Assembly (NCBI GenBank): GCA_009667805.1
Contig: CM019070.1
Location: forward strand, 57,044,735-57,108,734
Length of the DNA: 64,000 bases
Direction of reading: 5' to 3'
Source: Leptobrachium leishanense
Lineage: Eukaryota; Chordata; Amphibia; Anura; Megophryidae
Made by a program: the position numbers and the translations under genes. Positions 1 to 64,000 of the stretch are shown one piece after another (position 1 is the first letter of the stretch; each line of letters opens with the position of its first letter). The notes beneath the pieces were generated by a model. It was not told the origin of the DNA. It saw nothing but the letters and a program-made list of their open reading frames with translations, and made no database searches.

Positions 1-1830
1 TGGGTGTATCCATTTTGCGATCTTTTCGTTGTAAACAGCCCCACACAATATCTTTACAGCATCTGCGCCTCACTTTGTGACATTGAGCATAGCAAGGAGT
101 AAATTGGTCAGAAAGTCCAGTAAACAGACTCTTCGCATTGCATTGTGTGGGATGTGTTCAAAGGACATCACCAGGGGATAGAGTAGAAGTCTTGTAAGCT
201 CCCTGTCTTATCTCATTCAGCTGCATCTCTTATCATGAGAAGCCTAGACAACACAATACACCCCTTACAGCCTTATCTAAATATTCACTCCCCACCCCCA
301 CAACATTGCCACATTCCTGAATACTACAGCTGTAAAGTAAAGCGTTTACACAGATTTTGGTAAATGTTGTATCATGGGAAAAATCCACAAAATGGAAACA
401 GGCGATACAAACCTATCTTTATTTTTGCTTGTTACATGAAATTACTTAAAACAAAAGAAAAAAAAACAGTGCCACGTGTTTTATAAGGTGGTTTTGTTTG
501 TAATGCGCAAGTAATCTAGTTCAGTTTATGTTAGCGGTTTAAAAATAATAGAATGTGGGGGTTTCTTTGAAAAGTATTTAGAATTTCAAAATCTTTCCAT
601 GTGTTACATGTATAATAAAAAAAACGTGGAAAATCCTCACAGTATTTGGTCCTCTACATAATCATTATTAGATAGGAATATTACTTTCATTAATATATCT
701 ATGTACAGGTGTATCATGCAAATGAAAAATTCTTATTACCGCGTCAATTTCATTTTATTTTGGGGGGGTTCTTTTTCTTCCCGAAGCAAAAGTTGTAATG
801 ACAAGCTAACTTTAGATTTACTCTCCTTTCCGTAGGAATGTGTCATGAACAAAAGATTGAAACTCGATTGCTACAAGGTTTAGAGTTTGTTACAGTCAGC
901 GACACACTTGTTTTAAATCATGGCAATAGAGTGGCCTGTGTCAACAAGCCAATAAATTAATGTATTACACTGGCTGCAGCTCAGTAGCACTCCTGACCCT
1001 TTTGTAAGTCTCTTTAAACCGTAATTTCTGTATTTTAAGTTGTGGCAGAGTCAATCAGGAAGTGAATAGCAAGTAATTGTGCCGTATTGTTTTCTCTTTC
1101 TGGGCTTTTGGCTACTACAAACACTTTTCTTTTTCATTATTCATTATTAAGCATAGCAGTGATTTATGCCCAGTGAGCGCTAATAAGCCTTTGGGATGTC
1201 ACAAAGAGCTTAGTAATTTTTTTTTACTTACCAGGACAAACCTAAAATAACAGGATGCTATCACTTTAGCCGGCTAAAGAAAACTACAGTTTGAAAAGTA
1301 GTGTGGAAGCTTCATTACAATATCTAAACCAGGTGGGAAGTTTCGCCTAATGAGTACCTCCAAGGAGGCAAAGTAACTAATGAGAGCCTGAAAGAAGCCT
1401 TTGTTTTCCTCTGTACTAATGATCAGGCTGATAATTATGCAGGAAGGCCCCATGTTTGTTGCCTAATGATGAGTAATTAAGAACAAGGCGTGGGTAGTTA
1501 AATGAAAGTCCAACAATAATACAAATGAGGAACATTAAATGAGAAATGTGATACACATTAAAAAGAAATCTGGACTGAGAAACACTTTTTTGAGATATTA
1601 AGTTTTCCAAAGTTGAGATCGGATGGACTGTTGGCCAAAAGGCAGCTCTGTAATATAGTCAAAATAGATGTGTGAAAGCACCTTTGATGTTAGTCATAGA
1701 GTTCAGCATCTCACTCAACGAAGAAGACTATAGTCAACAAAAAAACTGAAAAGATGAGAAAAAATGTATAGATAGTATTGACAACACTGATCACGCAGCG
1801 CCGAATTAAAATCTGTGTCGTCATAAATTC
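1..1830. other. AT-rich non-coding DNA
   Basis: No supported gene or recognisable element. The stretch is AT-rich with homopolymer runs. Its only open frame is a short minus-strand ORF near 1416-1610, which has no family resemblance and looks like chance. Confidence 0.5.
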
Positions 1831-1835
1831 AGGAT

Positions 1836-2420
1836 TGTCTCTCTCTTCACTCCTTCGGTGTCTCCTTTCTTGGTCTCTCTTCACCTCCAGTTCCTCTCAC
1901 AATTGAGGTACCTCAAGGCTCTGTTCTGGTTTCCCCATCTCTTCTCGATCTATAACACCTCTCTTGGCAACCTCCTCTCTTCCTATGGTTTCCAAAATCA
2001 TCTCTATGCTGATGGAACCAAAATCTACCTTTCCTCTCCCGATCTCTCTCCTACTGTTTTGGACCACAACACTGCCTACCTGTCAGTTGTCTCCAACTGG
2101 AGGACTAACCATTTCCTAAAGCTTAACTGCTCTAAATCTACCATTCTTGTCTGCCTTCCTTCTAATACCAGCATTCCTGCACCCATTTCCCTTCAGGTGA
2201 ATGGTGCAATTATTACTTCTATTTTACAGGCCCATTGACTTTGTCCTTTTAGACTCTGATCTCTCCTTCACTCCTCACATTCAGTTGCTAAGCAAATCCT
2301 ACTTCCACCTAAAAAACATTGCACGTGTTCGTCCCTATCTTAATCAGGACTCTGCTAAAATGTTCATCCAAGCTCTTATTATCTCCCGCACAGTTAGTTT
2401 TCTACGGTTCCTGACCGGTA
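1836..2420 (+). pseudogene. L2/CR1-like LINE reverse transcriptase fragment
   Basis: Degraded piece of a non-LTR retrotransposon reverse transcriptase, which copies LINE RNA into the genome. Two overlapping frames (1858-2238 and 2201-2455) carry consecutive parts of the same domain. The first includes [17 protein letters not shown] and the YADD active-site box, here changed to YADG. The second carries the thumb-side motif SFTPHIQLLSKSYFHLKNIARVRPYL. A frameshift near 2220 separates them, and the endonuclease and 5' part are absent, as expected of an old 5'-truncated copy. The exact clade (L2 or CR1) is inferred from motif wording only. Confidence 0.75.
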
Positions 2421-2459
2421 GCCTATGGGAATGGACACCTCAGAGAAAACACTGAACAT

Positions 2460-3655
2460 TGGGCTAAGGAACAGAAGAGTCATTACTTACTGTTGGTCTA
2501 TCATTGACAAGGAGGGCTGATCCGTCCCTCCTTCTCACTGCAAAGTGCAGTCCACAAAGGACTAGTTCCCCAAGGTCTTTCCGCTGGCACTGTGTTCCCA
2601 CAAGAACATGTATATGAGATCTTTGTAGTGAAGGGGTTAAATTTCTTGGCATTTATGTATATATAAAAAAAACTTTTGGGGTTTGTCTAGGTTTCTTTGG
2701 TCAACACTTGTTATTGCGTAACTTAGCCAGTCTAATGGCCCTTTTATAGGATTTGTTAGCATCTTTGTATTTTTAGGTATGATGAGGCTGACCCATTCAA
2801 ATTATATATATTTTTTTTACTTTTTGTTTTTTGGCGTTACCTGGATAACATTTCTACTCAGCCACAATGGTTTTAATTTGTTCATTTTAGATTTACTTCC
2901 AATCTGTATATGTTAAAAAATATATTCCTACATAGCCTGTATAAATACTGTATAGTCCATTTGAACGCTGTGGTTTTGGTGCAAAACCTTTCTTCCCAAT
3001 TAAAGTGTGAGTGGCTGTGTCGCCATCTTGGATGAGGACAAAGTCTCTCACAATGCTGCTGCCTGGATCTGTAGATGATTGAGAGTGGAGGGGTGGGTGG
3101 CTAGCACCTGACATGCTCCCACCAGTTTTTGTTCTTGGCGGCGCAGTATTAATGGTACGTCAAAAAACTGGGCCGCTGGGTTTTTTCACATCTGCACAGC
3201 ACCATCCCTCCCTCACGTTGACTCTGCCCAGGAAATGAATAGTTCATAACCATTTCCTGCCGCAGGGTGTATCATGCAATCCCTGTGGCGGGTCGGCTTT
3301 GAAAACGTGGGGTGTACTAGTACACCTCGCTGACTTCTATGGGCAGCCTCAGCCCCGCCCAACAGTTGGCGAGCACTGAGCGCTGTTGGGTACTGTGGGA
3401 CAGCATGAACTCAGGCCATCCCCTTGCAGCCAATGACGCGTGTCAGCAGCTAGGACAGGCCGGAGGAGACGGTCAGTAAGCAATGCATACTGGTACACCC
3501 CACCAGCGTTAACCCCTTCCCTCCAGGCACAATTTGCCCATCGTTAAGTGGTTAAACTGTTATGGATTGGCAATGCCCAATGGCAATACCAGTATTATGC
3601 CAGTTAACCTTTAATTAGTAAAACATGTAAGTAGGGAAACAGGTCATTCCAGTCA
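2460..3655. other. non-coding DNA with a possible small MITE
   Basis: No gene seen. A short inverted repeat (about 3306-3325 against 3486-3504, built on GGGGTGTACTAGTACACC) encloses GC-richer DNA and could be an old MITE. The ends are not clear enough to call. Confidence 0.3.
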
Positions 3656-4669
3656 TATACAGTTGCAAGAAAAAGTATGTGAACCCTTTAGGATTACGTG
3701 GAGTTTTGCATGAATTGGTCATAAAATGTGCTCTGATCTTCATCGAAGTCACAACAATTTGAAAAACACAGTCTGCTTAAAATAATACAACACAAACATT
3801 ATATGTTTTTATTGAACAGAACATGTAAACATTCACAGTGCAGGGTGGAAAAAGGATGTGAACCTTTGGACTTAATAACTGGTTGACCCTCCTTTGGCAG
3901 CAATAACCTCAACCAAACGTTTCCTGTAGTTGCAGATCAGACCTGCACAACGATCTGGAGTAATTTTGGACCACTCCTCTTCACAAAACAGTTTCAGCGT
4001 AGCAATATTCTTGGGATGTCTGGTGTGAATTGCTCTCTTAAGGTCATGCCACAGCATTTCAATCGGGTTGAGGTCAGGACTCTGACTGGGCCACTCCAGA
4101 AGGCGTATTTTGTTTTGTTGAAGCCATTCTTTTGTTGAATTACTTGTATGCTTTGGGTCATTGTCCTGTTACATCACCCATCCTCTGCGGAGCTTCAGTT
4201 GGCGGACAGATGGTCTTACGTTTTCCTGCAAAATGCCTTGATAAACTCTGGAATTCATTTTTCAATCAATGACAACAATCCGTCCAGGCCCTGAAGCAGC
4301 AAAGCAGCCCCAAACCATGATGCTCCCTCTGCCATATTTTACAGTGGGATGAGGTTTTGATGTTGGTGTGCTGTGCCTTTTTTTCTCCACACATAGTGTG
4401 TGTTTTTTCCAAACAACTCAACTTTGGTTTAATCTGTCCACAGAATATTTTGCCAGTAGTGCTGTGGAACATCCAGGTGCTCTTTTGCAAACTTCAAATG
4501 TGCTGCAATATTCTTTTTGGACAGCAATGGCTTCCTCCGTGGCAGTGGCGTAACTAGAAACCTGAGGGCCCCGGTGCAAGAATCCATGAAGGGCCCCCCC
4601 AACCCCCCCCAAAAAAAGATCCATATTTTTACCTTTTTTGTTTTCCTGCAATATAAAAAAGATAGTATT

Positions 4670-4760
4670 GCCCCCAGCTCACATGGATATATATATTGCC
4701 CCCAGCTCACATGGACATATATTGCCCCCAGCTCACATGGACATATATTGCCCCCAGACC
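4670..4760. repeat. minisatellite, left part of outer array
   Basis: About three copies of a ~27-bp unit with core GCCCCCAGCTCACATGGA(CA)TAT. This is the left remainder of the outer element's array, separated from the rest by the inner hAT insertion. Confidence 0.8.
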
Positions 4761-4844
4761 CAGTGGCGTAGCGTGGGTTTTCAGCGCCCGGGGCCAGCCA
4801 AGAATTGTGCGCCCCCACCTGTGGACACGTTATCGATATTGCCC

Positions 4845-5085
4845 CAGCTCTCACATGGATTTGCCCCAGCTCATTGATTTGCCCCCAGCTCACACATGGA
4901 TTTGCCCCAGCTCACACATGGATTTGCCCCAGCTCACACATGGATTTGCCCCCAGCTCACACATGGATTTGCCCCAGCTCACACATGGATTTGCCCCCAG
5001 CTCACACATGGATTTGCCCCCAGCTCACACATGGATTTGCCCCCAGCTCACACATGGATTTGCCCCCAGCTCTCACCTGGATATT
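4845..5085. repeat. minisatellite inside inner hAT element
   Basis: About nine head-to-tail copies of a 25-26 bp unit, core GATTTGCCCCAGCTCACACA. Unit length varies by one C, which rotates the reading frame and creates overlapping artefact ORFs. The motif is closely related to the outer element's array. Confidence 0.88.
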
Positions 5086-5101
5086 GCTCCAGCTCCGGCA
5101 G

Positions 5102-5370
5102 GGGTTGAGGGGACCCAGATGCCGGGCAGCGCCGGAGTGCCTGCCCGGTCCTGAAGAGTCCGTCCTGTTGAAGGGGATGCGGCTGCGTGGCGGGCGTGCG
5201 CAGGTCACGCGGTCCGGCCAGTAAGGTGGTACAGAGACTCAGTACCACCTGATTAGCCGGACCACGTGACCGGCTGCGCCTGCACGCAGCCGCTTCCCTT
5301 TAACAGGACGGACTCTTCAGGACCGGGCAGGCACTCCGGCGCTGCCCGGCATCTGGGTCCCCTCAACCCC
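5102..5370. repeat. GC-rich palindrome of inner hAT element
   Basis: Long inverted repeat centred near 5235. The arm at about 5102-5170 (GGGGTTGAGGGGACCCAG...) is matched by its complement at about 5302-5370, and the match continues with breaks towards the centre. A single strand could form a stem of well over 100 bp. Confidence 0.85.
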
Positions 5371-5458
5371 GGGCCAGTTTTAGGGGCGCAAATGCGCCCC
5401 TAACAAAACTGCGCCTGGGGCCACGGCCCCCCCAGCCCCCCCCCACGCTACGCCACTG

Positions 5459-6350
5459 CCCAGACCACACATGGATATATTGCCCCCAGGCCACACATGG
5501 ATATATTGCCCCAGCTCACACATGGATATTTTTGCCCCCAGCTCATGGATATACTGCCCCAACACATGGATATACTGCCCCAGCACATGGATATGCCCCA
5601 GCTCATGGATATGCCCCAGCTCATGGATATACTGCCCCAGCTCATGGATATACTGCCCCAGCTCTGCCCCAGCTCATGGATATACTGCCCCAGCTCTGCC
5701 CCAGCACATGGATATACTGCCCCAGCTCATGGATATACTGCCCCAGCTCTGCCCCAGCTCATGGATATACTGCCCCAGCTCTGCCCCAGCTCATGGATAT
5801 GCCCCAGCTCATGGATATACTGCCCCAGCTCTGCCCCAGCTCATGGATATACTGCCCCAGCGCTGCCCCAGCTCAAGGATATACTGCCCCAGCTCTGCCC
5901 CAGCTCATGGATATACTGCCCCAGCTCTGCCCCAGCGCATGGATATGCCCCAGCTCATGGATATACTGCCCCAGCTCTCATGGTCATGGATATACTGCCC
6001 CAGCTCTGCCCCAGCTCATGGATATACTGCCCCAGCTCTGCCCCAGCTCATGGATATACTGCCCCAGCTCATGGATATACTGCCCCAGCTCTGCCCCAGC
6101 TCATGGATATACTGCCCCAGCTCTGCCCCAGCTCATGGATATACTGCCCCAGCTCTGCCCCAGCTCATGGATATACTGCTGCCCAGCTCTGCCCCAGCTC
6201 ATGGATATACTGCCCCAGCTCTGCCCCAGCTCATGGATATACTGCCCCAGCTCTGCCCCAGCTCATGGATATACTGCCCCAGCTCTGCCCCAGCTCATGG
6301 ATATACTGCCCCAGCTCTGCCCCAGCTCATGGATATACTGCCCCCAGCTC
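5459..6350. repeat. CCCCAGCTCATGGATATACTG minisatellite array
   Basis: About 30 copies of a 21-bp unit with core GCCCCAGCTCATGGATATAC, often alternating with an extra 12-bp piece GCCCCAGCTCT to give 33-bp higher-order units. Units of 21 and 33 bp are multiples of three, so several frames stay open for 300-430 codons. Those ORFs (rich in HGYTAPA, MDILPQL or WIYCPSS) are not genes. Confidence 0.93.
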
Positions 6351-6409
6351 TTACCTCTGCTGGCCCCCAGGGCCCAGGCCCAGGGCAGGCTCTGCCGGCG
6401 TTCCGTTCT

Positions 6410-6568
6410 TCTGAGGCGAGCGGCCGCTGGAAACATGCGTCTTGGCCGCTCGCCGGAAACCACCTGATCAGCGCGAGGTCTCGCGAGAGGATCTCGTGCG
6501 CTGGTCAGGTGGTTTCTCTCCCATGTGAGCGGCCAAGCTGCATGTCAGCGGCCGCTCGCAGGGAGAGG
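6410..6568. repeat. GC-rich palindrome of outer hAT element
   Basis: Inverted repeat containing GAGCGGCCGCTGG on the left and its near-complement before 6568, around a centre with CTCGCGAGAGGATCTCGTGCG. It occupies the same place after the array as the palindrome in the inner element. Confidence 0.7.
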
Positions 6569-6639
6569 GACGGCCAGCGCGCGGCTCCCAGATTCCGGCG
6601 CTTATTGCCGGAATCTGGCGGCGGCGCTGGGCCCCCCTC

Positions 6640-6704
6640 CAGTGGCGGAATGCCAGGGCCCGGTCGCAACTGCGACCGCTGCGACCCTGGTACTTCCGCC
6701 ACTG
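6640..6704. repeat. 65-bp terminal palindrome of outer hAT element
   Basis: CAGTGGCGGAATGCCAGGG on the left is mirrored by a CCCTGGTACTTCCGCCACTG right end, giving a hairpin that ends exactly at the element's right terminus. It could be a small hAT MITE in its own right or a subterminal structure. Confidence 0.6.
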
Positions 6705-6864
6705 CTCCGTGGTGTCTTCCCATGTACAGTACTCCATTCTTGTGTCAACAAAAATGTTAGCATGTGCCAGAGATTTCTGTAAGTCTTTAGCTGACACTCT
6801 AGGATTCTTCTTTACCTCATTAAGCATTCTGCGCTGTGCTCTTGCAGTCATCTTTACAAGATGA

Positions 6865-7126
<262 letters not shown>

Positions 7127-7412
7127 TAATATCACACTGATTGGACTCCAAGGTTGGCTCACTCCTGCCTCCAATTAGCTCTTGGAGTAGTCATTAGGCT
7201 AGGGGTTCACATACCTTTTCCACCTGCACTGTGAATGTTTACATGTTATGTTCAGTAAACACATGAAAACATATGTTTGTGTTGTATTATTTTAAGCAGA
7301 CTGTTTTTCAAATTGTTGTGACTTAGATGAAGATCAGAGCACATTTTATGACCAATTCATGCAAAACTCCACGTAATCCCAAAGGGTTCGCATACTTTTT
7401 CTTGCAACTGTA

Positions 7413-9498
7413 GATACTTTCCATTGTTTTGTTACATTAGTGGTCTCCTCTTGCCTCCTCTACTTGACACATAGTACTCTAATTGAGAACATTGAGGCAT
7501 ACACAGACTGAATTTCATAATAAGGAGCACCATCATTTTAGTAAATAACAGCCTACGATAGTATACTAAGCCCCAGCAGACAGGCGAAGGCACGTCTGGG
7601 TCAACTTTAAAAGACAATTAAGCTCTAGCATTGAAAAAGATATAAAGCAGGATTTATACTCATATTTCAATTAGGAGATGACCCTACGGACTATATTAAA
7701 TCTATAATGTATTATATAATACAAAATGCTGTTATATTACTCTCCCTAGGTGCTAATCTCATGCATAACATTCTACCTATAAAATCACATGTGATTGAAT
7801 TATTTTTCTCATGTGAAATAAACCTTTTGGTTGCGTGAAGATTATTAAACCTGTCTAAACCCATTCCAGTTTTTCCCCAGTATTTGTCATTTTACATGTG
7901 TTGCTATTTTTTTCTCGCCCTAATCAGATCAGTTTCTTAAATCTCCCCATTAAAAATAATTGTGCGCTCCGCCGCAAGTGTAATTCACAAGACGTCCTAA
8001 TACTTTTGTTGATGAAATCTCCCAGATTAAACATGTTAAATGAGAAAAAAAAAAGAAGAAAAAAAAAAGTTAATTTTTTTCTACCACCTGCCATAAGTAA
8101 AGAGCTTTAATAATTTTCCTTAGCGGACTCAGATGCTTTTTAATATTTTTTTCCCAGCATATTCACCATTATTTTTGAATTATATTGTATATTTTCAGTA
8201 ACTGACGAACACCTCCGACAATATTGGTTTTAAACTGAGGCAAAGCATTCTGCTTCCTGCTTCATTTAATCATCCTGTGGTTCGTACTCGGAATTTTAAT
8301 AATAACAGAAAAAAAAACATAAACGGAGCACAGTGTCATTTTTAACAAGGTTGGGAAAGGGTATAGTGTGATAAGTCAGCCTGATTTTAACTTTTATGAG
8401 TTATGTAACACAGCCAGTCTGGTTTAACAGCTACATAGTCATTTTATTATTTCTCAAAATATATATAAATATATATGGAAACCCATGAGGCCAACTGATC
8501 TCTATAACACTTCCTATTATGTGTGGCCATTTGAGAATTCAACATATTGCCGAGGAAGTACATTTAATGGAAGTTAGTGTCTCAAATTCCATATGTTATT
8601 ATCTGTCATTTAATAGAGAGTTTAATTTCTATATTCCAGAAATGTTGTATAATAGACGCTGCTGGTCTGTAGGAAATTGTTTTTAGAAATCCCCATGCTA
8701 CGGGTGATATAAAGACATTTCTACAAATGGAATCTCTCTTGTCTGAATAGAGTACAATGAACTTTGAAACCAAGCCAGAGTTAAATTGCTTAAATGCCTA
8801 TATTTTTTTATACTTTTTCAGTTTACCACTAATTTGTTGCCGCTAAATTATGCAAAAATAACGAACTTAAAAAAGAAAAACAATTAAGAAAAACCATTGA
8901 AAAAAAATAATCCCTCCTTGAAAGAGAATGTTATGTATTTCTGTTTAAAACAAAACAATTAAGTATCCAAATTTTTTAATCTCAGGTTAACTTTTACTGC
9001 AAGTGATGATTACTAACTGAATATTACCTTTATATATTTTTCATTTTAACCACAAATAATGTAATGTAATTGTCGTCTGTATGAGCCCCAATAGTGTTAG
9101 CAGCAGTATTTTCGTTGTGTCTGTGTTTGTATTTTTTTTGGTTATGAGCATTCTGATTAGAACAATTATTTGACTGTATCTCTCAATCTAATTGAGTTTG
9201 CAGTTTTCATCTTCCCATCCAATTAATGGATTCTATTAGGAAAGCTTTATTCTTCAATTATCTGTTGGTTGAGGTTTTGTAAGAAAGTAATTAAATCCGA
9301 ATCGAGACAGCGAGCAAAAAGACAATATAAATGGAAATGTGAATGGTGTGCAACACAAAGAGTTAACGACAATAAAAAAAAAAAGATGGCCCATCACCAC
9401 GTGAGCTGTAACTGAAGGAGCGGGCAAAACAAGGGGTTGAAATGAGGGGTGATTGATTGGGGTGGGGGGATATGGAAAAAGACACTACAGTACAAATA
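7413..9498. other. AT-rich non-coding DNA
   Basis: No genes and no transposon ends recognised. Poly(A) and poly(T) runs and long unbroken AT-rich stretches dominate. Parts look non-repetitive and could include regulatory or conserved non-coding sequence, but that cannot be judged from one sequence. Confidence 0.4.
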
Positions 9499-9499
9499 A

Positions 9500-9595
9500 G
9501 GTACCGGCTGGATGGAGTAGAGGTAACATCACTGCTCTATAACCGTGGAGACACAGGTTTGAATCCCAGCCAGAGCACCTCTCTGGTGTGCTCAG
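9500..9595 (+). repeat. tRNA-derived SINE, 5' part
   Basis: Matches the head of the full-length SINE at 18558: GGATGGAGTAGAGGTAAC resembles an A box, and GGTTTGAATCC a diverged B box of the RNA polymerase III promoter. It lacks the GTGTCCTTGGGCAAGACAC body, so it is 3'-truncated. Confidence 0.75.
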
Positions 9596-11850
9596 CGTGC
9601 AAGGCTCGATCCTCCTATGAACGATCGCGCTTTGCAGCCCCGTCTACGGGGAGGTTTCAGGACGTCCGTAGCACGCCCGCTGTTGAACGCGCAATTCTTG
9701 TGCGCCTTACAGTGTGTGACCGGCCCCATTGAAGCGTCACAACACTGCGATGGACGTCGGGAGGCACGTCAGTATAGGCATGTACTAAATGTATACATAA
9801 CTCATTATTCAGCATCACTAAAATATATATAACTAACTGGTTTTACTTCAAAATTTTACTGAAAACGACTAAATCCTAATCTTCCCCTTAATTTCCCCCA
9901 AATAACTCGCACTACGAATATCAAAGTACAGTGTATGAAGAACAAAAGACCCCAGAGGGTAAATATAAAAGTTAAAAAATAAAAGAGCTGTTTTAACTGT
10001 AACGCATACAATTATTACAGTTAATTGTTACAGATGTTTTCAAGAATTTGAAAAATGTAACATAAAATTAACCCCTCAGGGTAAGAAATGCAGCTGATCA
10101 TACTACTATATACAGATCAAGCACTGAAAAATACTTTGCCTATTAAGGGCACAGTCTCTGATGCACACGTAGAGTGTAGAGACAGGACGAAGCAGTCAAA
10201 TTGACATGATAAGTGTTAACCGACATGGAACTCAATACTATGCCCTAAGACAGGTATGATTCGCTTCCACAGCGTTCTTAGGGCCCGCCAACACATTTGT
10301 TATTGCCGAACTGTCACAGCCTAGTTGTAGCCATGGGATCCCATTGTGAGTGGTTCCCAGCACTCATTCCCAATCAGGGTGTATCGGTTATGTGCCACAT
10401 CCTTAACGTGATTTCATCCTGTAGCACAGATACATTCCATATCATTATGTTTCATAAGGTTTGTGTCTTTCCTTTTGATACTTGTGTCTCAGAAATCACC
10501 TTTATTCCATGACTAGTTACTGTGGTTCTCCATATAATGTGGGGTAAGAGCATTGAAAGTCCCTATAATCATGGGCCTATGAAAGGACGGATTCTCCCTT
10601 CCAAATCTGAGGACTATCCTCTGCCCGAAGAGACTTCAATCCATGTACACTGCGTAGCATCCTGTATTTTGCTCAACAGTGCTCTGTGCATTGCTGAAAA
10701 AGCCAATGCATCTCAATGCAATTTCATTGAGAGGTATTAGATTACCTGAATGCTCAATCAAGTATTCAGCCCTCTTTCAAAATGACAGCAATGCTTCTTC
10801 CATGGAACAGGTGGACATGTGACCAAATGAAACCTTAGTGCTTGAAAAGAGGTACGTTTACAAACATATTCTAAGGAAGTGTGTCCTCCTTTCCCGGGCG
10901 TTGCCTAGCAACCGTGGACGCTATGGCAGCCGCGAGCAACCAGAACAGATAAGGGAGGGAGAAACGACTTGCGTCCTGTCAAAGGACGCCGAGCAGAGAG
11001 CAATGGCTGAGGGATTACACCAGCAGCAGGCAAATCCCAGTACTCGGACAGTGAGCCCCCCTCGCGTGAAGGAGACAGGTGCCACTTCGTTGCATGAAGG
11101 GGCAGACGCCAGCGCCGTTGAGAGGGGCAGGCGCTGGCCCGCTTCAAAGGGTGGGTGCTGGCCTGCTTAGAGGGCGCAGCCTGGCTTCGGAACCTGATGG
11201 AGGAGGGCGGACCGTGCCTTGTTCAGGGGGGAGCTCCACACCGCGGCCCTTGACAGGCCGGCAAAATTCCACCCCTGACAAAGGGCCGCCAGGTGCCGTT
11301 GCTCCACCCGGCTCCATGGACGGGCCGGCCCTGGTAACAACGGTGTCTGGGGAGTGAGTAGGGGTTAAAATTTTAGTTCTCCGCTGCCCCCCTTCCTTTC
11401 CAATTTTTATCTAACATTCCTTTGATTGAAATTAAATTTATACATATTTTTGGGAAATTTAATTGATTCAAATTCATATTTAAAGATTTATTGGTTTGTG
11501 AAAGGACTTGTAATCTTTTGTGCTCCCTCGATTATTTTTTCTTTCAATGTTTCTTCACATTATAAACCCATATACAAAAAATCAGCTATTCTTCAACTTC
11601 CTTTCCCACCATATATATGAAATTTGTTTTTAATGGTCAAATTTGGACAACATTTTCAGCACACAGAAAGTTCGCCCAAAAATGGAGTTGCAGTCAAAAC
11701 CTGAATATTATATAAGGTAATTGCAACTGAACCAACAGCAAATAAGGCACAGAAATACACCAGTGTGTCGCTAACATGTTTACAAACGCACCTAAATTCC
11801 AAACTGCAGAAAAACATGCAAGTTCACAAAAACAAGCCTCATCGCCAACT
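9596..11850. other. non-coding DNA with a GC-rich island
   Basis: Mostly unrecognised. A GC-rich piece at about 9590-9770 and another at 10890-11350 stand out; the second has several overlapping short ORFs on both strands and no family resemblance. No first exon or splice pattern could be supported. Confidence 0.4.
10900..10913. promoter_or_regulatory. RFX X-box-like palindrome
   Basis: GTTGCCTAGCAACC is a near-perfect inverted repeat matching the RFX-family X-box pattern. It sits at the edge of a GC-rich segment. Function is not shown; a single match may be chance or part of a repeat. Confidence 0.3.
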
Positions 11851-11854
11851 CGAT

Positions 11855-12550
11855 AAACAAGGATGCTGCTGTCCTAAAAATATAAGTATATACACATAGT
11901 GCAGTACAGCTATAGAAACGTGTACCTTAAAAAAGGATAATACTCACAAGATTTATTTATTTTTTTGCAACGTATTTTACCAGGAAGGATACATTGAGAT
12001 TTCTCTTGTTTTCAAATATGTCCTGGGTTCAAGAAAATTGAAATTTTACAGTCGTTACAGAAATACAAAGTAATAAATGCAAGATATTAAAAACAAAACA
12101 CATTTATACAGATTAACACAGAAAATAAATATGTAAGTAATATAGTCACTATAAGGGAGTCCCATAAGGGAGTAAATTATTGGTATCAGGGTGAGCTCTT
12201 TCCTGTTATTTTGTATTAAATGTCTTCGATGTATCCGCTGTTGTTGCTAGTTTAGGTAGAGTGAAGCTTCTTGTGGTTTATATTTAAAAAAGTATAAAAC
12301 TCACAAGATCCCGTAAGGGAGTCGATTCTTGGTACCAGGGCCAGCGTCTCAGAGCGCTGACTACGGTCATCTTTCCAATGAGGTCCACCAACCACTGGGA
12401 TTGTTACCAAATGTTACCCTATTACCAACAACCGACTCACTTATGGGATCTTGTGAGTTTTATGCTTTTTTTTAGGCTACGTTTCGATAGCTGTACTGCA
12501 CTTTGTGTATATGTTTGTATCTTTAGAACAGAAACGTCCTTGTTTATTCC
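11855..12550. repeat. foldback (inverted-repeat) element
   Basis: Arms of about 100 bp at 11855-11953 and 12452-12550 are near reverse complements. Shared pieces include CTTGTGAGT, AGCTGTACTGCACT and CCTTGTTTAT. Inside, AAAACTCACAAGATCCCGTAAGGGAGT near 12296 is mirrored near 12460, so the symmetry is multi-layered. A LINE/SINE tail has inserted near the left arm. Confidence 0.75.
11953..12135 (-). repeat. LINE/SINE 3' tail copy
   Basis: On the minus strand it reads as the tail also seen at 48580-48765: CTTGAAAACAAGAGAAATCTC, then CAATGTATCCTTCCTGGTAA. The tail is shared with the tRNA-derived SINE but the upstream part differs, suggesting the partner LINE rather than the SINE. Confidence 0.7.
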
Positions 12551-12559
12551 AGCTGTTTC

Positions 12560-13430
12560 ATATAGGAGTGTTGGAACCAACTCCTGGAAGTGTGTCAGTA
12601 CTTCTTATTTAAGTTGAGTATCCCATTTGTTTTAACCGATTTATATTGTTACTCATCGTCATCTCCAAAGTTCTGATCATTCACGAGGCCAGGCCCATCT
12701 CAAAGCAACTGCAGACTTACATGAATATTGGCACCAGTCTAAATCCCACTGTGCAAAACCACAGGTACACCCATGGAACAAAAAGCATAAAAGATCTTGA
12801 GCAAATCTAGATACAGAAAATATTAAAAAAACATAGTGTAATTCTGCATAAAATGTGTCAATCAATTAAGGCCCCCCGAGCGATTTGCACTCACAGGATA
12901 TTCATAGTAAAAAGGCACATCAATTGTCGGTAGTTACCCACTCTGGACATTCAGGGAAAACTCTGGATACGCCGGGTAAATGAACGTGGATCTCCAAGAC
13001 AGCTCTCCTGATGCAGTAAAGGGTGCAACTTTTAGTCGGCAAAAGGTGCAATCACCATAACAGCCACTCGGTACTTGGTCAGTGGAAGGATTCAAAACAC
13101 GGACTATTTTTACCGAAAATTTATTGCAAACAAAAATAAATGAAAACATATTACAAAACATCAATGATTCGACGCGTTTCGTGGTATACAACCACTTCCT
13201 CAGGAATCTCATGGAACATCTACATTCTGATCATCGATGGATCAACGACAGCAGCGGTCCCATGTCCACAATCAAGATCGAGATACCCAGAACATAAAAA
13301 ACAGATGCGAGGAACACTGACATGCAGATGAAACAAGTTATACATAACCATTTTTTTGACACACAACTCGCCAAAGTCAAAAAACTTGTTTGTAACAACA
13401 TGCAAGTGAATTTAACATAAAGCCAACTTA
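12560..13430. other. interspersed repeat with GACGCGTTTCG motif
   Basis: No gene. Near 13170 the sequence CGACGCGTTTCGTGGTATAC is followed by an ACTTCCTCAGGA-type motif, a combination I associate with dispersed amphibian repeats. Related CGTTTCGG or GTTTCGGC pieces occur near 16463 and 19468. The family is not identified. Confidence 0.35.
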
Positions 13431-14389
13431 ATTAACAATGGCTTCCTGGCTGCGAGATTGGAAGAACTACTTTTTATGCCGTTAGGTGCAAGATTATTGT
13501 ATTCTAAAAAAGAAAAAAGTACTGTCCATAATTTAAACTAGAAAAAAAGAAAGCAAGTAGAGAAGAAAAAGCAAAGTTAAATCAGCAGTATCATTTTACA
13601 ACATATGGTCCAGCAAATCAAATTACAAAGCTTTAAACATCTCATTAACTGCAACTGGTTACAGTGCATTTGTTTAATAAGTCACATCTATTTCTTGTGA
13701 GTTGGTGATCAATGACTCCGTACAACCATCCTCAAAGGATATTCCTTTTGGCGAGATTAAAAACAAATCTAAAAAGGATTAGGTCATTTGGTCAAGCCTG
13801 GTTATATTTAAAGAGCTTTATTTCTACCCAACAGACAGTGCTTCACCTGTGCCATCATCAGCTTTTCTTTAGATTGAATATGCCCATGATTACGGCTTTT
13901 ATTTCGCAGATAGGGAAATTCCTGAAAGAAAAAGGGATCCAGGCAGATGTGCATCCTATGAAGAAAAACATATGTTTCCTTTTCAAAAGTAAAATACACT
14001 TTGCATTCTGCAGATGTTTTCCAATCAGTGAATTCTCAAACTCAAAAGCACTTGAGGAGCCCCAAGACAACAGGTGATGTAATTTTTACCATATCACCAT
14101 TTACTACACATTTTTGGGCTGGCCATAGTTCACAATGTGATCTCAATCGGTACGCATAGGTGTCTACATTTGATTCATGAGGTGTAGTTTGAGTTGCATT
14201 GCAATGTTAACATTCAAACCTTTCCTTTGAAACTTGTGTCCGTGCAACCTCCTCTGGTCCATCATTAGAGATCATAATAATAAAATATAATTAAAGTCCA
14301 CACTGATCACCATGAGATCGTAGGGCAGCAAAAGCTAAAGCAGGTGGAAATGTCGGGACAGCGCGGAAAAGAAGACATATAGCTTATGA
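13431..14389. other. non-coding DNA
   Basis: Nothing recognised. The 121-codon plus-strand frame at 13712-14077 has no family resemblance, no good start context and an opposite-strand ORF of similar size, so it is not called. Confidence 0.45.
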
Positions 14390-14671
14390 CAGGCCTCAAA
14401 ATTTCCACTCGTCTGGTAGCATTTGGCTAGTGGAAATTAAGTGAGGGCGAGTGGGAATGCAGACGCAGGCAGCACAATAAATTATATTGTGCTGCCTGAG
14501 CTGCATATTCTGGCGGTGGTCGTGCTTTTGTCTTTAGGCCCTCCTGCTGGCCAGGGGAATCAAAGATGGCAGCCGCCCCTTCTGATGACATCAGAGAGGG
14601 CGTGCCGGATGTCTGCCGCCTATGCCTGCCCTGTCCTGGCGGTTCTCATCTGGTCCCTAGCTCTGCTCATA

Positions 14672-14770
14672 CTGGGGTCTGATTTCTGGGTATGTCTGTA
14701 TCTGGGGTCTGATTTCTGGGCATGCCTATATCTGGGGTCTGATGTGTCTGGGTATACATGTATCTGGAGT
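14672..14770. repeat. short tandem repeat, ~28-bp unit
   Basis: Three to four imperfect copies of TCTGGGGTCTGATTTCTGGG followed by a TATGTCTGTA-like spacer, inside the hAT element just before the nested piggyBac-like MITE. Confidence 0.75.
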
Positions 14771-14806
14771 GATTGTGAAGATGAAAAAATGCACTAAGTT
14801 TATTAA

Positions 14807-16033
14807 CCCCTTAAGGACCTCTGACGTACCCTGTACTTCCTGTCCACGGGTCTCCCTTAGACCCGCGGAAGTACAGGGTACGTCAGCGGCGCCTAATCCC
14901 CCTCCCGCCCGATACTCACCTCCCTCGCTGGATCCCTCGGTGATCTGGCAGGGAGGAAGCCTGCCCATGTGATTTACATGGGCAGGCGAGGCTGATGACA
15001 TCGCCACGCTGTGTGGTGACGTCATCAGCAGGCGTCCCCATGCAAATCAATGGAGGGGAGGGGGGCTCCTTCGGAGCCCTCTATCTCCCCAACCATTGAA
15101 GCTAGGGAGATGGTTTTTGCACCGCTGAAAAGGGGAGAGTCTCCCCTTTTCAGCGGTGTATAACATTAATGGTTTCGCTGCCGAATCGCGTTTCGGCGCT
15201 AATTGGCGCCAAAACGCGATTCGAACCTGGAGGGAGGCTGACATCTTGGATGTCAGCCAAGCCTCCAGGTCCCCCCCACCCACTGACAACCTCACCATAT
15301 GTGTGAGGATGTCAGTGGGCCAGTTAACCATCTAGCTGCCATGTAGAGATAAGGGGATCCTAAGGATCCCCCTATCTCCCGATCCATTGCATCTAGCTGG
15401 TCATATTTGACATCATTTGAAAGGACTGATCATGGCTTTTCCAATGATACCAACCATGACCAGGTATGGTTTAACAAACAAATTTTAAAAAAATAATAAT
15501 AAAAAAATAACAAAAAAATTAAATAAAATAGAAAAATGTTTTTTTTGTCTGGGGGAGGGGTTTAATTAAATAGGACCTAGGCTGTCATCTCAAAATAATT
15601 AGCACAAAATGGTCAGAATGAGCGCAGCGCACATAGGTGAACTGGCTCAGCAGTGAAGGGGTTAAAAAGCAAACACATGTAAAAATTGGGTATTTCTAGT
15701 CTCGGGACAACATTTTGAACCTATTTAGCCGGGGTCTTTTTTGGTGGTTGTAGATTTTGGGGATTAAATTACGAATTTACGTTAAATTACGTGTGTTTTT
15801 ACCATTTTTTCATCATATTTCATATTTTATTTATAGTAAATTATTCGATATGATGGAAATAATGGTATTTCTAGAAAGTCCATTTAATGGCGGGAAAAAG
15901 GGTGTATAATATGTGTGGGTTAAATAAACGAGTAAGAGGAAAATTTGACCTAAACACTAACAGCGCAGAAACGTAAAAACAGCAGCGGTCACTAAAGGAC
16001 GGATTTGTGTAAAACCGCCCGGTCACTAAGGGG
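14807..16033. mobile_element. piggyBac-like MITE (TTAA)
   Basis: Runs from CCCCTTAAGGACCTCTGACG to CGGTCACTAAGGGG and is flanked by TTAA (14803-14806 and 16034-16037). Two relatives lie at 57864-58916 and 58964-60072. Internal sequence includes a CTCCCCTTTTCAGCGG hairpin and an A-rich stretch near 15480-15540. No transposase. Confidence 0.88.
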
Positions 16034-16308
16034 TTAAAAGCTGAGCAGTTAAACTTAATATTCAAGCTTGCATCCCCATTGATGTAAGCACTTATTTTTC
16101 TTTACGTTTACATTGCTTTATGTTACTGTTGTTATCTATTTTTGTAACTTTATTCTGAATAAAACATTTAACAGTGTCATTTCAAAAGATAATTTGAGGG
16201 TGTGTTTGGGGCGGAGTTAAGGGCAGGGTAGGGGCTAGGTGGGGCAACTGGAGGCGAGTAACTCTTAAGACCTGGCGAGTAGCTCGGGACTTGAAATTTT
16301 GAGCCCTG

Positions 16309-17433
16309 GCTTATGAGATAGTAAACAAGAATACTTTAAAGAAGGGACCTGAAATGTGAAGAACAGAATGAAACATCAAAAACGAAAAGGCGATGCAATT
16401 GAAGATAGCATGTGCCATTTAAAATGATTTAAAGCTTTAATGTAGCATCTCATACAGCAATGTTTCGGCTGTTCAACCTTTGTCTTGAATGTGGCTGGGT
16501 TACAGCTGAAACGTTGTTGTCAGAGATGCTCCATTAAAGATTGAACCTCAACTGGTGTACCTGGATCCTCCTTTGTTCTTCTACTTTGTGGTTGACCCCC
16601 CTGGGCTCCAACTGCCCCCATACTTTAGGTTCATTCAGATGAAGTGGTTGATTGTCTGCCTTTGGCTCTGTGTAGAATTTCTTCAATTGTCGATATAAAT
16701 CGTGTTAGACAATGTTGAGATGAAAGTTAAGCAATCTGTACAAGGTGAAATCTCATAAAGGAGGACCATTAAAATATTAACTATGTAAAGTTTCATTTTA
16801 CAGTCTCGGACACGCAGCTATAAAAGAATTAAAGACTTTGTGAAAAGTACCTTCAAACGACTTTTTTTGTTTCCGAACTTTGCTTTCGTTCATTCAGAGT
16901 GAGTGAGTTTCAGACTATAGTCTTTTCACAAGTCACTTTCCAAAGTCCTGGATTATTGGTGTCATCTATGGAGTTCTTGCCAGTTTTAATACCCAATCTG
17001 TCCAAACTATTTCATCATCCCTTAAGCATTTAACATCTGACTTGTGGTCTGAGCAGCATTGTGCTGCATTTTAACGCAGCCTTTGTCTAGTCACTGGTTA
17101 CCGGTTTCCTTGTATGTGGCATTCCACAGTCTCTGACATCAATATGTGATCCTTAAGCAGTGTCACAACCAGATGTTTTGATGGGGAAAGACGTGTCTTT
17201 GTGTTGTGCAACATACGGAATTGTGAACAGTAGTGAAGTTCTTTACATTTTGTAATGTGTAGAGGGGTTTTTATTTCTAAAATCCTACCTAAACTGTATA
17301 AATGTGGATAAAAAAAAATTCAAACAATTTGTTTATACCATTTGTTCTCTGCTGCCATGTAAACCATGCCAAGTGCAAATCAATCTGACAGAAAAATAAT
17401 GAATATATTCTTTATTAGCCCATAAAATACATA
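16309..17433. other. non-coding DNA
   Basis: No gene or full element. Near 16460-16520 an imperfect inverted pair (TGTTTCGGCTG and CAGCTGAAACGTT) marks an unassigned repeat. Confidence 0.4.
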
Positions 17434-18311
17434 CAGGGTTATTCAAAGAGATCCGAATGGCTGGAGAAAGGTAACCAAACGCTGAAAACCAGCATTCGGT
17501 TACCTTTCTTGGCCATTCAGCTATTCAGAGAGCAGGCAATACGCAAAATCCTGGCGAATTGCCTGCACATTCGGTGCCTGTTCGAGGGCAGTGAAATCCC
17601 CATGAAAAAGCACTGCTTCGGCTATTCAGAGAACACAAACCAGCAGTGAAAGGTTCCCGAAATGCCCTGCCATTCGGTGGTTTCATTCGACAGGTTTATT
17701 CAGGAGAATCCCATAGGCTTCAATATTAAAAATATTCCCGTTTTAATTCAGTATCTAATAAACCGTTCATTATAAAATTCTGCAGTAAAGAGTCTCTATA
17801 GTTATAGATTTTTTAGGAAAGTTTAATCATTTTTCTGTATTTTTTTTTTTTTTAAGTTTACTGATTTTTTCTGTAATAGCACTTTTTATTATCATTCCTT
17901 TGATCATATGTAAATTTCAGACATTTTCGCTCTGTAGTTTCTTTGCAAACAGCGTTTCACTTTGCAATCATTCAAGCAAACTGTTTTGCTAATTTATTCA
18001 CTGCCTTCGTCTGCGGTGTCGGCTTTTTCCGGAGGCTTCGCTGCGTGTGATCGGCTCCTGCTCGGGTTTTTCCAGCGTCTTTGACGGGTTAATCCAGATG
18101 TTTTTTGCGGGTTTTCGGCGTGCATTCGCCGGGTTTTCGCCAGGTTTTTGGCGGGTGTTCGGCAGCTTTTCCCTGCACTTCGACAGCCCTGTGGCGCTTG
18201 CTGAATACACCGCAGGCTCGCCGAAATGGGAAAGCCGATTTGCACCGAATTGAAGAGAACGAAAAGTCACTGAACGTGCGGTGACTTTTCGAATCTCTTT
18301 GAATAACCCTG
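17434..18311. mobile_element. MITE with GGGTTATTCAAAGAG ends
   Basis: The left end CAGGGTTATTCAAAGAGAT is inverted exactly at the right end (ATCTCTTTGAATAACCCTG), giving about 20-bp terminal inverted repeats. TA precedes the left end, but the right flank reads ATA, so the superfamily is open. Relatives lie at 38655-39509 and 42531-42602. Internal ORFs (17998-18270 region) are low-complexity and not called. Confidence 0.75.
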
Positions 18312-18557
18312 ATAATATATCATTGTCGAAATGCTTGCATTAATATGTTTGAAGCTGTTTATACTTGTCCTATCCTTAATACTCTGCCTCGAACCTATTA
18401 CATATTATAAACATGATTGAATAATTGACTATTTTATCTTTTCCTCTTGTACTAAAATGATTCTACCACCTATATGCATATTTAATAATGTATTCTAACG
18501 TATGCAGAATGGGTTTTTATGACTGTTTTCCAGTCTAGGTTATATAGAATTCTAAAA

Positions 18558-18770
18558 ACAGCTGGGTGGAGTAGAGGTAACATCACTGCTCTGCATGGAG
18601 AGAGCCTGTGGAGACATGGGTTCGATTCCAGCAAGAGCACCTCTCCTGCAAGTGTCCTTGGGCAAGACACCTAACGGTACATACTCCCCACCCAGGACAT
18701 ACTTGAAAACGAGAGAAATCTCAATGTATCCTTCCCGGTAAAAACCTTTCTAAAAAAAAAAAAAAAAAAC
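18558..18770 (+). repeat. full-length tRNA-derived SINE
   Basis: The head GGGTGGAGTAGAGGTAAC resembles a pol III A box, and GGGTTCGATTCC is a good B box about 50 bp later. The body GTGTCCTTGGGCAAGACACC recalls the vertebrate V-SINE core. The tail ACATACTTGAAAACGAGAGA leads to a poly(A) run near 18750-18770. Best-preserved copy in the window. Confidence 0.85.
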
Positions 18771-18838
18771 AGAAACACATGGGTGAAGAGGTAGACTATT
18801 CTAATTACCAAAGCATGAGGAATATATATAATCCTTAA

Positions 18839-19240
18839 CCTCCCTGGCGGTCCGATCTTGACATATTTTTATATGTCAAAATCGGTACATTTATTCAGCC
18901 CCCTGGTGGTATTCCCAAGTGTGGCTCGGGGTTAAATTTCAATGCTGAAAACGGTAACCCTGAGCCACACTCGGGCCGATACATACCTGTCCCTGCGTTC
19001 CCTCAATGTCCTCCCGCAGTCACCTCCATCCGATCGCGGCGTCCTGCTTCCTGGTTCCCTTCTTGCGAGAAGGGAACCAGGAAGCAGGACTTCACGATCG
19101 GAAGGAGGTGAATGTGATTGCAGGAGGACATTGAGGGAACGCAGGGACAGGTATGTATCGGCCCGAGTGTGGCTCGGGGTTACAGTTTTCAGCATTGAAA
19201 TTTAACCCCTGAGCCACACTCGGGAATACTACCAGGGAGG
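18839..19240. mobile_element. TTAA-flanked palindromic MITE
   Basis: Starts CCTCCCTGGCGG and ends ACCAGGGAGG, flanked by TTAA (18835-18838 and 19241-19244), as in piggyBac-type elements. Nearly the whole element is one foldback centred near 19065 (CTTCTTGCGAGAAG). The left arm has an extra ~59-bp piece that is itself a hairpin (TGACATATTTTTATATGTCA). The two strands therefore encode almost the same 87-codon ORF, which is an artefact. Confidence 0.88.
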
Positions 19241-19244
19241 TTAA

Positions 19245-20752
19245 AGTGAGAAACAGAGAGGTTTGTGAGGGTCCTGAGAATGAGCAACGGCACTAGTGAC
19301 TTGCTCTACGGTGGGGCCCGCTCAGGTCTCCCAAGGCTTTAGCTCGATTGTGCCATTACAGAGACGACTGCTCCATATGCAAATCAGACCGTTACACCCA
19401 GAAAGGACGGCCAGTACTGACTGCCAAGGACGTCATCCCTACACGAGAGTTGCAGCAACCCCCAACGAGCGTTTCGGCCTTGTCAGGAGGGTATAGCTGA
19501 CACCCTCTAGGCACAGAGCAAGGGGTATATAATCCTTATAAGCGATCCTGTAGCTACAATGATCAATGAATTGCAATCGCAAACATTTTATGATGTCTGA
19601 AAGAATTTTTGGGTAAACTAATATAAGGTAAGATCCTCAGAATTAACAAGGATTCTCGGTCTAAATCAGAAAGGATTTTGAAAGCTGATAAATGGACAGA
19701 CATCGCAGGCTATTTTATTCGTATATGTTTAGGTATGGAAATACGAAAATAATAAATTCATCAATTTGCGGGATGTCAGGGTGATGTGAATGAACTAGCG
19801 TTTATAAAGCCACAAACTCCTGTGACCCGCAGGTCATCTTAGTCCTAAATATAGCTTTGTGGTGTCTGGTTTCTTCTCACATACCAATGAACGGATACGA
19901 TTAACTGCACCATCCCAGCCAATTAACAAGTCACAAAGACATTTTTGCAAGCAAACAGAAGGCTGAAAACCACATACATTTGTCATTTATTGTGATAAAG
20001 CCCGAGCTTGATGATTTGGAAAATGACAACTAAAAACTTTGGGGGTTATTTAATGAGCTCCAGTGTCTGCCGAGAATCGGCATTGTTGTAACACCGACAA
20101 GCACTGATGTTTCACAGAAGAGAAATCCAGAAAGCAGCAACAGAAGCTTCACTGGTGTTTGCAATCTTGCCAAAAATTGGTGCTTATTGATTACCCCCCA
20201 TGTAAAAAACATAAAATCTTTCATACAAAAGAGACTTAAGAGAGTAAACAAAGCTTTAAAATGAATCACTATGCAGTAGATGTTGTGCCTGTGAGGAGTT
20301 GTGTGTCTGTGCCATTGTTTAAAGTGATATCACCAATAAAATATGGCATTCCATTGACATTTCAAGAGAAAGGTGAATAATTATTATCATTGTCATCATC
20401 ATTAATACAGTGACATTTTCCACAGCACTTTATATTATTATGTGGGTTAATAAAATTAACAAAATGGGAAGGAAAATCTAAGAAAACTAAAAGAACGTGT
20501 AGGAAAGGGAAAGATAAAAAGTGTTGAAGAAGATATGAAAGATTAGAAAACTATACATTCTTTGAGTTAAAAATCTCATGAGATCTATGGATCCTTGTAA
20601 TGCAGACTTTCAAAAACCCTACTTGAATCTCATTCGTTTTCTCCAGTGAATGGTCAGTGAAAGATATACAGGTCTGTTAATGAGCGACATCACATCTTGT
20701 CTGAGAAAAGTCTTGGATTTCATTGCTCAAGACTCTTTAGAAATTTAAATAT
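19245..20752. other. non-coding DNA
   Basis: Nothing gene-like. A GAGCGTTTCGGCCTTGTCAG motif near 19466 marks another unassigned dispersed repeat; the rest is AT-rich. Confidence 0.4.
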
Positions 20753-20753
20753 A

Positions 20754-22371
<1,618 letters not shown>

Positions 22372-22376
22372 TAGGT

Positions 22377-22545
22377 GACTTTTTTTTCTTTATAAAGTAT
22401 TTTACCAGGAAGGATACATTGAGATTTATCTTGTTTTCAAGTATGTCCTGGGTAGGTAGGTATGTACCATTAGGTGTCTTGCCCAAGGACGCTTACTGGA
22501 GAGGTGTTCTGGCCAGGATTCAAACCTGTGTCTCCACGGTTATAG
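22377..22545 (-). repeat. SINE, 3' part (left of provirus)
   Basis: Minus-strand copy of the tRNA-derived SINE: the TTTACCAGGAAGGATACATT tail, GTGTCTTGCCCAAGGAC body and GATTCAAACC B box. It stops at 22545 where the provirus begins and resumes at 35159. The last four bases, ATAG, are duplicated on the other side of the provirus. Confidence 0.85.
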
Positions 22546-23220
22546 TGTTACCGGAACCCACCTGGTTCACTCGGGACGAAGCCAGGCCGGCACGGTCAAG
22601 GATTGACTGGACACGGGTCTCTTCAGGAAAGGCAAACTTTATTGTGATGTCACAACAGGTGCTCACACAGGATTGTATCGCAAAGAGTGAGCCCCGATTA
22701 CACAGTGACATGAGGTTTTATACCCCAAATACATAATTAGGTACATCCCAATTAGCCCACCTCCTGGTGACACTATCCCAACCCACGTGGGTCTGTACCT
22801 CCCTTAATCGAATACAAAGACATTCCATACATTGGTCATAAATTGGCAAGCATCACGACATTCTGACACAAGAGGATTTACAATTGCTCTGGATCCTGCC
22901 TCTGCCCACCTCCCTTGCGCTTGTTTATTGTTTGTTTTAGATAAGGCTTGGTCTGGTTTCATACTCCTCTTTGTCTCAGCTGCAGGCTCCTATGACCTTG
23001 ATGTAGCTCTTCTTCATCCGGTCACCCTGTGCCAGCAACGGCCCGGATCTTCTCTAATTTAATTGCTTTACTGCTTGTCTAACACATTCCAAAGATTCTA
23101 TGTAAGCTTCATTCTAGTTTCTGCTAATATCTACTAATTAGATTCAAGTGAACCAATGTTCTGAGCAAGATGGCCGCCTGGCTCAAGATGGTGACCATCT
23201 ACTGGCCTGAGTCTCCTTCA
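22546..23220 (-). repeat. 3' LTR of provirus
   Basis: 675 bp, paired with 34486-35158. In the viral direction it begins TGAAGGAGACTCAGG next to the polypurine tract and ends GGTTCCGGTAACA. A TATAAAA box lies at 22716-22722 and an AATAAA signal at 22638-22643, about 75 bp apart. Confidence 0.95.
22638..22643 (-). terminator. retroviral polyadenylation signal
   Basis: AATAAA on the minus strand in the 3' LTR, downstream of the TATA box, as expected for the R region. The 5' LTR has the same hexamer at 34578-34583. Confidence 0.8.
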
Positions 23221-23232
23221 TTCCCCCCTTGG
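23221..23232 (-). other. polypurine tract
   Basis: On the viral strand CCAAGGGGGGAA directly precedes the TG of the 3' LTR. In the retroviral family this primes plus-strand DNA synthesis. Confidence 0.9.
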
Positions 23233-23269
23233 CTCAAGTCTCAGATTCTTCTTCTGAGGCTTGTAGCCA

Positions 23270-24851
23270 CTACACTCCACTTGTACTATCTTTGAACACC
23301 TTGTACTTTAGGGGACTCATTTTAGCTGGGAACATGTCTTGTGGGATCATCAGTGGTATCTTTTGTGTAGATGTCAGTGCTCTCTTGCATAGTGGCCATA
23401 GACATAGCCCTATGCGATACAGGAGTATCCCTACCACCAGGATCACAACTACCATTAGAATCATGGATCCAATCTGCGAGATAAATCTCAGAATGGATCC
23501 AAACCAATCTCTGAATGCTCCGAACCCACAGAGTGGATTCCAGCCTTCAGCAGCAATCTGCCTAGCTGTATTCTGCAACTGTACTACTTTCTCTTGGTGA
23601 TCCTGGATTACCTGGTAATAATCAGGGACATCATGTGTTGTGTTTCTGGTGAATGTACAACATTCATAATGCATCGTCATCTCACACAGCCCATTCAGAG
23701 CTGCACTGATCTGTTCCAGTGCCATGTCATGTATCATTTGTACCTTTCGTATCTCTCGCAACTCAAGATTCAAAAGCTGAATATCCATACTAGTCATATT
23801 CAAAATCTCATCCATCAAATTTGCATAACTGTTCATTCTCACCATCAACTCTCTTCCCCATCCAGTCCATGCTGGGAACCATGCCCATATTCGATCTTTC
23901 TTCGTGAACAATTCCCTCTTTTGTTTCTCAAACACCAGTGGGTACCTAGGGTGTAGTGCAGTGTCTGTATCAGTGTCATTCCCTCTTACTCTCTGGATTG
24001 GAATCAGTCTGGCCAAATAACACATTCCCGTTATTGTAGGTGGTACCCATGTGTAACACATTTTTCCACAGCACACCTGGTACCCTCCTCTTAGTATAAA
24101 TGGTGATAAATGTAGTGTCCCTTTCGACATCTCTAACATCAGCCGCCCCAATCGTCTCACCAAATCCAATGCACTCTGCTTACCAGTAGTCACATTCGCA
24201 ATTATCAGTTCTTGGTCTCTAGTAAGCTTCTTTCTCCTGATATATATAAAATTTTCCTGATCTTTTGTGTTGAATCTGTAAGTGTATGACGTCCAATTGA
24301 ATCTACTTGAATTACACAATCCCCCCTGCTTGCCTGTTTCTCTATCTGGTCCTAATTGGAAACACCATTCTGGTGGGTACACTGGTCCTGTTATTGGGTA
24401 TCCGGGAGTGAACGCCTCTGGCTTCTCTCGTGGTTCATCAAAAGCATATATTATAATATTTCCTGACGCAAATATACTTCAGTTCATTGGGATCGAAGCA
24501 AATGGTATATGGATTGTCTCTGGGTGCAGTCTACTACACACCCAACACGCAGTTTGCCCAGACTTTTTAGCATATTCATACTTAAATTTCACAAGTAAAT
24601 GTCCCCGTGGTGTAATTTCTGGGTCCGCATCTCGCCGATGTCTCCGCATAGTGTAGTTCTCCTCCATCGGACGTGTCTCATTCCCGACTTGGGCACCTGG
24701 GGCAGGTCCCATGGGATAGTCCATAAATCAGATTTGCAAGGTACAGTATCAGTACCAGGAATGCCCCAAGCGTCGAAATCCCCTGGGCAATTCTTTTCAC
24801 AGTCACATAAACCCAGTCCCTCCCCACCGGAATTTCAAAAGTAAAAGTCAT
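23270..24851 (-). pseudogene. env: retroviral env, broken
   Basis: Envelope glycoprotein remnant; the intact family protein is cleaved into surface (SU) and membrane-anchored (TM) subunits. A likely start at 24851 opens a leader with a cytosolic stretch and a hydrophobic segment (GAFLVLILYLANLIYG). That frame ends after about 57 codons, and the next part begins in another frame near 24724, so a frameshift (or splicing) separates them. SU has CWVC (a CXXC motif) near 24540. One in-frame TGA lies at 24479-24481. The frame then runs to 23270 with a candidate furin site KQKR, a TM cysteine motif C-X7-CC, GLCGFG-type cysteines, a membrane anchor (MILMVVVILVVGILLY) and a ~45-residue tail. No clear hydrophobic fusion peptide follows KQKR. 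Inactive as read. Confidence 0.85.
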
Positions 24852-24986
24852 CTCTGGTTAATCAAGGGTCGGGGCAGGGCCCCTAAAAATAGCCCTTGGG
24901 GTATCCCCTGGGGGATCCCTTTGCTCCTCCGTTGGTGGGTGGTCAGGCATTATTGTGTCCGTCAAAACACCCACTTGTTGAGTCTT

Positions 24987-27533
24987 TTAGGTGCTCACAA
25001 CTGTGGTCTTTGTCAGCTTTAGCCTCAATGGTTTTGTCTCGTTGGAGATGACCTTCCACTCTGGTTCAGGATTGGCTGCAGCTACCTTCAGTCTGGAGTG
25101 ATGTATCCACGGGACCACCTTGGCAACCTTCACTGCTGTGGGGGTTGATAACAGGACAAGGTAAGGACCTCTCCATTTTGGGCCTAGTGGGTCATTTTTC
25201 CACTCCTTCACCCAAACCGAGTCACCTGAACAATACTTATGCAGTGGGGGATATAAAAAGTGAGGTATATTATCTCCCACCCAAGTATTTAACTTTTGCA
25301 TTGATTTACCCAATAATACAACCTGTTCAGTTAGTTTAGTTTCACCCAATGCCCGAAGGTCCCCCCTTATTCCATTAATTAGAGGGGTAGACCGTCCGAA
25401 CATAAGCTCGTACGGACTTAGCTTCAATTGGGGGGTTGGCCTGCACCTAATGTGCAATAGGACTATTGGCAGTACATCCAACCAGTCTAGTGACGTCTCT
25501 TGGCATAATTTGGACATCAAAGTCTTCAGTGTACGGTTCATTCTTTCGACTTTTCCCAAGCTTTGGGGCCTGTAAGCTGTATGTAGCTTCCAGGTGATGC
25601 CCAACAGGCGGGCAAGCTGCTGTAGACAGTTCTGTATAAATGCTGGGCCATTGTCCGACCCTATTTCAAGAGGAAGTCCATATCGTGGTATTATTTCATT
25701 CATTAGACTCTTCACCACTTCCGTTGTTTTCTCCGTCCTTGTGGGGAAAGCTTCTACCCATCCTGTTAGAGTGCACACCATCACGAGCAGATACTTGTAT
25801 CCTCTGCAAGGTGGTAGCACCGTAAAGTCTATTTGCAATGATGCCATTGGGGACAGTCCGATTGGCTGCTTTCCTGGAGGTTGAGATGGGCCTGTTCTCG
25901 GATTATTCTTGGCACATGTCATGCACTGCTGGGCTATTGCTTTGCAGATTACTGACATTCCTGGTACATAGAAATGTGGCTCCAGCTGTTGCTCCATCAT
26001 TTCCCTTCCTCCATGAGTACTTGCATGAAATGCTCTCACAATTTCAGGTGCTAATGTTGCTGGCAGGACTATTTGTCTATTCTCCAACTGGAACCATCCC
26101 TCTTCTCCATATGCACCTTGTTCTTCTGATAGCCACTTCTTCTCTTTTTCTGAGTACACAGGTGTCCATTCACTCAGTGGTGCCAGTAGGAGCGCAGCCA
26201 CCACTGGTGTTGCTTTGTATCTTCCGAGTTCCTCTTGGTTTCCCCAAATGAATTCTTCCTTTGGGAAATAATATCGCCAGGCAAAGAACAGTAGATCTTG
26301 TCTCTCCTCTGTGTCTTTTACTGCTGGTATAAAGAAGTTCATCACACTCTTCTTCATCCTTGGTAGCTTATTTTTAATAAGGGTCTCCTTGAGAAAGAAC
26401 CTTACCAAAGGGGCTTGGTATTCTTGTGCTCCCAATTCTCCCAAGCTCAGCAGTATACATGTAATCCTCAAATTGTTGTGGGGATTGGCTGTTAGATTGT
26501 CAAAGCGTGCGGCGAAATTTTCTGCTCGTTCAACTTCGGTCACTTCTGTATTTTCTCCATCCTCCCCCATTAATTTTATGACGAAGAATTTCAGCATCAT
26601 CTTGTAAGCTCTGCGTAGTCTTTGCTGAACTTCTGAGGTGTCACTCATGAGGCGTGCTTCTCGGGGGTGTAGAGGCGAGGAATGGAAATTCCAGCCTTGT
26701 GATTGTGTCGGGAATAGCCACTGGATATAATCATGGTTTCCTTCCAGTAGCTCATAATTGTTGCGCCATTTTTGTAGAATTGTTTCAATGAATTCGCCTT
26801 TTGGGTCAAATCTTCTCCAATTCATATAGAATTCGTAGTTTGGCATAGGGAGTTGATCCTCTTGCTTGCAGAGCAGAATCTTAGAGACTTGACCCGGGAG
26901 GGTCAGTGGTTTAGCAGCGGCTTTTGCGGCTTGGTCAGCACGTCTGTTGCCTTTTGGGATTCCATCATGACCTTTCTGGTGGCCACGACAGTGCATTACA
27001 CTGACAGCACTTGGTTTCCACACAGCCTCCAGGAGGGCTGTGATTTCAGCTGCATACTTAATTTGTTGCCCTGATGAAGTGAGCAGGCCTCTTTCTTTGT
27101 AGAGGGCACCATGTGCGTGAACAGTCATAAAGGCATACTTGGAGTCGGTGTAGATGTTCACTCTTTTGCCTTCAGAGATTTCCAGGGCCCTGGTCAGGGC
27201 TGTTATCTCAGCCAGTTGTGCTGACGTATGTCCTGGCAGGGGGTTTGCCTCGATGATTTCTTCTGCTGAGACAACCGCATAGTCGGAGACTTTCTTCCCA
27301 TCACACATATAACTGCTACCATCAGTAAATAACTGCAGATCGTATTTGTCTAGGGGTACGTCTTTCAGGTCTGGTCTGCTACTGAATACTTCTTCCATGA
27401 CTTGGAGGCATTCATGATTTGGATCCTCTTCACAGTCAGGCAGTAGTGTAGCTGGATTTAAGGTAGCGTTGAGGTCCAGATGAACCCGTGGATTCTCACA
27501 CATCATAGAAAGAAGAGGGGGTGCAGCGCCCAC
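24987..27533 (-). CDS. pol: pol fragment: RNase H - OGFr-like domain - integrase
   Basis: Uninterrupted 848-codon frame, the C-terminal half of Pol; the first ~10 codons belong to the non-viral junction, so the listed start is not native. Residues ~62-210 are RNase H with D71 (TDGS), E109, D130 (YTDS), H185 and D200, a full catalytic set. Residues ~225-445 match the OGFr N-terminal domain. Residues ~455-848 are integrase: the H503-X3-H507/C537-X2-C540 zinc site, D569, D627 and E663 with a 35-residue D-E spacing, then a GPY-type C-terminal domain (WRGPY at 787-791). RNase H removes RNA during reverse transcription and integrase inserts the DNA. env starts 136 bp downstream. No stop or frameshift occurs here, unlike gag, protease and env. 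Confidence 0.93.
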   Translation of the reverse strand: MGAAPPLLSMMCENPRVHLDLNATLNPATLLPDCEEDPNHECLQVMEEVFSSRPDLKDVPLDKYDLQLFTDGSSYMCDGKKVSDYAVVSAEEIIEANPLPGHTSAQLAEITALTRALEISEGKRVNIYTDSKYAFMTVHAHGALYKERGLLTSSGQQIKYAAEITALLEAVWKPSAVSVMHCRGHQKGHDGIPKGNRRADQAAKAAAKPLTLPGQVSKILLCKQEDQLPMPNYEFYMNWRRFDPKGEFIETILQKWRNNYELLEGNHDYIQWLFPTQSQGWNFHSSPLHPREARLMSDTSEVQQRLRRAYKMMLKFFVIKLMGEDGENTEVTEVERAENFAARFDNLTANPHNNLRITCILLSLGELGAQEYQAPLVRFFLKETLIKNKLPRMKKSVMNFFIPAVKDTEERQDLLFFAWRYYFPKEEFIWGNQEELGRYKATPVVAALLLAPLSEWTPVYSEKEKKWLSEEQGAYGEEGWFQLENRQIVLPATLAPEIVRAFHASTHGGREMMEQQLEPHFYVPGMSVICKAIAQQCMTCAKNNPRTGPSQPPGKQPIGLSPMASLQIDFTVLPPCRGYKYLLVMVCTLTGWVEAFPTRTEKTTEVVKSLMNEIIPRYGLPLEIGSDNGPAFIQNCLQQLARLLGITWKLHTAYRPQSLGKVERMNRTLKTLMSKLCQETSLDWLDVLPIVLLHIRCRPTPQLKLSPYELMFGRSTPLINGIRGDLRALGETKLTEQVVLLGKSMQKLNTWVGDNIPHFLYPPLHKYCSGDSVWVKEWKNDPLGPKWRGPYLVLLSTPTAVKVAKVVPWIHHSRLKVAAANPEPEWKVISNETKPLRLKLTKTTVVST
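26190..26870 (-). other. OGFr-like domain inserted in Pol
   Basis: About 210 residues (roughly 229-440 of the pol frame) not expected in any Pol. Telling blocks are MPNYEFYMNWRR, YELLEGNHDYIQWLFPT, RLRRAYKMMLKFFVIKL, NNLRITCILLSLGELG, APLVRFFLKETL and FAWRYYFPKEEFIWG. In order and spacing they match the conserved N-terminal domain (OGFr_N) of the vertebrate opioid growth factor receptor and its OGFRL1 relative. The domain is in frame, with no introns or stops, between a complete RNase H and a complete integrase. Acquisition from a spliced host mRNA is the simplest inference. OGFr binds enkephalin-type peptides in animals; what it would do in Pol is unknown. Confidence 0.9.
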
Positions 27534-27873
27534 CGGAAGAGTGTCTATCCCACTCGCTGAATATTGAATATGGGGGTTTCTCTAAATACCCGAGTGACAA
27601 TTTTGCAAAGAGAAATACAATACAGCGCTCAAAGACCTAAGTCCACGGGAAAGTGGGGTAGACAGAAAATATGTCCATAAACAGTAGTCCTTGTCTTTAA
27701 GGGTAGATCTTCTTAAAAATGCAGATGGAGTATGCACTGTAGGAAAAAACACAAAGAGGACCAAAAAATTGCGCAGTATGATAGCACCCAAGATGAGAGT
27801 AACTTATATTGATGTTTAACTCACATTCTGGGGAGCCCACAACCGGCTCTTGGGAATAAATCGGGCAGGGACT
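27515..27873. other. unrecognised block between gypsy fragment and pol
   Basis: Neither viral nor clearly gypsy. It has GGGGGTGCAGCGCCCACC near its left edge and TGCGCAGTATGATAGCACCC near 27772. The one minus-strand frame (27582-27791) shows no family resemblance. It may be part of a third repeat or the remains of the gypsy element's own break. Confidence 0.5.
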
Positions 27874-29029
27874 TTATATTAGGTGCCCATAGACCCTCCA
27901 ATCGATTTCTCCCGAATTCGCCAAAGGAGGAATGCTGTCCTCAGGACCCTCAGACACGCCACTTTTTCCAGATCTCTGATTTGAGCAAATCAGGTCCTTT
28001 AATTTAAACGGTACGTTCTTGGTGAGATCAGTCAGTGGTTGTACCAGCTTTGAAAAAGAACGGATAAACCTTCTGTAAAAATTAGGGAATCCTAAAAATC
28101 TTTGAACGTCCTTCCGTGATGTAGGGGTTGGCCATGAGAGAATCGCGGCTATTTTCCCTGGGTCCATCTCGATCTTGCCTGGGGAGAGGACATATCCAAG
28201 AAAGGCGATAAGATTAGTCTCGAATATACATTTCTCCCTTTTTTGCGTATATTCGATGTTTGCGTAATCTAGCAAATACCTCTTTCATATGATGTCGGTG
28301 TGTTTGAAGAGTGTCTGAGTAGACTAGGATATCATCGAGATATACTATTACGCATATATCTAATAAATCCCTAAAAATGTAATTTACCAGGTGTTGGAAT
28401 GTCGCCGGAGCATTGCATAATCCGTAGGGCATAACTAGATAGTCATAATGTCCGTAGCGGGTTCTGAAGGCGGTTTTCCATTCGTCACCTTGGCGAATAC
28501 GTAGAAGGTTGTAGGCACCTTTGAGATCCAATTTCGTGAATATCTTGGCAGTTTTCAATCGTTCCATTAACTCTGGAATTAGAGGAAGGGGATACCTGTT
28601 TTTTATAGTGATATTGTTGAGATCTCTGTAATCCACACAAGGCCTTAACCCTGCGTCCTTTTTCCCCACGAAAAATATGCCGGCCCCAGCAGGAGAGGTG
28701 GAAGGGCGGATAAATCCTTTTTGGAGATGTTCGTGTATGTATTCCTTCAGAATGTTCAACTCTGGCTCGGATAATGGGTATATTCGGCCATAGGGGATAG
28801 CGGCCCCAGGAAGGAGGTCAATCGGGCAGTCATAGACCCGGTGAGGAGGAAGGGCCTCTGCCTTTGTCTCGTTAAAGATGTCCTCGTATTCCATATAGGC
28901 GGGTGGAATGACAACATCTTTTTTTTCCATGTGTATATCTAGAATAGAATGAATACTTTTAACAGTTTGTTTCATGCACAGTTGAAGACAATGGGGGGGG
29001 AAGTAAACGATATTGCTTCTGGTTCCCAA
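27874..29029 (-). pseudogene. Ty3/gypsy reverse transcriptase
   Basis: Continues from the protease in a new frame. Recognisable blocks are [50 protein letters not shown] and the catalytic YLDD box ([12 protein letters not shown]). A frameshift at an A6 run near 28240 leads to FLGYVLSPGKIEMDPGK and FLGFPNFYRRFI. The similarity fades after about 27960, so the connection and RNase H domains are missing. It replaces, by position, the retroviral reverse transcriptase. Confidence 0.9.
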
Positions 29030-30601
29030 CGTATGACTGGATCATGGGTGCGTAACCACGGTAATCCCAGGATAACTGGAAATACCGGTGAGGCGACTAA
29101 ATCAAAGGAAATGTTTTCGTTATGGTCTCCACCGATAGACATTTTTAGAGGACCGGTTTCTAGGGTGACCAACCCTGATTTCAATGAAGAGCCATCAACT
29201 AACTTCACGTGAACAGGGTGCTCTTTATTGATTACTGGTACACACAATTTTGTGGCAAGTGATAAGTCCATGAAGCTACCGCTAGCGCCGGAGTCAATCA
29301 TGGCGGGTAGGGTGAGGTGTTGGTCATTCCACTGTAGAAAGATAGAAATGGAGAAATGTGGGGCAATCACTAATGGTTCGTTACGAGGATCAACGGTAGA
29401 GGAGGCGTTCGCTTTCTTACCTCCACGTTCTGGTTTTTCAGGGCAGAAACGAACGGTGTGGCCGGCCTGGCCACAATACAGGCCGAGATGGTTCGATCTA
29501 CGACGTGCCATTTCTTCTGGAGGAAGTCGTCTGTTGGTTGCTCCAATCTGCATGGGTTCCTCTTGGGTGGTACGAGGTGTAGAAGGTACCAGATCCTTAG
29601 TGGTATCAGGAGGTGTAGGAGGTAGAGCACGACGTGGTTGCACAGACATAGATAGATTTATTTCTTGCCGTCTTTCGCGAAGCCGTCGGTCAATGGATAT
29701 GGATGCTTGCATTAGTAGGTCCAACGTTGGTGGAATGCCAATTCGAGCTAATTCATCTTTTAATTGGTCAGATATACCACTGCGGAATTGATTGATAAGG
29801 GCTATCTCATTCCAGGCGGTATCAAGGGCGTACTGCTTGAACTCCATAACATAGTCCTCTACAGGACGGCGACCTTGTTTGAGGGCCTTGATCTCTCGCT
29901 GTGCGGGTGTCTTGACGAAAAGGGTCATCGTATATATCATTTAAAGCTGATAAGAAGGTCTCCCAGGTATCAAGGAGCGGACTTTGGAGTCTCAGTAGTT
30001 GGTGGGCCCATGCTTGGGGTTCTCCTGAGAGCAGCGATATAACGGTGTGAACCTTAACGTACTCATTACAAAAGGTGCGAGGTTTTAACGAGAACAACAC
30101 CTGGCAGTTGGTCACAAAGGACTGATATGAGCGACGGTCCCCGGTGAATCGCTCCGGTAGGAGGACGGGAGGTTCAGGGGCCATAGAAGTGGCAAGATCC
30201 TCTTTGGCTTGTACTCGTACTTGTAACGCAGTATGGCTTACTTGTAGCTCTTGTACTGATTGGGCGATGGCTGTCACCTGTTGCGTTAGGGTATGCAACG
30301 CTCCAGCTATATCTGCGGGCTCCATGTCATGGCTCAGTCGTTCTGTCATGCTATGGTATCGTAGGCTTGTTTGGAGTCCAGTATGCAGATATGTTTGATA
30401 AGGAAGGATGCAAGAGACGTAACCTGGAGAAGAATTGTGTCGGTTCAGGCGGAGTTCATTCGTTAACGAGAGAGGAAGCCAGGAGTCGGTAGCCGGGAGG
30501 TCAGTCAGAATCGAGCGCGGTACAAAAGGGGTTAGGCTGGAGACTTGGTCAGGTGGAAGCAAGGGTTCGTTCAACAAGGATTTCAGTGGTAAATAATACA
30601 A
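28972..30601 (-). pseudogene. Ty3/gypsy gag and protease
   Basis: Gag begins around MEPADIAGALHTLTQQV and contains the retrotransposon Gag capsid-like block (PERFTGDRRSYQSFVTNC to LSALNDIYDDPF). A frameshift near 29900-29930 moves the reading into the next frame (REIKALKQGRRPVEDYV). A zinc knuckle follows, YCGQAGHTVRFC, whose first cysteine seems changed to glycine. The protease has the DSGA active site (PAMIDSGASGSF). The frame closes at 28972, just after a G8 homopolymer near 28990-29002 where a second shift occurs. The wording resembles the vertebrate sushi-ichi/RTL-type gag; this is inference. Too damaged to be expressed. Confidence 0.85.
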
Positions 30602-31018
30602 GGAACTTGGGTAGCTTAGGGAGCTGATGACTGAGCGTCTTTCCTTTGGTGTTCTGAACCTTTATGGTGCGCAGGTAATGGGCTCCGCCCATTTGTGGGA
30701 AGAGGCCCCTCCCCTGCCCCTCCTACCCACTGGGTCACCCCAAGCTCCATCCGGAACTCGCAGGGGCCCCGCCCCGCAGGTGAGCCGGGAGACGCCGCCC
30801 CCGCCGAGACCCGCGAGTCCATAGCGGGACCCGGAAGGAGGACCGTGCCCCACGCTGCACCCGCGAGCGATGACCGCCATGCGAGGGGCCGATGGAAGGG
30901 AGAGGGAGGCAGTGGGGGGACCCCAGCGCTGGACCGAAAGGTCACCACAACCCGTGGCAAGGGAGCTCCCAATGCCTGACGTCCCCCTGTATGGAAGACG
31001 CCGACGGCTGTCGTGACA
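30602..31018 (-). repeat. probable gypsy 5' LTR and leader
   Basis: GC-rich stretch between the viral protease/RT junction and gypsy Gag. On the minus strand it starts TGTCACGACAGCCGTCGG, as many Ty3/gypsy LTRs do. With no second LTR to compare, the end and primer site are not defined. Confidence 0.5.
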
Positions 31019-31029
31019 CCTCGGCCGCG

Positions 31030-31603
31030 CCGTGGGGGTAAGGCATGACACTGGGGGAATATTTACAGCTAATCCGGGCGGGTTTTCTTCTGCCCAGACT
31101 CCAGGGATTCCCAAGAGTAGTGTGTACGGGTCTGGGGCGGCCAGCAGGGTTGGTGCCGTGCGCCATTCTTCTTCTCTTGGCATAATTACTGCAATTTTTA
31201 CAGGTTGGGTATTCTGGCTGGCTTGGCTGTACTGCCGTACAGAGCTGCCACTCTCAGGCAGGTCTAATCTAGCGTGGCCCCCGGGGAGAAATGAAATTTG
31301 GGCTTGCAATTTGCAAAGGATATCCCGCCCCAAGAGTTGGATGGAACATTCAGGCATATACAAAAATTCATGTTCTACATTATGCCCACCCACGCTACAT
31401 TTTCAAGAGGCAAGAAAAGGGTATTTAGCTGATACCCCCATTGCTCCCATTATATCAACCTCATTTCCCATTGGGGGTGCAATTTGCTGCGTTACAACAG
31501 AATATTCCGCACCAGTATCAACCATAAAAATTTCGTCTTTGTCTCCCACCCTTACCGTGACCGTGGGCTCGTGATTACCGAGTGGGATGGGCCCAGGTCC
31601 GTG
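31030..31603 (-). pseudogene. pro-pol: retroviral protease and first part of reverse transcriptase
   Basis: Follows gag in the same frame after the TGA at 31604-31606, the gamma-type layout in which Pol is made by stop-codon readthrough. The aspartic protease has the active site DTGA (codons at 31509-31520) and the C-terminal LLGRDILCKL motif. An in-frame TGA at 31403-31405 breaks it. The frame then gives a linker and the beginning of reverse transcriptase (VWAEENPPGLAVN) before viral similarity ends near 31050 at the gypsy junction. The palm, fingers and thumb of the viral enzyme are absent. Confidence 0.85.
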
Positions 31604-33392
31604 TCAATATATACCTTGTCCCTCAAATGACATCCCCGCCAAACCAACAAATCCGGCAGCATCATTTCTTTCATACCTGCCGTTTGTTACCTGGCCAATG
31701 GAGGCTTGCCCTCCCGATGCACCAGCCTCTCCCTGTACCCCATTTTTAGACAAAAATGCAGGGCATTCGCTTTTCCAGTGACCTTCACCCCGGCACCACG
31801 CGCACTGGTTGAGCCCTGGGGGCTCCTCTCCCTCTTCCCCCTCGACCTCTTGCTCTCCCTCTGTCCGGGGCACCCCTCCCATTGCCATTTCCCATATAGC
31901 CGACCACGCCGGTGTGCCCTTTTTGCTTCCGTATTTCTTCTAAATCCCGGTTATGGTACACTTTATTAGCAATTTCTACTAATTCGCTAATACCTTTGCC
32001 TAAAAACCCATCCAATCTCTGTATTTTATTCCGTATGTCTCTTTGTGACTGACTCACAAAGGAGGAATTAACTAACCACTGATTCTCCACAGCCTCAGGG
32101 TCAATAGGACTATATATCCTATATGCATCTAGTAATCTTTCTAGAAATGCACTTGGGGTCTCTTTAAGATCTTGCACAATGTCTGCTATTTTCCCCATGT
32201 TCGTGGGTTTCTTCCCTCCCGCTTTAACACCCATCATTACCGCTGTCCGGTATGTTTGTAGATGAGCAATACCTTCATTAGTATTGTACGGCCATTTGGG
32301 ATCTGTTTTGGGGTAATGTTCCTCAGCCCACGCTTCCGGCTGGGGTTTGCTATCCTCAACTGCTTGGGCAAGAAGGATTTTACGCACACTACTGTTTATA
32401 CGGGCTCTTTCCTCAGTTGTGAACATTGTCAGCATTAGTTGTTGACAATCTGCCCAGGTAGGGTTATGTGTCAGCATTACTGACTCTATCATACTGGCCA
32501 CCGCTGCAGGATTAGTGGAGTACAGTGGTGTGTGTTTTCCAGTTGAATAAATCTGTCGTGGTAAATGGGACATATGTGTATTGTACTGGGCCAGGTTCTC
32601 CATTCTCTAATAAAGGACCCGGCGCCTCCCGTAAGGGGAGTTGCATTTTACTTTTACCTGGATTGTGTTGATATACATCCCGGGCTTAAATATATTATTA
32701 GCCGCACGAGTGGTGGCCCCCTGCTCCACATCTCCACCATCCCCGCTCTCATCAGGGGTTACCCGGTGGTATACACTCCCATCGGGCATTTCGATTTTCT
32801 CCGCAGGGGTCCCTTCATCCTCTCCACCCGCAGCCCCCTCCTCTTCCGCGTTACCATGAGCCGGAGCCGAGGGAGCTGGCTGGGAAATAGCAGCTGCCTG
32901 CTCCCTCCTCTCCGCCCGCGCAACCACGGCATTCAGTGCCTCCCTGGCCACCCCATAACACGATGGGTAGGGCGGGGGAAGTGAATCAATCTCCTCCGGA
33001 TATTCTACCAATACCGGCTTTCTCGGTTCGCCTTTATTTTCATTATTCGGGGGTACCTGTTTCTTGTTTTGTCCTGCCATCATTATAAAATGACTCTTAT
33101 CCTTCACACAGTACCTCCATATATCTATATACGGGTACTGTTCAGGATGACCATATCTCCCGGTTATTTGGGAGTGCACTCTCTGTATTAACTCCGGGTC
33201 CATAGACCCCTCTTCTGGCCATTCTGGAACCAACAGTGGCCATACTATTGTACACAACAATTTCAATTTTTCCTTACTCAAATCCACACCATAGTGATGT
33301 GTCTCATACAACGCTCCAAAATTTCGTACAATATACTCCAAGGGTGTCTCACCCTCTTTAGCCTTCTTGGGTTTGGATGACCCGTTACCCAT
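31604..33392 (-). pseudogene. gag: retroviral gag, broken
   Basis: Gag builds the virus particle. The start at 33392 gives MGNGSSKPKK, with a glycine-2 myristoylation signal for membrane targeting and a basic patch. A PPPY late-budding motif lies at residues 139-142. An in-frame TAG at 32607-32609 interrupts the frame just before capsid, which resumes in the same frame (PTWADCQQLMLTMFTTEERARI and the KETPSAFLERLLDAYR homology region). An Arg/Gly-rich stretch is followed by a frameshift somewhere between 31888 and 31785. The nucleocapsid zinc knuckle CAWCRGEGHWKSEC then reads in the new frame, which ends with a TGA at 31604. Domain order is gammaretrovirus-like. Confidence 0.9.
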
Positions 33393-34463
33393 TGTTACTC
33401 TTGTGGGCAGTCAACTCAAATCCACAATGCGAATATTTCTTTCAACACAATCACTTAGTCACTTTATTTCAACTGTCTGGTACTTCAGGCAACAGTTCTC
33501 ACGTGTTTCTTTCGCTTCCTCCTTCAGTAGCCGACTGCAGTCGCCTGAGTCGGAAACGTACTTCCAGAGTCCACTCTCAGATTTGCTTCCTCGCTAGGCA
33601 AGAAGGCGCACAATCACTCACAACACTCTCAGCATCCACAGCACGTACTGTACCAGATACATTCAGCACAAAACAATACATAAACAATTCTACTCTTTCT
33701 ACTAGCCGAAGGCACACCGACCCTCCTCTTGGCTCCTTATACCCCGTTAATTGAACTCTAACTCTGGTCTGCTTGTGACTATGTGTACCCCGTTCTGTGG
33801 CAACACTTCCGTCTGCAATTCCGATTTGCCTTATGGGCAATACACCCACTCGGCACCACTCCCGCTGCAGCTACCGCTGGCCTCAATTGGCCCCCTTCAC
33901 TACACGACGTACGACACTAGCACTGACTGCGGGCTCTCAGCCCAGTCACAGGATCCCTCCTCCTTTCCTTGTCCACGTGCAGCAGTTTTATTTACAAACA
34001 CTAACTATGGCAATACTACTCCACGTGGCTCCCTCAGATACAGAACTACACCTTGTCGGCATCCGATCCCCCTGGCCCAGACACGCACACTCTCTTCCAC
34101 CGTGCAATGTCCGTGCTGTATGCGGCGCGTTCGGTATGCTCGACGAGACCGTGGCCGTGGGTCTCCTTATCCAACTATGGTCGGACGTTTTCCCCTTATA
34201 CCGGTATCTCAATACACATACAAACACAGAAGACACTTTACCTATCGCCGCTCTGCTCGCTGTTTCCTCGGACTCGGTGGTGTCCCAGCTTCCCGGGCCG
34301 GGGGTCCGTTTGGGACGAGACGAGGTCCACTTAACAGGAAATCCTGCTTGGCGCCTGCAGATGTCAGCTCACCTTCAACGGACGCCCAACCAGCGGGATC
34401 ACTCGCACCTGCAGTCAACCACTACGGTGTCCAGCAGTCGTTTCTGTACCGGTAAAGGCCTGG
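33393..34463 (-). other. proviral leader (5' untranslated and packaging region)
   Basis: About 1.07 kb between primer site and gag start, long for a simple retrovirus. No convincing viral-sense gene. Two overlapping antisense frames (33751-34455 and 33797-34546, 234 and 249 codons) are open on the plus strand but show no family resemblance. Confidence 0.7.
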
Positions 34464-34481
34464 ATCCCGGACGAGCCCCCA
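34464..34481 (-). other. primer binding site, proline tRNA type
   Basis: On the viral strand TGGGGGCTCGTCCGGGAT begins four bases after the 5' LTR. It matches the proline-tRNA primer site used by many gammaretroviruses. Confidence 0.95.
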
Positions 34482-34485
34482 GAAA

Positions 34486-35158
34486 TGTTACCGGAACCCA
34501 CCTGGTTCACTCGGGACGAAGCCGGGCCGGCACGGTCAAGGATTGACTGGACACGAGTCTCTTCAGGAAAGGCAAACTTTATTGTGACGTCACAACAGAT
34601 GCTCACACAGGATTGTATCGCAAAGAGTGAGCCCCGACTACACAGTGACATGAGGTTTTATACCCCGAACACATAATTAGGTACATCCCAATTAGCCCAC
34701 CTCCCGGTGACACTATCCCACCCCACGTGGGTCTGTACCTCCCTTAATCGAATACAAAGACATTCCATACATTGGTCATAAATTGGCAAGCATCATGACA
34801 TTCTGACACAAGAGGATTTACAATTGCTCTGGATCCTGCCTCTGCCCACCTCCCTTGCGCTTGTTTATTGTTTGTTTTAGATAAGGCCTGGTCTGGTTTC
34901 ATACTCCTTTGTCTCAGCTGCAGGCTCCTATGACCTTGATGTATCTCTTCTTCATCCTGTCACCCTATGCCAGCAACGGCTCGGATCTTCTCTAATTTAA
35001 TTGCTTTACTGCTTGTCTAACACATTCCAAAGATTCTATGTAAGCTTCATTCTAGTTTCTGCTAATATCTACTATTTAGATTCAAGTGAACCAATGTTCT
35101 GAGGAAGATGGCCGCCTGGCTCAAGATGGTGACCATCTACTGGCCTGAGTCTCCTTCA
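34486..35158 (-). repeat. 5' LTR of provirus
   Basis: 673 bp; viral direction runs from 35158 to 34486. It is the promoter copy, and it differs from the 3' LTR mostly by transitions plus a 2-bp CT deletion in the CTCCTTTG segment near 34907. Confidence 0.95.
34656..34662 (-). promoter_or_regulatory. LTR TATA box
   Basis: TATAAAA on the viral strand about 500 bp into the 5' LTR, conserved in the 3' LTR at 22716-22722. It is placed correctly upstream of the polyadenylation signal. Confidence 0.75.
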
Positions 35159-35200
35159 ATAGAGCAGTGATGTTACCTCTATTCCATCCAGCCGGTACCT
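35159..35200 (-). repeat. SINE, 5' part (right of provirus)
   Basis: Begins with the duplicated ATAG and continues AGCAGTGATGTTACCTCTAT, the head of the same minus-strand SINE. Joined across the provirus, the order matches the copies at 50012 and 9500. Confidence 0.85.
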
Positions 35201-38200
35201 TGAGGTACTTCCCATTGAGGATGTCTATCCGTACCATCACCTAAATTATATCCTTAATTCCCAGTATGTAAATTAAAGCTACAGAAATGTTCACCCTGGT
35301 AATAGGCAAGTCAGTGTGTTGCTTTGCTGTACATCGTCCATTGTGACTTATTATATTTTCTTGCTTTAGCATATTGCGTATTGGGTAATTTAAAGTGATA
35401 TATCCTTAGAAGTGTGTTCGTTTTGTTATTATTAAAAGGACATTCGAGTCATATTTTCAATTTATTCAATACATTGGGCACATGGACTTCGCTGGCGAGT
35501 TTGCACCTGTGTCTAGGTCGTGTCTTGTACCATGCCAAGGGGTACGGAAGGGACATAAAGAGGCCCATGCTGGTTCTATGAAGACTTGAGTCTTGCCAGC
35601 ACCTTTCCTACCTTGACTTTTGGATCCTTGTTTATTCCAGTCTGGGTTTTCACACAATCCCACCTGTGGTAAGCCATAGGTCCTGCCTGTCTCTGTGTTG
35701 AACAACTTTATAAGGATGTTGGCCCTTGATACCTTTGCATAATTGTGCATGGTGTATCCTGAACCTTCTGGATGATCCTAGATTTGCCTTAGTACAATAC
35801 TGTCAAGACAAAGCTTAATGATGGGGCATAAAGGAACTCATTAAGTCTACAGTTGCGGCATACCAACCTTTCATGAGTCCTCATCTGTAACTGCCTTATG
35901 TGTCTGCCCTCTGTCTGTCCTGTTCTGATCCCTGTATCCTGAAGATGCACCTCCGGGCTTCCAATGCATATCCCCTGTGTTTGTACTCTACATTCTGGGC
36001 AACCCCAGAATGTAGGGGACAAACACCAGCGAAATGCAGTTAGAAGCAAACCCCTGCCATGCCAAGTCAGGGGAAAGGAGTCCATGGATTCTTCTTCTTC
36101 TAAAGAGGAATAACTCATTAAAAAGGTAGGAAATAAATAATTGAACTGATTTAAAAGGGACACTAACACTTACATAAGCTGTAACTAGATTACGTGTGCA
36201 TTACACACAAAACCACATTATAAAACACCTGCTACTGTTTTTTTTTCCTTTGAAGTAATTGTATGTAAAAAGGAAAAATAAAATTAACATTTTGTCGATT
36301 TCTCCCAGGAGGCAACATCTACCAAAGATTTTTCTTTACTTCTGCGGTTTATCTAATCAACATTATTTAGATGTAGGAGGGAATGTTTAGCTAAGGCTGC
36401 AGGGGGTTTATTGAGATGTTCAGGCTACTCAAGAGAGGACAGCTGAATGAGATAAAACAGGGATCTTAAAATACTTCTAATCTGCCCCCTTATGATGGCC
36501 TTTGAATACATCCCACAAATTACAATGAGATTTGAGACAGTGATTGACCCATAGACTCCATTCTATGGCCATTGCCACATAGTGAAGAGCAAGTGATGTA
36601 AAGATACTGTGGGGAGGGGGGTTACAACACAAAAGATCACTCAAAGCATGCACCCAGTGACACATATAGAGTAAAATATTTTCTTAACTAATCAGATAAG
36701 AGAAAAACAAACCACATGTAAGATATCAGCAACGTAAAATAAACACAATAATAAAATAATTTTTTTTTTGGTGGTATTGGCCCTTTAAATAAAGTTTAAA
36801 CCCTTTAGAATGTCCCTTGAAAGAGCGTTAATATAATCATTTCTAATAAATATGTTCTTGGTATATAAACGGGTTACACAAATAGTAAAACATGTCAAGC
36901 TGATCCAATGTGGACAAGGACTTGTTATACAATAAAAGAACACGCCTCAGCTCTTGACAAGGTTAAAAGTCGAATAGTTTCCTGGTGAAGATTTGATTTA
37001 GACAATGTGTGTCTGTGATTCAGCTATTAGAGAAAATCCCAAAATTCGAATCATAACATATCCTCAACGTTTTCAAAACTCTCCCAGCTTTAAGTAATCT
37101 CTCACGGATGATCCAAGGTAAATATAGGAAGAATTAAAGGTGCAATTACCAGTGTAGGGGTCAGAAAAGGTCCAGCGATGGGTAAAACACCTATAATTCT
37201 TCAATGTCTTCCAGGCCATGGCAGATGGTAATCACTATCCCAATCAGAAAATATGTTCCTTATCAAGTTCTCTTCTTCGTCCACAGATGGATCACGATGG
37301 AAAAATTTGTAAATGATTAGTAAGGCAATCAAAACAAAGGAAGAAAAAAAAAATTCCAACTCTTTTTTTTGTTATGGCAATGAGCAACAAGACAATTATG
37401 ATCCATTAACGTCTTTCAAATCACCGTAATAGAAAACTAAGCCTTAATTGTCTCCATTTAAAACTTCATCCTTTGTTTGATGTTCCAAATGTTTTCCTGT
37501 ATTAAATTTTGATCCCTTGAAGAGCAAAACAAAAAAAAAAAGAGAAAAAAACACAAAAACACAAAAAAATGATTATAATAATACACATATATGGCTCTTG
37601 TTATCATTTATTTACAGAAAGGCCTTGACAAAAACGAATGCGTTCATTAAAAATAAAAAGGTTTTACAATAATCCGTGTACACAAAGGGCTTGAAAAGGA
37701 GCGCTATCTGCAAAAAGCTTCATCATTTCAAATGATCGACTGACTTTGTAGAAGGGGCAGGTGTTCCTACTTTTTGGAATATACAATTAAAATGCTATTT
37801 AGAAAAGCTTTAAAAACTTTTCACTTTTTATTTAAAAAAAAAAATTATTATATATTTTTTTTAATTATTTCAACTGGAAACAATTACACAAATTATATCT
37901 ATGAAACCAGAGAGTAGTTGTGCCTTGAACTTTGTCTATGCGCGCCGAACAATAGGAAATTAATAATTAAATCGATTACATATGCTTATTGCTCAAAACA
38001 AAAGACACCTCGGAAGTTCAAACGGTACCGCATTTTCATTTCAATGGCTCATCCACGTGATTTTTTTTTCCTTTTCCCCTCTTGCATTATGTAACGTATT
38101 GAATTTTAAATGTAACTGATAAGTTAGCTTCATTTATATGATTTTTTTTTAAAAATGCTAGGTTTTAATGCTCAACTGGTGAATGGTATTGACTCGCTTC

Positions 38201-38654
38201 GGCCTTCACTCTGAGGATGCTTTTGTTTCTTGAATAATGAAATTAATTTGCCTTTGTAATTTGTCATCTCGCATAGTCAAAATAGCACTTTAAACCCATT
38301 TGAGCATTGTCTTAGCGCATAGCAGAACTTGACTATAAAACAGGATCGGAAGCAAACAAAGGCAGTTTTGCACTTAGAACTTTCTATTCAGAATTCTATT
38401 CTTCAGTTTCAGTCCACAGTCTGATCACACCTGTAGAATATTCTTGAATTAAAGCCATCCTGTACTTCTGAGCAAGTCAAGAATACGCTTTGTGCATGGC
38501 TTCCACGTGCAATTATAGGTCTGAGATCCACGTCCAGCACATATTCCAAAGAATCATTGTCAAGTCTATAGCAGAGCTTTTAAGTCATAGAATATCCACA
38601 ATATTTTTTATTGTAATTAATATTTATTAGTGTTTACAAGTGTACAAACACAGA
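35201..38654. other. AT-rich non-coding DNA
   Basis: About 3.4 kb without a gene or clear transposon end. An ATTCTGGGCAACCCCAGAAT palindrome lies near 35992. From about 36700 to 38600 it is very AT-rich, with long poly(A) and poly(T) runs and little sign of repeats. It is a candidate for conserved non-coding sequence but unproven. Confidence 0.4.
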
Positions 38655-39509
38655 AGGGGTTATTCAAAGAGCGAGCCGAAATTGCAACGAAAGGTGAATT
38701 TCCCTATGCGGTGCAATTCGACTATTCAAAACCTGGCAATTCGCCAAATATTGGCGAATTGCCAGTCACATACGGGTGATCTTCAGCAGCAGTGAAATCC
38801 CCATAGAGAAGCAATGGTTAATCTATTCAGAGAACACCGAACAGCAGAGAAAGGTCAGTGAAATGCCCTGATGTTCAGTGGTTTCATTCGGCAGGTTTAA
38901 TCAGGCGAATCCATAGGTTTCAATGTTAAAAATATTCTCGTTTTTATTCAATATCTATTAAACTGTTTATTCTATTAATTTGCAGCAAAAAAGTCTCCTT
39001 TTTTTATTTTGTAGGCATTTCTCTCGATTGTTTTCGGCAAACTTTTATGTTTTTTTTTTTTTAAATTGTTTTTTTCTGTAACAGAAATTTTTATTATTTT
39101 TCGTAGGACCTTATATGTTAATTCCAGACATTTTCGGGCAGTAGTTTTTGCTAACAGTGTTTAAAATTTTAAATGTTGAAGTCGTTTTTGGTGTTTTACT
39201 TTGTTCGTCATGCTTGTTGGCTTTTTCTGGCGTCTGGTCGGTGGATCACCTTTTTTTTCCCAGATACGTTCGGTGGGTTTTCTGATTGGATCCAATGTTT
39301 TCTGGCAGGTTCCCGGTGGCTTATCGGATAATTTCAGCAGTTGTTATTTTCGATTAGTCGGTTTTTTGGCAGATTTTCCCTGCACTTCGGGGACCCTGTG
39401 GTGAATGCTGAAATCACCGCAGGGGCAGGGAATTTGATTCCCTGAAATGCAGGGAACGAAAGAGCACTGAAATTCCGGTGGAATTTCGCTGCTCTTTGAA
39501 TAACACTGA
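38655..39509. mobile_element. MITE with GGGTTATTCAAAGAG ends, second copy
   Basis: The ends GGGGTTATTCAAAGAGC and, inverted, GTGTTATTCAAAGAGC match the family at 17434. Length is similar (about 855 bp) and internal order is shared (CATTGCTTCTC-type and CATTCGGCAGG pieces). No transposase. Confidence 0.7.
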
Positions 39510-39576
39510 GAATGTCACGATAATAACATTTAGATAACATTCATTGTACAGAGCATGTAACATTTTGATACAATAA

Positions 39577-40016
39577 GGCTCGGGTCAGATGAGCGCAGTG
39601 TTCACGTCCTTGTTGCCGCACATTTTAACGTCTGTGGTAGCATACAATTATGATCAATGGAGACCCACACACGAAGTACGTCCGCACAGAAGTGCGCACG
39701 CACAACGGACGCGGCAACCGACGCAAGAACGTAAAACCACTAGAACGGACGTGCGGAGTGTGCCACGTCTGCAACGTCCGCATAGCTTTGTGTGTGAGTG
39801 ATGGAACGTAGTCAGACGAACTGCATTTTTGACGTCCAGCATTTTTGACGGACAAAATTGTTTTTCATATTAATTTTATTTCCCATCTACATCAGTCAAA
39901 AAAACCGTCAGTCACAAAAATGGACCGTGTGGCCACTACCTTGTCGTCAGTCAGAAAGTACGTCCGTTGTGGACAGACGCACAGTCCGCACCGAATGCGT
40001 TCGTCTGACCCTAGCC
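39577..40016. mobile_element. Harbinger-like MITE, larger copy
   Basis: The left end GGCTCGGGTCAGATGAGCGC and the inverted right end GGCTAGGGTCAGACGAACGC match the element at 55237. The flanking triplets TAA and TTG do not match, so its duplication is lost or mutated. The interior is rich in ACGTCCG repeats. Confidence 0.65.
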
Positions 40017-40019
40017 TTG

Positions 40020-41185
40020 TACGTTAACATATACATAGCAGAATTAGCATTTAACTGGGAGGGAGAGAGTTAAGGGGAGGTGAAGTGCAGCCCTTTGATC
40101 CTGGTATAATTCTTCTTTAACGGAGGAGTCATATTTTGGCTTCCACAAAATGATTTCCAGCTGCGTTCCCCCTAACCTAGCCCACTAAATTTTTACCTAA
40201 AAAATGAGCGTGTACGCAACTACGTACCACTTCGTTTCGTGTCTTAAACTACTCATGGCGCTGTTGACCCTGGGAAACTAACGAATGAGAACAAATTGGT
40301 TTAGCCAAACATGTTGATCCTTCATGAATAATTTATGGTTATTATGGATTTTATTTTTGGTCCATCTAAAGTCTGGAATGTCTCCATTGCAGCTTTTTTC
40401 ATCTCAATGAATGGCAACATGTGTAAATTGAATGAAATCCTGAAAGTTTTGAGGTTGTGTTGATGAAAGGCTATGAGAACCAGAGCTCTATTGGTTTTAG
40501 CAAATTGCTCCTCCTCCACCCATATAAACATGTTGATTAGAAGTGGTGGTGGAGCTAAGTGGATGAAAGAGCACCATATTCCAAAGAATTACATACCCTT
40601 TGAATTAATATATGCCCTGATATCATCCACCTCCAAACAAACAAAGGTCCATTCATGGTGAAATCTGGTGAAGGATGTCAATCAAATTATGTTTTAGTTG
40701 CTTTGGTAGATGACAAGGCAAAATAGACAAATATTGGTTCTAAAAATGTAAAAGTTTCTATAATTAACAAAATAGATAATATGGTTTTAGGACACCATGA
40801 TTTGAATGATGAAAGCTAAAATCTACTGTCCTCGTGACGATTAGAGAAGTGAGGGGTATTAACCCTCTGCACATAACGGAGACTCTGAAGACAAGGAAAA
40901 TAGAGTAAATTATACTATACTATAATGGACATTTCCCAATGTTCGGCTTCTTAATCCAAGACACATTTGAAGTCAGAGACATTCAAAGTGATTCAAATAG
41001 ACTCGTACACAAAGTTTTCATTATAGATTGACAAAACAAATTAAAGGAAATTGAGGGTTTCAGTAAATGTACCCCGTCTTTTGTTGAGCACATCACATCA
41101 CAGGACATGCTGGAAGCGCTCGATAGGTGGCAGCAGAGCTATGACAACAACACAACCACAAGAATAGCATTCCCATGAAACAAAA
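40020..41185. other. non-coding DNA
   Basis: No gene called; short ORFs only. The right edge may include more of the decayed transposase called next, but nothing is readable. Confidence 0.4.
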
Positions 41186-41189
41186 TGGC

Positions 41190-41410
41190 ATACTTTTTGG
41201 CACAGGGTTCCTTCTAACAAGATGATGCGACATACCATGCATTATGTGGCCACCACAGTCTCAAGATCTTTCCAGCCAGACTTAGGTTTGTGGGGCTACG
41301 GGAAGGAGCAAGTGTATTGTAACAAACTCTGCATGATTAACACCTTAGCGGAAAACATTAGGAATGACATCCAAACCGCTGATGATTGTATTAAGACGTG
41401 TTAGCAACAG
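41190..41410 (+). pseudogene. mariner-like transposase fragment
   Basis: Decayed C-terminal piece of a DDE transposase. One frame gives QDDATYH, resembling the QQD.A.(C)H box around the second catalytic Asp. The neighbouring frame gives DLGLWGYGKEQVYCNK and INTLAENIRNDIQ, resembling the segment after the third acidic residue in mariner-type enzymes (FFLWGYLKE-like). The frames are mixed and stops present, so only ancestry is visible. No element ends were found. Confidence 0.5.
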
Positions 41411-41666
41411 CATATGGAGCCTCGTTAACATCTGCCTAACAGAAACTGACTGTCACTTCCAACACTTGCTGTGATGGGATGAGTTCAGCATAAGAAGGTA
41501 GGTTTGTTGAAACTCATTAATTTCCATAAAAAAAATTAATAGATCTATAACAAAAACATTAGGGTTCTGTTCATATGAATCACCCCATAATGTCCTCTGA
41601 AGATGGACCTTAAACGACTAATCATCATGGTAGAGGTTCATCATCTTGTTGGCTGCTAATCCCTAA

Positions 41667-42514
41667 TAGTGATGAGCCGAACACCCCTGTGTTCGGTTCG
41701 TATCCGAACAGCCCAAATGTTCGAATATGAACTCGAACACAATGTAAACCAATAGGGGCGGAACACGCAAAATGTGTTTGCAGTTCTCCTAAATGTACCG
41801 GTGGCTGCCGGTACATTTAGGAGACCTATGGCTGTGGCCCCCAGCCCCTGTAACACACCTGTCCTGCAGCTGTTCCGGCCTCCTGTTCCCCGGTCCATCA
41901 GCTCCTCCGGTCCGTCTGGCCGCGGCTCCTCTGCCCCACGTCTTGATGCTGAATGATCTGATTGGGCAAAGTCCTGCGCCTGACCTGGATTTTGTCCAAT
42001 CAGGGCTCTAATTCAATATTGAATAGCATGAAGATGAGCTTTAACCAAGCTCTGATTGGTTAAAGTCAGTGCAAGACTTTAACCAATCAGAGCTTGGTTA
42101 AAGCTCTGCCCCATGCCTCATCTTCATGCTGAGCTCTGATTGGGCAAAGTCCAGCACCTGACCTGGACTTTGCCCAATCAGGGCTCAATATTGAATTAGA
42201 GCCCTGATTGGGCAAAGTCTGGGTCAGGTGCAGGACTTTGCCCAATCAGATCATTCAGCATGAAGACGTAGGGCAGAGAGGAGCCGCAGCCAGACGGACC
42301 AGGGAGCAGGAGGCCGGGACAGCTGCAGGACAGGTGAGATACGGGGGCCACAGCCACAGGTCTCCTAAATGTACCGGCAGCCACAATTTTTATTATGGAA
42401 TGTCCGCGGTCGAACAAACCGCGAACATCCCATAATGTTCGGCGTTCGCCGAACACTCGAACGGCCAATGTTCGATTCGAACTCACGTTCGAATCAAACC
42501 GAATGCTCATCCCT
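41667..42514. repeat. foldback element with multiple internal hairpins
   Basis: The outer arms TGATGAGC and, inverted, GGGATGAGC lead into TTCG/CGAAC-rich sequence on both sides. Inside, TCCTAAATGTACCGG is mirrored, and repeated TGATTGG...CCAATCA modules (about 41957-42250) form nested hairpins joined by AATATTGAAT. CTAATCCCTA occurs just outside both ends and may be the target duplication. The two strands give look-alike ORFs (DLIGQSPAPD), which are artefacts. Confidence 0.75.
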
Positions 42515-42530
42515 AATCCCTAACACATAC

Positions 42531-42602
42531 AGGGTTATTCAAATCGCACCGAAAAGTCACCGAACGTGCGGGGACTTTTCGATTCTCTTTCAATAACCCG
42601 GA
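42531..42602. mobile_element. short MITE of the GGGTTATTCAAA family
   Basis: About 72 bp: CAGGGTTATTCAAATCGC at the left and TCTTTCAATAACCCGG at the right, with CGAAAAGTC mirrored inside. It looks like the two ends of the 17434 family joined with the middle deleted. Confidence 0.65.
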
Positions 42603-43755
42603 TAGTCATTCAATTAATTAAAAATAAAATTGTAACCCATACCTCAAAACACTGTTATTGTAAGCTTTTCTGGTTTCGAAATATTGCTGCTCTTTTAGGA
42701 CTGCATTGTTGCTCAAAAGATGCATTAATATGAAAACTTTTTTTTCCAATAAGGCTGTGTGATTTATGCCCCTATAAATATAACAAAAGGAGATTGATTT
42801 ACATATATATAATGTAAATATATATATGTAAATCATATAAAAATAGTATCTATCTATATATATATGTAAATCATATAAAAATAGTATCTGTAAACTCCAA
42901 ATTCATTGAAAAATTGCAATAACAAATGTATTTTCCGGTTTGCAAGTGGGATTTTAGAAAGAAGCCCAAATATTACACAACCTTACAGACAGATTGCATC
43001 AATAAGGAAGTCATTGAATCACTAGTTGGTTAATGTGACTCCGAAAGTGGTTCAGCCTCACGAAAGCTTTGTCATCACAGGAAGGGCTAGGCAGCCAGAG
43101 TAACGCATTTAAAATTCTTTAGTGATGAGTAAGAAGCATTCCTGTCCTGCTGGGAAAAAGTAGGATTCAAAGAGATGCCTGCAGTGCCAGAGGGAGTAAA
43201 ATCAGTGACAAATTAGGGATTTACAAATTACAGAGAGAGCTACAATCTACTTTTACTTCATAGACAAATAATGACTGCAGGGCCTCACAATTCACAGAAC
43301 GGTCCAAAACCTATAAAAATAGCGCCAAATCCAATACAGATAATTACCTCACAGATTTTTATTGTAATTAGCAATTCCTAAAATTACATTTAACCAAATT
43401 AAAGTCTCTAATTCCATCTTGTTTTTGGCTTTTAAGCAGATTCTTTATTGGAGATGCTGGTTGTGAGAGGTTTCGAGGAATAACAATGAGCAAGCTGGTA
43501 GTTTATAAAGCAGCATGGTGGAAACAGGAAATAACATAGTCATTTGCCATCAGCACCTAACGCCGAACAAAAAAAAACTAGGTATTTCAACATAAAGTCT
43601 TCATCGCACGTACATAGGCAATAGATATACAAATGACTTTTAACCTGGAAATCCTATCGATCCATGGGTTAAAGGCTATTAAGTGGACAATGAAACAATT
43701 TTTTTTGATGAAGTTGTATCACACTATATAAAATATACTGTTTTATTGGTTACTT
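42603..43755. other. AT-rich non-coding DNA
   Basis: No gene. Includes a TATATATGTAAATCATATAAAAATAG duplication near 42825-42890 (two copies ~50 bp apart) and ordinary AT-rich sequence. Confidence 0.4.
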
Positions 43756-43756
43756 T

Positions 43757-43932
43757 TTAGGGTCTATTCAAAGAAACTCAGGAAAATTAATGGAGAAGCG
43801 AAAATTCTAGGTCAAAATATCCAAACCAGAAATATTCGCAAATTTATCTCACTTTCCCAATCGGCTATTTGGTCTAGATTGTTCTCTTCTCCTGCCAATT
43901 CTCCTGATTTTCACCTTTCTCTGAACAACCCG
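43757..43932. mobile_element. short MITE (GTCTATTCA ends)
   Basis: About 175 bp with the ends GGGTCTATTCAAAGAAACTC and, inverted, GGGTTGTTCAGAGAAAGG. Shares CCAATCGGCTATTTGGTCTAG and TCTAGGTCAAAATA-like sequence with the element at 53642-54007. Confidence 0.55.
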
Positions 43933-44084
43933 GTTTGTATTTTCCTTGACATAATGTGTGTGCATCACCATGGTGGGCCACTGCTACATTGGTGGACCAC
44001 TGCTCAGGTCCTGCATTATCCTTTACAAATCAAGGGCCCTCTTCCAAGTACAGAGGAAAGCTGATAAGTATAGTTCTAGCTACA

Positions 44085-44545
44085 AGCATTTATAAAGCAC
44101 CAACAAGTTCCGTAGCGCTGTACAAAGGGAGAGACAGAATAACAAATATACATACAAATTACACACACACAGAACTGTAGGAGAGGACCCTGCTCAAGAG
44201 CTTACAATCTAAGAGGAGACGGGTGACACGCTATGTAAGGGTAAATAGAGTACAAGAAGTATTGGGGTGCATGTGGGCTGTGTGGAAGAAGGAGCAAGAA
44301 ATAAACAATGGGGGATTAGGGAGTGAGCCGATGGGTTTTCAAAGACGTCTTGAAGGACTGGAGAGACGGGGAGAGTCTAATGTTGTGGTGAAGGGAGTTC
44401 CATAGAAAGGGGGCAGCTCAGGAGAAGTCTTGAAGGTGGGAGATGGGGGTGCGAGTACAAGGAACGGAGAGCATCAGATGATTGGCAGAGCGAAAAGGTC
44501 AGGATGGGATGTACCTGTTAATAAGTGAGGAAATGTAGTCGGAGC
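44085..44545. repeat. dispersed repeat with GCGCTGTACAA signature
   Basis: Begins ATTTATAAAGCACCAACAAG, then TAGCGCTGTACAAAGGGAGA and CAAGAGCTTACAATCTAAG. The same order appears inverted at 47495-47825 and in part at 54105-54260. Probably LINE-derived; the family is not identified. Short open frames in it are not genes. Confidence 0.6.
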
Positions 44546-45315
44546 GCAGTTATAGAGAGTATACTCTTCCAAAAGACCACTATCCATAAATCACTACCAC
44601 GTGTACTTTAACACAGATATATGAAGGCACTGGAAGATTGAAGCACAAACACAATGGAAGATAATTATTCTACCCCTCAAGGGCTGAGAGCACAAGCAAG
44701 TGGTATGACCGGTCTACGGCACAAGTATCAAGGTGGAACGCTTTGTTATATATCCTAGGCAAGACTGTGGAAGACCATGATACAGTTTTCTGAGAAAGGA
44801 AGGATTTATCTGTAACGACTGGAAAAATCTGACTACGGAGACAGAGGTGGAAAAAGGCCTAAGGCGATAGGTCGGCTCTTTAAATGACTGGATTGACCGG
44901 AAATACAGACAAAGACCCTGAACGCAAACAAAGGACAAGCAGAAACATAGCCAAGTACAAGTCACAGGAGCCAGAAATATCATGAATCAGCCAAGATTAA
45001 ACCGACGCAGAAGACAAGGATAAAACAAGCTGGGTTGGTACACAGTGCAACGAGCTGAAAAATACGCATTATGGGGAAGAACAAACCTTAATGGGGTACC
45101 TAAGCAAATTCAGGCTGATTTATACAGTAAGCTGTAATACATACAAATGGCAGGAGATGGCACTAGAGCAATGATAAACACATGGTTACGGAATGAGACA
45201 GGGCTTCCTGAAGTTACTTCACTGAAATCCCAGCAATCCACAAAAGGAACAGCTGCCACATCATCAGGGCAACATGATAGATGAATGCCGAAAGTTACAT
45301 ACTGGTTTCAAAAGT
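44546..45315. other. non-coding DNA
   Basis: Nothing recognised on either strand. Confidence 0.4.
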
Positions 45316-45319
45316 CAAA

Positions 45320-45434
45320 GGATCAGCAGCTTTGGCTCTCCAGATGTTTTGGAATTATATCCCCCATTTATTTGCTTGGATGAAGCCAAAGAAAATGTAC
45401 TTTCAAAACATCTGGAGGGCCAAGGTTGCTCTCC
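45320..45434. mobile_element. small foldback MITE
   Basis: Arms TTTGGCTCTCCAGATGTTTTGG and AAAACATCTGGAGGGCCAAGG face each other about 60 bp apart. A relative lies at 63561-63692. Confidence 0.6.
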
Positions 45435-45739
45435 TAAGTCCTTGGACACTTCTGGAGTACAGTGGTTAGAGTCAACCACAGTGGCTTTGGGACACCTATC
45501 TCAATTTTTTCATAGTTTTCGGAACAGCAGTTACTTAAAGGTGTACTCAAGCCATCATGACCAAATTAACTCACTAATTGGTCAGTTGCTCATGGTGTGC
45601 CAAGTAGGGAAGGGATTTGGTGTTACAACATTATCGAACAGTCTCCACACAGGACACCGCTGCACATTGCAGGAGCACATGTCAATCAAGTTATTTTAAT
45701 GAGTCTGGGTTGAGATCATTCAGAGCTAGCAATTCTAGG

Positions 45740-46655
45740 CAGCGGCGTAGCGTGGGTTGTCAGCGCCAGGGGCAAGGCAAGAATTGCGCCCCCCACCCAA
45801 CCTGTGGATAAGGTAACAAACCCTGATTCCCTTCTACCAGTAGAGTATTGACCCCCGTTACCCCACAAGCACATGTATTGTATATTAACAAAAGACTGAT
45901 ATAATAAAAAATTAAACACACATGCTCCTCACGCTACACCACTGCTACCAGTCACCCTGTCCCAGTATACCCTAGTATAGTTCCACTCTCACACTATACC
46001 CAGTCACTCTCTCCCAGTACCCCCAGTCACTCTCTCCTCACAGTACCCCCACTTTCTCCCAGTACCCCCAGTCATTCTCTCTCTCTCTATCCAAATACCA
46101 CCTGTACCCCCTCAATATGTGTTGGTCACGCTGCTCTGGTGTCACGCAGTGTCTCCTACTTGTGTGGAGTTGCTGGTGGCCTGGAGGGGGCTGTCCAGGG
46201 GGCTTAGTGGAGACCGCATTTTAAATGTGCTGCAGGGCAGGTGCCACCCTCCCTCCTTCCTGTTCAGCGGCTGCAGGGCTGCCAGCAGCGGGGGGGGGGG
46301 GCTGGAACAGGGCTTCAAAGGGGCTGACAAGTGTGGTACAGGATGTTCCGTCAGATAATGCTGCGCTACTTCACGTGACTCCTGTCAGCGTTAAGAAGGA
46401 GTCAGGACAGGACCAGAATTTTCTGTCCTGGTCCTCCCTTCTGTACGCTGAGTGCCAACTCACCGCCGGCGCCGCAAAACTGACGACTGCCCATGCAAGG
46501 GTGTCTCACGGATACCAGTGTCTGTGAGCAGACACCTTGCTGATCCCTGCTGGAAAATATTAGTGGTTCAGATTTCTTTTGAAATTTTGTGCCCCCTAAG
46601 AAAATTGCACCCGGGGTGACTGCTCCCGAGGGCCCCCCCCCACGCTACGCCACTG
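45740..46655. mobile_element. non-autonomous hAT-type element
   Basis: The ends CAGCGGCGTAGCGTGGG and, inverted, CAGTGGCGTAGCGTGGGG are flanked by a perfect 8-bp duplication ATTCTAGG (45732-45739 and 46656-46663). It shares ends and subterminal TCAGCGCC...AAGAATTG sequence with the inner element at 4761, but its internal tandem array is different. No transposase. Confidence 0.92.
45945..46090. repeat. CCCAGTACCCCCAGTCACTCT tandem repeat
   Basis: Five to six degenerate units of about 20-27 bp built on CCCAGTACCCCCAGTCACTC, ending in a short (CT)n run. It occupies the same position in its hAT element as the unrelated minisatellite does in the copy at 4761. Confidence 0.75.
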
Positions 46656-46663
46656 ATTCTAGG

Positions 46664-47490
46664 TGAACCAAATAGGTACAGCCAAGCCGTATCATTATTA
46701 AATGATCCATGTTTGCACACCATAAACAAAGCAAATAACCACAACCAGTCACTTATCTTGCTCTTTATCATGAACCCAATAATAAACATCTAAAATGTGT
46801 AGATGGAGACATCACACTGGATGTGATTGGACAAGTTCAACCAGTTCTTCTAGCATGCTCCCCCTGATGAACATGCCCCATTAGGCTCTGGCAAGTTGAC
46901 CTTATCAGTCTCTAATTAACCATATAATTTCATCAGGCTTCTGCCTTTCAGTGCTACACCACAAAGTATGATGGAGCTGTGCTGTTTAGAACTAGTACAG
47001 GTTGGGCAACCTGACCCCTAACCCAGAATTCTAAACTCCGGAAGACACGGAAGTTGGAATTTTTGGAGCCTTTTGGATTTTAGTAATTCTGGACTAGGGT
47101 CACTCCAGACAGGTCGCTTTTTGCTGAGATGTGCCCCCCCCAAGCACTGCAGCAGAGGACGACACACACTAGGAGCCGCTTGGCAGTCCCATTGTGTGAC
47201 ATGCTTCCCGGAGTCACGCTGACTCTGAGTAACCTATCCATGGAGAAACCCTGCAGAGGAGTGTATTCTCGGGGTCTTGAGCATTCCAGATAAGGGGTGC
47301 TCCTCAACCTATATGATCAATTCATGGCACATTTAAGACTACTGCAAAGTTTAATCGGCATAAAGTGCTCGGACATGCCGCTAAAAACATGAAATCACTT
47401 ATTTTATGTCTTAGAATTTTAGATCAATAAATGTTCTTCCAAGTTTCCGGCCTAGCGTATCTGAATTTTTTTATGGAACAGACCAAAGTT
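46664..47490. other. non-coding DNA
   Basis: No gene. Near 46990-47100, CTAACCCAGAATTCTAAACTCCGG and similar text suggest an old dispersed repeat of unknown family. Confidence 0.35.
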
Positions 47491-47494
47491 CCCT

Positions 47495-47825
47495 CCCCCG
47501 CAACATTGACTCTCCCCATCTCTCCAGTCCTTCAAGAAGTCTCTGAAAACACATTACTTTAGAGAAGCCTCTGGCTCCTTCCATGATCCCTCACGGTACA
47601 TCTCTTGCTCCATCTTCCCAATCAGCACACATGCACCCCACTACTACACATACTCCAGGTACCCTCACCTACTGTGCCACCCCTCTCCTCTTCGATTATA
47701 AGCTCTTGAGCAGGGTCCTCTCTTCTACTGTTCAGTGTGTGACGTGTATGTATATTCGTTTTTCTGTCTCTCCCATTGTACAGCGCTAAGGAATTTGTTG
47801 GCGCTTTATAAATGCTTGTAACTGC
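47495..47825. repeat. dispersed repeat with GCGCTGTACAA signature, inverted
   Basis: The reverse complement of the order at 44085-44545: TTATAAGCTCTTGAGCAGGG, CATTGTACAGCGCTAAGG, GGCGCTTTATAAATGC. Confidence 0.6.
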
Positions 47826-48388
47826 TATGGAAAGGGATTTTAAGCCAACGTCCATGTATAATTGGTATACCCCGCTTTGTTTTTGTACTGCTATTAATAT
47901 ATTCAGAATCATTTAATGACTGATGTTGGGAGCAGAGGAAATTGTATGCATTGTAAATAAAGCATAATTAGTTCTAGTTTGTTTGTTCTAGTGGGGGTGC
48001 CTTGAATATAGCATTCCTTTCTTCGCGAAAGGCCTCAAAATGTCCTTTTTGTTGGTACAACTTGGAAAATGCCACAAAACGCTCACATTTGCTATGAAAT
48101 GACCTACATAGCATTTGCCTAACATTTCACTTTGAGCCCTTGAGATCTTCATAATTAAATATGGCACCAAAATGCAATTTTCTTTCCTGTTCCACCATCT
48201 AGTGGCTAAAGCTGAAAATGTCCAGAAGTGAGAGAAATTAGCAAATAAAAAGTTGTTTTAATGCTTTTGTATTTTTTAACCTTTATTGCTTTAGAAAAAG
48301 TGGCCTAAAAATAATGGGATATTAAAGTATTATTAATTAAGTGGACATTAAGAATTTCTGGAGCTAAACAGCATTCTTCCCCAGTCTA
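47826..48388. other. non-coding DNA
   Basis: AT-rich; nothing recognised. Confidence 0.4.
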
Positions 48389-48389
48389 A

Positions 48390-48527
48390 AGTCCCTTAAG
48401 AGCACCTCTCCAGTAAGTGTCCTTGGGCAAGACACCTAACGGTACATACTCGCCACCCAGGACATACTTGAAAACAAGAGAAATCTCAATGTATCCTTCC
48501 TCGTAAAATACTTTCTCAAAAAAAAAT
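48390..48527 (+). repeat. tRNA-derived SINE, 3' part
   Basis: Starts within the body (AGAGCACCTCTCCAGTAAGTG), continues CCTTGGGCAAGACACC and the ACATACTTGAAAACAAGAGA tail to an A-rich end. The promoter half is missing. Confidence 0.8.
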
Positions 48528-48579
48528 ATCCCTCGATACAGAATGCACCTGTAAACATGTAACATAGTGAATATATTTC

Positions 48580-48765
48580 CTACATATTTATTTTCTGTGT
48601 TAATCTGTATATTTGTGTTTTATTTTTAATATCTTGCATTTTTTTTAACTTGGTATTTCTGTACCTACTGTAACAATTCGATGTTCTTGAACCCAGGACA
48701 TACTTGAAAACGAGAGAAGTCTCAATGTATCCTTCCTGGTAAAATATTTTATAAATAAGTAAAAT
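48580..48765 (+). repeat. LINE/SINE 3' tail copy
   Basis: Plus-strand version of the sequence at 11953-12135: TTTATTTTCTGTGTTAATCTG, TTAATATCTTGCATT, then the tail shared with the SINE. Confidence 0.7.
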
Positions 48766-48914
48766 TAGAGACTCAACTATAGCGAACAGTGGTCTTGGTT
48801 TTAGCTTATCTGTCTGCATATGGTACTGAGATTTTAATTCTTACAGCACCACATACAAATGCTAGAACCTCAGTTGCTAGTCCAAGTTGAGCCATGACAC
48901 GTTATTCAATAGAA

Positions 48915-49098
48915 CAGTGGTTCCCAACTTCGGTCCTCAAGTATCCCTAACAGGGAAGATATTAAGGATTACCTTGGAGAAACACAGACTGAATCCTGCA
49001 ATCACTGAGCAGCAAATCATATCACTTGTGCTGTACTTCAGATATCTGGAAAATCTGACCGGTTAGGGGTACAGGAGGACCGCGGGTGGAAACCACTG
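48915..49098. mobile_element. 184-bp hAT-type MITE
   Basis: CAGTGGTTCCCAAC at the left and GGTGGAAACCACTG at the right, flanked by a perfect 8-bp duplication CAATAGAA (48907-48914 and 49099-49106). Internal CTGAATCCTGCAATCACTGA is shared with the 182-bp copy at 53700. Confidence 0.9.
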
Positions 49099-49379
49099 CA
49101 ATAGAAGATGAAAGAACCCAACACTCCAAACTGTAAAAAGGCTTGTTTAATGGGCGAGCAGCTGTAACGGCTTTTCTCAAGCCTGAAACATTGCTGCTAG
49201 ACCAATAAATTTAACCTTTAACACACTGGAGTGCTGGGTTCCTTCATCTTTTATTTAATTTTATGTGAAGTTTTGTTTGGCTGCCCCATGGTGACCCTGA
49301 ATTGGTTAAACCTGTGAATGCATATTCATTAAAATGTTTATGACACATGCTGTTACATACATGGCTGACAACTTACTAG

Positions 49380-49970
49380 GAACGTGCATGGCTGAAAAAT
49401 TTGTTTCGTTTAGATTCGCTTCATTACGTTTTTAAATAATTTTGTTTTCGGAATCTCGTAACTAATTTCGTTTACATCTGAAATTTCGAATCGATTCGAA
49501 TTTCATATATCAATTCGATAGTTGATATCAATTTGAATTTTGGATCACTAGATAAAACCCCAATTAATCAAATTTTGCTGTTAAAAGAAAAGCTAGGGTT
49601 GAATTTTAAGCTGTGTCACAGATTTAGTATTTGAGTCAAATTAAACAGTGAAACAAAATTAATTTTGTTTCATAAAGTCCTTTGCTGACTATTACTTGTA
49701 TTGTAAGTTAAGATCAATTTGATAGTTCATTTCAAATTCAATAGTTGATATCAATTTGATAGTTCATTTCAAATTCAAGTTGATATCAGTTATTCAAATT
49801 ATTCTTATTTGATGATGACACAGTGTAAAATGAAATAAATTCGTTATATACTGTTTCATTTCGAATTCATATCGTATCGATTCGTTAATCGGAAGTACTT
49901 CCGAATAAGAATTTTCAAATTTTGTGACAAAATTCTGAATTTTTCCGAAACAAATGCACATCTCTGTCAC
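49380..49970. repeat. TTCG-rich foldback element
   Basis: The left GTGCATGGCTGAAAAATTTG and the inverted right GTGCATTTGTTTCGGAAAAA frame AT-rich sequence full of TTCGAAT, ATCAATTTGAT and TCGATTCG palindromes. The ends are approximate. Confidence 0.5.
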
Positions 49971-50011
49971 GTTCGCAATGGCGCTCACCCCAGATCAGCA
50001 TGGTTTGGATC

Positions 50012-50215
50012 CTTTTTTTTTGAGAAAGGATTTTACCAGTTAGGATACATTGAGATTTCTCTTGTTTTCAAGTATGTCCTGGGTGGCAAGTATGTACCGT
50101 TCAGTGTCTTGCCTAAGGACACTTACTGGAGAGGTGCTCGTTGGGATCGAACCCATGTCTCCACAGGCTCTCTCCATGCAGAGCAGTGATGTTACCTCTA
50201 CTCCACCCAGCCGGT
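50012..50215 (-). repeat. tRNA-derived SINE, full-length
   Basis: Minus-strand copy with poly(A) (T run at 50012-50020), the GTGTCTTGCCTAAGGACAC body, the GATCGAACCC B box and the GTTACCTCTACTCCACCC A box region. Confidence 0.85.
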
Positions 50216-50221
50216 TTGAAT

Positions 50222-50470
50222 GAATTCAGCAACCTGCAGGGCAGGGCAGACCCACAATCAGTGACCATGCAGTGTGATCTGTACTTAGTACCAGACAGGT
50301 GACATGAGATGTTGACGGATTCAGCAACCTGTGGGGCAGACCCACAATCAGAGACCATGCAGTATGATCTGTACAGAGGCTCAGTACCAGACAGGTAACA
50401 GGAGGGGGGGGGGGTCGATGGATTCAGCAACCTGCAGGGCAGACCCACAGAGACCATGCGGGTAAGATCT
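50222..50470. repeat. three-copy tandem repeat, ~70-100 bp unit
   Basis: Each copy starts GATTCAGCAACCTGC(A)GGGC, passes AGACCCACAATCAG and ACCATGCAGT, and ends in GTACCAGACAGGT. The copies start near 50222, 50319 and 50422. A G11-type run separates the second and third. Confidence 0.8.
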
Positions 50471-50646
50471 GAACATACACTCTGTATACACAGAGTTCAA
50501 CATACACACATACACTATATTGCCAAAAGTATTCACTCACCCATCCAAATAATCAGAATCAGGTGTTCCAATCACTTCCATGGCCACAGGTGTATAAAAT
50601 CAAGCACCTAGGCATACAGACTATTTTTACAAACATTTGTGAAAGA

Positions 50647-51680
50647 ATGGGTCACTCTCAGGAGCTCAGTGAATTCCAGCGTGGAACTGTGATAGGGTGC
50701 CACCTGTGCAACAAATCCAGTCGTGAAATTTCCTCGCTCCTAAATATTCCACAGTCAACTGTCAGCTGTATTATAAGAATGTGGAAGTGTTTGGGAATGA
50801 CAGCAACTCAGTCACGAAGTGGTAGGCCACATAAACTGACGGAGCGAGGTCAGCAGACGCTGAGCCGCATCGAGCGAAGAGGTCGCCAACTTTCTGCAGA
50901 GTCAATCACTACAGACCTCCAAACTTCATGTGTTAGCGCAAAAACAGTGCGCAGAGAGCTTCATGGAATGGGTTTCCATGGCCGAGCAGCTGCATCCAAG
51001 CCATACATCACCAAGTGCAATGCAAAGCGTCAGATGCAGTGGTGTAAAGCACGCCGCCACTGGACTCTAGAGCAGTGGAGACATGTTCTCTGGAGTGATG
51101 AATCACGCTTCTCCATCTGGCAATCTGAAGGACGAGTCTGGGTTTGGCGGTTGCCAGGAGAACGGTACTTGTCTGACTACATTGTGCCAATTGTAACGTT
51201 TGGTGGAGGGGGGATTATGGTGTGGGGTTGTTTATCAGGAGCTGGGCTTGGCCCTTTAGTTCCAGTGAAAGGAACTCTGAATGCTTCAGCATACCAAGAC
51301 ATTTTGGACAATTCCATGCTCCCAACTTTGTGGGAACAGTTTGGAGCTGGCCCTTCCTCTTCCAACATGACTGTGCACCAGTCCACAAAGCAAGGTCCAT
51401 AAAGACATGGATGACAGAGTCTGGTGTGGATGAACTTGACTGGCGTGCACAGAGTCCTGACCTCAACCCGATAGTCTCTGCTCTAATTCATCCCAAAGGT
51501 GTTCTGAGAGCCAGGCCTTCTCGTCCAACATCAGTGCGTGACCTCACAAATGCGCTTCTGGAAGAATGGTCAAAAATTCCCATAAACACACTCCTAAACC
51601 TTGTGGACAGCCTTCCCAGAAGAGTTGAAGCTGTTATAGCTGTAAAGGGTGGACCGACGTCATATTGGACCATATGGATT
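50647..51680 (+). pseudogene. Tc1 transposase with frameshift and micro-inversion
   Basis: The start at 50647 gives [20 protein letters not shown], then a helix-turn-helix ([20 protein letters not shown]), [11 protein letters not shown] and VLWSDES (first catalytic Asp). It continues [15 protein letters not shown] to about 51350, where a one-base loss shifts the frame. The next frame carries [10 protein letters not shown] (second Asp) and QSPDLNPI, where the expected Glu-His-Leu-Trp is replaced by VSALIHPK. That replacement is explained by a 31-bp inversion (51474-51504). After it comes ARPSRPTSVRDLTNALLEEW and the C-terminus with KGGPTSY. About 340 codons, normal for Tc1; non-functional. Confidence 0.92.
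51474..51504. other. 31-bp micro-inversion in transposase
   Basis: Read on the opposite strand, these 31 bases restore the family's Ile-Glu-His-Leu-Trp-Asp-Glu-Leu-Glu order exactly in frame with both flanks. Read as given they encode VSALIHPKGVL. The inversion removes the third catalytic residue without changing length. Confidence 0.9.
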
Positions 51681-51754
51681 AGGAATGGGATGTCACTTAA
51701 TTTCATATGCGAGTCAAGGCAGGTGAGCGAATACTTTTGGCAATATAGTGTATA

Positions 51755-52600
51755 TGGGATTAGAGTAAGAATCGTAAAGCAGGCAGTCCGGGTCAATCAC
51801 AAGCAGGGTCCTTGAAGGAAAAGGAATCCTCAGACCACCATCTGCTAACCTATAAGAAGGACCCTATAAGTAGTTAAATAACACCCCAGGAATTATAATA
51901 TTAATAGATAAATTAAGGTTTAAAATATAAGAAATAGTTTTAAGATAAATTGATAATCAGCAGTATTATAGGACTAAGGTTCACTTCTCAAGATGTTTGC
52001 AAATGTCTTTAGAATGACAAGGATACTGATGTTTGCAAATGTTTTTAGAATGGCAAGGATGCTGATGTTTGCAAGTTTCTCTCAAGTGATAAAAAAGTGC
52101 TGATGTCTTAAAAAAGTACTGATGTCTTAAGAAATGCTGATATCTCAAGAAATCACATGCCGAGGCCACGGGACTGTCTAGAAATGTGTCACCAGACCTG
52201 TATTGAAACTGGCCAATGAACTATGTTATGTTTTGAAATGTTAACTAATGAAATAAAAAGACAACGCCTTGACATAGGTATAAATATGTGTCAAGAACCG
52301 TTGGAAGGCAGAGAGAAATTGCCAGACAAAATTACATGCCTCGTGTGTCCTTTTTGAAAGGATTTTCTCTCTCCCTGCGCAGGAGGAGAGTTAACTCAAG
52401 GTGTGCCTAAGACAGGGTCTTAGGGGTTAAGGACGGACAATTGGAGACCATTATTCTCTTCAGTCCTCATACAGTCAGAATTGGCAACAAGGCAGAAAGA
52501 CTGAGAAAGTAAACGGAGATCAGCTGGCGATGCAGGAATAACTCCTCGTCAGGGCGACGAGCAGATCCTCACACCCTGCATTTAAGGCCGGCGGCTCCGC
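51755..52600 (+). other. possible solo LTR or unassigned repeat
   Basis: Two to three enhancer-like repeats (GATGTTTGCAAATG...AGAATGGCAAGGAT, about 51990-52080) precede CCAAT (52213), AATAAA (52252-52257) and TATAAATA (52279-52286), a promoter-like arrangement. No paired copy, TG...CA ends or coding remnants were found. Confidence 0.25.
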
Positions 52601-52731
52601 GTCACCACGCCAAGCCCCGTCTCCTCAGACACTGATCTGCCAGCTCTAACTCCTGGCACCCGGCCAGCCACCGATGCCGCCGGGTGCCCTGACCCCCCAG
52701 GAAGTGTCGCGGGGGCCGAAGACGTCACAAT

Positions 52732-52938
52732 CATACCGGCTGGGTAGAGCAGAGGTAACATCACTGCTCTGCGTGGAGAGAGCCTGTGGAGACATGGGTT
52801 CAATCCCGACGAGCACCTCTCCAGTAAGTGTCCTTGGGCAAGACACCTAACGGTACATACTCGCCACCCAGGACATACTTGAAAACAAGAGAAATCTCAA
52901 TGTATCTCTTCCTAGTAAAAATAATTTCGCAAAAAAAC
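52732..52938 (+). repeat. tRNA-derived SINE, full-length
   Basis: Complete copy: GGGTAGAGCAGAGGTAACAT head, GGGTTCAATCCC B box, GTGTCCTTGGGCAAGACACC body, shared tail and A-rich end. Confidence 0.85.
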
Positions 52939-52939
52939 T

Positions 52940-53640
52940 TACTGTACATTTATTTATCCCGCTACATTGTATAGGAATCACAAGTGTACTGGAACCAGCG
53001 AATAATGAGCAATTCCTATTTGCCATTATTCCGGTAGGAGTAATAAAATTAAATGTACCGACTCAAAAAGAATGGTGGTATGTGAATTTGCAATTGTACC
53101 AGAGCTTCCATGCCGGAAATGGCCAGTTAACTAAACTCAAAACCTCTGTGGTCTTGTTTAGTGTAGACATGGGGATTCAGACCGCAGATAACAATTTTTT
53201 GTTATTTTTCTGAGGCTGGGGACTGGTACTGTATATTGTTGTCAGGAATGCTGGGAGTACAGTATGGCACTGATTTTGTGTGTGATTGTTATAAGGATCT
53301 ACATATTTCAAGGCAATGTTGGAAAACAGACAATCAGTATGTACACACTTTTATATTCCAGAATACCTTTGAGAATCTGACAATCTCTAAAAACCATATT
53401 TGCCAAACGCACACACGCACACGTTTAAACAATGACAAAAGTAACCTTCCGAATACTAAAATATGAGACAATTGTCTACATCAGTAAATCAGGACCAGTG
53501 GTGTTGCATGATATAGGAAATGTAATGTCCCTGGGTCAAAGTGACAGGTTTGTGGGCGGACTTAAATTCAGTTTTAAGGCCCATTTTCACAAAAACTAAC
53601 CAATTGAGAAGAAAAAAAAAACTAGCACCACAGAGTCAGA
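52940..53640. other. non-coding DNA
   Basis: No gene or element recognised. Confidence 0.4.
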
Positions 53641-53641
53641 C

Positions 53642-54007
53642 AGGTCTAGTCACTAAAAGGTGAAACTCTGGAGAATTGGCAGAAGAGAACAATCTAGACC
53701 AGTGTTTCTCTAACCTGTCCTCGGGACCCTAAACTAGGCTAGATTTTGCTGATCACCTTGGGGAAATGCAGACTGAATCCTGCAATCACTGAGCAGCAAA
53801 TTATATCCCCTGTGCTGTGCTTCAGATATCTGGCAAACCTGGCGAGGCGGAGGGTCCTGAGGACAGGTTTGGGAAACACTGCTCTAGACCAAATAACCGA
53901 TTTGGAAAGTGAGATAAATGGGATAATTTTTCTGATTTGGTTATTTTGACCTAGAATTTTCACTTCTCCAGTCATTGTCTGGAGTTTCACCTTTAGTGAA
54001 TAGACCT
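53642..54007. mobile_element. MITE with GTGAATAGACCT ends, interrupted
   Basis: Left AGGTCTAGTCACTAAAAGG and inverted right AGGTCTATTCACTAAAGG, followed on both sides by TGAAACTC. It is split by the small hAT MITE at 53700. A relative lies at 43757-43932. Confidence 0.7.
53700..53881. mobile_element. 182-bp hAT-type MITE, nested
   Basis: CAGTGTTTCTCTAACC to GGGAAACACTG, with near-perfect 8-bp duplications ATCTAGAC (53692-53699) and CTCTAGAC (53882-53889). Same family as 48915-49098. Confidence 0.85.
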
Positions 54008-54104
54008 GATATTATAATGGTTATAATGCAAAGGCTAAGTGGAAGAAATTGACTTGGTGCCCGTGTCCCTTTAACCCTTTCAACTTCCAAGAGGTTTTCC
54101 GTAA

Positions 54105-54260
54105 AACCACTGGCTATTATTATTATATTTATAAAGCGCCAGCATATTCCGCAGCGCTGTACAATGGGCACAATACATACAGGGTTACAATACATTGAAA
54201 AACATTTTGATAAACCAGTACAGGGGGAAACTAGGGCCCTATTCCCATGGGAATTTACAA
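54105..54260. repeat. dispersed repeat with GCGCTGTACAA signature, partial
   Basis: TTTATAAAGCGCCAGCATATTCCG and CAGCGCTGTACAATGGG open the repeat; GGAATTTACAATCTAGAAGG closes it. Confidence 0.6.
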
Positions 54261-54289
54261 TCTAGAAGGATTGGTTAGTGGAAACAGGA

Positions 54290-54515
54290 GGAGAGGACTG
54301 CAAGGTGAGCGTGATGGACTGCAAGGTGAGAGTGATGGCTGCAAGGTGGGAATGATGGACTGCAAGGTGAGAGTGATGGACTGCAAGGTGAGAGTGATGG
54401 ACTGCAAGGCGAGAGTGATGGACTGCAAGGCGAGAGTGATGGACTGCAAGGCGAGAGTGATGGACTGCAAGGCGAGAGTGATGGACTGCAAGGCGAGAGT
54501 GATGGACTGGTTGCA
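54290..54515. repeat. 21-bp minisatellite
   Basis: About ten copies of a 21-bp unit, core GTGATGGACTGCAAGG(C/T)GAGA. The left copies are GGTGAGAG and the right copies GGCGAGAG, so variants are grouped. The unit is a multiple of three, so both strands hold repetitive ORFs that are not genes. Confidence 0.92.
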
Positions 54516-54930
54516 TTAGTGAGTCGGGTGGTAGGCTTTCCTAAATAGGAATGTCTTTAGGAGAAAGTCTGAAAGCACGAGGGAGAGCGTTCCAGATGGC
54601 AGGCCACACGTTAGAAATCCTGCAGTCTATCATGGGAAGAGGTGATGCAGGGGGAAGGTAGGCACAGGAAATAAGATTGAAAAAGTATGACACAAATCCT
54701 TTAACCCTTTCACGCCGTGGGGCGTGCTATGTCGTCCCCGTGGGGGAGGGTGGGACTGAATGCCGAGGGACAACACTGTTGTCCATGACCAGCCCCTCGT
54801 CCCCCATCCCTGGCATCATTGCTGGCTGCGGGGTGGACGAGCTAAGGTCGTCCTCTGGCAGCCAATGACACGTCGGCTGTGGAGGCAGGCCTCAGGAGGG
54901 GTCAGAGAGCCACAGAGCTCGTTTACTCCT
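54516..54930. other. non-coding DNA
   Basis: Contains TTAACCCTTTCACGCCGTGG near 54702, resembling the end of a TTAA-type MITE, but no partner end was found. Confidence 0.35.
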
Positions 54931-54932
54931 TA

Positions 54933-54959
54933 AACACACACACACACACACACACACAT
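54933..54959. repeat. (AC)n microsatellite
   Basis: Thirteen or so uninterrupted AC units followed by a C-rich run. Confidence 0.95.
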
Positions 54960-55236
54960 CTACCCCCCCCCGTCCCCTTCCTTCATAAGCATGACATTAT
55001 ATTTAGACTGAATGCACTGTATATTAAAAGGCAGATGACCCCCTCATGCTGGTCAATCCAGGTATAGCTCTGAAAATACCACAAATCTCAGTATGGAGAC
55101 TTTTAAATGCTAGTTTCATTTACTTATATATATTATACTGTATTTATTTATTTTAAATAATCAGCTGATGTACTTTACGTCATTATTTTGGGGTCTAGCA
55201 CAGACAAATACTGATTTTTAACCGTTCATCCGCTTA

Positions 55237-55502
55237 GGCTCGTGTCAGACGAGCGTACCTAGTGCGGCCTTAAGGCCGCACTCACCGGCGGCCATCGCAG
55301 CTGCGTGATGCAGCGACAGGCACCGGTCACACGCTTGTGCACGCGAACTGCGCATGCAGCAAGCGTCCGTATAGGGAACAAATCCATTGGGAGGATCACT
55401 AGTTGCACAGCTGAGGGCAGTCAGCGGCAGCGGAGTGTGGAAGGAACGTCCGCTCTCACTGATGTTCCTTCCGCTCTACAGTGCGCTCGTCTGACACGAG
55501 CC
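55237..55502. mobile_element. Harbinger-like MITE
   Basis: 266 bp; the ends GGCTCGTGTCAGACGAGCG are inverted at the right (GCGCTCGTCTGACACGAGCC) and flanked by TTA on both sides (55234-55236 and 55503-55505), the three-base duplication typical of PIF/Harbinger. No coding capacity. Confidence 0.85.
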
Positions 55503-55505
55503 TTA

Positions 55506-56368
55506 GAGTCGCGTGTCCTTCTGCTTCTGGAATGAGGGTGCTACCTGACAAGAAGATTAAAACAATTCTGGAGCCCATCTGCAAATGACATTATTATAAG
55601 CTAAACAGTTGGTGGGGAGTCATAGGATCAAGTTATGCTGTACTATACATTTGAAAACCAATTTTGCCATCTCCTTGGGGGTTGTGTGGCAGACCCAATA
55701 CCTAAATTAATTGGATAATATACACAGAATTTTCACACTAGGCTCCCATGGGCTACTTTACAGGAGACACGTTGTTTAAAGTTAGAAAGTTAGTGCTGTG
55801 TTATTTCACAGATGATGTCACTAAAGCATTAAGTCAATATTTGATGCTGTGTCAATGCCATTGTAGGCACAAAGCATATGTCAACAGAAAAAAATATACA
55901 TATTGTCACAAAACTCCAATAAATTTCCATAAAGCTACAATATTTTATATCACCATCCACAGCCATCATTCACAGCCAATCCAGCTCCTGCATTTTCCAC
56001 CCGGCAACCAGCCAGCAAGTATTCAATGTATCCTCCTATCAACAGGTCATCCACCATGTTGCTCCATATTACCTCTGTTCTAATGCTACGGTTTTATTTT
56101 ACATTTGCATTTATTAATTCATGACTGATCTGGTCTTTTCTTTCCCCCTTTTTTTGTTAAACGCTCACTTTCAAATTGCATCTTCCTCCGCTCCATGTTG
56201 TACTGCCTTGCTTTCAAAGCCCACACTCCTTAATCTGTCTCTTTGCCCATACAGCACAGCACACCATCCACAGCCATCATAGCTCCTGCATTTTCCACTG
56301 TCCCATCTGCTTACACAAACCTTCCTCCCACCCAGTCCATGCACTTCTTTTACAGCTCTCCACAGGGC
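55506..56368. other. non-coding DNA
   Basis: No gene. ACAGCCATCAT occurs near 55960 and again near 56270, and ATCCAGCTCCTGCATTTTCCAC near 55980 is echoed near 56285, hinting at a duplicated segment of about 300 bp. Confidence 0.4.
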
Positions 56369-56801
56369 CAGTGCTAGAATATTTTGCGCCGTAAGCAAGA
56401 CCAGCTACTTGCACCCCCCCAAAAAATCTGTTAACTGTTGAAACACACACACTGTGCACAGGGGCCGCACATGGTAAGTCGGGGCCCGCCTTACCCCCTC
56501 CACCAGTTGGGTCTGGGATTGGTCGGTGCCCCTTTCTGTCCTCTGCGCCTCAAACTTCTGCCACTTTTTCTTTGTTATCTGTGCATTTCATCTGCCTTAG
56601 GTGGCGCCCGCGCATCATCAGATGGCACCCACCACCTGCGCCCCTAGTGGGGGTTCGCGAGCTGACACGGTTGACTTTGAGGTCTGTGAGCCGCCAATGC
56701 GAGCCGCACAATGAGGAACAGGTACAATAATGACACCTGGGTCGATCGGCTGCGACCCTAGGCAGCAGTGTGCCCTAGGTAAGTGCCTAGCAGGAGCGCT
56801 G
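56369..56801. mobile_element. possible hAT-type MITE
   Basis: The ends CAGTGCTAGAATATT and, inverted, CAGCGCTCCTGCTAGG are alike. The interior has the GCGCCC-rich text common in such elements. The 8-bp flanks do not match, so the call is tentative. Confidence 0.35.
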
Positions 56802-57812
56802 GCCCAGGTTCTCCCTTACAGCTGCTTCTACGTCACTCTCTGATTAACCTTATCAAGCCTGTGCTTTTGGTCATGCCCCATGCAGTGTCTGCTACATTAT
56901 AACTGACCTTCAGCTCCACACTCCCCCTGCTCCATTTTGTGTCACTTAGAAATGTCCCCTAGATTGTATGCTCACAAAATGTCGAGCTGAGTACTTGTAT
57001 AAAGTTCTGTATTAGTGAGACATTTATCCTATGGGCTGGGTTGTCTGTACCTTTTGTATCATTAGGGCTCATGTTTGGACTTCCCCCACCGTAATGCTGC
57101 GTAATTGGTTGGTGCTATATAAATAGCGTAAATGTAAATAGTTGCCCTAACTCAAAAATAAGAATGCTTCTGAACCTGTCATTCTACCAAACGCAGCTAC
57201 TGTCCCTATATCCTAAAAATAAGATTTTTCAGTCAAACTATAACTCTGAACATATACCTAAAATGAAACAGAATCCTACTTGTAAGTACTTGACTGCAGA
57301 GGACGTGTTCAGCGCATCATTGTGGAAGGGCCCAGCATGCGGATGACGCTCTGAACGCATCTTCACATTGCAGCCTGCGATTGACCGTTATTTCTGCCAA
57401 TCGCTGTGGTCTCCCGGTGCGGACTGACATCTTTGATGTCAACCCTGCCTCTGGGACCCCGGCTGGCCCACTGATGTCATTGTGCTAGGAGAGCCGGGAG
57501 AGTGCCTGAAAGGGAGGGGGGGTCCTTTGGAACCCTCTCCCTCCTGATCAGTATTGAATTAAAAGAAAAGAGAGGCATCACTGAAAAGATTGTAGTGTGA
57601 CATGTCCAGCGATGCCTCTCTTTAACCCTTTAGATGCCGGTCCATAATTGGAAACCAAATGACGTCAGCTAAGGAACGAACTCCTAGCTGCCAAGGGGTT
57701 TCCCTATGGAAATCCCTATGGTGGAGATAGGGGGTTCCAAAGGACACCCCTATCTCCCGTTCGGTGGCAGGTAGAGGGTCATGTTAGGAATCATTGGAAA
57801 GGCTAGAGCATG
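56802..57812. other. non-coding DNA with old piggyBac-like MITE sequence
   Basis: From about 57300 to 57810 the text (TTGATGTCAACCCTGCCTC, GGTGGAGATAGGGGGTTCC, ATCATTGGAAAGGC) echoes the interior of the TTAA-type MITEs downstream. It is diverged and has no clear ends. Confidence 0.45.
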
Positions 57813-57863
57813 GCTTAGGATATTCTGATGCTAAAAAAGTGCAGAGATGGGCAACTAAATTAA

Positions 57864-58916
57864 CCCCTTAGGGACCGCTGATGTACCATGTACGTCCTGC
57901 CCCCTTAGACCTGCGGACGTACATATTACATCCACGGGTCTCCCTTAGACCGACGGACGTACATAGTATGTCAGCGGCTCCTAACCTCCCGCCCAATACT
58001 TTACCTCCCTCGCTGGATCCCTCGCAGATCTGGCAGGGAGGAAGCCTGCCCCCGTGATTTAGATGGGCCGGTGAGCTCGACGACGTCACCACAGTGCGCT
58101 GCTGGATCGCGATTCAGCACAAATTTGCACCAAATTGCGATTCAAACCTGGAGGTGGCTAACATTGTGGATGTCAGCCAAGCCTCCAGGTCACCCCCCAT
58201 CCACTGGCATCCCCATCATATGTGTGAGGATGTCAATGGGCCAGTTAACCCCCTAGCTGCCAAGAGGAGATGGAGATAACGGGATCCAAAGGATCCCCCT
58301 ATCCGTCACAGCTAGAGAGTCATGCTGGACATCATTGGAAAGGCATGATCATGGCCTTTCCAATGATACCAAACATGACTAGGTTTGGTGTAAAACAAAG
58401 CTAAAAAATAAAATAAAAACAATTTTTAAAAAAAAAATTGTCTGGGGGGGGTTTAGATAAATAGGACCTTGGCGGTCATCTAAAAATAATGAGCATAAAA
58501 CAGTCAGAATGAGCTCAGCGGCGGCGCACATAGGTGAACGGTCTCAGCAATGAAGGGGTTAAAAAGCAAAACCATGTAGAAATTGGGTATTTCTATTCTC
58601 GGGACAAAATTCTGAAACTATTTAGTCGGGGTCTTTTTTGGTGGTTGTAGATTTTGGGGATTAAATTACTAAAAAGTGTTTTTACCATTTTCTCATCATA
58701 TTTCTTATTTTTGTTATAGTAAATTATAGGATATGATGGAAATAATGGAATTTATAGAACGTCCATTTAATGGCAGGTAAAACTGTGTATAATATGTGTG
58801 GGTTGCATAAACGAGTAAGAGGAAAATTTGATCTAAACACGAACAGCGCAGAAACGTAAAAACAGCAGCGGTCACTAAAGGACGGATTTATGTAAAACCA
58901 CCCGGTCACTAAGGGG
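57864..58916 (+). mobile_element. piggyBac-like MITE in LINE, first copy
   Basis: 1053 bp from CCCCTTAGGGACCGCTGATG to CCCGGTCACTAAGGGG, flanked by TTAA (57860-57863 and 58917-58920). Same family and orientation as 14807-16033. Confidence 0.9.
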
Positions 58917-58963
58917 TTAATAAGGGGAATGGAAGATTTACGTTATGAGGCTAACAAGCTTAA

Positions 58964-60072
58964 CCTCTTAGTGACCGGGCGGTTTTACACAAATCTGTCC
59001 TTTAGTGACCGCTGCTGTTTTTATGTTTTTGCGCTGTTCATGTTTAGGTCAAATTTTCCTCTTACTCGTTTATGCAACCCACACATATTATACACTGTTT
59101 TTCCCGCCATTAAATGGACTTTATAGAAATACCATTATTTCCATCATATCGAATAATTACAACAAAAAAAAATATGAACTATGAAAAGACCCCGGCTAAA
59201 TAGTTTCAAAATTTTGTCCCGAGACTAGAAATATCCAATTTTTACATGTTTTTCCTTTTTAACCCTTCACTGCTGAGCCAGTTCACCTATGTGCGCTGCG
59301 CTCATTCTGACCATTTTGTGCTAATTATTTTTAGATGACAGCCTAGGTCCTTTTTAACTAAACCCCCCCAGACAAAAAAAAATTTTTTAAAAAAAAACGC
59401 AATTTTTTTTTTTTTTTTTTTTTATTATTATTTTTTTAAAATTTTATTTTTAAACCAAACCTGGTCATAATCAGGCCTTTCCAATGATGTCAAATATGAC
59501 CATCTAGCTGCCACGGATCGGGAGATAAGGGGATCCAAAGGATCCCCCTATCTCTACATGGCAGCTAGAGGGTTAACTGGCCCACTGACAATCTCGCACA
59601 TATGGTGAGATTGTCAGTGGGTGGGGGGGACCTGGAGGCTTGGCTGAGAGGTCAGCCCCCCTCCAGGTTCGAATCGCGTTTTGGCGCATTTTTATCCGGC
59701 AGCGAAACTGTTAATATAGTACACCACTGAAAAGGGGAGACTCTCCCCTTTCCAGTGGTGCAACTTGCATCTCTCTAGCTTCAATGGTTGGGGAGATAGA
59801 GGGCTCCGAAGGAGCCCCCCTCCCCTCCATTGATTTCAATGGGGCGCCTGCTGATGACGTCACCATGCAGCGTGGTGACGTCATCAAGCTTGCCGGCCCA
59901 TGTAAATCACATGGGCAGGCTTCCTCCCTGCCAGATCTGCAAGGGATCCAGCGAGGGAGGTAAGTATCGGGCGGGAGGGGGGTTAGGCACCGCTGACGTA
60001 CTATGTACGTCCGCGGGTCTAAGGGAGACCCGTGGGCAGGACGTACATAGTACGTCCGCGGTCCTTAAGGGG
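58964..60072 (-). mobile_element. piggyBac-like MITE in LINE, second copy, inverted
   Basis: 1109 bp from CCTCTTAGTGACCGGGCGG to GGTCCTTAAGGGG, flanked by TTAA (58960-58963 and 60073-60076). Opposite orientation to its neighbour, 47 bp away. Contains a long poly(T) run near 59400. The LINE-like ORF that seems to start inside it (59830) is half MITE and half LINE. Confidence 0.9.
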
Positions 60073-60500
60073 TTAAACCTGCTTTGTTTAGAGAAACGGC
60101 GCCTTAGAGGGGATCTGATAACTTTATATAAATATATTCGGGGCCATTATAAACCATTGTCTGGAAACCTATTCATTAACAGGACTATACACAGGACACG
60201 AGGTCACCCATTTAGGCTGGATGAAAGGGAATTCAGCCTAAAGCATAGGAAGGGTTATTTTACAGTGAGAACAATAAAGCTATGGAATTCTCGGCTTGTT
60301 GAGGTGGTTGAGTCGGCCAGATGACTTCCTGCAAAAACATAATATTAATGGTAATAATATTTAATATGTGATAATAGTTGCTTGATAAAAGGAAAAATCT
60401 GACCGCCATCTGGGGTCAAGAAGGAATTATTTCCCAGTATGTTGCATATTGACGAGCTCTAAAGACTGGGTTTTTTGCATTCTTTTGGATCAACAGCGTG

Positions 60501-61110
60501 AGGACTTATGCAACACACTGAGCTCCATGAGGAGCTGCATAACTCCTCATAAGAACTTTATCTGCATGTGGTCTAAGAGGCGCACAAAGGAGATCCAGTG
60601 CTTCATTGATCCACCGGCTGCTTCTTCCTCCTGATGTCTGGTGAAAGACACCTTAGAATGTGAGTACTTTCTTGGCTTTCTATTTATGACATACTTGTCT
60701 ATACACATTCTGCACATGTTCCCTGTATTATATTCTTTGGAGAGATACGAGGAATACAGACGTATTGACACATCCTTATGAGGAACTCCATATTCCCTAG
60801 AAAGACGGGGAAGGCCGCCTCTACGGACCTACACGCACAATACTTCGAGCTGACCACTGAGGGGCTCCCAACCACATGAGTGGTATCATATACATCTGTA
60901 TACTTCACACGGTATAACACAGATTGTCTGCACTAAGAAATTTTATTCTTTTTGAGGAAATTGCTCCAGTGGAATGAAGCGCTGACCCACAAACGCTACT
61001 ATAAATTGTTACCCTTCGTGGTTTTTGGGATATACCACCAACTTGTGAGGACAGCTGCTAGATTCCACTACCTCATGGACTTGTATATGCGTTGCAGCTT
61101 GATGTACGTT
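60501..61110. other. non-coding DNA
   Basis: No gene or element recognised between the LINE end and the Tc1. Confidence 0.4.
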
Positions 61111-61112
61111 TA

Positions 61113-62698
61113 CAGTTCTGTTCAAAATTATTCAACCCCCACTGAAATTGAGTGTTTTGGCCAGTTTGACATTGATTTTGATCATTCAGTCATCTTGCTT
61201 ACAATTAAATCAAAGAGGCACGTGTAGGTCAGACAAATATAACATAACATTTATAATGAAATAACCACAAATGTCTTTTCTGTGCTCACATCATTATCAG
61301 TTTTATTCAACCCCCAAGTGACATTCAATCTTAGAACAGCTTTTAAACGTGAAGCATAGCTTGACACAAGTGTCTTGCAGCGATCTACGGGTATCTTCGC
61401 CCATTCGTCATGGGCAAAAGCCTCCAGTTCAGTCACATTCTTAGGCTTGCGCACTGCAACTGCTTTCTTTAAGTCCCACCAGAGGTTCTCAATCGGATTT
61501 AAGTCAGGTGACTGCAATGGCCACTCCAAAATGTTCCAGCCTTTAATCTGCAACCATGCTCTAGTGGACTTGGAGGTATGCTTGGGATCATTGTCCTGTT
61601 GAAAGGTCCAACGTCTCCCAAGCCTCAGGTTTGTGACGGACTGCATCACATTGTCATCCAATATCTCCTGGTACTGAAGAGAATTCATGGTACCTTGCAC
61701 ACGCTGAAGCTTCCCTGTACCTGCAGAAGCAAAACAGCCCCAAAGCATGATTGACCCCCCGCCATTGCTTCACAGTAGGCAAGGTGTTCTTTTCTTCATA
61801 GGCCTTGTTCTTCCTCCTCCAAACATAGCGTTGATCCATGGGCCCAAACAGTTCTAATTTTGTTTCATCAGTCCACAGAACACTATCCCAAAACTTCTGT
61901 GGTTTGTCCACATGACTTTTGGCATACTGCAGTCGACTCTTATTCTTTGGAGACAGCAAGGGGGTGCGCCTGGGAGTTCTGGCATGGAGGCCTTCATTAC
62001 GCAGTGTGCGCCGTATTGTCTGAGCTGAAACTTCAGTACCCACATCTGACAAATATTTTCTCAGTTCCTCAGCAGTCACACGGGGACTTTTCTCCACTCT
62101 ACGCTTCAGGTAGCGCACAGCAGTCGAAGTCAGCATCTTCTTTCTGCCACGACCAGGTAGCGTTTCAACAGTGCCCTTTGCCTTGAATTTGCGAATGATG
62201 CTTCCCATGGTCTCTCTTGGTATGTTTAACATCTTTGCAATCTTCTTATAGCCATTGCCCTTCCTGTGAAGAGTAATCACCTCTTCTCTTGTCTTCCTGG
62301 ACCATTTTCTTGACTTCACCATGTTTGTAACCACACCAGTAAATGTCTAGAAGGAGCTGAGTATCACAGTCATTTTAAAGCTGCCTAATTGGTGCTTATT
62401 ATGCTTTATTGCTGCTCCGTGACATCCACAGGTGTTTTCAATACCTGATTGAAAACACTTGAATGAACCTCTGTTCTTCAGAGTGGTAGTCTTTAAGGGG
62501 TTGAATAATTGTGTCAATGAAGAATTCACAAAAGAAACATTTACTACTGTATTACAAAACCAATTGATGTCATTTTAGTTGCATATGGTTCTTTAAAAAG
62601 TCCTTGTAGGATTTCATTCTGAATACAATTACAAATGTACACTAAATTCCCTAAAACCCTTTACAGCATTGGGGGTTGAATAATTTTGAACACAACTG
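61113..62698 (-). mobile_element. Tc1-like DNA transposon, nearly intact
   Basis: 1586 bp with inverted ends starting CAGTTCTGTTCAAAATTATT (right end CAGTTGTGTTC...), flanked by TA (61111-61112 and 62699-62700). The transposase on the minus strand has only one frame break. Confidence 0.93.
61251..62334 (-). pseudogene. Tc1 transposase with a single frameshift
   Basis: The start at 62334 gives MVTNMVKSRKWSRKTREEVI, with the paired helix-turn-helix (GYKKIAKMLNIPRETMGSII), the GRGRKK AT-hook-like stretch and RTPLLSPKNKSR. It continues LWTDETKLELFG (first Asp) to KNTLPTVK near 61770. One extra base there shifts the frame; the next frame begins at MLWGCFASAGTG and carries QQDNDPKHTSKST (second Asp), [18 protein letters not shown] (Glu) and DEWAKIPVDRC. 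The ~340-codon length is normal for Tc1, and all catalytic residues are present. Of the four Tc1 copies this is the least damaged, so it is probably the youngest. Confidence 0.93.
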
Positions 62699-62700
62699 TA

Positions 62701-63558
62701 TATTTAATAAAAAGCAAAGTAAGAATCTTCTGCAAAATAAAATTAAAGCACAATTTTCCTGTGTATTAATATGCGCCAAAGCTGTGATACTGACTGTGAC
62801 TGTACTCTTTACCTCAGATCCACCACTAGGTGGTACTTTGATATACCTTTTTCCATACACGTAGATTAGTGTAATAACCATTATTAGGTGGCACCAACAC
62901 ATCCTCAGAACTTCCATTGTCCGTCCACGTATACTCTTCATTGCCCAAACAGGACCACGAGGTGGCACCACATACACAAACCTTTCATCTTCAACTAATA
63001 CATGAGATTTTTGTTAAATACAATGCAAGTATGAGATATATACATAAAAAAGGCCAATAATATATTTACCCCAGTATGTCTCATATATACAATACCAATG
63101 CTCTTGAAAAATATTCCAAAAGGTAAAGGATTTATGGTTCCTATTGTAGTGATTTCACTTTTTGTATTTGTCATGTTCATGTATCATGTACTGAGGACTT
63201 TTTTCGCTTTTTCCTTTAAAAATAGACTAATAAAATGACATTGTCTTAAATGCATTCACAAGTATAACGGATAAGGAAACATTGTTTTGGGGGGGGGTTA
63301 CTCCTATTTGTATTATTGATTAGGGGTTACCAAATTGGTACACAGTAAACTTTGCTGATCTGGCGTAAATTTTGGGCTTCTCTCACAGCAGGCTGACAAC
63401 TCTTGAAGTAGGACTTCCCCTTCCCATGGACAGTATTGTATATGAGAGTGGTGACAACTGATATTGAGTTTCCCTCCCGTGTGGCAGTAAATTCCCCAAA
63501 CAGGAGATGCAGGGGTCTATTAGTCCCCTTCCTGTATTTCTGGTACCCATTTCCTACA
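62701..63558. other. non-coding DNA
   Basis: Nothing gene-like. CACTAGGTGG and CACGAGGTGGCACCA occur near 62824 and 62957, with ATTAGGTGGCACCAACAC near 62882, hinting at a short degenerate repeat. Confidence 0.4.
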
Positions 63559-63560
63559 GT

Positions 63561-63692
63561 AGGGTCAGCAGTCTTGGCCCTCGAGATTTTTTGGAATTAC
63601 GCTTCCTGTGAGGTTCTAAGAACCTTATGAGTAGCTGAACATAATGGCAAATGTAGTTCCAAAACATCTAGAAGGGTCAAGGTTGCCGACCC
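63561..63692. mobile_element. small foldback MITE
   Basis: GGGTCAGCAGTCTTGGCCCTC at the left and GGGTCAAGGTTGCCGACCCC at the right, with TTTTGGAATTAC mirrored by GTAGTTCCAAAA. Same family as 45320-45434. Confidence 0.7.
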
Positions 63693-64000
63693 CTTACGTA
63701 CAGGGTCATAGGAGGGAGCACTGCAAAGGTCAGAGTCTAGACACGCCATATTGTTTGTAGAAAATAAAAACTTAATATTTAGAGCATAAGTACTAAATGA
63801 AATGGACATGGTGCAAGGTTTATAATTTTAATAAATGCATTCAGTTAATGGCATAATATCAGATTTGTGATGTTTTTTTCACAACTTTAAATGTACAGAA
63901 TAATCGGCACCAGATATCGGCAATTGGCCAGAAAGGCTGCCAATAACTGGAAGCAGCCCTAAAAAATATCGCTCTATCCCTTGTGATAAAGGCACTGGAT
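63693..64000. other. non-coding DNA
   Basis: Ordinary AT-rich sequence to the window's end; a GATATCGGCAATTGGCCAGAAAGG stretch near 63913 resembles a repeat edge but is incomplete. Confidence 0.35.

What the first reader, a model, noticed from the sequence alone, without database searches (positions are those of the whole stretch)
26190..26870. OGFr-like domain captured inside retroviral Pol
Seen: an intact 848-codon frame has RNase H, then about 210 residues with OGFr-type blocks (YELLEGNHDYIQWLFPT, NNLRITCILLSLGELG, APLVRFFLKETL), then integrase. Known: OGFr_N defines the opioid growth factor receptor/OGFRL1 family of animal proteins; retroviral Pol normally has no such domain, although some lentiviruses carry dUTPase at the same position. 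Inferred: a retrovirus picked up a host mRNA segment and kept it in frame as part of Pol. I know of no standard retroviral genus with this layout.
Basis: partly seen in the sequence, partly recalled or inferred. Interest (0 to 1): 0.96.

Follow-up and report, generated by a model that had tools for sequence, protein, structure and literature searches.

The report
Frog receptor domain inside retroviral polymerase
A large family of endogenous retroviruses in a moustache-toad genome (most likely Leptobrachium leishanense) carries, between the RNase H and integrase parts of its polymerase protein, a domain related to the toad's own opioid growth factor receptor; it was probably picked up once from a spliced host messenger RNA, its sequence shows selection to keep it, and it would likely serve the virus as a docking part.

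Summary
On the minus strand the 848-codon frame reads RNase H, OGFr_N (E 5.4e-70, 235.6 bits, cutoff 22), integrase, in a gammaretrovirus-type provirus with paired LTRs and a 4-base target duplication. The window's own Pol is broken: a foreign LTR-retrotransposon stretch stands in place of most of RT.
The domain is not private. Of 45 other fetched OGFr copies, 43 had integrase downstream and 40 RNase H upstream. Of 20 copies picked by integrase alone, 20 carried OGFr in place.
The ERV OGFr rows form one clade (100/100), sister to the toad's own OGFR (95/87; AU tests of two alternatives p 0.053 and 0.058). The host domain is split over five exons, the ERV domain is continuous, and some diverged copies keep host N-terminal residues. 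This points to one capture of spliced OGFR mRNA.
dN/dS is about 0.14-0.20: constrained, though less than RNase H or integrase.
Captured host mRNAs in ERVs are known; a host domain fused inside Pol was not found in our paper searches. Function is inferred.

The parts
34486..35158 (-). 5' LTR of the provirus (element runs on the minus strand)
   Evidence: 656/675 identical to the other LTR, TG...CA ends; flanked by ATAG on both outer sides
22546..23220 (-). 3' LTR
34464..34481 (-). primer binding site, proline-tRNA type (type recalled)
   Evidence: TGGGGGCTCGTCCGGGAT four bases inside the 5' LTR
23221..23230 (-). polypurine tract next to the 3' LTR
   Evidence: AAGGGGGGAA
32607..33392 (-). gag, matrix part (Gag_MA)
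   Evidence: Pfam PF01140 E 1.9e-11
31785..32603 (-). gag, capsid part (Gag_p30)
   Evidence: Pfam PF02093 E 1.2e-53
30959..31525 (-). protease and first part of RT of the ERV
   Evidence: tblastn to P0050, P0055 and P0008
27550..30700 (-). foreign LTR-retrotransposon stretch (gag, protease, RT; Ty3-type by domains, naming partly recalled) where the ERV's RT body should be; limits approximate
   Evidence: not found in the other 45 copies compared
24987..27533 (-). 848-codon frame, 3' part of Pol: RNase H - OGFr_N - integrase
26913..27338 (-). RNase H domain
   Evidence: Pfam PF00075 E 9.6e-25
26232..26849 (-). OGFr_N domain, the captured segment
   Evidence: Pfam PF04664 E 5.4e-70
25080..26063 (-). 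integrase: zinc-binding, catalytic core and MLV-type C-terminal domains
   Evidence: Pfam PF17921, PF00665, PF18697
23270..24382 (-). env remnant (SU end and TM); no Pfam match, named from position and a TM-like C-x7-CC motif
   Evidence: P0049 shows a similar env frame after integrase

Best explanation
A gammaretrovirus-type endogenous retrovirus family in this toad genome encodes a Pol with an OGFr_N domain fused in frame between RNase H and integrase; the domain was likely captured once from a spliced OGFR mRNA of a toad ancestor and is predicted to act as a non-enzymatic docking module carried with RT and integrase. Shown here: the domain order, its presence across diverged copies, absence of the host introns, one clade of all ERV rows placed, and purifying selection. 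Inferred: the capture route was RT template switching between viral RNA and a co-packaged OGFR mRNA (the usual route by which retroviruses pick up host genes, recalled). Inferred: the first form also held residues from the OGFR N-terminus, and later lineages trimmed the linker. Inferred: the domain is made with Pol, travels in the particle, and binds the host partner or partners that host OGFr_N binds, either anchoring the incoming complex at nucleus or chromatin or blunting host OGFR's growth-inhibiting action. Host OGFR is found in nucleus and cytoplasm (PMC11749475) and slows the cell cycle through p21 (PMC2253554), and gamma-type retroviruses depend on dividing cells (recalled), so both uses make sense; I put docking first.
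For: Domain order and HMM score. The insert sits in the RNase H-integrase linker, which is under 20 residues in the OGFr-less relative P0050. 43 of 45 other copies have integrase downstream and 40 of 45 RNase H upstream; 20 of 20 copies picked by integrase, without regard to OGFr, carry it. RNase H of 26 OGFr-bearing rows is one clade against 10 OGFr-less rows, 98/99. 38 OGFr rows are one clade, 100/100, sister to the toad's own two OGFR copies, 95/87 and, in a thinned tree, 96/92. Host OGFr_N is split over five exons, ERV OGFr_N is continuous. Upstream of OGFr, 4 of 46 copies align to the host N-terminus with a score that none of 200 shuffles reached (L015 and L010 clearly, L051 and L027 narrowly); L015 lacks the stretch (62-113) that isoform X1 of Pelobates OGFR has and X2 lacks. 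dN/dS: median 0.157 over 336 pairs, 0.142 with all 46 copies including stop-bearing ones, 0.203 by codon ML on 35 copies. 37 host-invariant columns keep the host residue in 90% of ERV cells against 48% in 165 other columns. Predicted fold confident: pLDDT 84.5, pTM 0.82.
Against: Function was not tested by any search. OGFr evolves two to three times faster than RNase H and integrase (median dN/dS 0.157 against 0.079 and 0.050). AU tests do not quite reject placing the ERV branch outside the anuran OGFRs (p 0.058) or before the Pelobates-Leptobrachium split (p 0.053). The copies used for dN/dS and trees were drawn by OGFr score, which favours conserved copies. The nearest anuran relative listed without OGFr (P0055, Pelobates) is a gene model that also skips the integrase zinc domain, so its lack of OGFr may be a model artefact. 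42 of 46 copies give no host N-terminus signal above all shuffles. No solved structure matched, so no biochemical activity can be read from the fold.
Confidence: 0.6

Rival explanations
1. Antagonist: the Pol-borne OGFr domain mimics host OGFR and blocks its growth-inhibiting signalling, so that infected cells keep dividing, which would suit a gamma-type retrovirus.
For: OGFR slows the cell cycle through p21 in human cells (PMC2253554, passages); the conserved N-terminal part was kept and integrase follows it, so the host C-terminal half is absent.
Against: Nothing here tests it; Pol is made in small amounts (recalled), and the placing inside Pol rather than as its own ORF fits a particle role better.
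Confidence: 0.25
2. Tolerated spacer: the segment is inert and kept only because Pol must stay in frame.
For: It evolves faster than its neighbours, and the linker before it varies from 31 to 349 nt in 38 of 40 measured copies (667 and 1,280 nt in the other two).
Against: dN/dS of 0.14-0.20 and 90% retention of host-invariant residues are more than frame-keeping needs; frame-keeping alone leaves amino-acid changes free.
Confidence: 0.1
3. Several independent captures or repeated gene conversion from host OGFR.
For: Copies differ strongly (48-89% identity to the window's domain).
Against: One ERV clade at 100/100 in 38 rows, and the long-linker group separates from the rest in the RNase H tree too (92/81 and 95/94).
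Confidence: 0.04
4. Private insertion or assembly artefact at this site.
For: The window copy is broken upstream by a foreign stretch.
Against: 43 of 45 and 20 of 20 copies elsewhere have OGFr with integrase; one locus gives a UniRef protein of L. leishanense letter for letter over 622 residues.
Confidence: 0.01

Closest known systems
Crocodilian ERVs with captured host mRNAs: KIT-ligand in CrocERV29, nectin3 in CrocERV31 (PMC4299795, abstract and passages)
   Same: Host mRNA captured by an ERV; ERV copies cluster with the host gene in trees; purifying selection reported for KIT-ligand.
   Different: There the host sequence is an extra ORF (KIT-ligand) or replaces env (nectin3); here it is an internal domain of Pol.
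Pol-borne dUTPase of non-primate lentiviruses and of ERV3 lineages (PMC4299795 passages; exact lentiviral position recalled)
   Same: An extra cellular-type domain inside Pol; in lentiviruses likewise between RNase H and integrase (recalled).
   Different: dUTPase is an enzyme of nucleotide metabolism; OGFr_N has no catalysis known to me and comes from a receptor protein.
Gammaretrovirus-type (class I) ERV Pols of lizards, caecilians and Pelobates (P0050-P0055, P0064)
   Same: 49-62% integrase identity, same MLV-type integrase C-terminus.
   Different: No OGFr_N among their listed Pfam domains; the RNase H-integrase linker is short in the contiguous ones.
Host OGFR / OGFRL1
   Same: OGFr_N domain; 37 host-invariant columns 90% kept.
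   Different: The host gene has introns within the domain (two tandem copies plus a partial contig in this genome) and no polymerase domains.

Membership tests
OGFr_N (PF04664) | Match above Pfam's curated cutoff over most of the profile | tested here: met
   235.6 bits against 22, positions 5-205 of 208
OGFr_N (PF04664) | Binds met-enkephalin / opioid growth factor | not testable with these tools
   needs protein
Gammaretrovirus-type (class I) ERV | Gag_MA, Gag_p30 and MLV-type integrase C-terminus | tested here: met
Gammaretrovirus-type (class I) ERV | LTR pair, target duplication, proline-type primer site | tested here: met
   primer type and the 4-base duplication norm recalled
Gammaretrovirus-type (class I) ERV | Place in an RT tree | not tested
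   the window's RT body is missing; only RNase H was placed, and weakly among outside rows
ERV with captured host mRNA | Intronless copy of an intron-bearing host gene | tested here: met
   host exons in L037 and L038
ERV with captured host mRNA | Copy groups with the host gene of the same lineage | tested here: met
   95/87 and 96/92; AU tests of two alternatives p 0.058 and 0.053, so not firmly exclusive
ERV with captured host mRNA | Host sequence forms a separate ORF (as in the crocodilian cases) | tested here: not met
   fused in frame in Pol
Retroviral Pol with dUTPase-like accessory domain | Accessory domain between RNase H and integrase | tested here: met
Retroviral Pol with dUTPase-like accessory domain | The domain is dUTPase | tested here: not met
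   Pfam gives OGFr_N and no dUTPase

The most novel reading that the evidence does not exclude
A retrovirus lineage turned part of its host's opioid growth factor receptor into a standing subunit of its polymerase, giving a new Pol layout (PR-RT-RNase H-OGFr-integrase) in which a host regulatory domain rides with the incoming viral DNA and steers or shields its entry into the nucleus; the lineage diversified into many branches with the domain and went on multiplying recently.
Probability: 0.45. Interest if true: 0.92.

Novelty: new variant of a known kind. Interest (0 to 1): 0.85.

Why it matters
Retroviruses that carry host genes usually pay for it with a viral gene (so PMC4299795, passages), or carry the passenger as a separate frame. 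Here a host regulatory domain was built into the polymerase polyprotein itself and kept through deep diversification. That makes it a natural experiment on what Pol can absorb, and the constrained viral copies can show which face of OGFr_N, a domain with no solved structure found here, is worth keeping.

Tried and rejected

Candidate protease site: a motif [SGP][KRN][VMI][LMQ]xC precedes OGFr in 23 of 46 copies, 0.1 expected from shuffles. The pattern was drawn after looking at the linkers and related forms were not counted, so I do not use it as evidence of cleavage.

OGFr-less kin in the same genome: the RNase H of a Pelobates ERV was used as an outside query. Of 20 rows taken (every seventh, rows 1 to 134 of the best 150), 2 were already in hand with OGFr (L051, L048) and 18 were fetched; 17 of the 18 showed OGFr and 1 (L092) showed neither OGFr nor integrase in its 401 bases. 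So no ancestor-like copy without OGFr was found, but only the best 150 of 7,164 candidates were scored. Copy number was not measured: 5,871 OGFr and 32,655 integrase first-look candidates are mostly unscored (150 scored in each), and the pattern count never ran.

Literature: searches returned no paper; one search listed 11 papers, none on this by title or start of abstract; I saw listings. 'OGFr' and 'opioid' do not occur in the main text of PMC10435555 or PMC6895153, nor 'OGFr' in PMC6001957. Only open-licence PMC papers are held.

Full report
What is there. The 848-codon frame 24987-27533 is real and lies on the minus strand. Pfam reads it as RNase H, OGFr_N, integrase zinc domain, integrase core and MLV-type integrase C-terminus, with OGFr_N at 5.4e-70 and 235.6 bits against a cutoff of 22. 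OGFr_N covers window 26232-26849. The element is a provirus with LTRs at 34486-35158 and 22546-23220 (656 of 675 aligned positions identical, 17 mismatches and one 2-base gap), ATAG on both outer sides, a primer site of the proline type (type recalled) and a polypurine tract. Upstream are Gag_MA and Gag_p30, downstream an env remnant without a Pfam match.

The window copy is damaged. The ERV's protease and first RT residues are at 31525-30959, its Pol resumes near 27509, and between them stands a foreign stretch with LTR-retrotransposon gag, protease and RT, Ty3-type by its domains (the naming is partly recalled). None of the other 45 copies compared holds that stretch, though those loci reach only about 1.5 kb to either side of OGFr. 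So the frame is an intact ORF but only the 3' part of a Pol.

The domain belongs to the family. A search of the own genome with PF04664 scored 150 hits out of 5,871 first-look candidates. All 150 were over the cutoff, 133 had no stop inside the match, and 11 lay in open frames of 1,439 codons or more (my count from its table; these are the best-scoring hits, so biased to well-kept copies). Of 45 copies fetched around such hits, 43 had integrase downstream and 40 RNase H upstream on the same strand within the fetched stretch. To avoid choosing by OGFr, I searched with the window's integrase core. The best 150 of 32,655 candidates were at least 97% identical. I took every seventh row (3 to 136, 20 rows) and fetched the stretch where OGFr should lie: 20 of 20 had it. 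With an outside query, the RNase H of a Pelobates ERV, the best 150 were 64-70% identical. Of 20 rows taken the same way, 2 were OGFr copies already in hand and 17 of the 18 fetched showed OGFr; one showed neither OGFr nor integrase.

Which genome. One locus (L028) encodes a UniRef protein of Leptobrachium leishanense letter for letter over 622 residues. The assembly size, 3.54 Gb, fits the published 3.5 Gb (PMC6895153 abstract in the listing). I take it as L. leishanense, though a near sister species is not excluded. In two protein searches (47 and 102 proteins listed), every protein that joined OGFr_N with RNase H or integrase domains was from this species.

Where the domain came from. In the host OGFR gene the domain is split over five exons (L037, with a tandem paralogue in L038/L039 and a partial contig L040). 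In the ERVs it is continuous. A tree of 38 ERV rows and 21 host rows puts all ERV rows in one clade (100/100), sister to the toad's own two OGFRs (95/87), inside anuran OGFRs. A second tree, with 15 ERV rows left out and four OGFRL1 rows added, gives 96/92 for the same sister group. AU tests on it do not quite reject a clade of anuran OGFRs without the ERVs (p 0.058) or of Pelobates and toad OGFR without the ERVs (p 0.053); the first of these named six rows and left out the Hyperolius row, which also falls among the anurans. So a single origin is well supported and a megophryid donor is likely.

The captured piece was probably once longer. In 4 of 46 copies the stretch before OGFr aligns to the N-terminus of Pelobates OGFR with a score that none of 200 shuffles reached: L015 (72 against at most 58) and L010 (50 against 40) clearly, L051 and L027 (45 against 42 and 41) narrowly. 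L015 lacks the segment (residues 62-113 of isoform X1) that isoform X2 also lacks. I infer that a transcript of the X2 kind was taken up and that later lineages trimmed the linker. The RNase H tree also gives the 26 OGFr-bearing rows as one clade (98/99), and a long-linker group again stands apart from the rest (92/81 and 95/94).

Selection. Pairwise dN/dS (NG86) has a median of 0.157 for OGFr (336 pairs from 35 of 46 copies; 11 dropped for stops), 0.079 for RNase H (108 pairs, 23 of 46 copies) and 0.050 for integrase (45 pairs, 12 of 46 copies); the other copies were split, short or had stops. For 9 pairs usable in all three, the values were 0.107, 0.023 and 0.042. Keeping the 11 stop-bearing copies, with stops masked, gives 0.142 (789 pairs), and 12 representatives under 80% identity give 0.155 (52 pairs); synonymous change is near saturation there. 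A codon model on the 35 stop-free copies gives 0.203. Of 37 columns invariant in the host rows, 90% of ERV cells keep the host residue, against 48% in 165 other columns. So the domain is kept, but with more freedom than its enzyme neighbours. That is what one expects of a surface-binding domain, and I use it as a hint only.

Nearest kin without it. An integrase search found 219 proteins, of which the best 120 are listed. Outside L. leishanense these are gamma-type Pols, the nearest at 49-62% identity (lizards, caecilians, Pelobates and an unnamed Logan record), and none of the listed ones has OGFr_N among its Pfam domains. In the contiguous ones aligned the linker is short. The Pelobates and Microcaecilia models skip the integrase zinc domain as well, so they say little about the junction.

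Structure. AlphaFold2 gives a confident, nearly all-helical domain (pLDDT 84.5, pTM 0.82). PDB searches found no trustworthy relative. Among viral models the only match at E <= 0.001 is a stand-alone OGFr protein of Marseillevirus LCMAC202 (E 2.3e-06).

How it likely works. Shown: a constrained host-type domain with a confident predicted fold inside Pol. Inferred: it is made with Pol, carried in the particle, and binds what host OGFr_N binds. Host OGFR is found in nucleus and cytoplasm, and its nuclear place depends on its signals and C-terminal repeats (PMC11749475, passages); it slows the cell cycle through p21 (PMC2253554, passages). The C-terminal part is not in the ERV, so nuclear targeting would have to come through a partner. 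Docking is my first choice, antagonism of OGFR the second.

Against what is known. ERVs with captured host mRNAs exist: KIT-ligand and nectin3 in crocodilian ERVs, as an extra ORF or in place of env (PMC4299795, passages). dUTPase inside Pol is known from non-primate lentiviruses (same passages). A host regulatory domain fused in frame between RNase H and integrase was not seen in the listings. One survey lists L. leishanense among species with invading ERVs (PMC10435555, figure legend passage); whether those are this family is unknown.

Noticed in passing
BFVD A0A481YX38: A giant virus, Marseillevirus LCMAC202, has a stand-alone 186-residue OGFr protein with a matching predicted fold: a second, separate viral use of the domain.
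   Followed up: no
L037, L038/L039, L040: Host OGFR is tandemly duplicated on contig C12, and a further partial copy lies on C2726, which may be an assembly duplicate.
   Followed up: partly
window 27550-30700: A foreign LTR-retrotransposon stretch (gag, protease, RT), without LTRs found by self-comparison, sits in place of the ERV's RT body.
   Followed up: partly
window 21311-22111 (+), 50563-51402 (+), 61251-62334 (-): Tc1/mariner-type transposase ORFs or remnants (HTH_Tnp_Tc3_2, DDE_3, HTH_SB).
   Followed up: no
window 5471-6760 (+): 429-aa ORF with a Mucin-like Pfam match (E 6.9e-10), overlapped by two other long frames; possibly a repeat.
   Followed up: no
linkers of 46 copies, e.g. 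window just upstream of 26849: A short motif ending in Cys before OGFr recurs in 23 of 46 copies (pattern chosen after the fact); possibly a protease site that frees the domain.
   Followed up: partly
table: Several hits with the same score and frame length, and 11 of 150 open frames of 1,439 codons or more, suggest recent multiplication.
   Followed up: no
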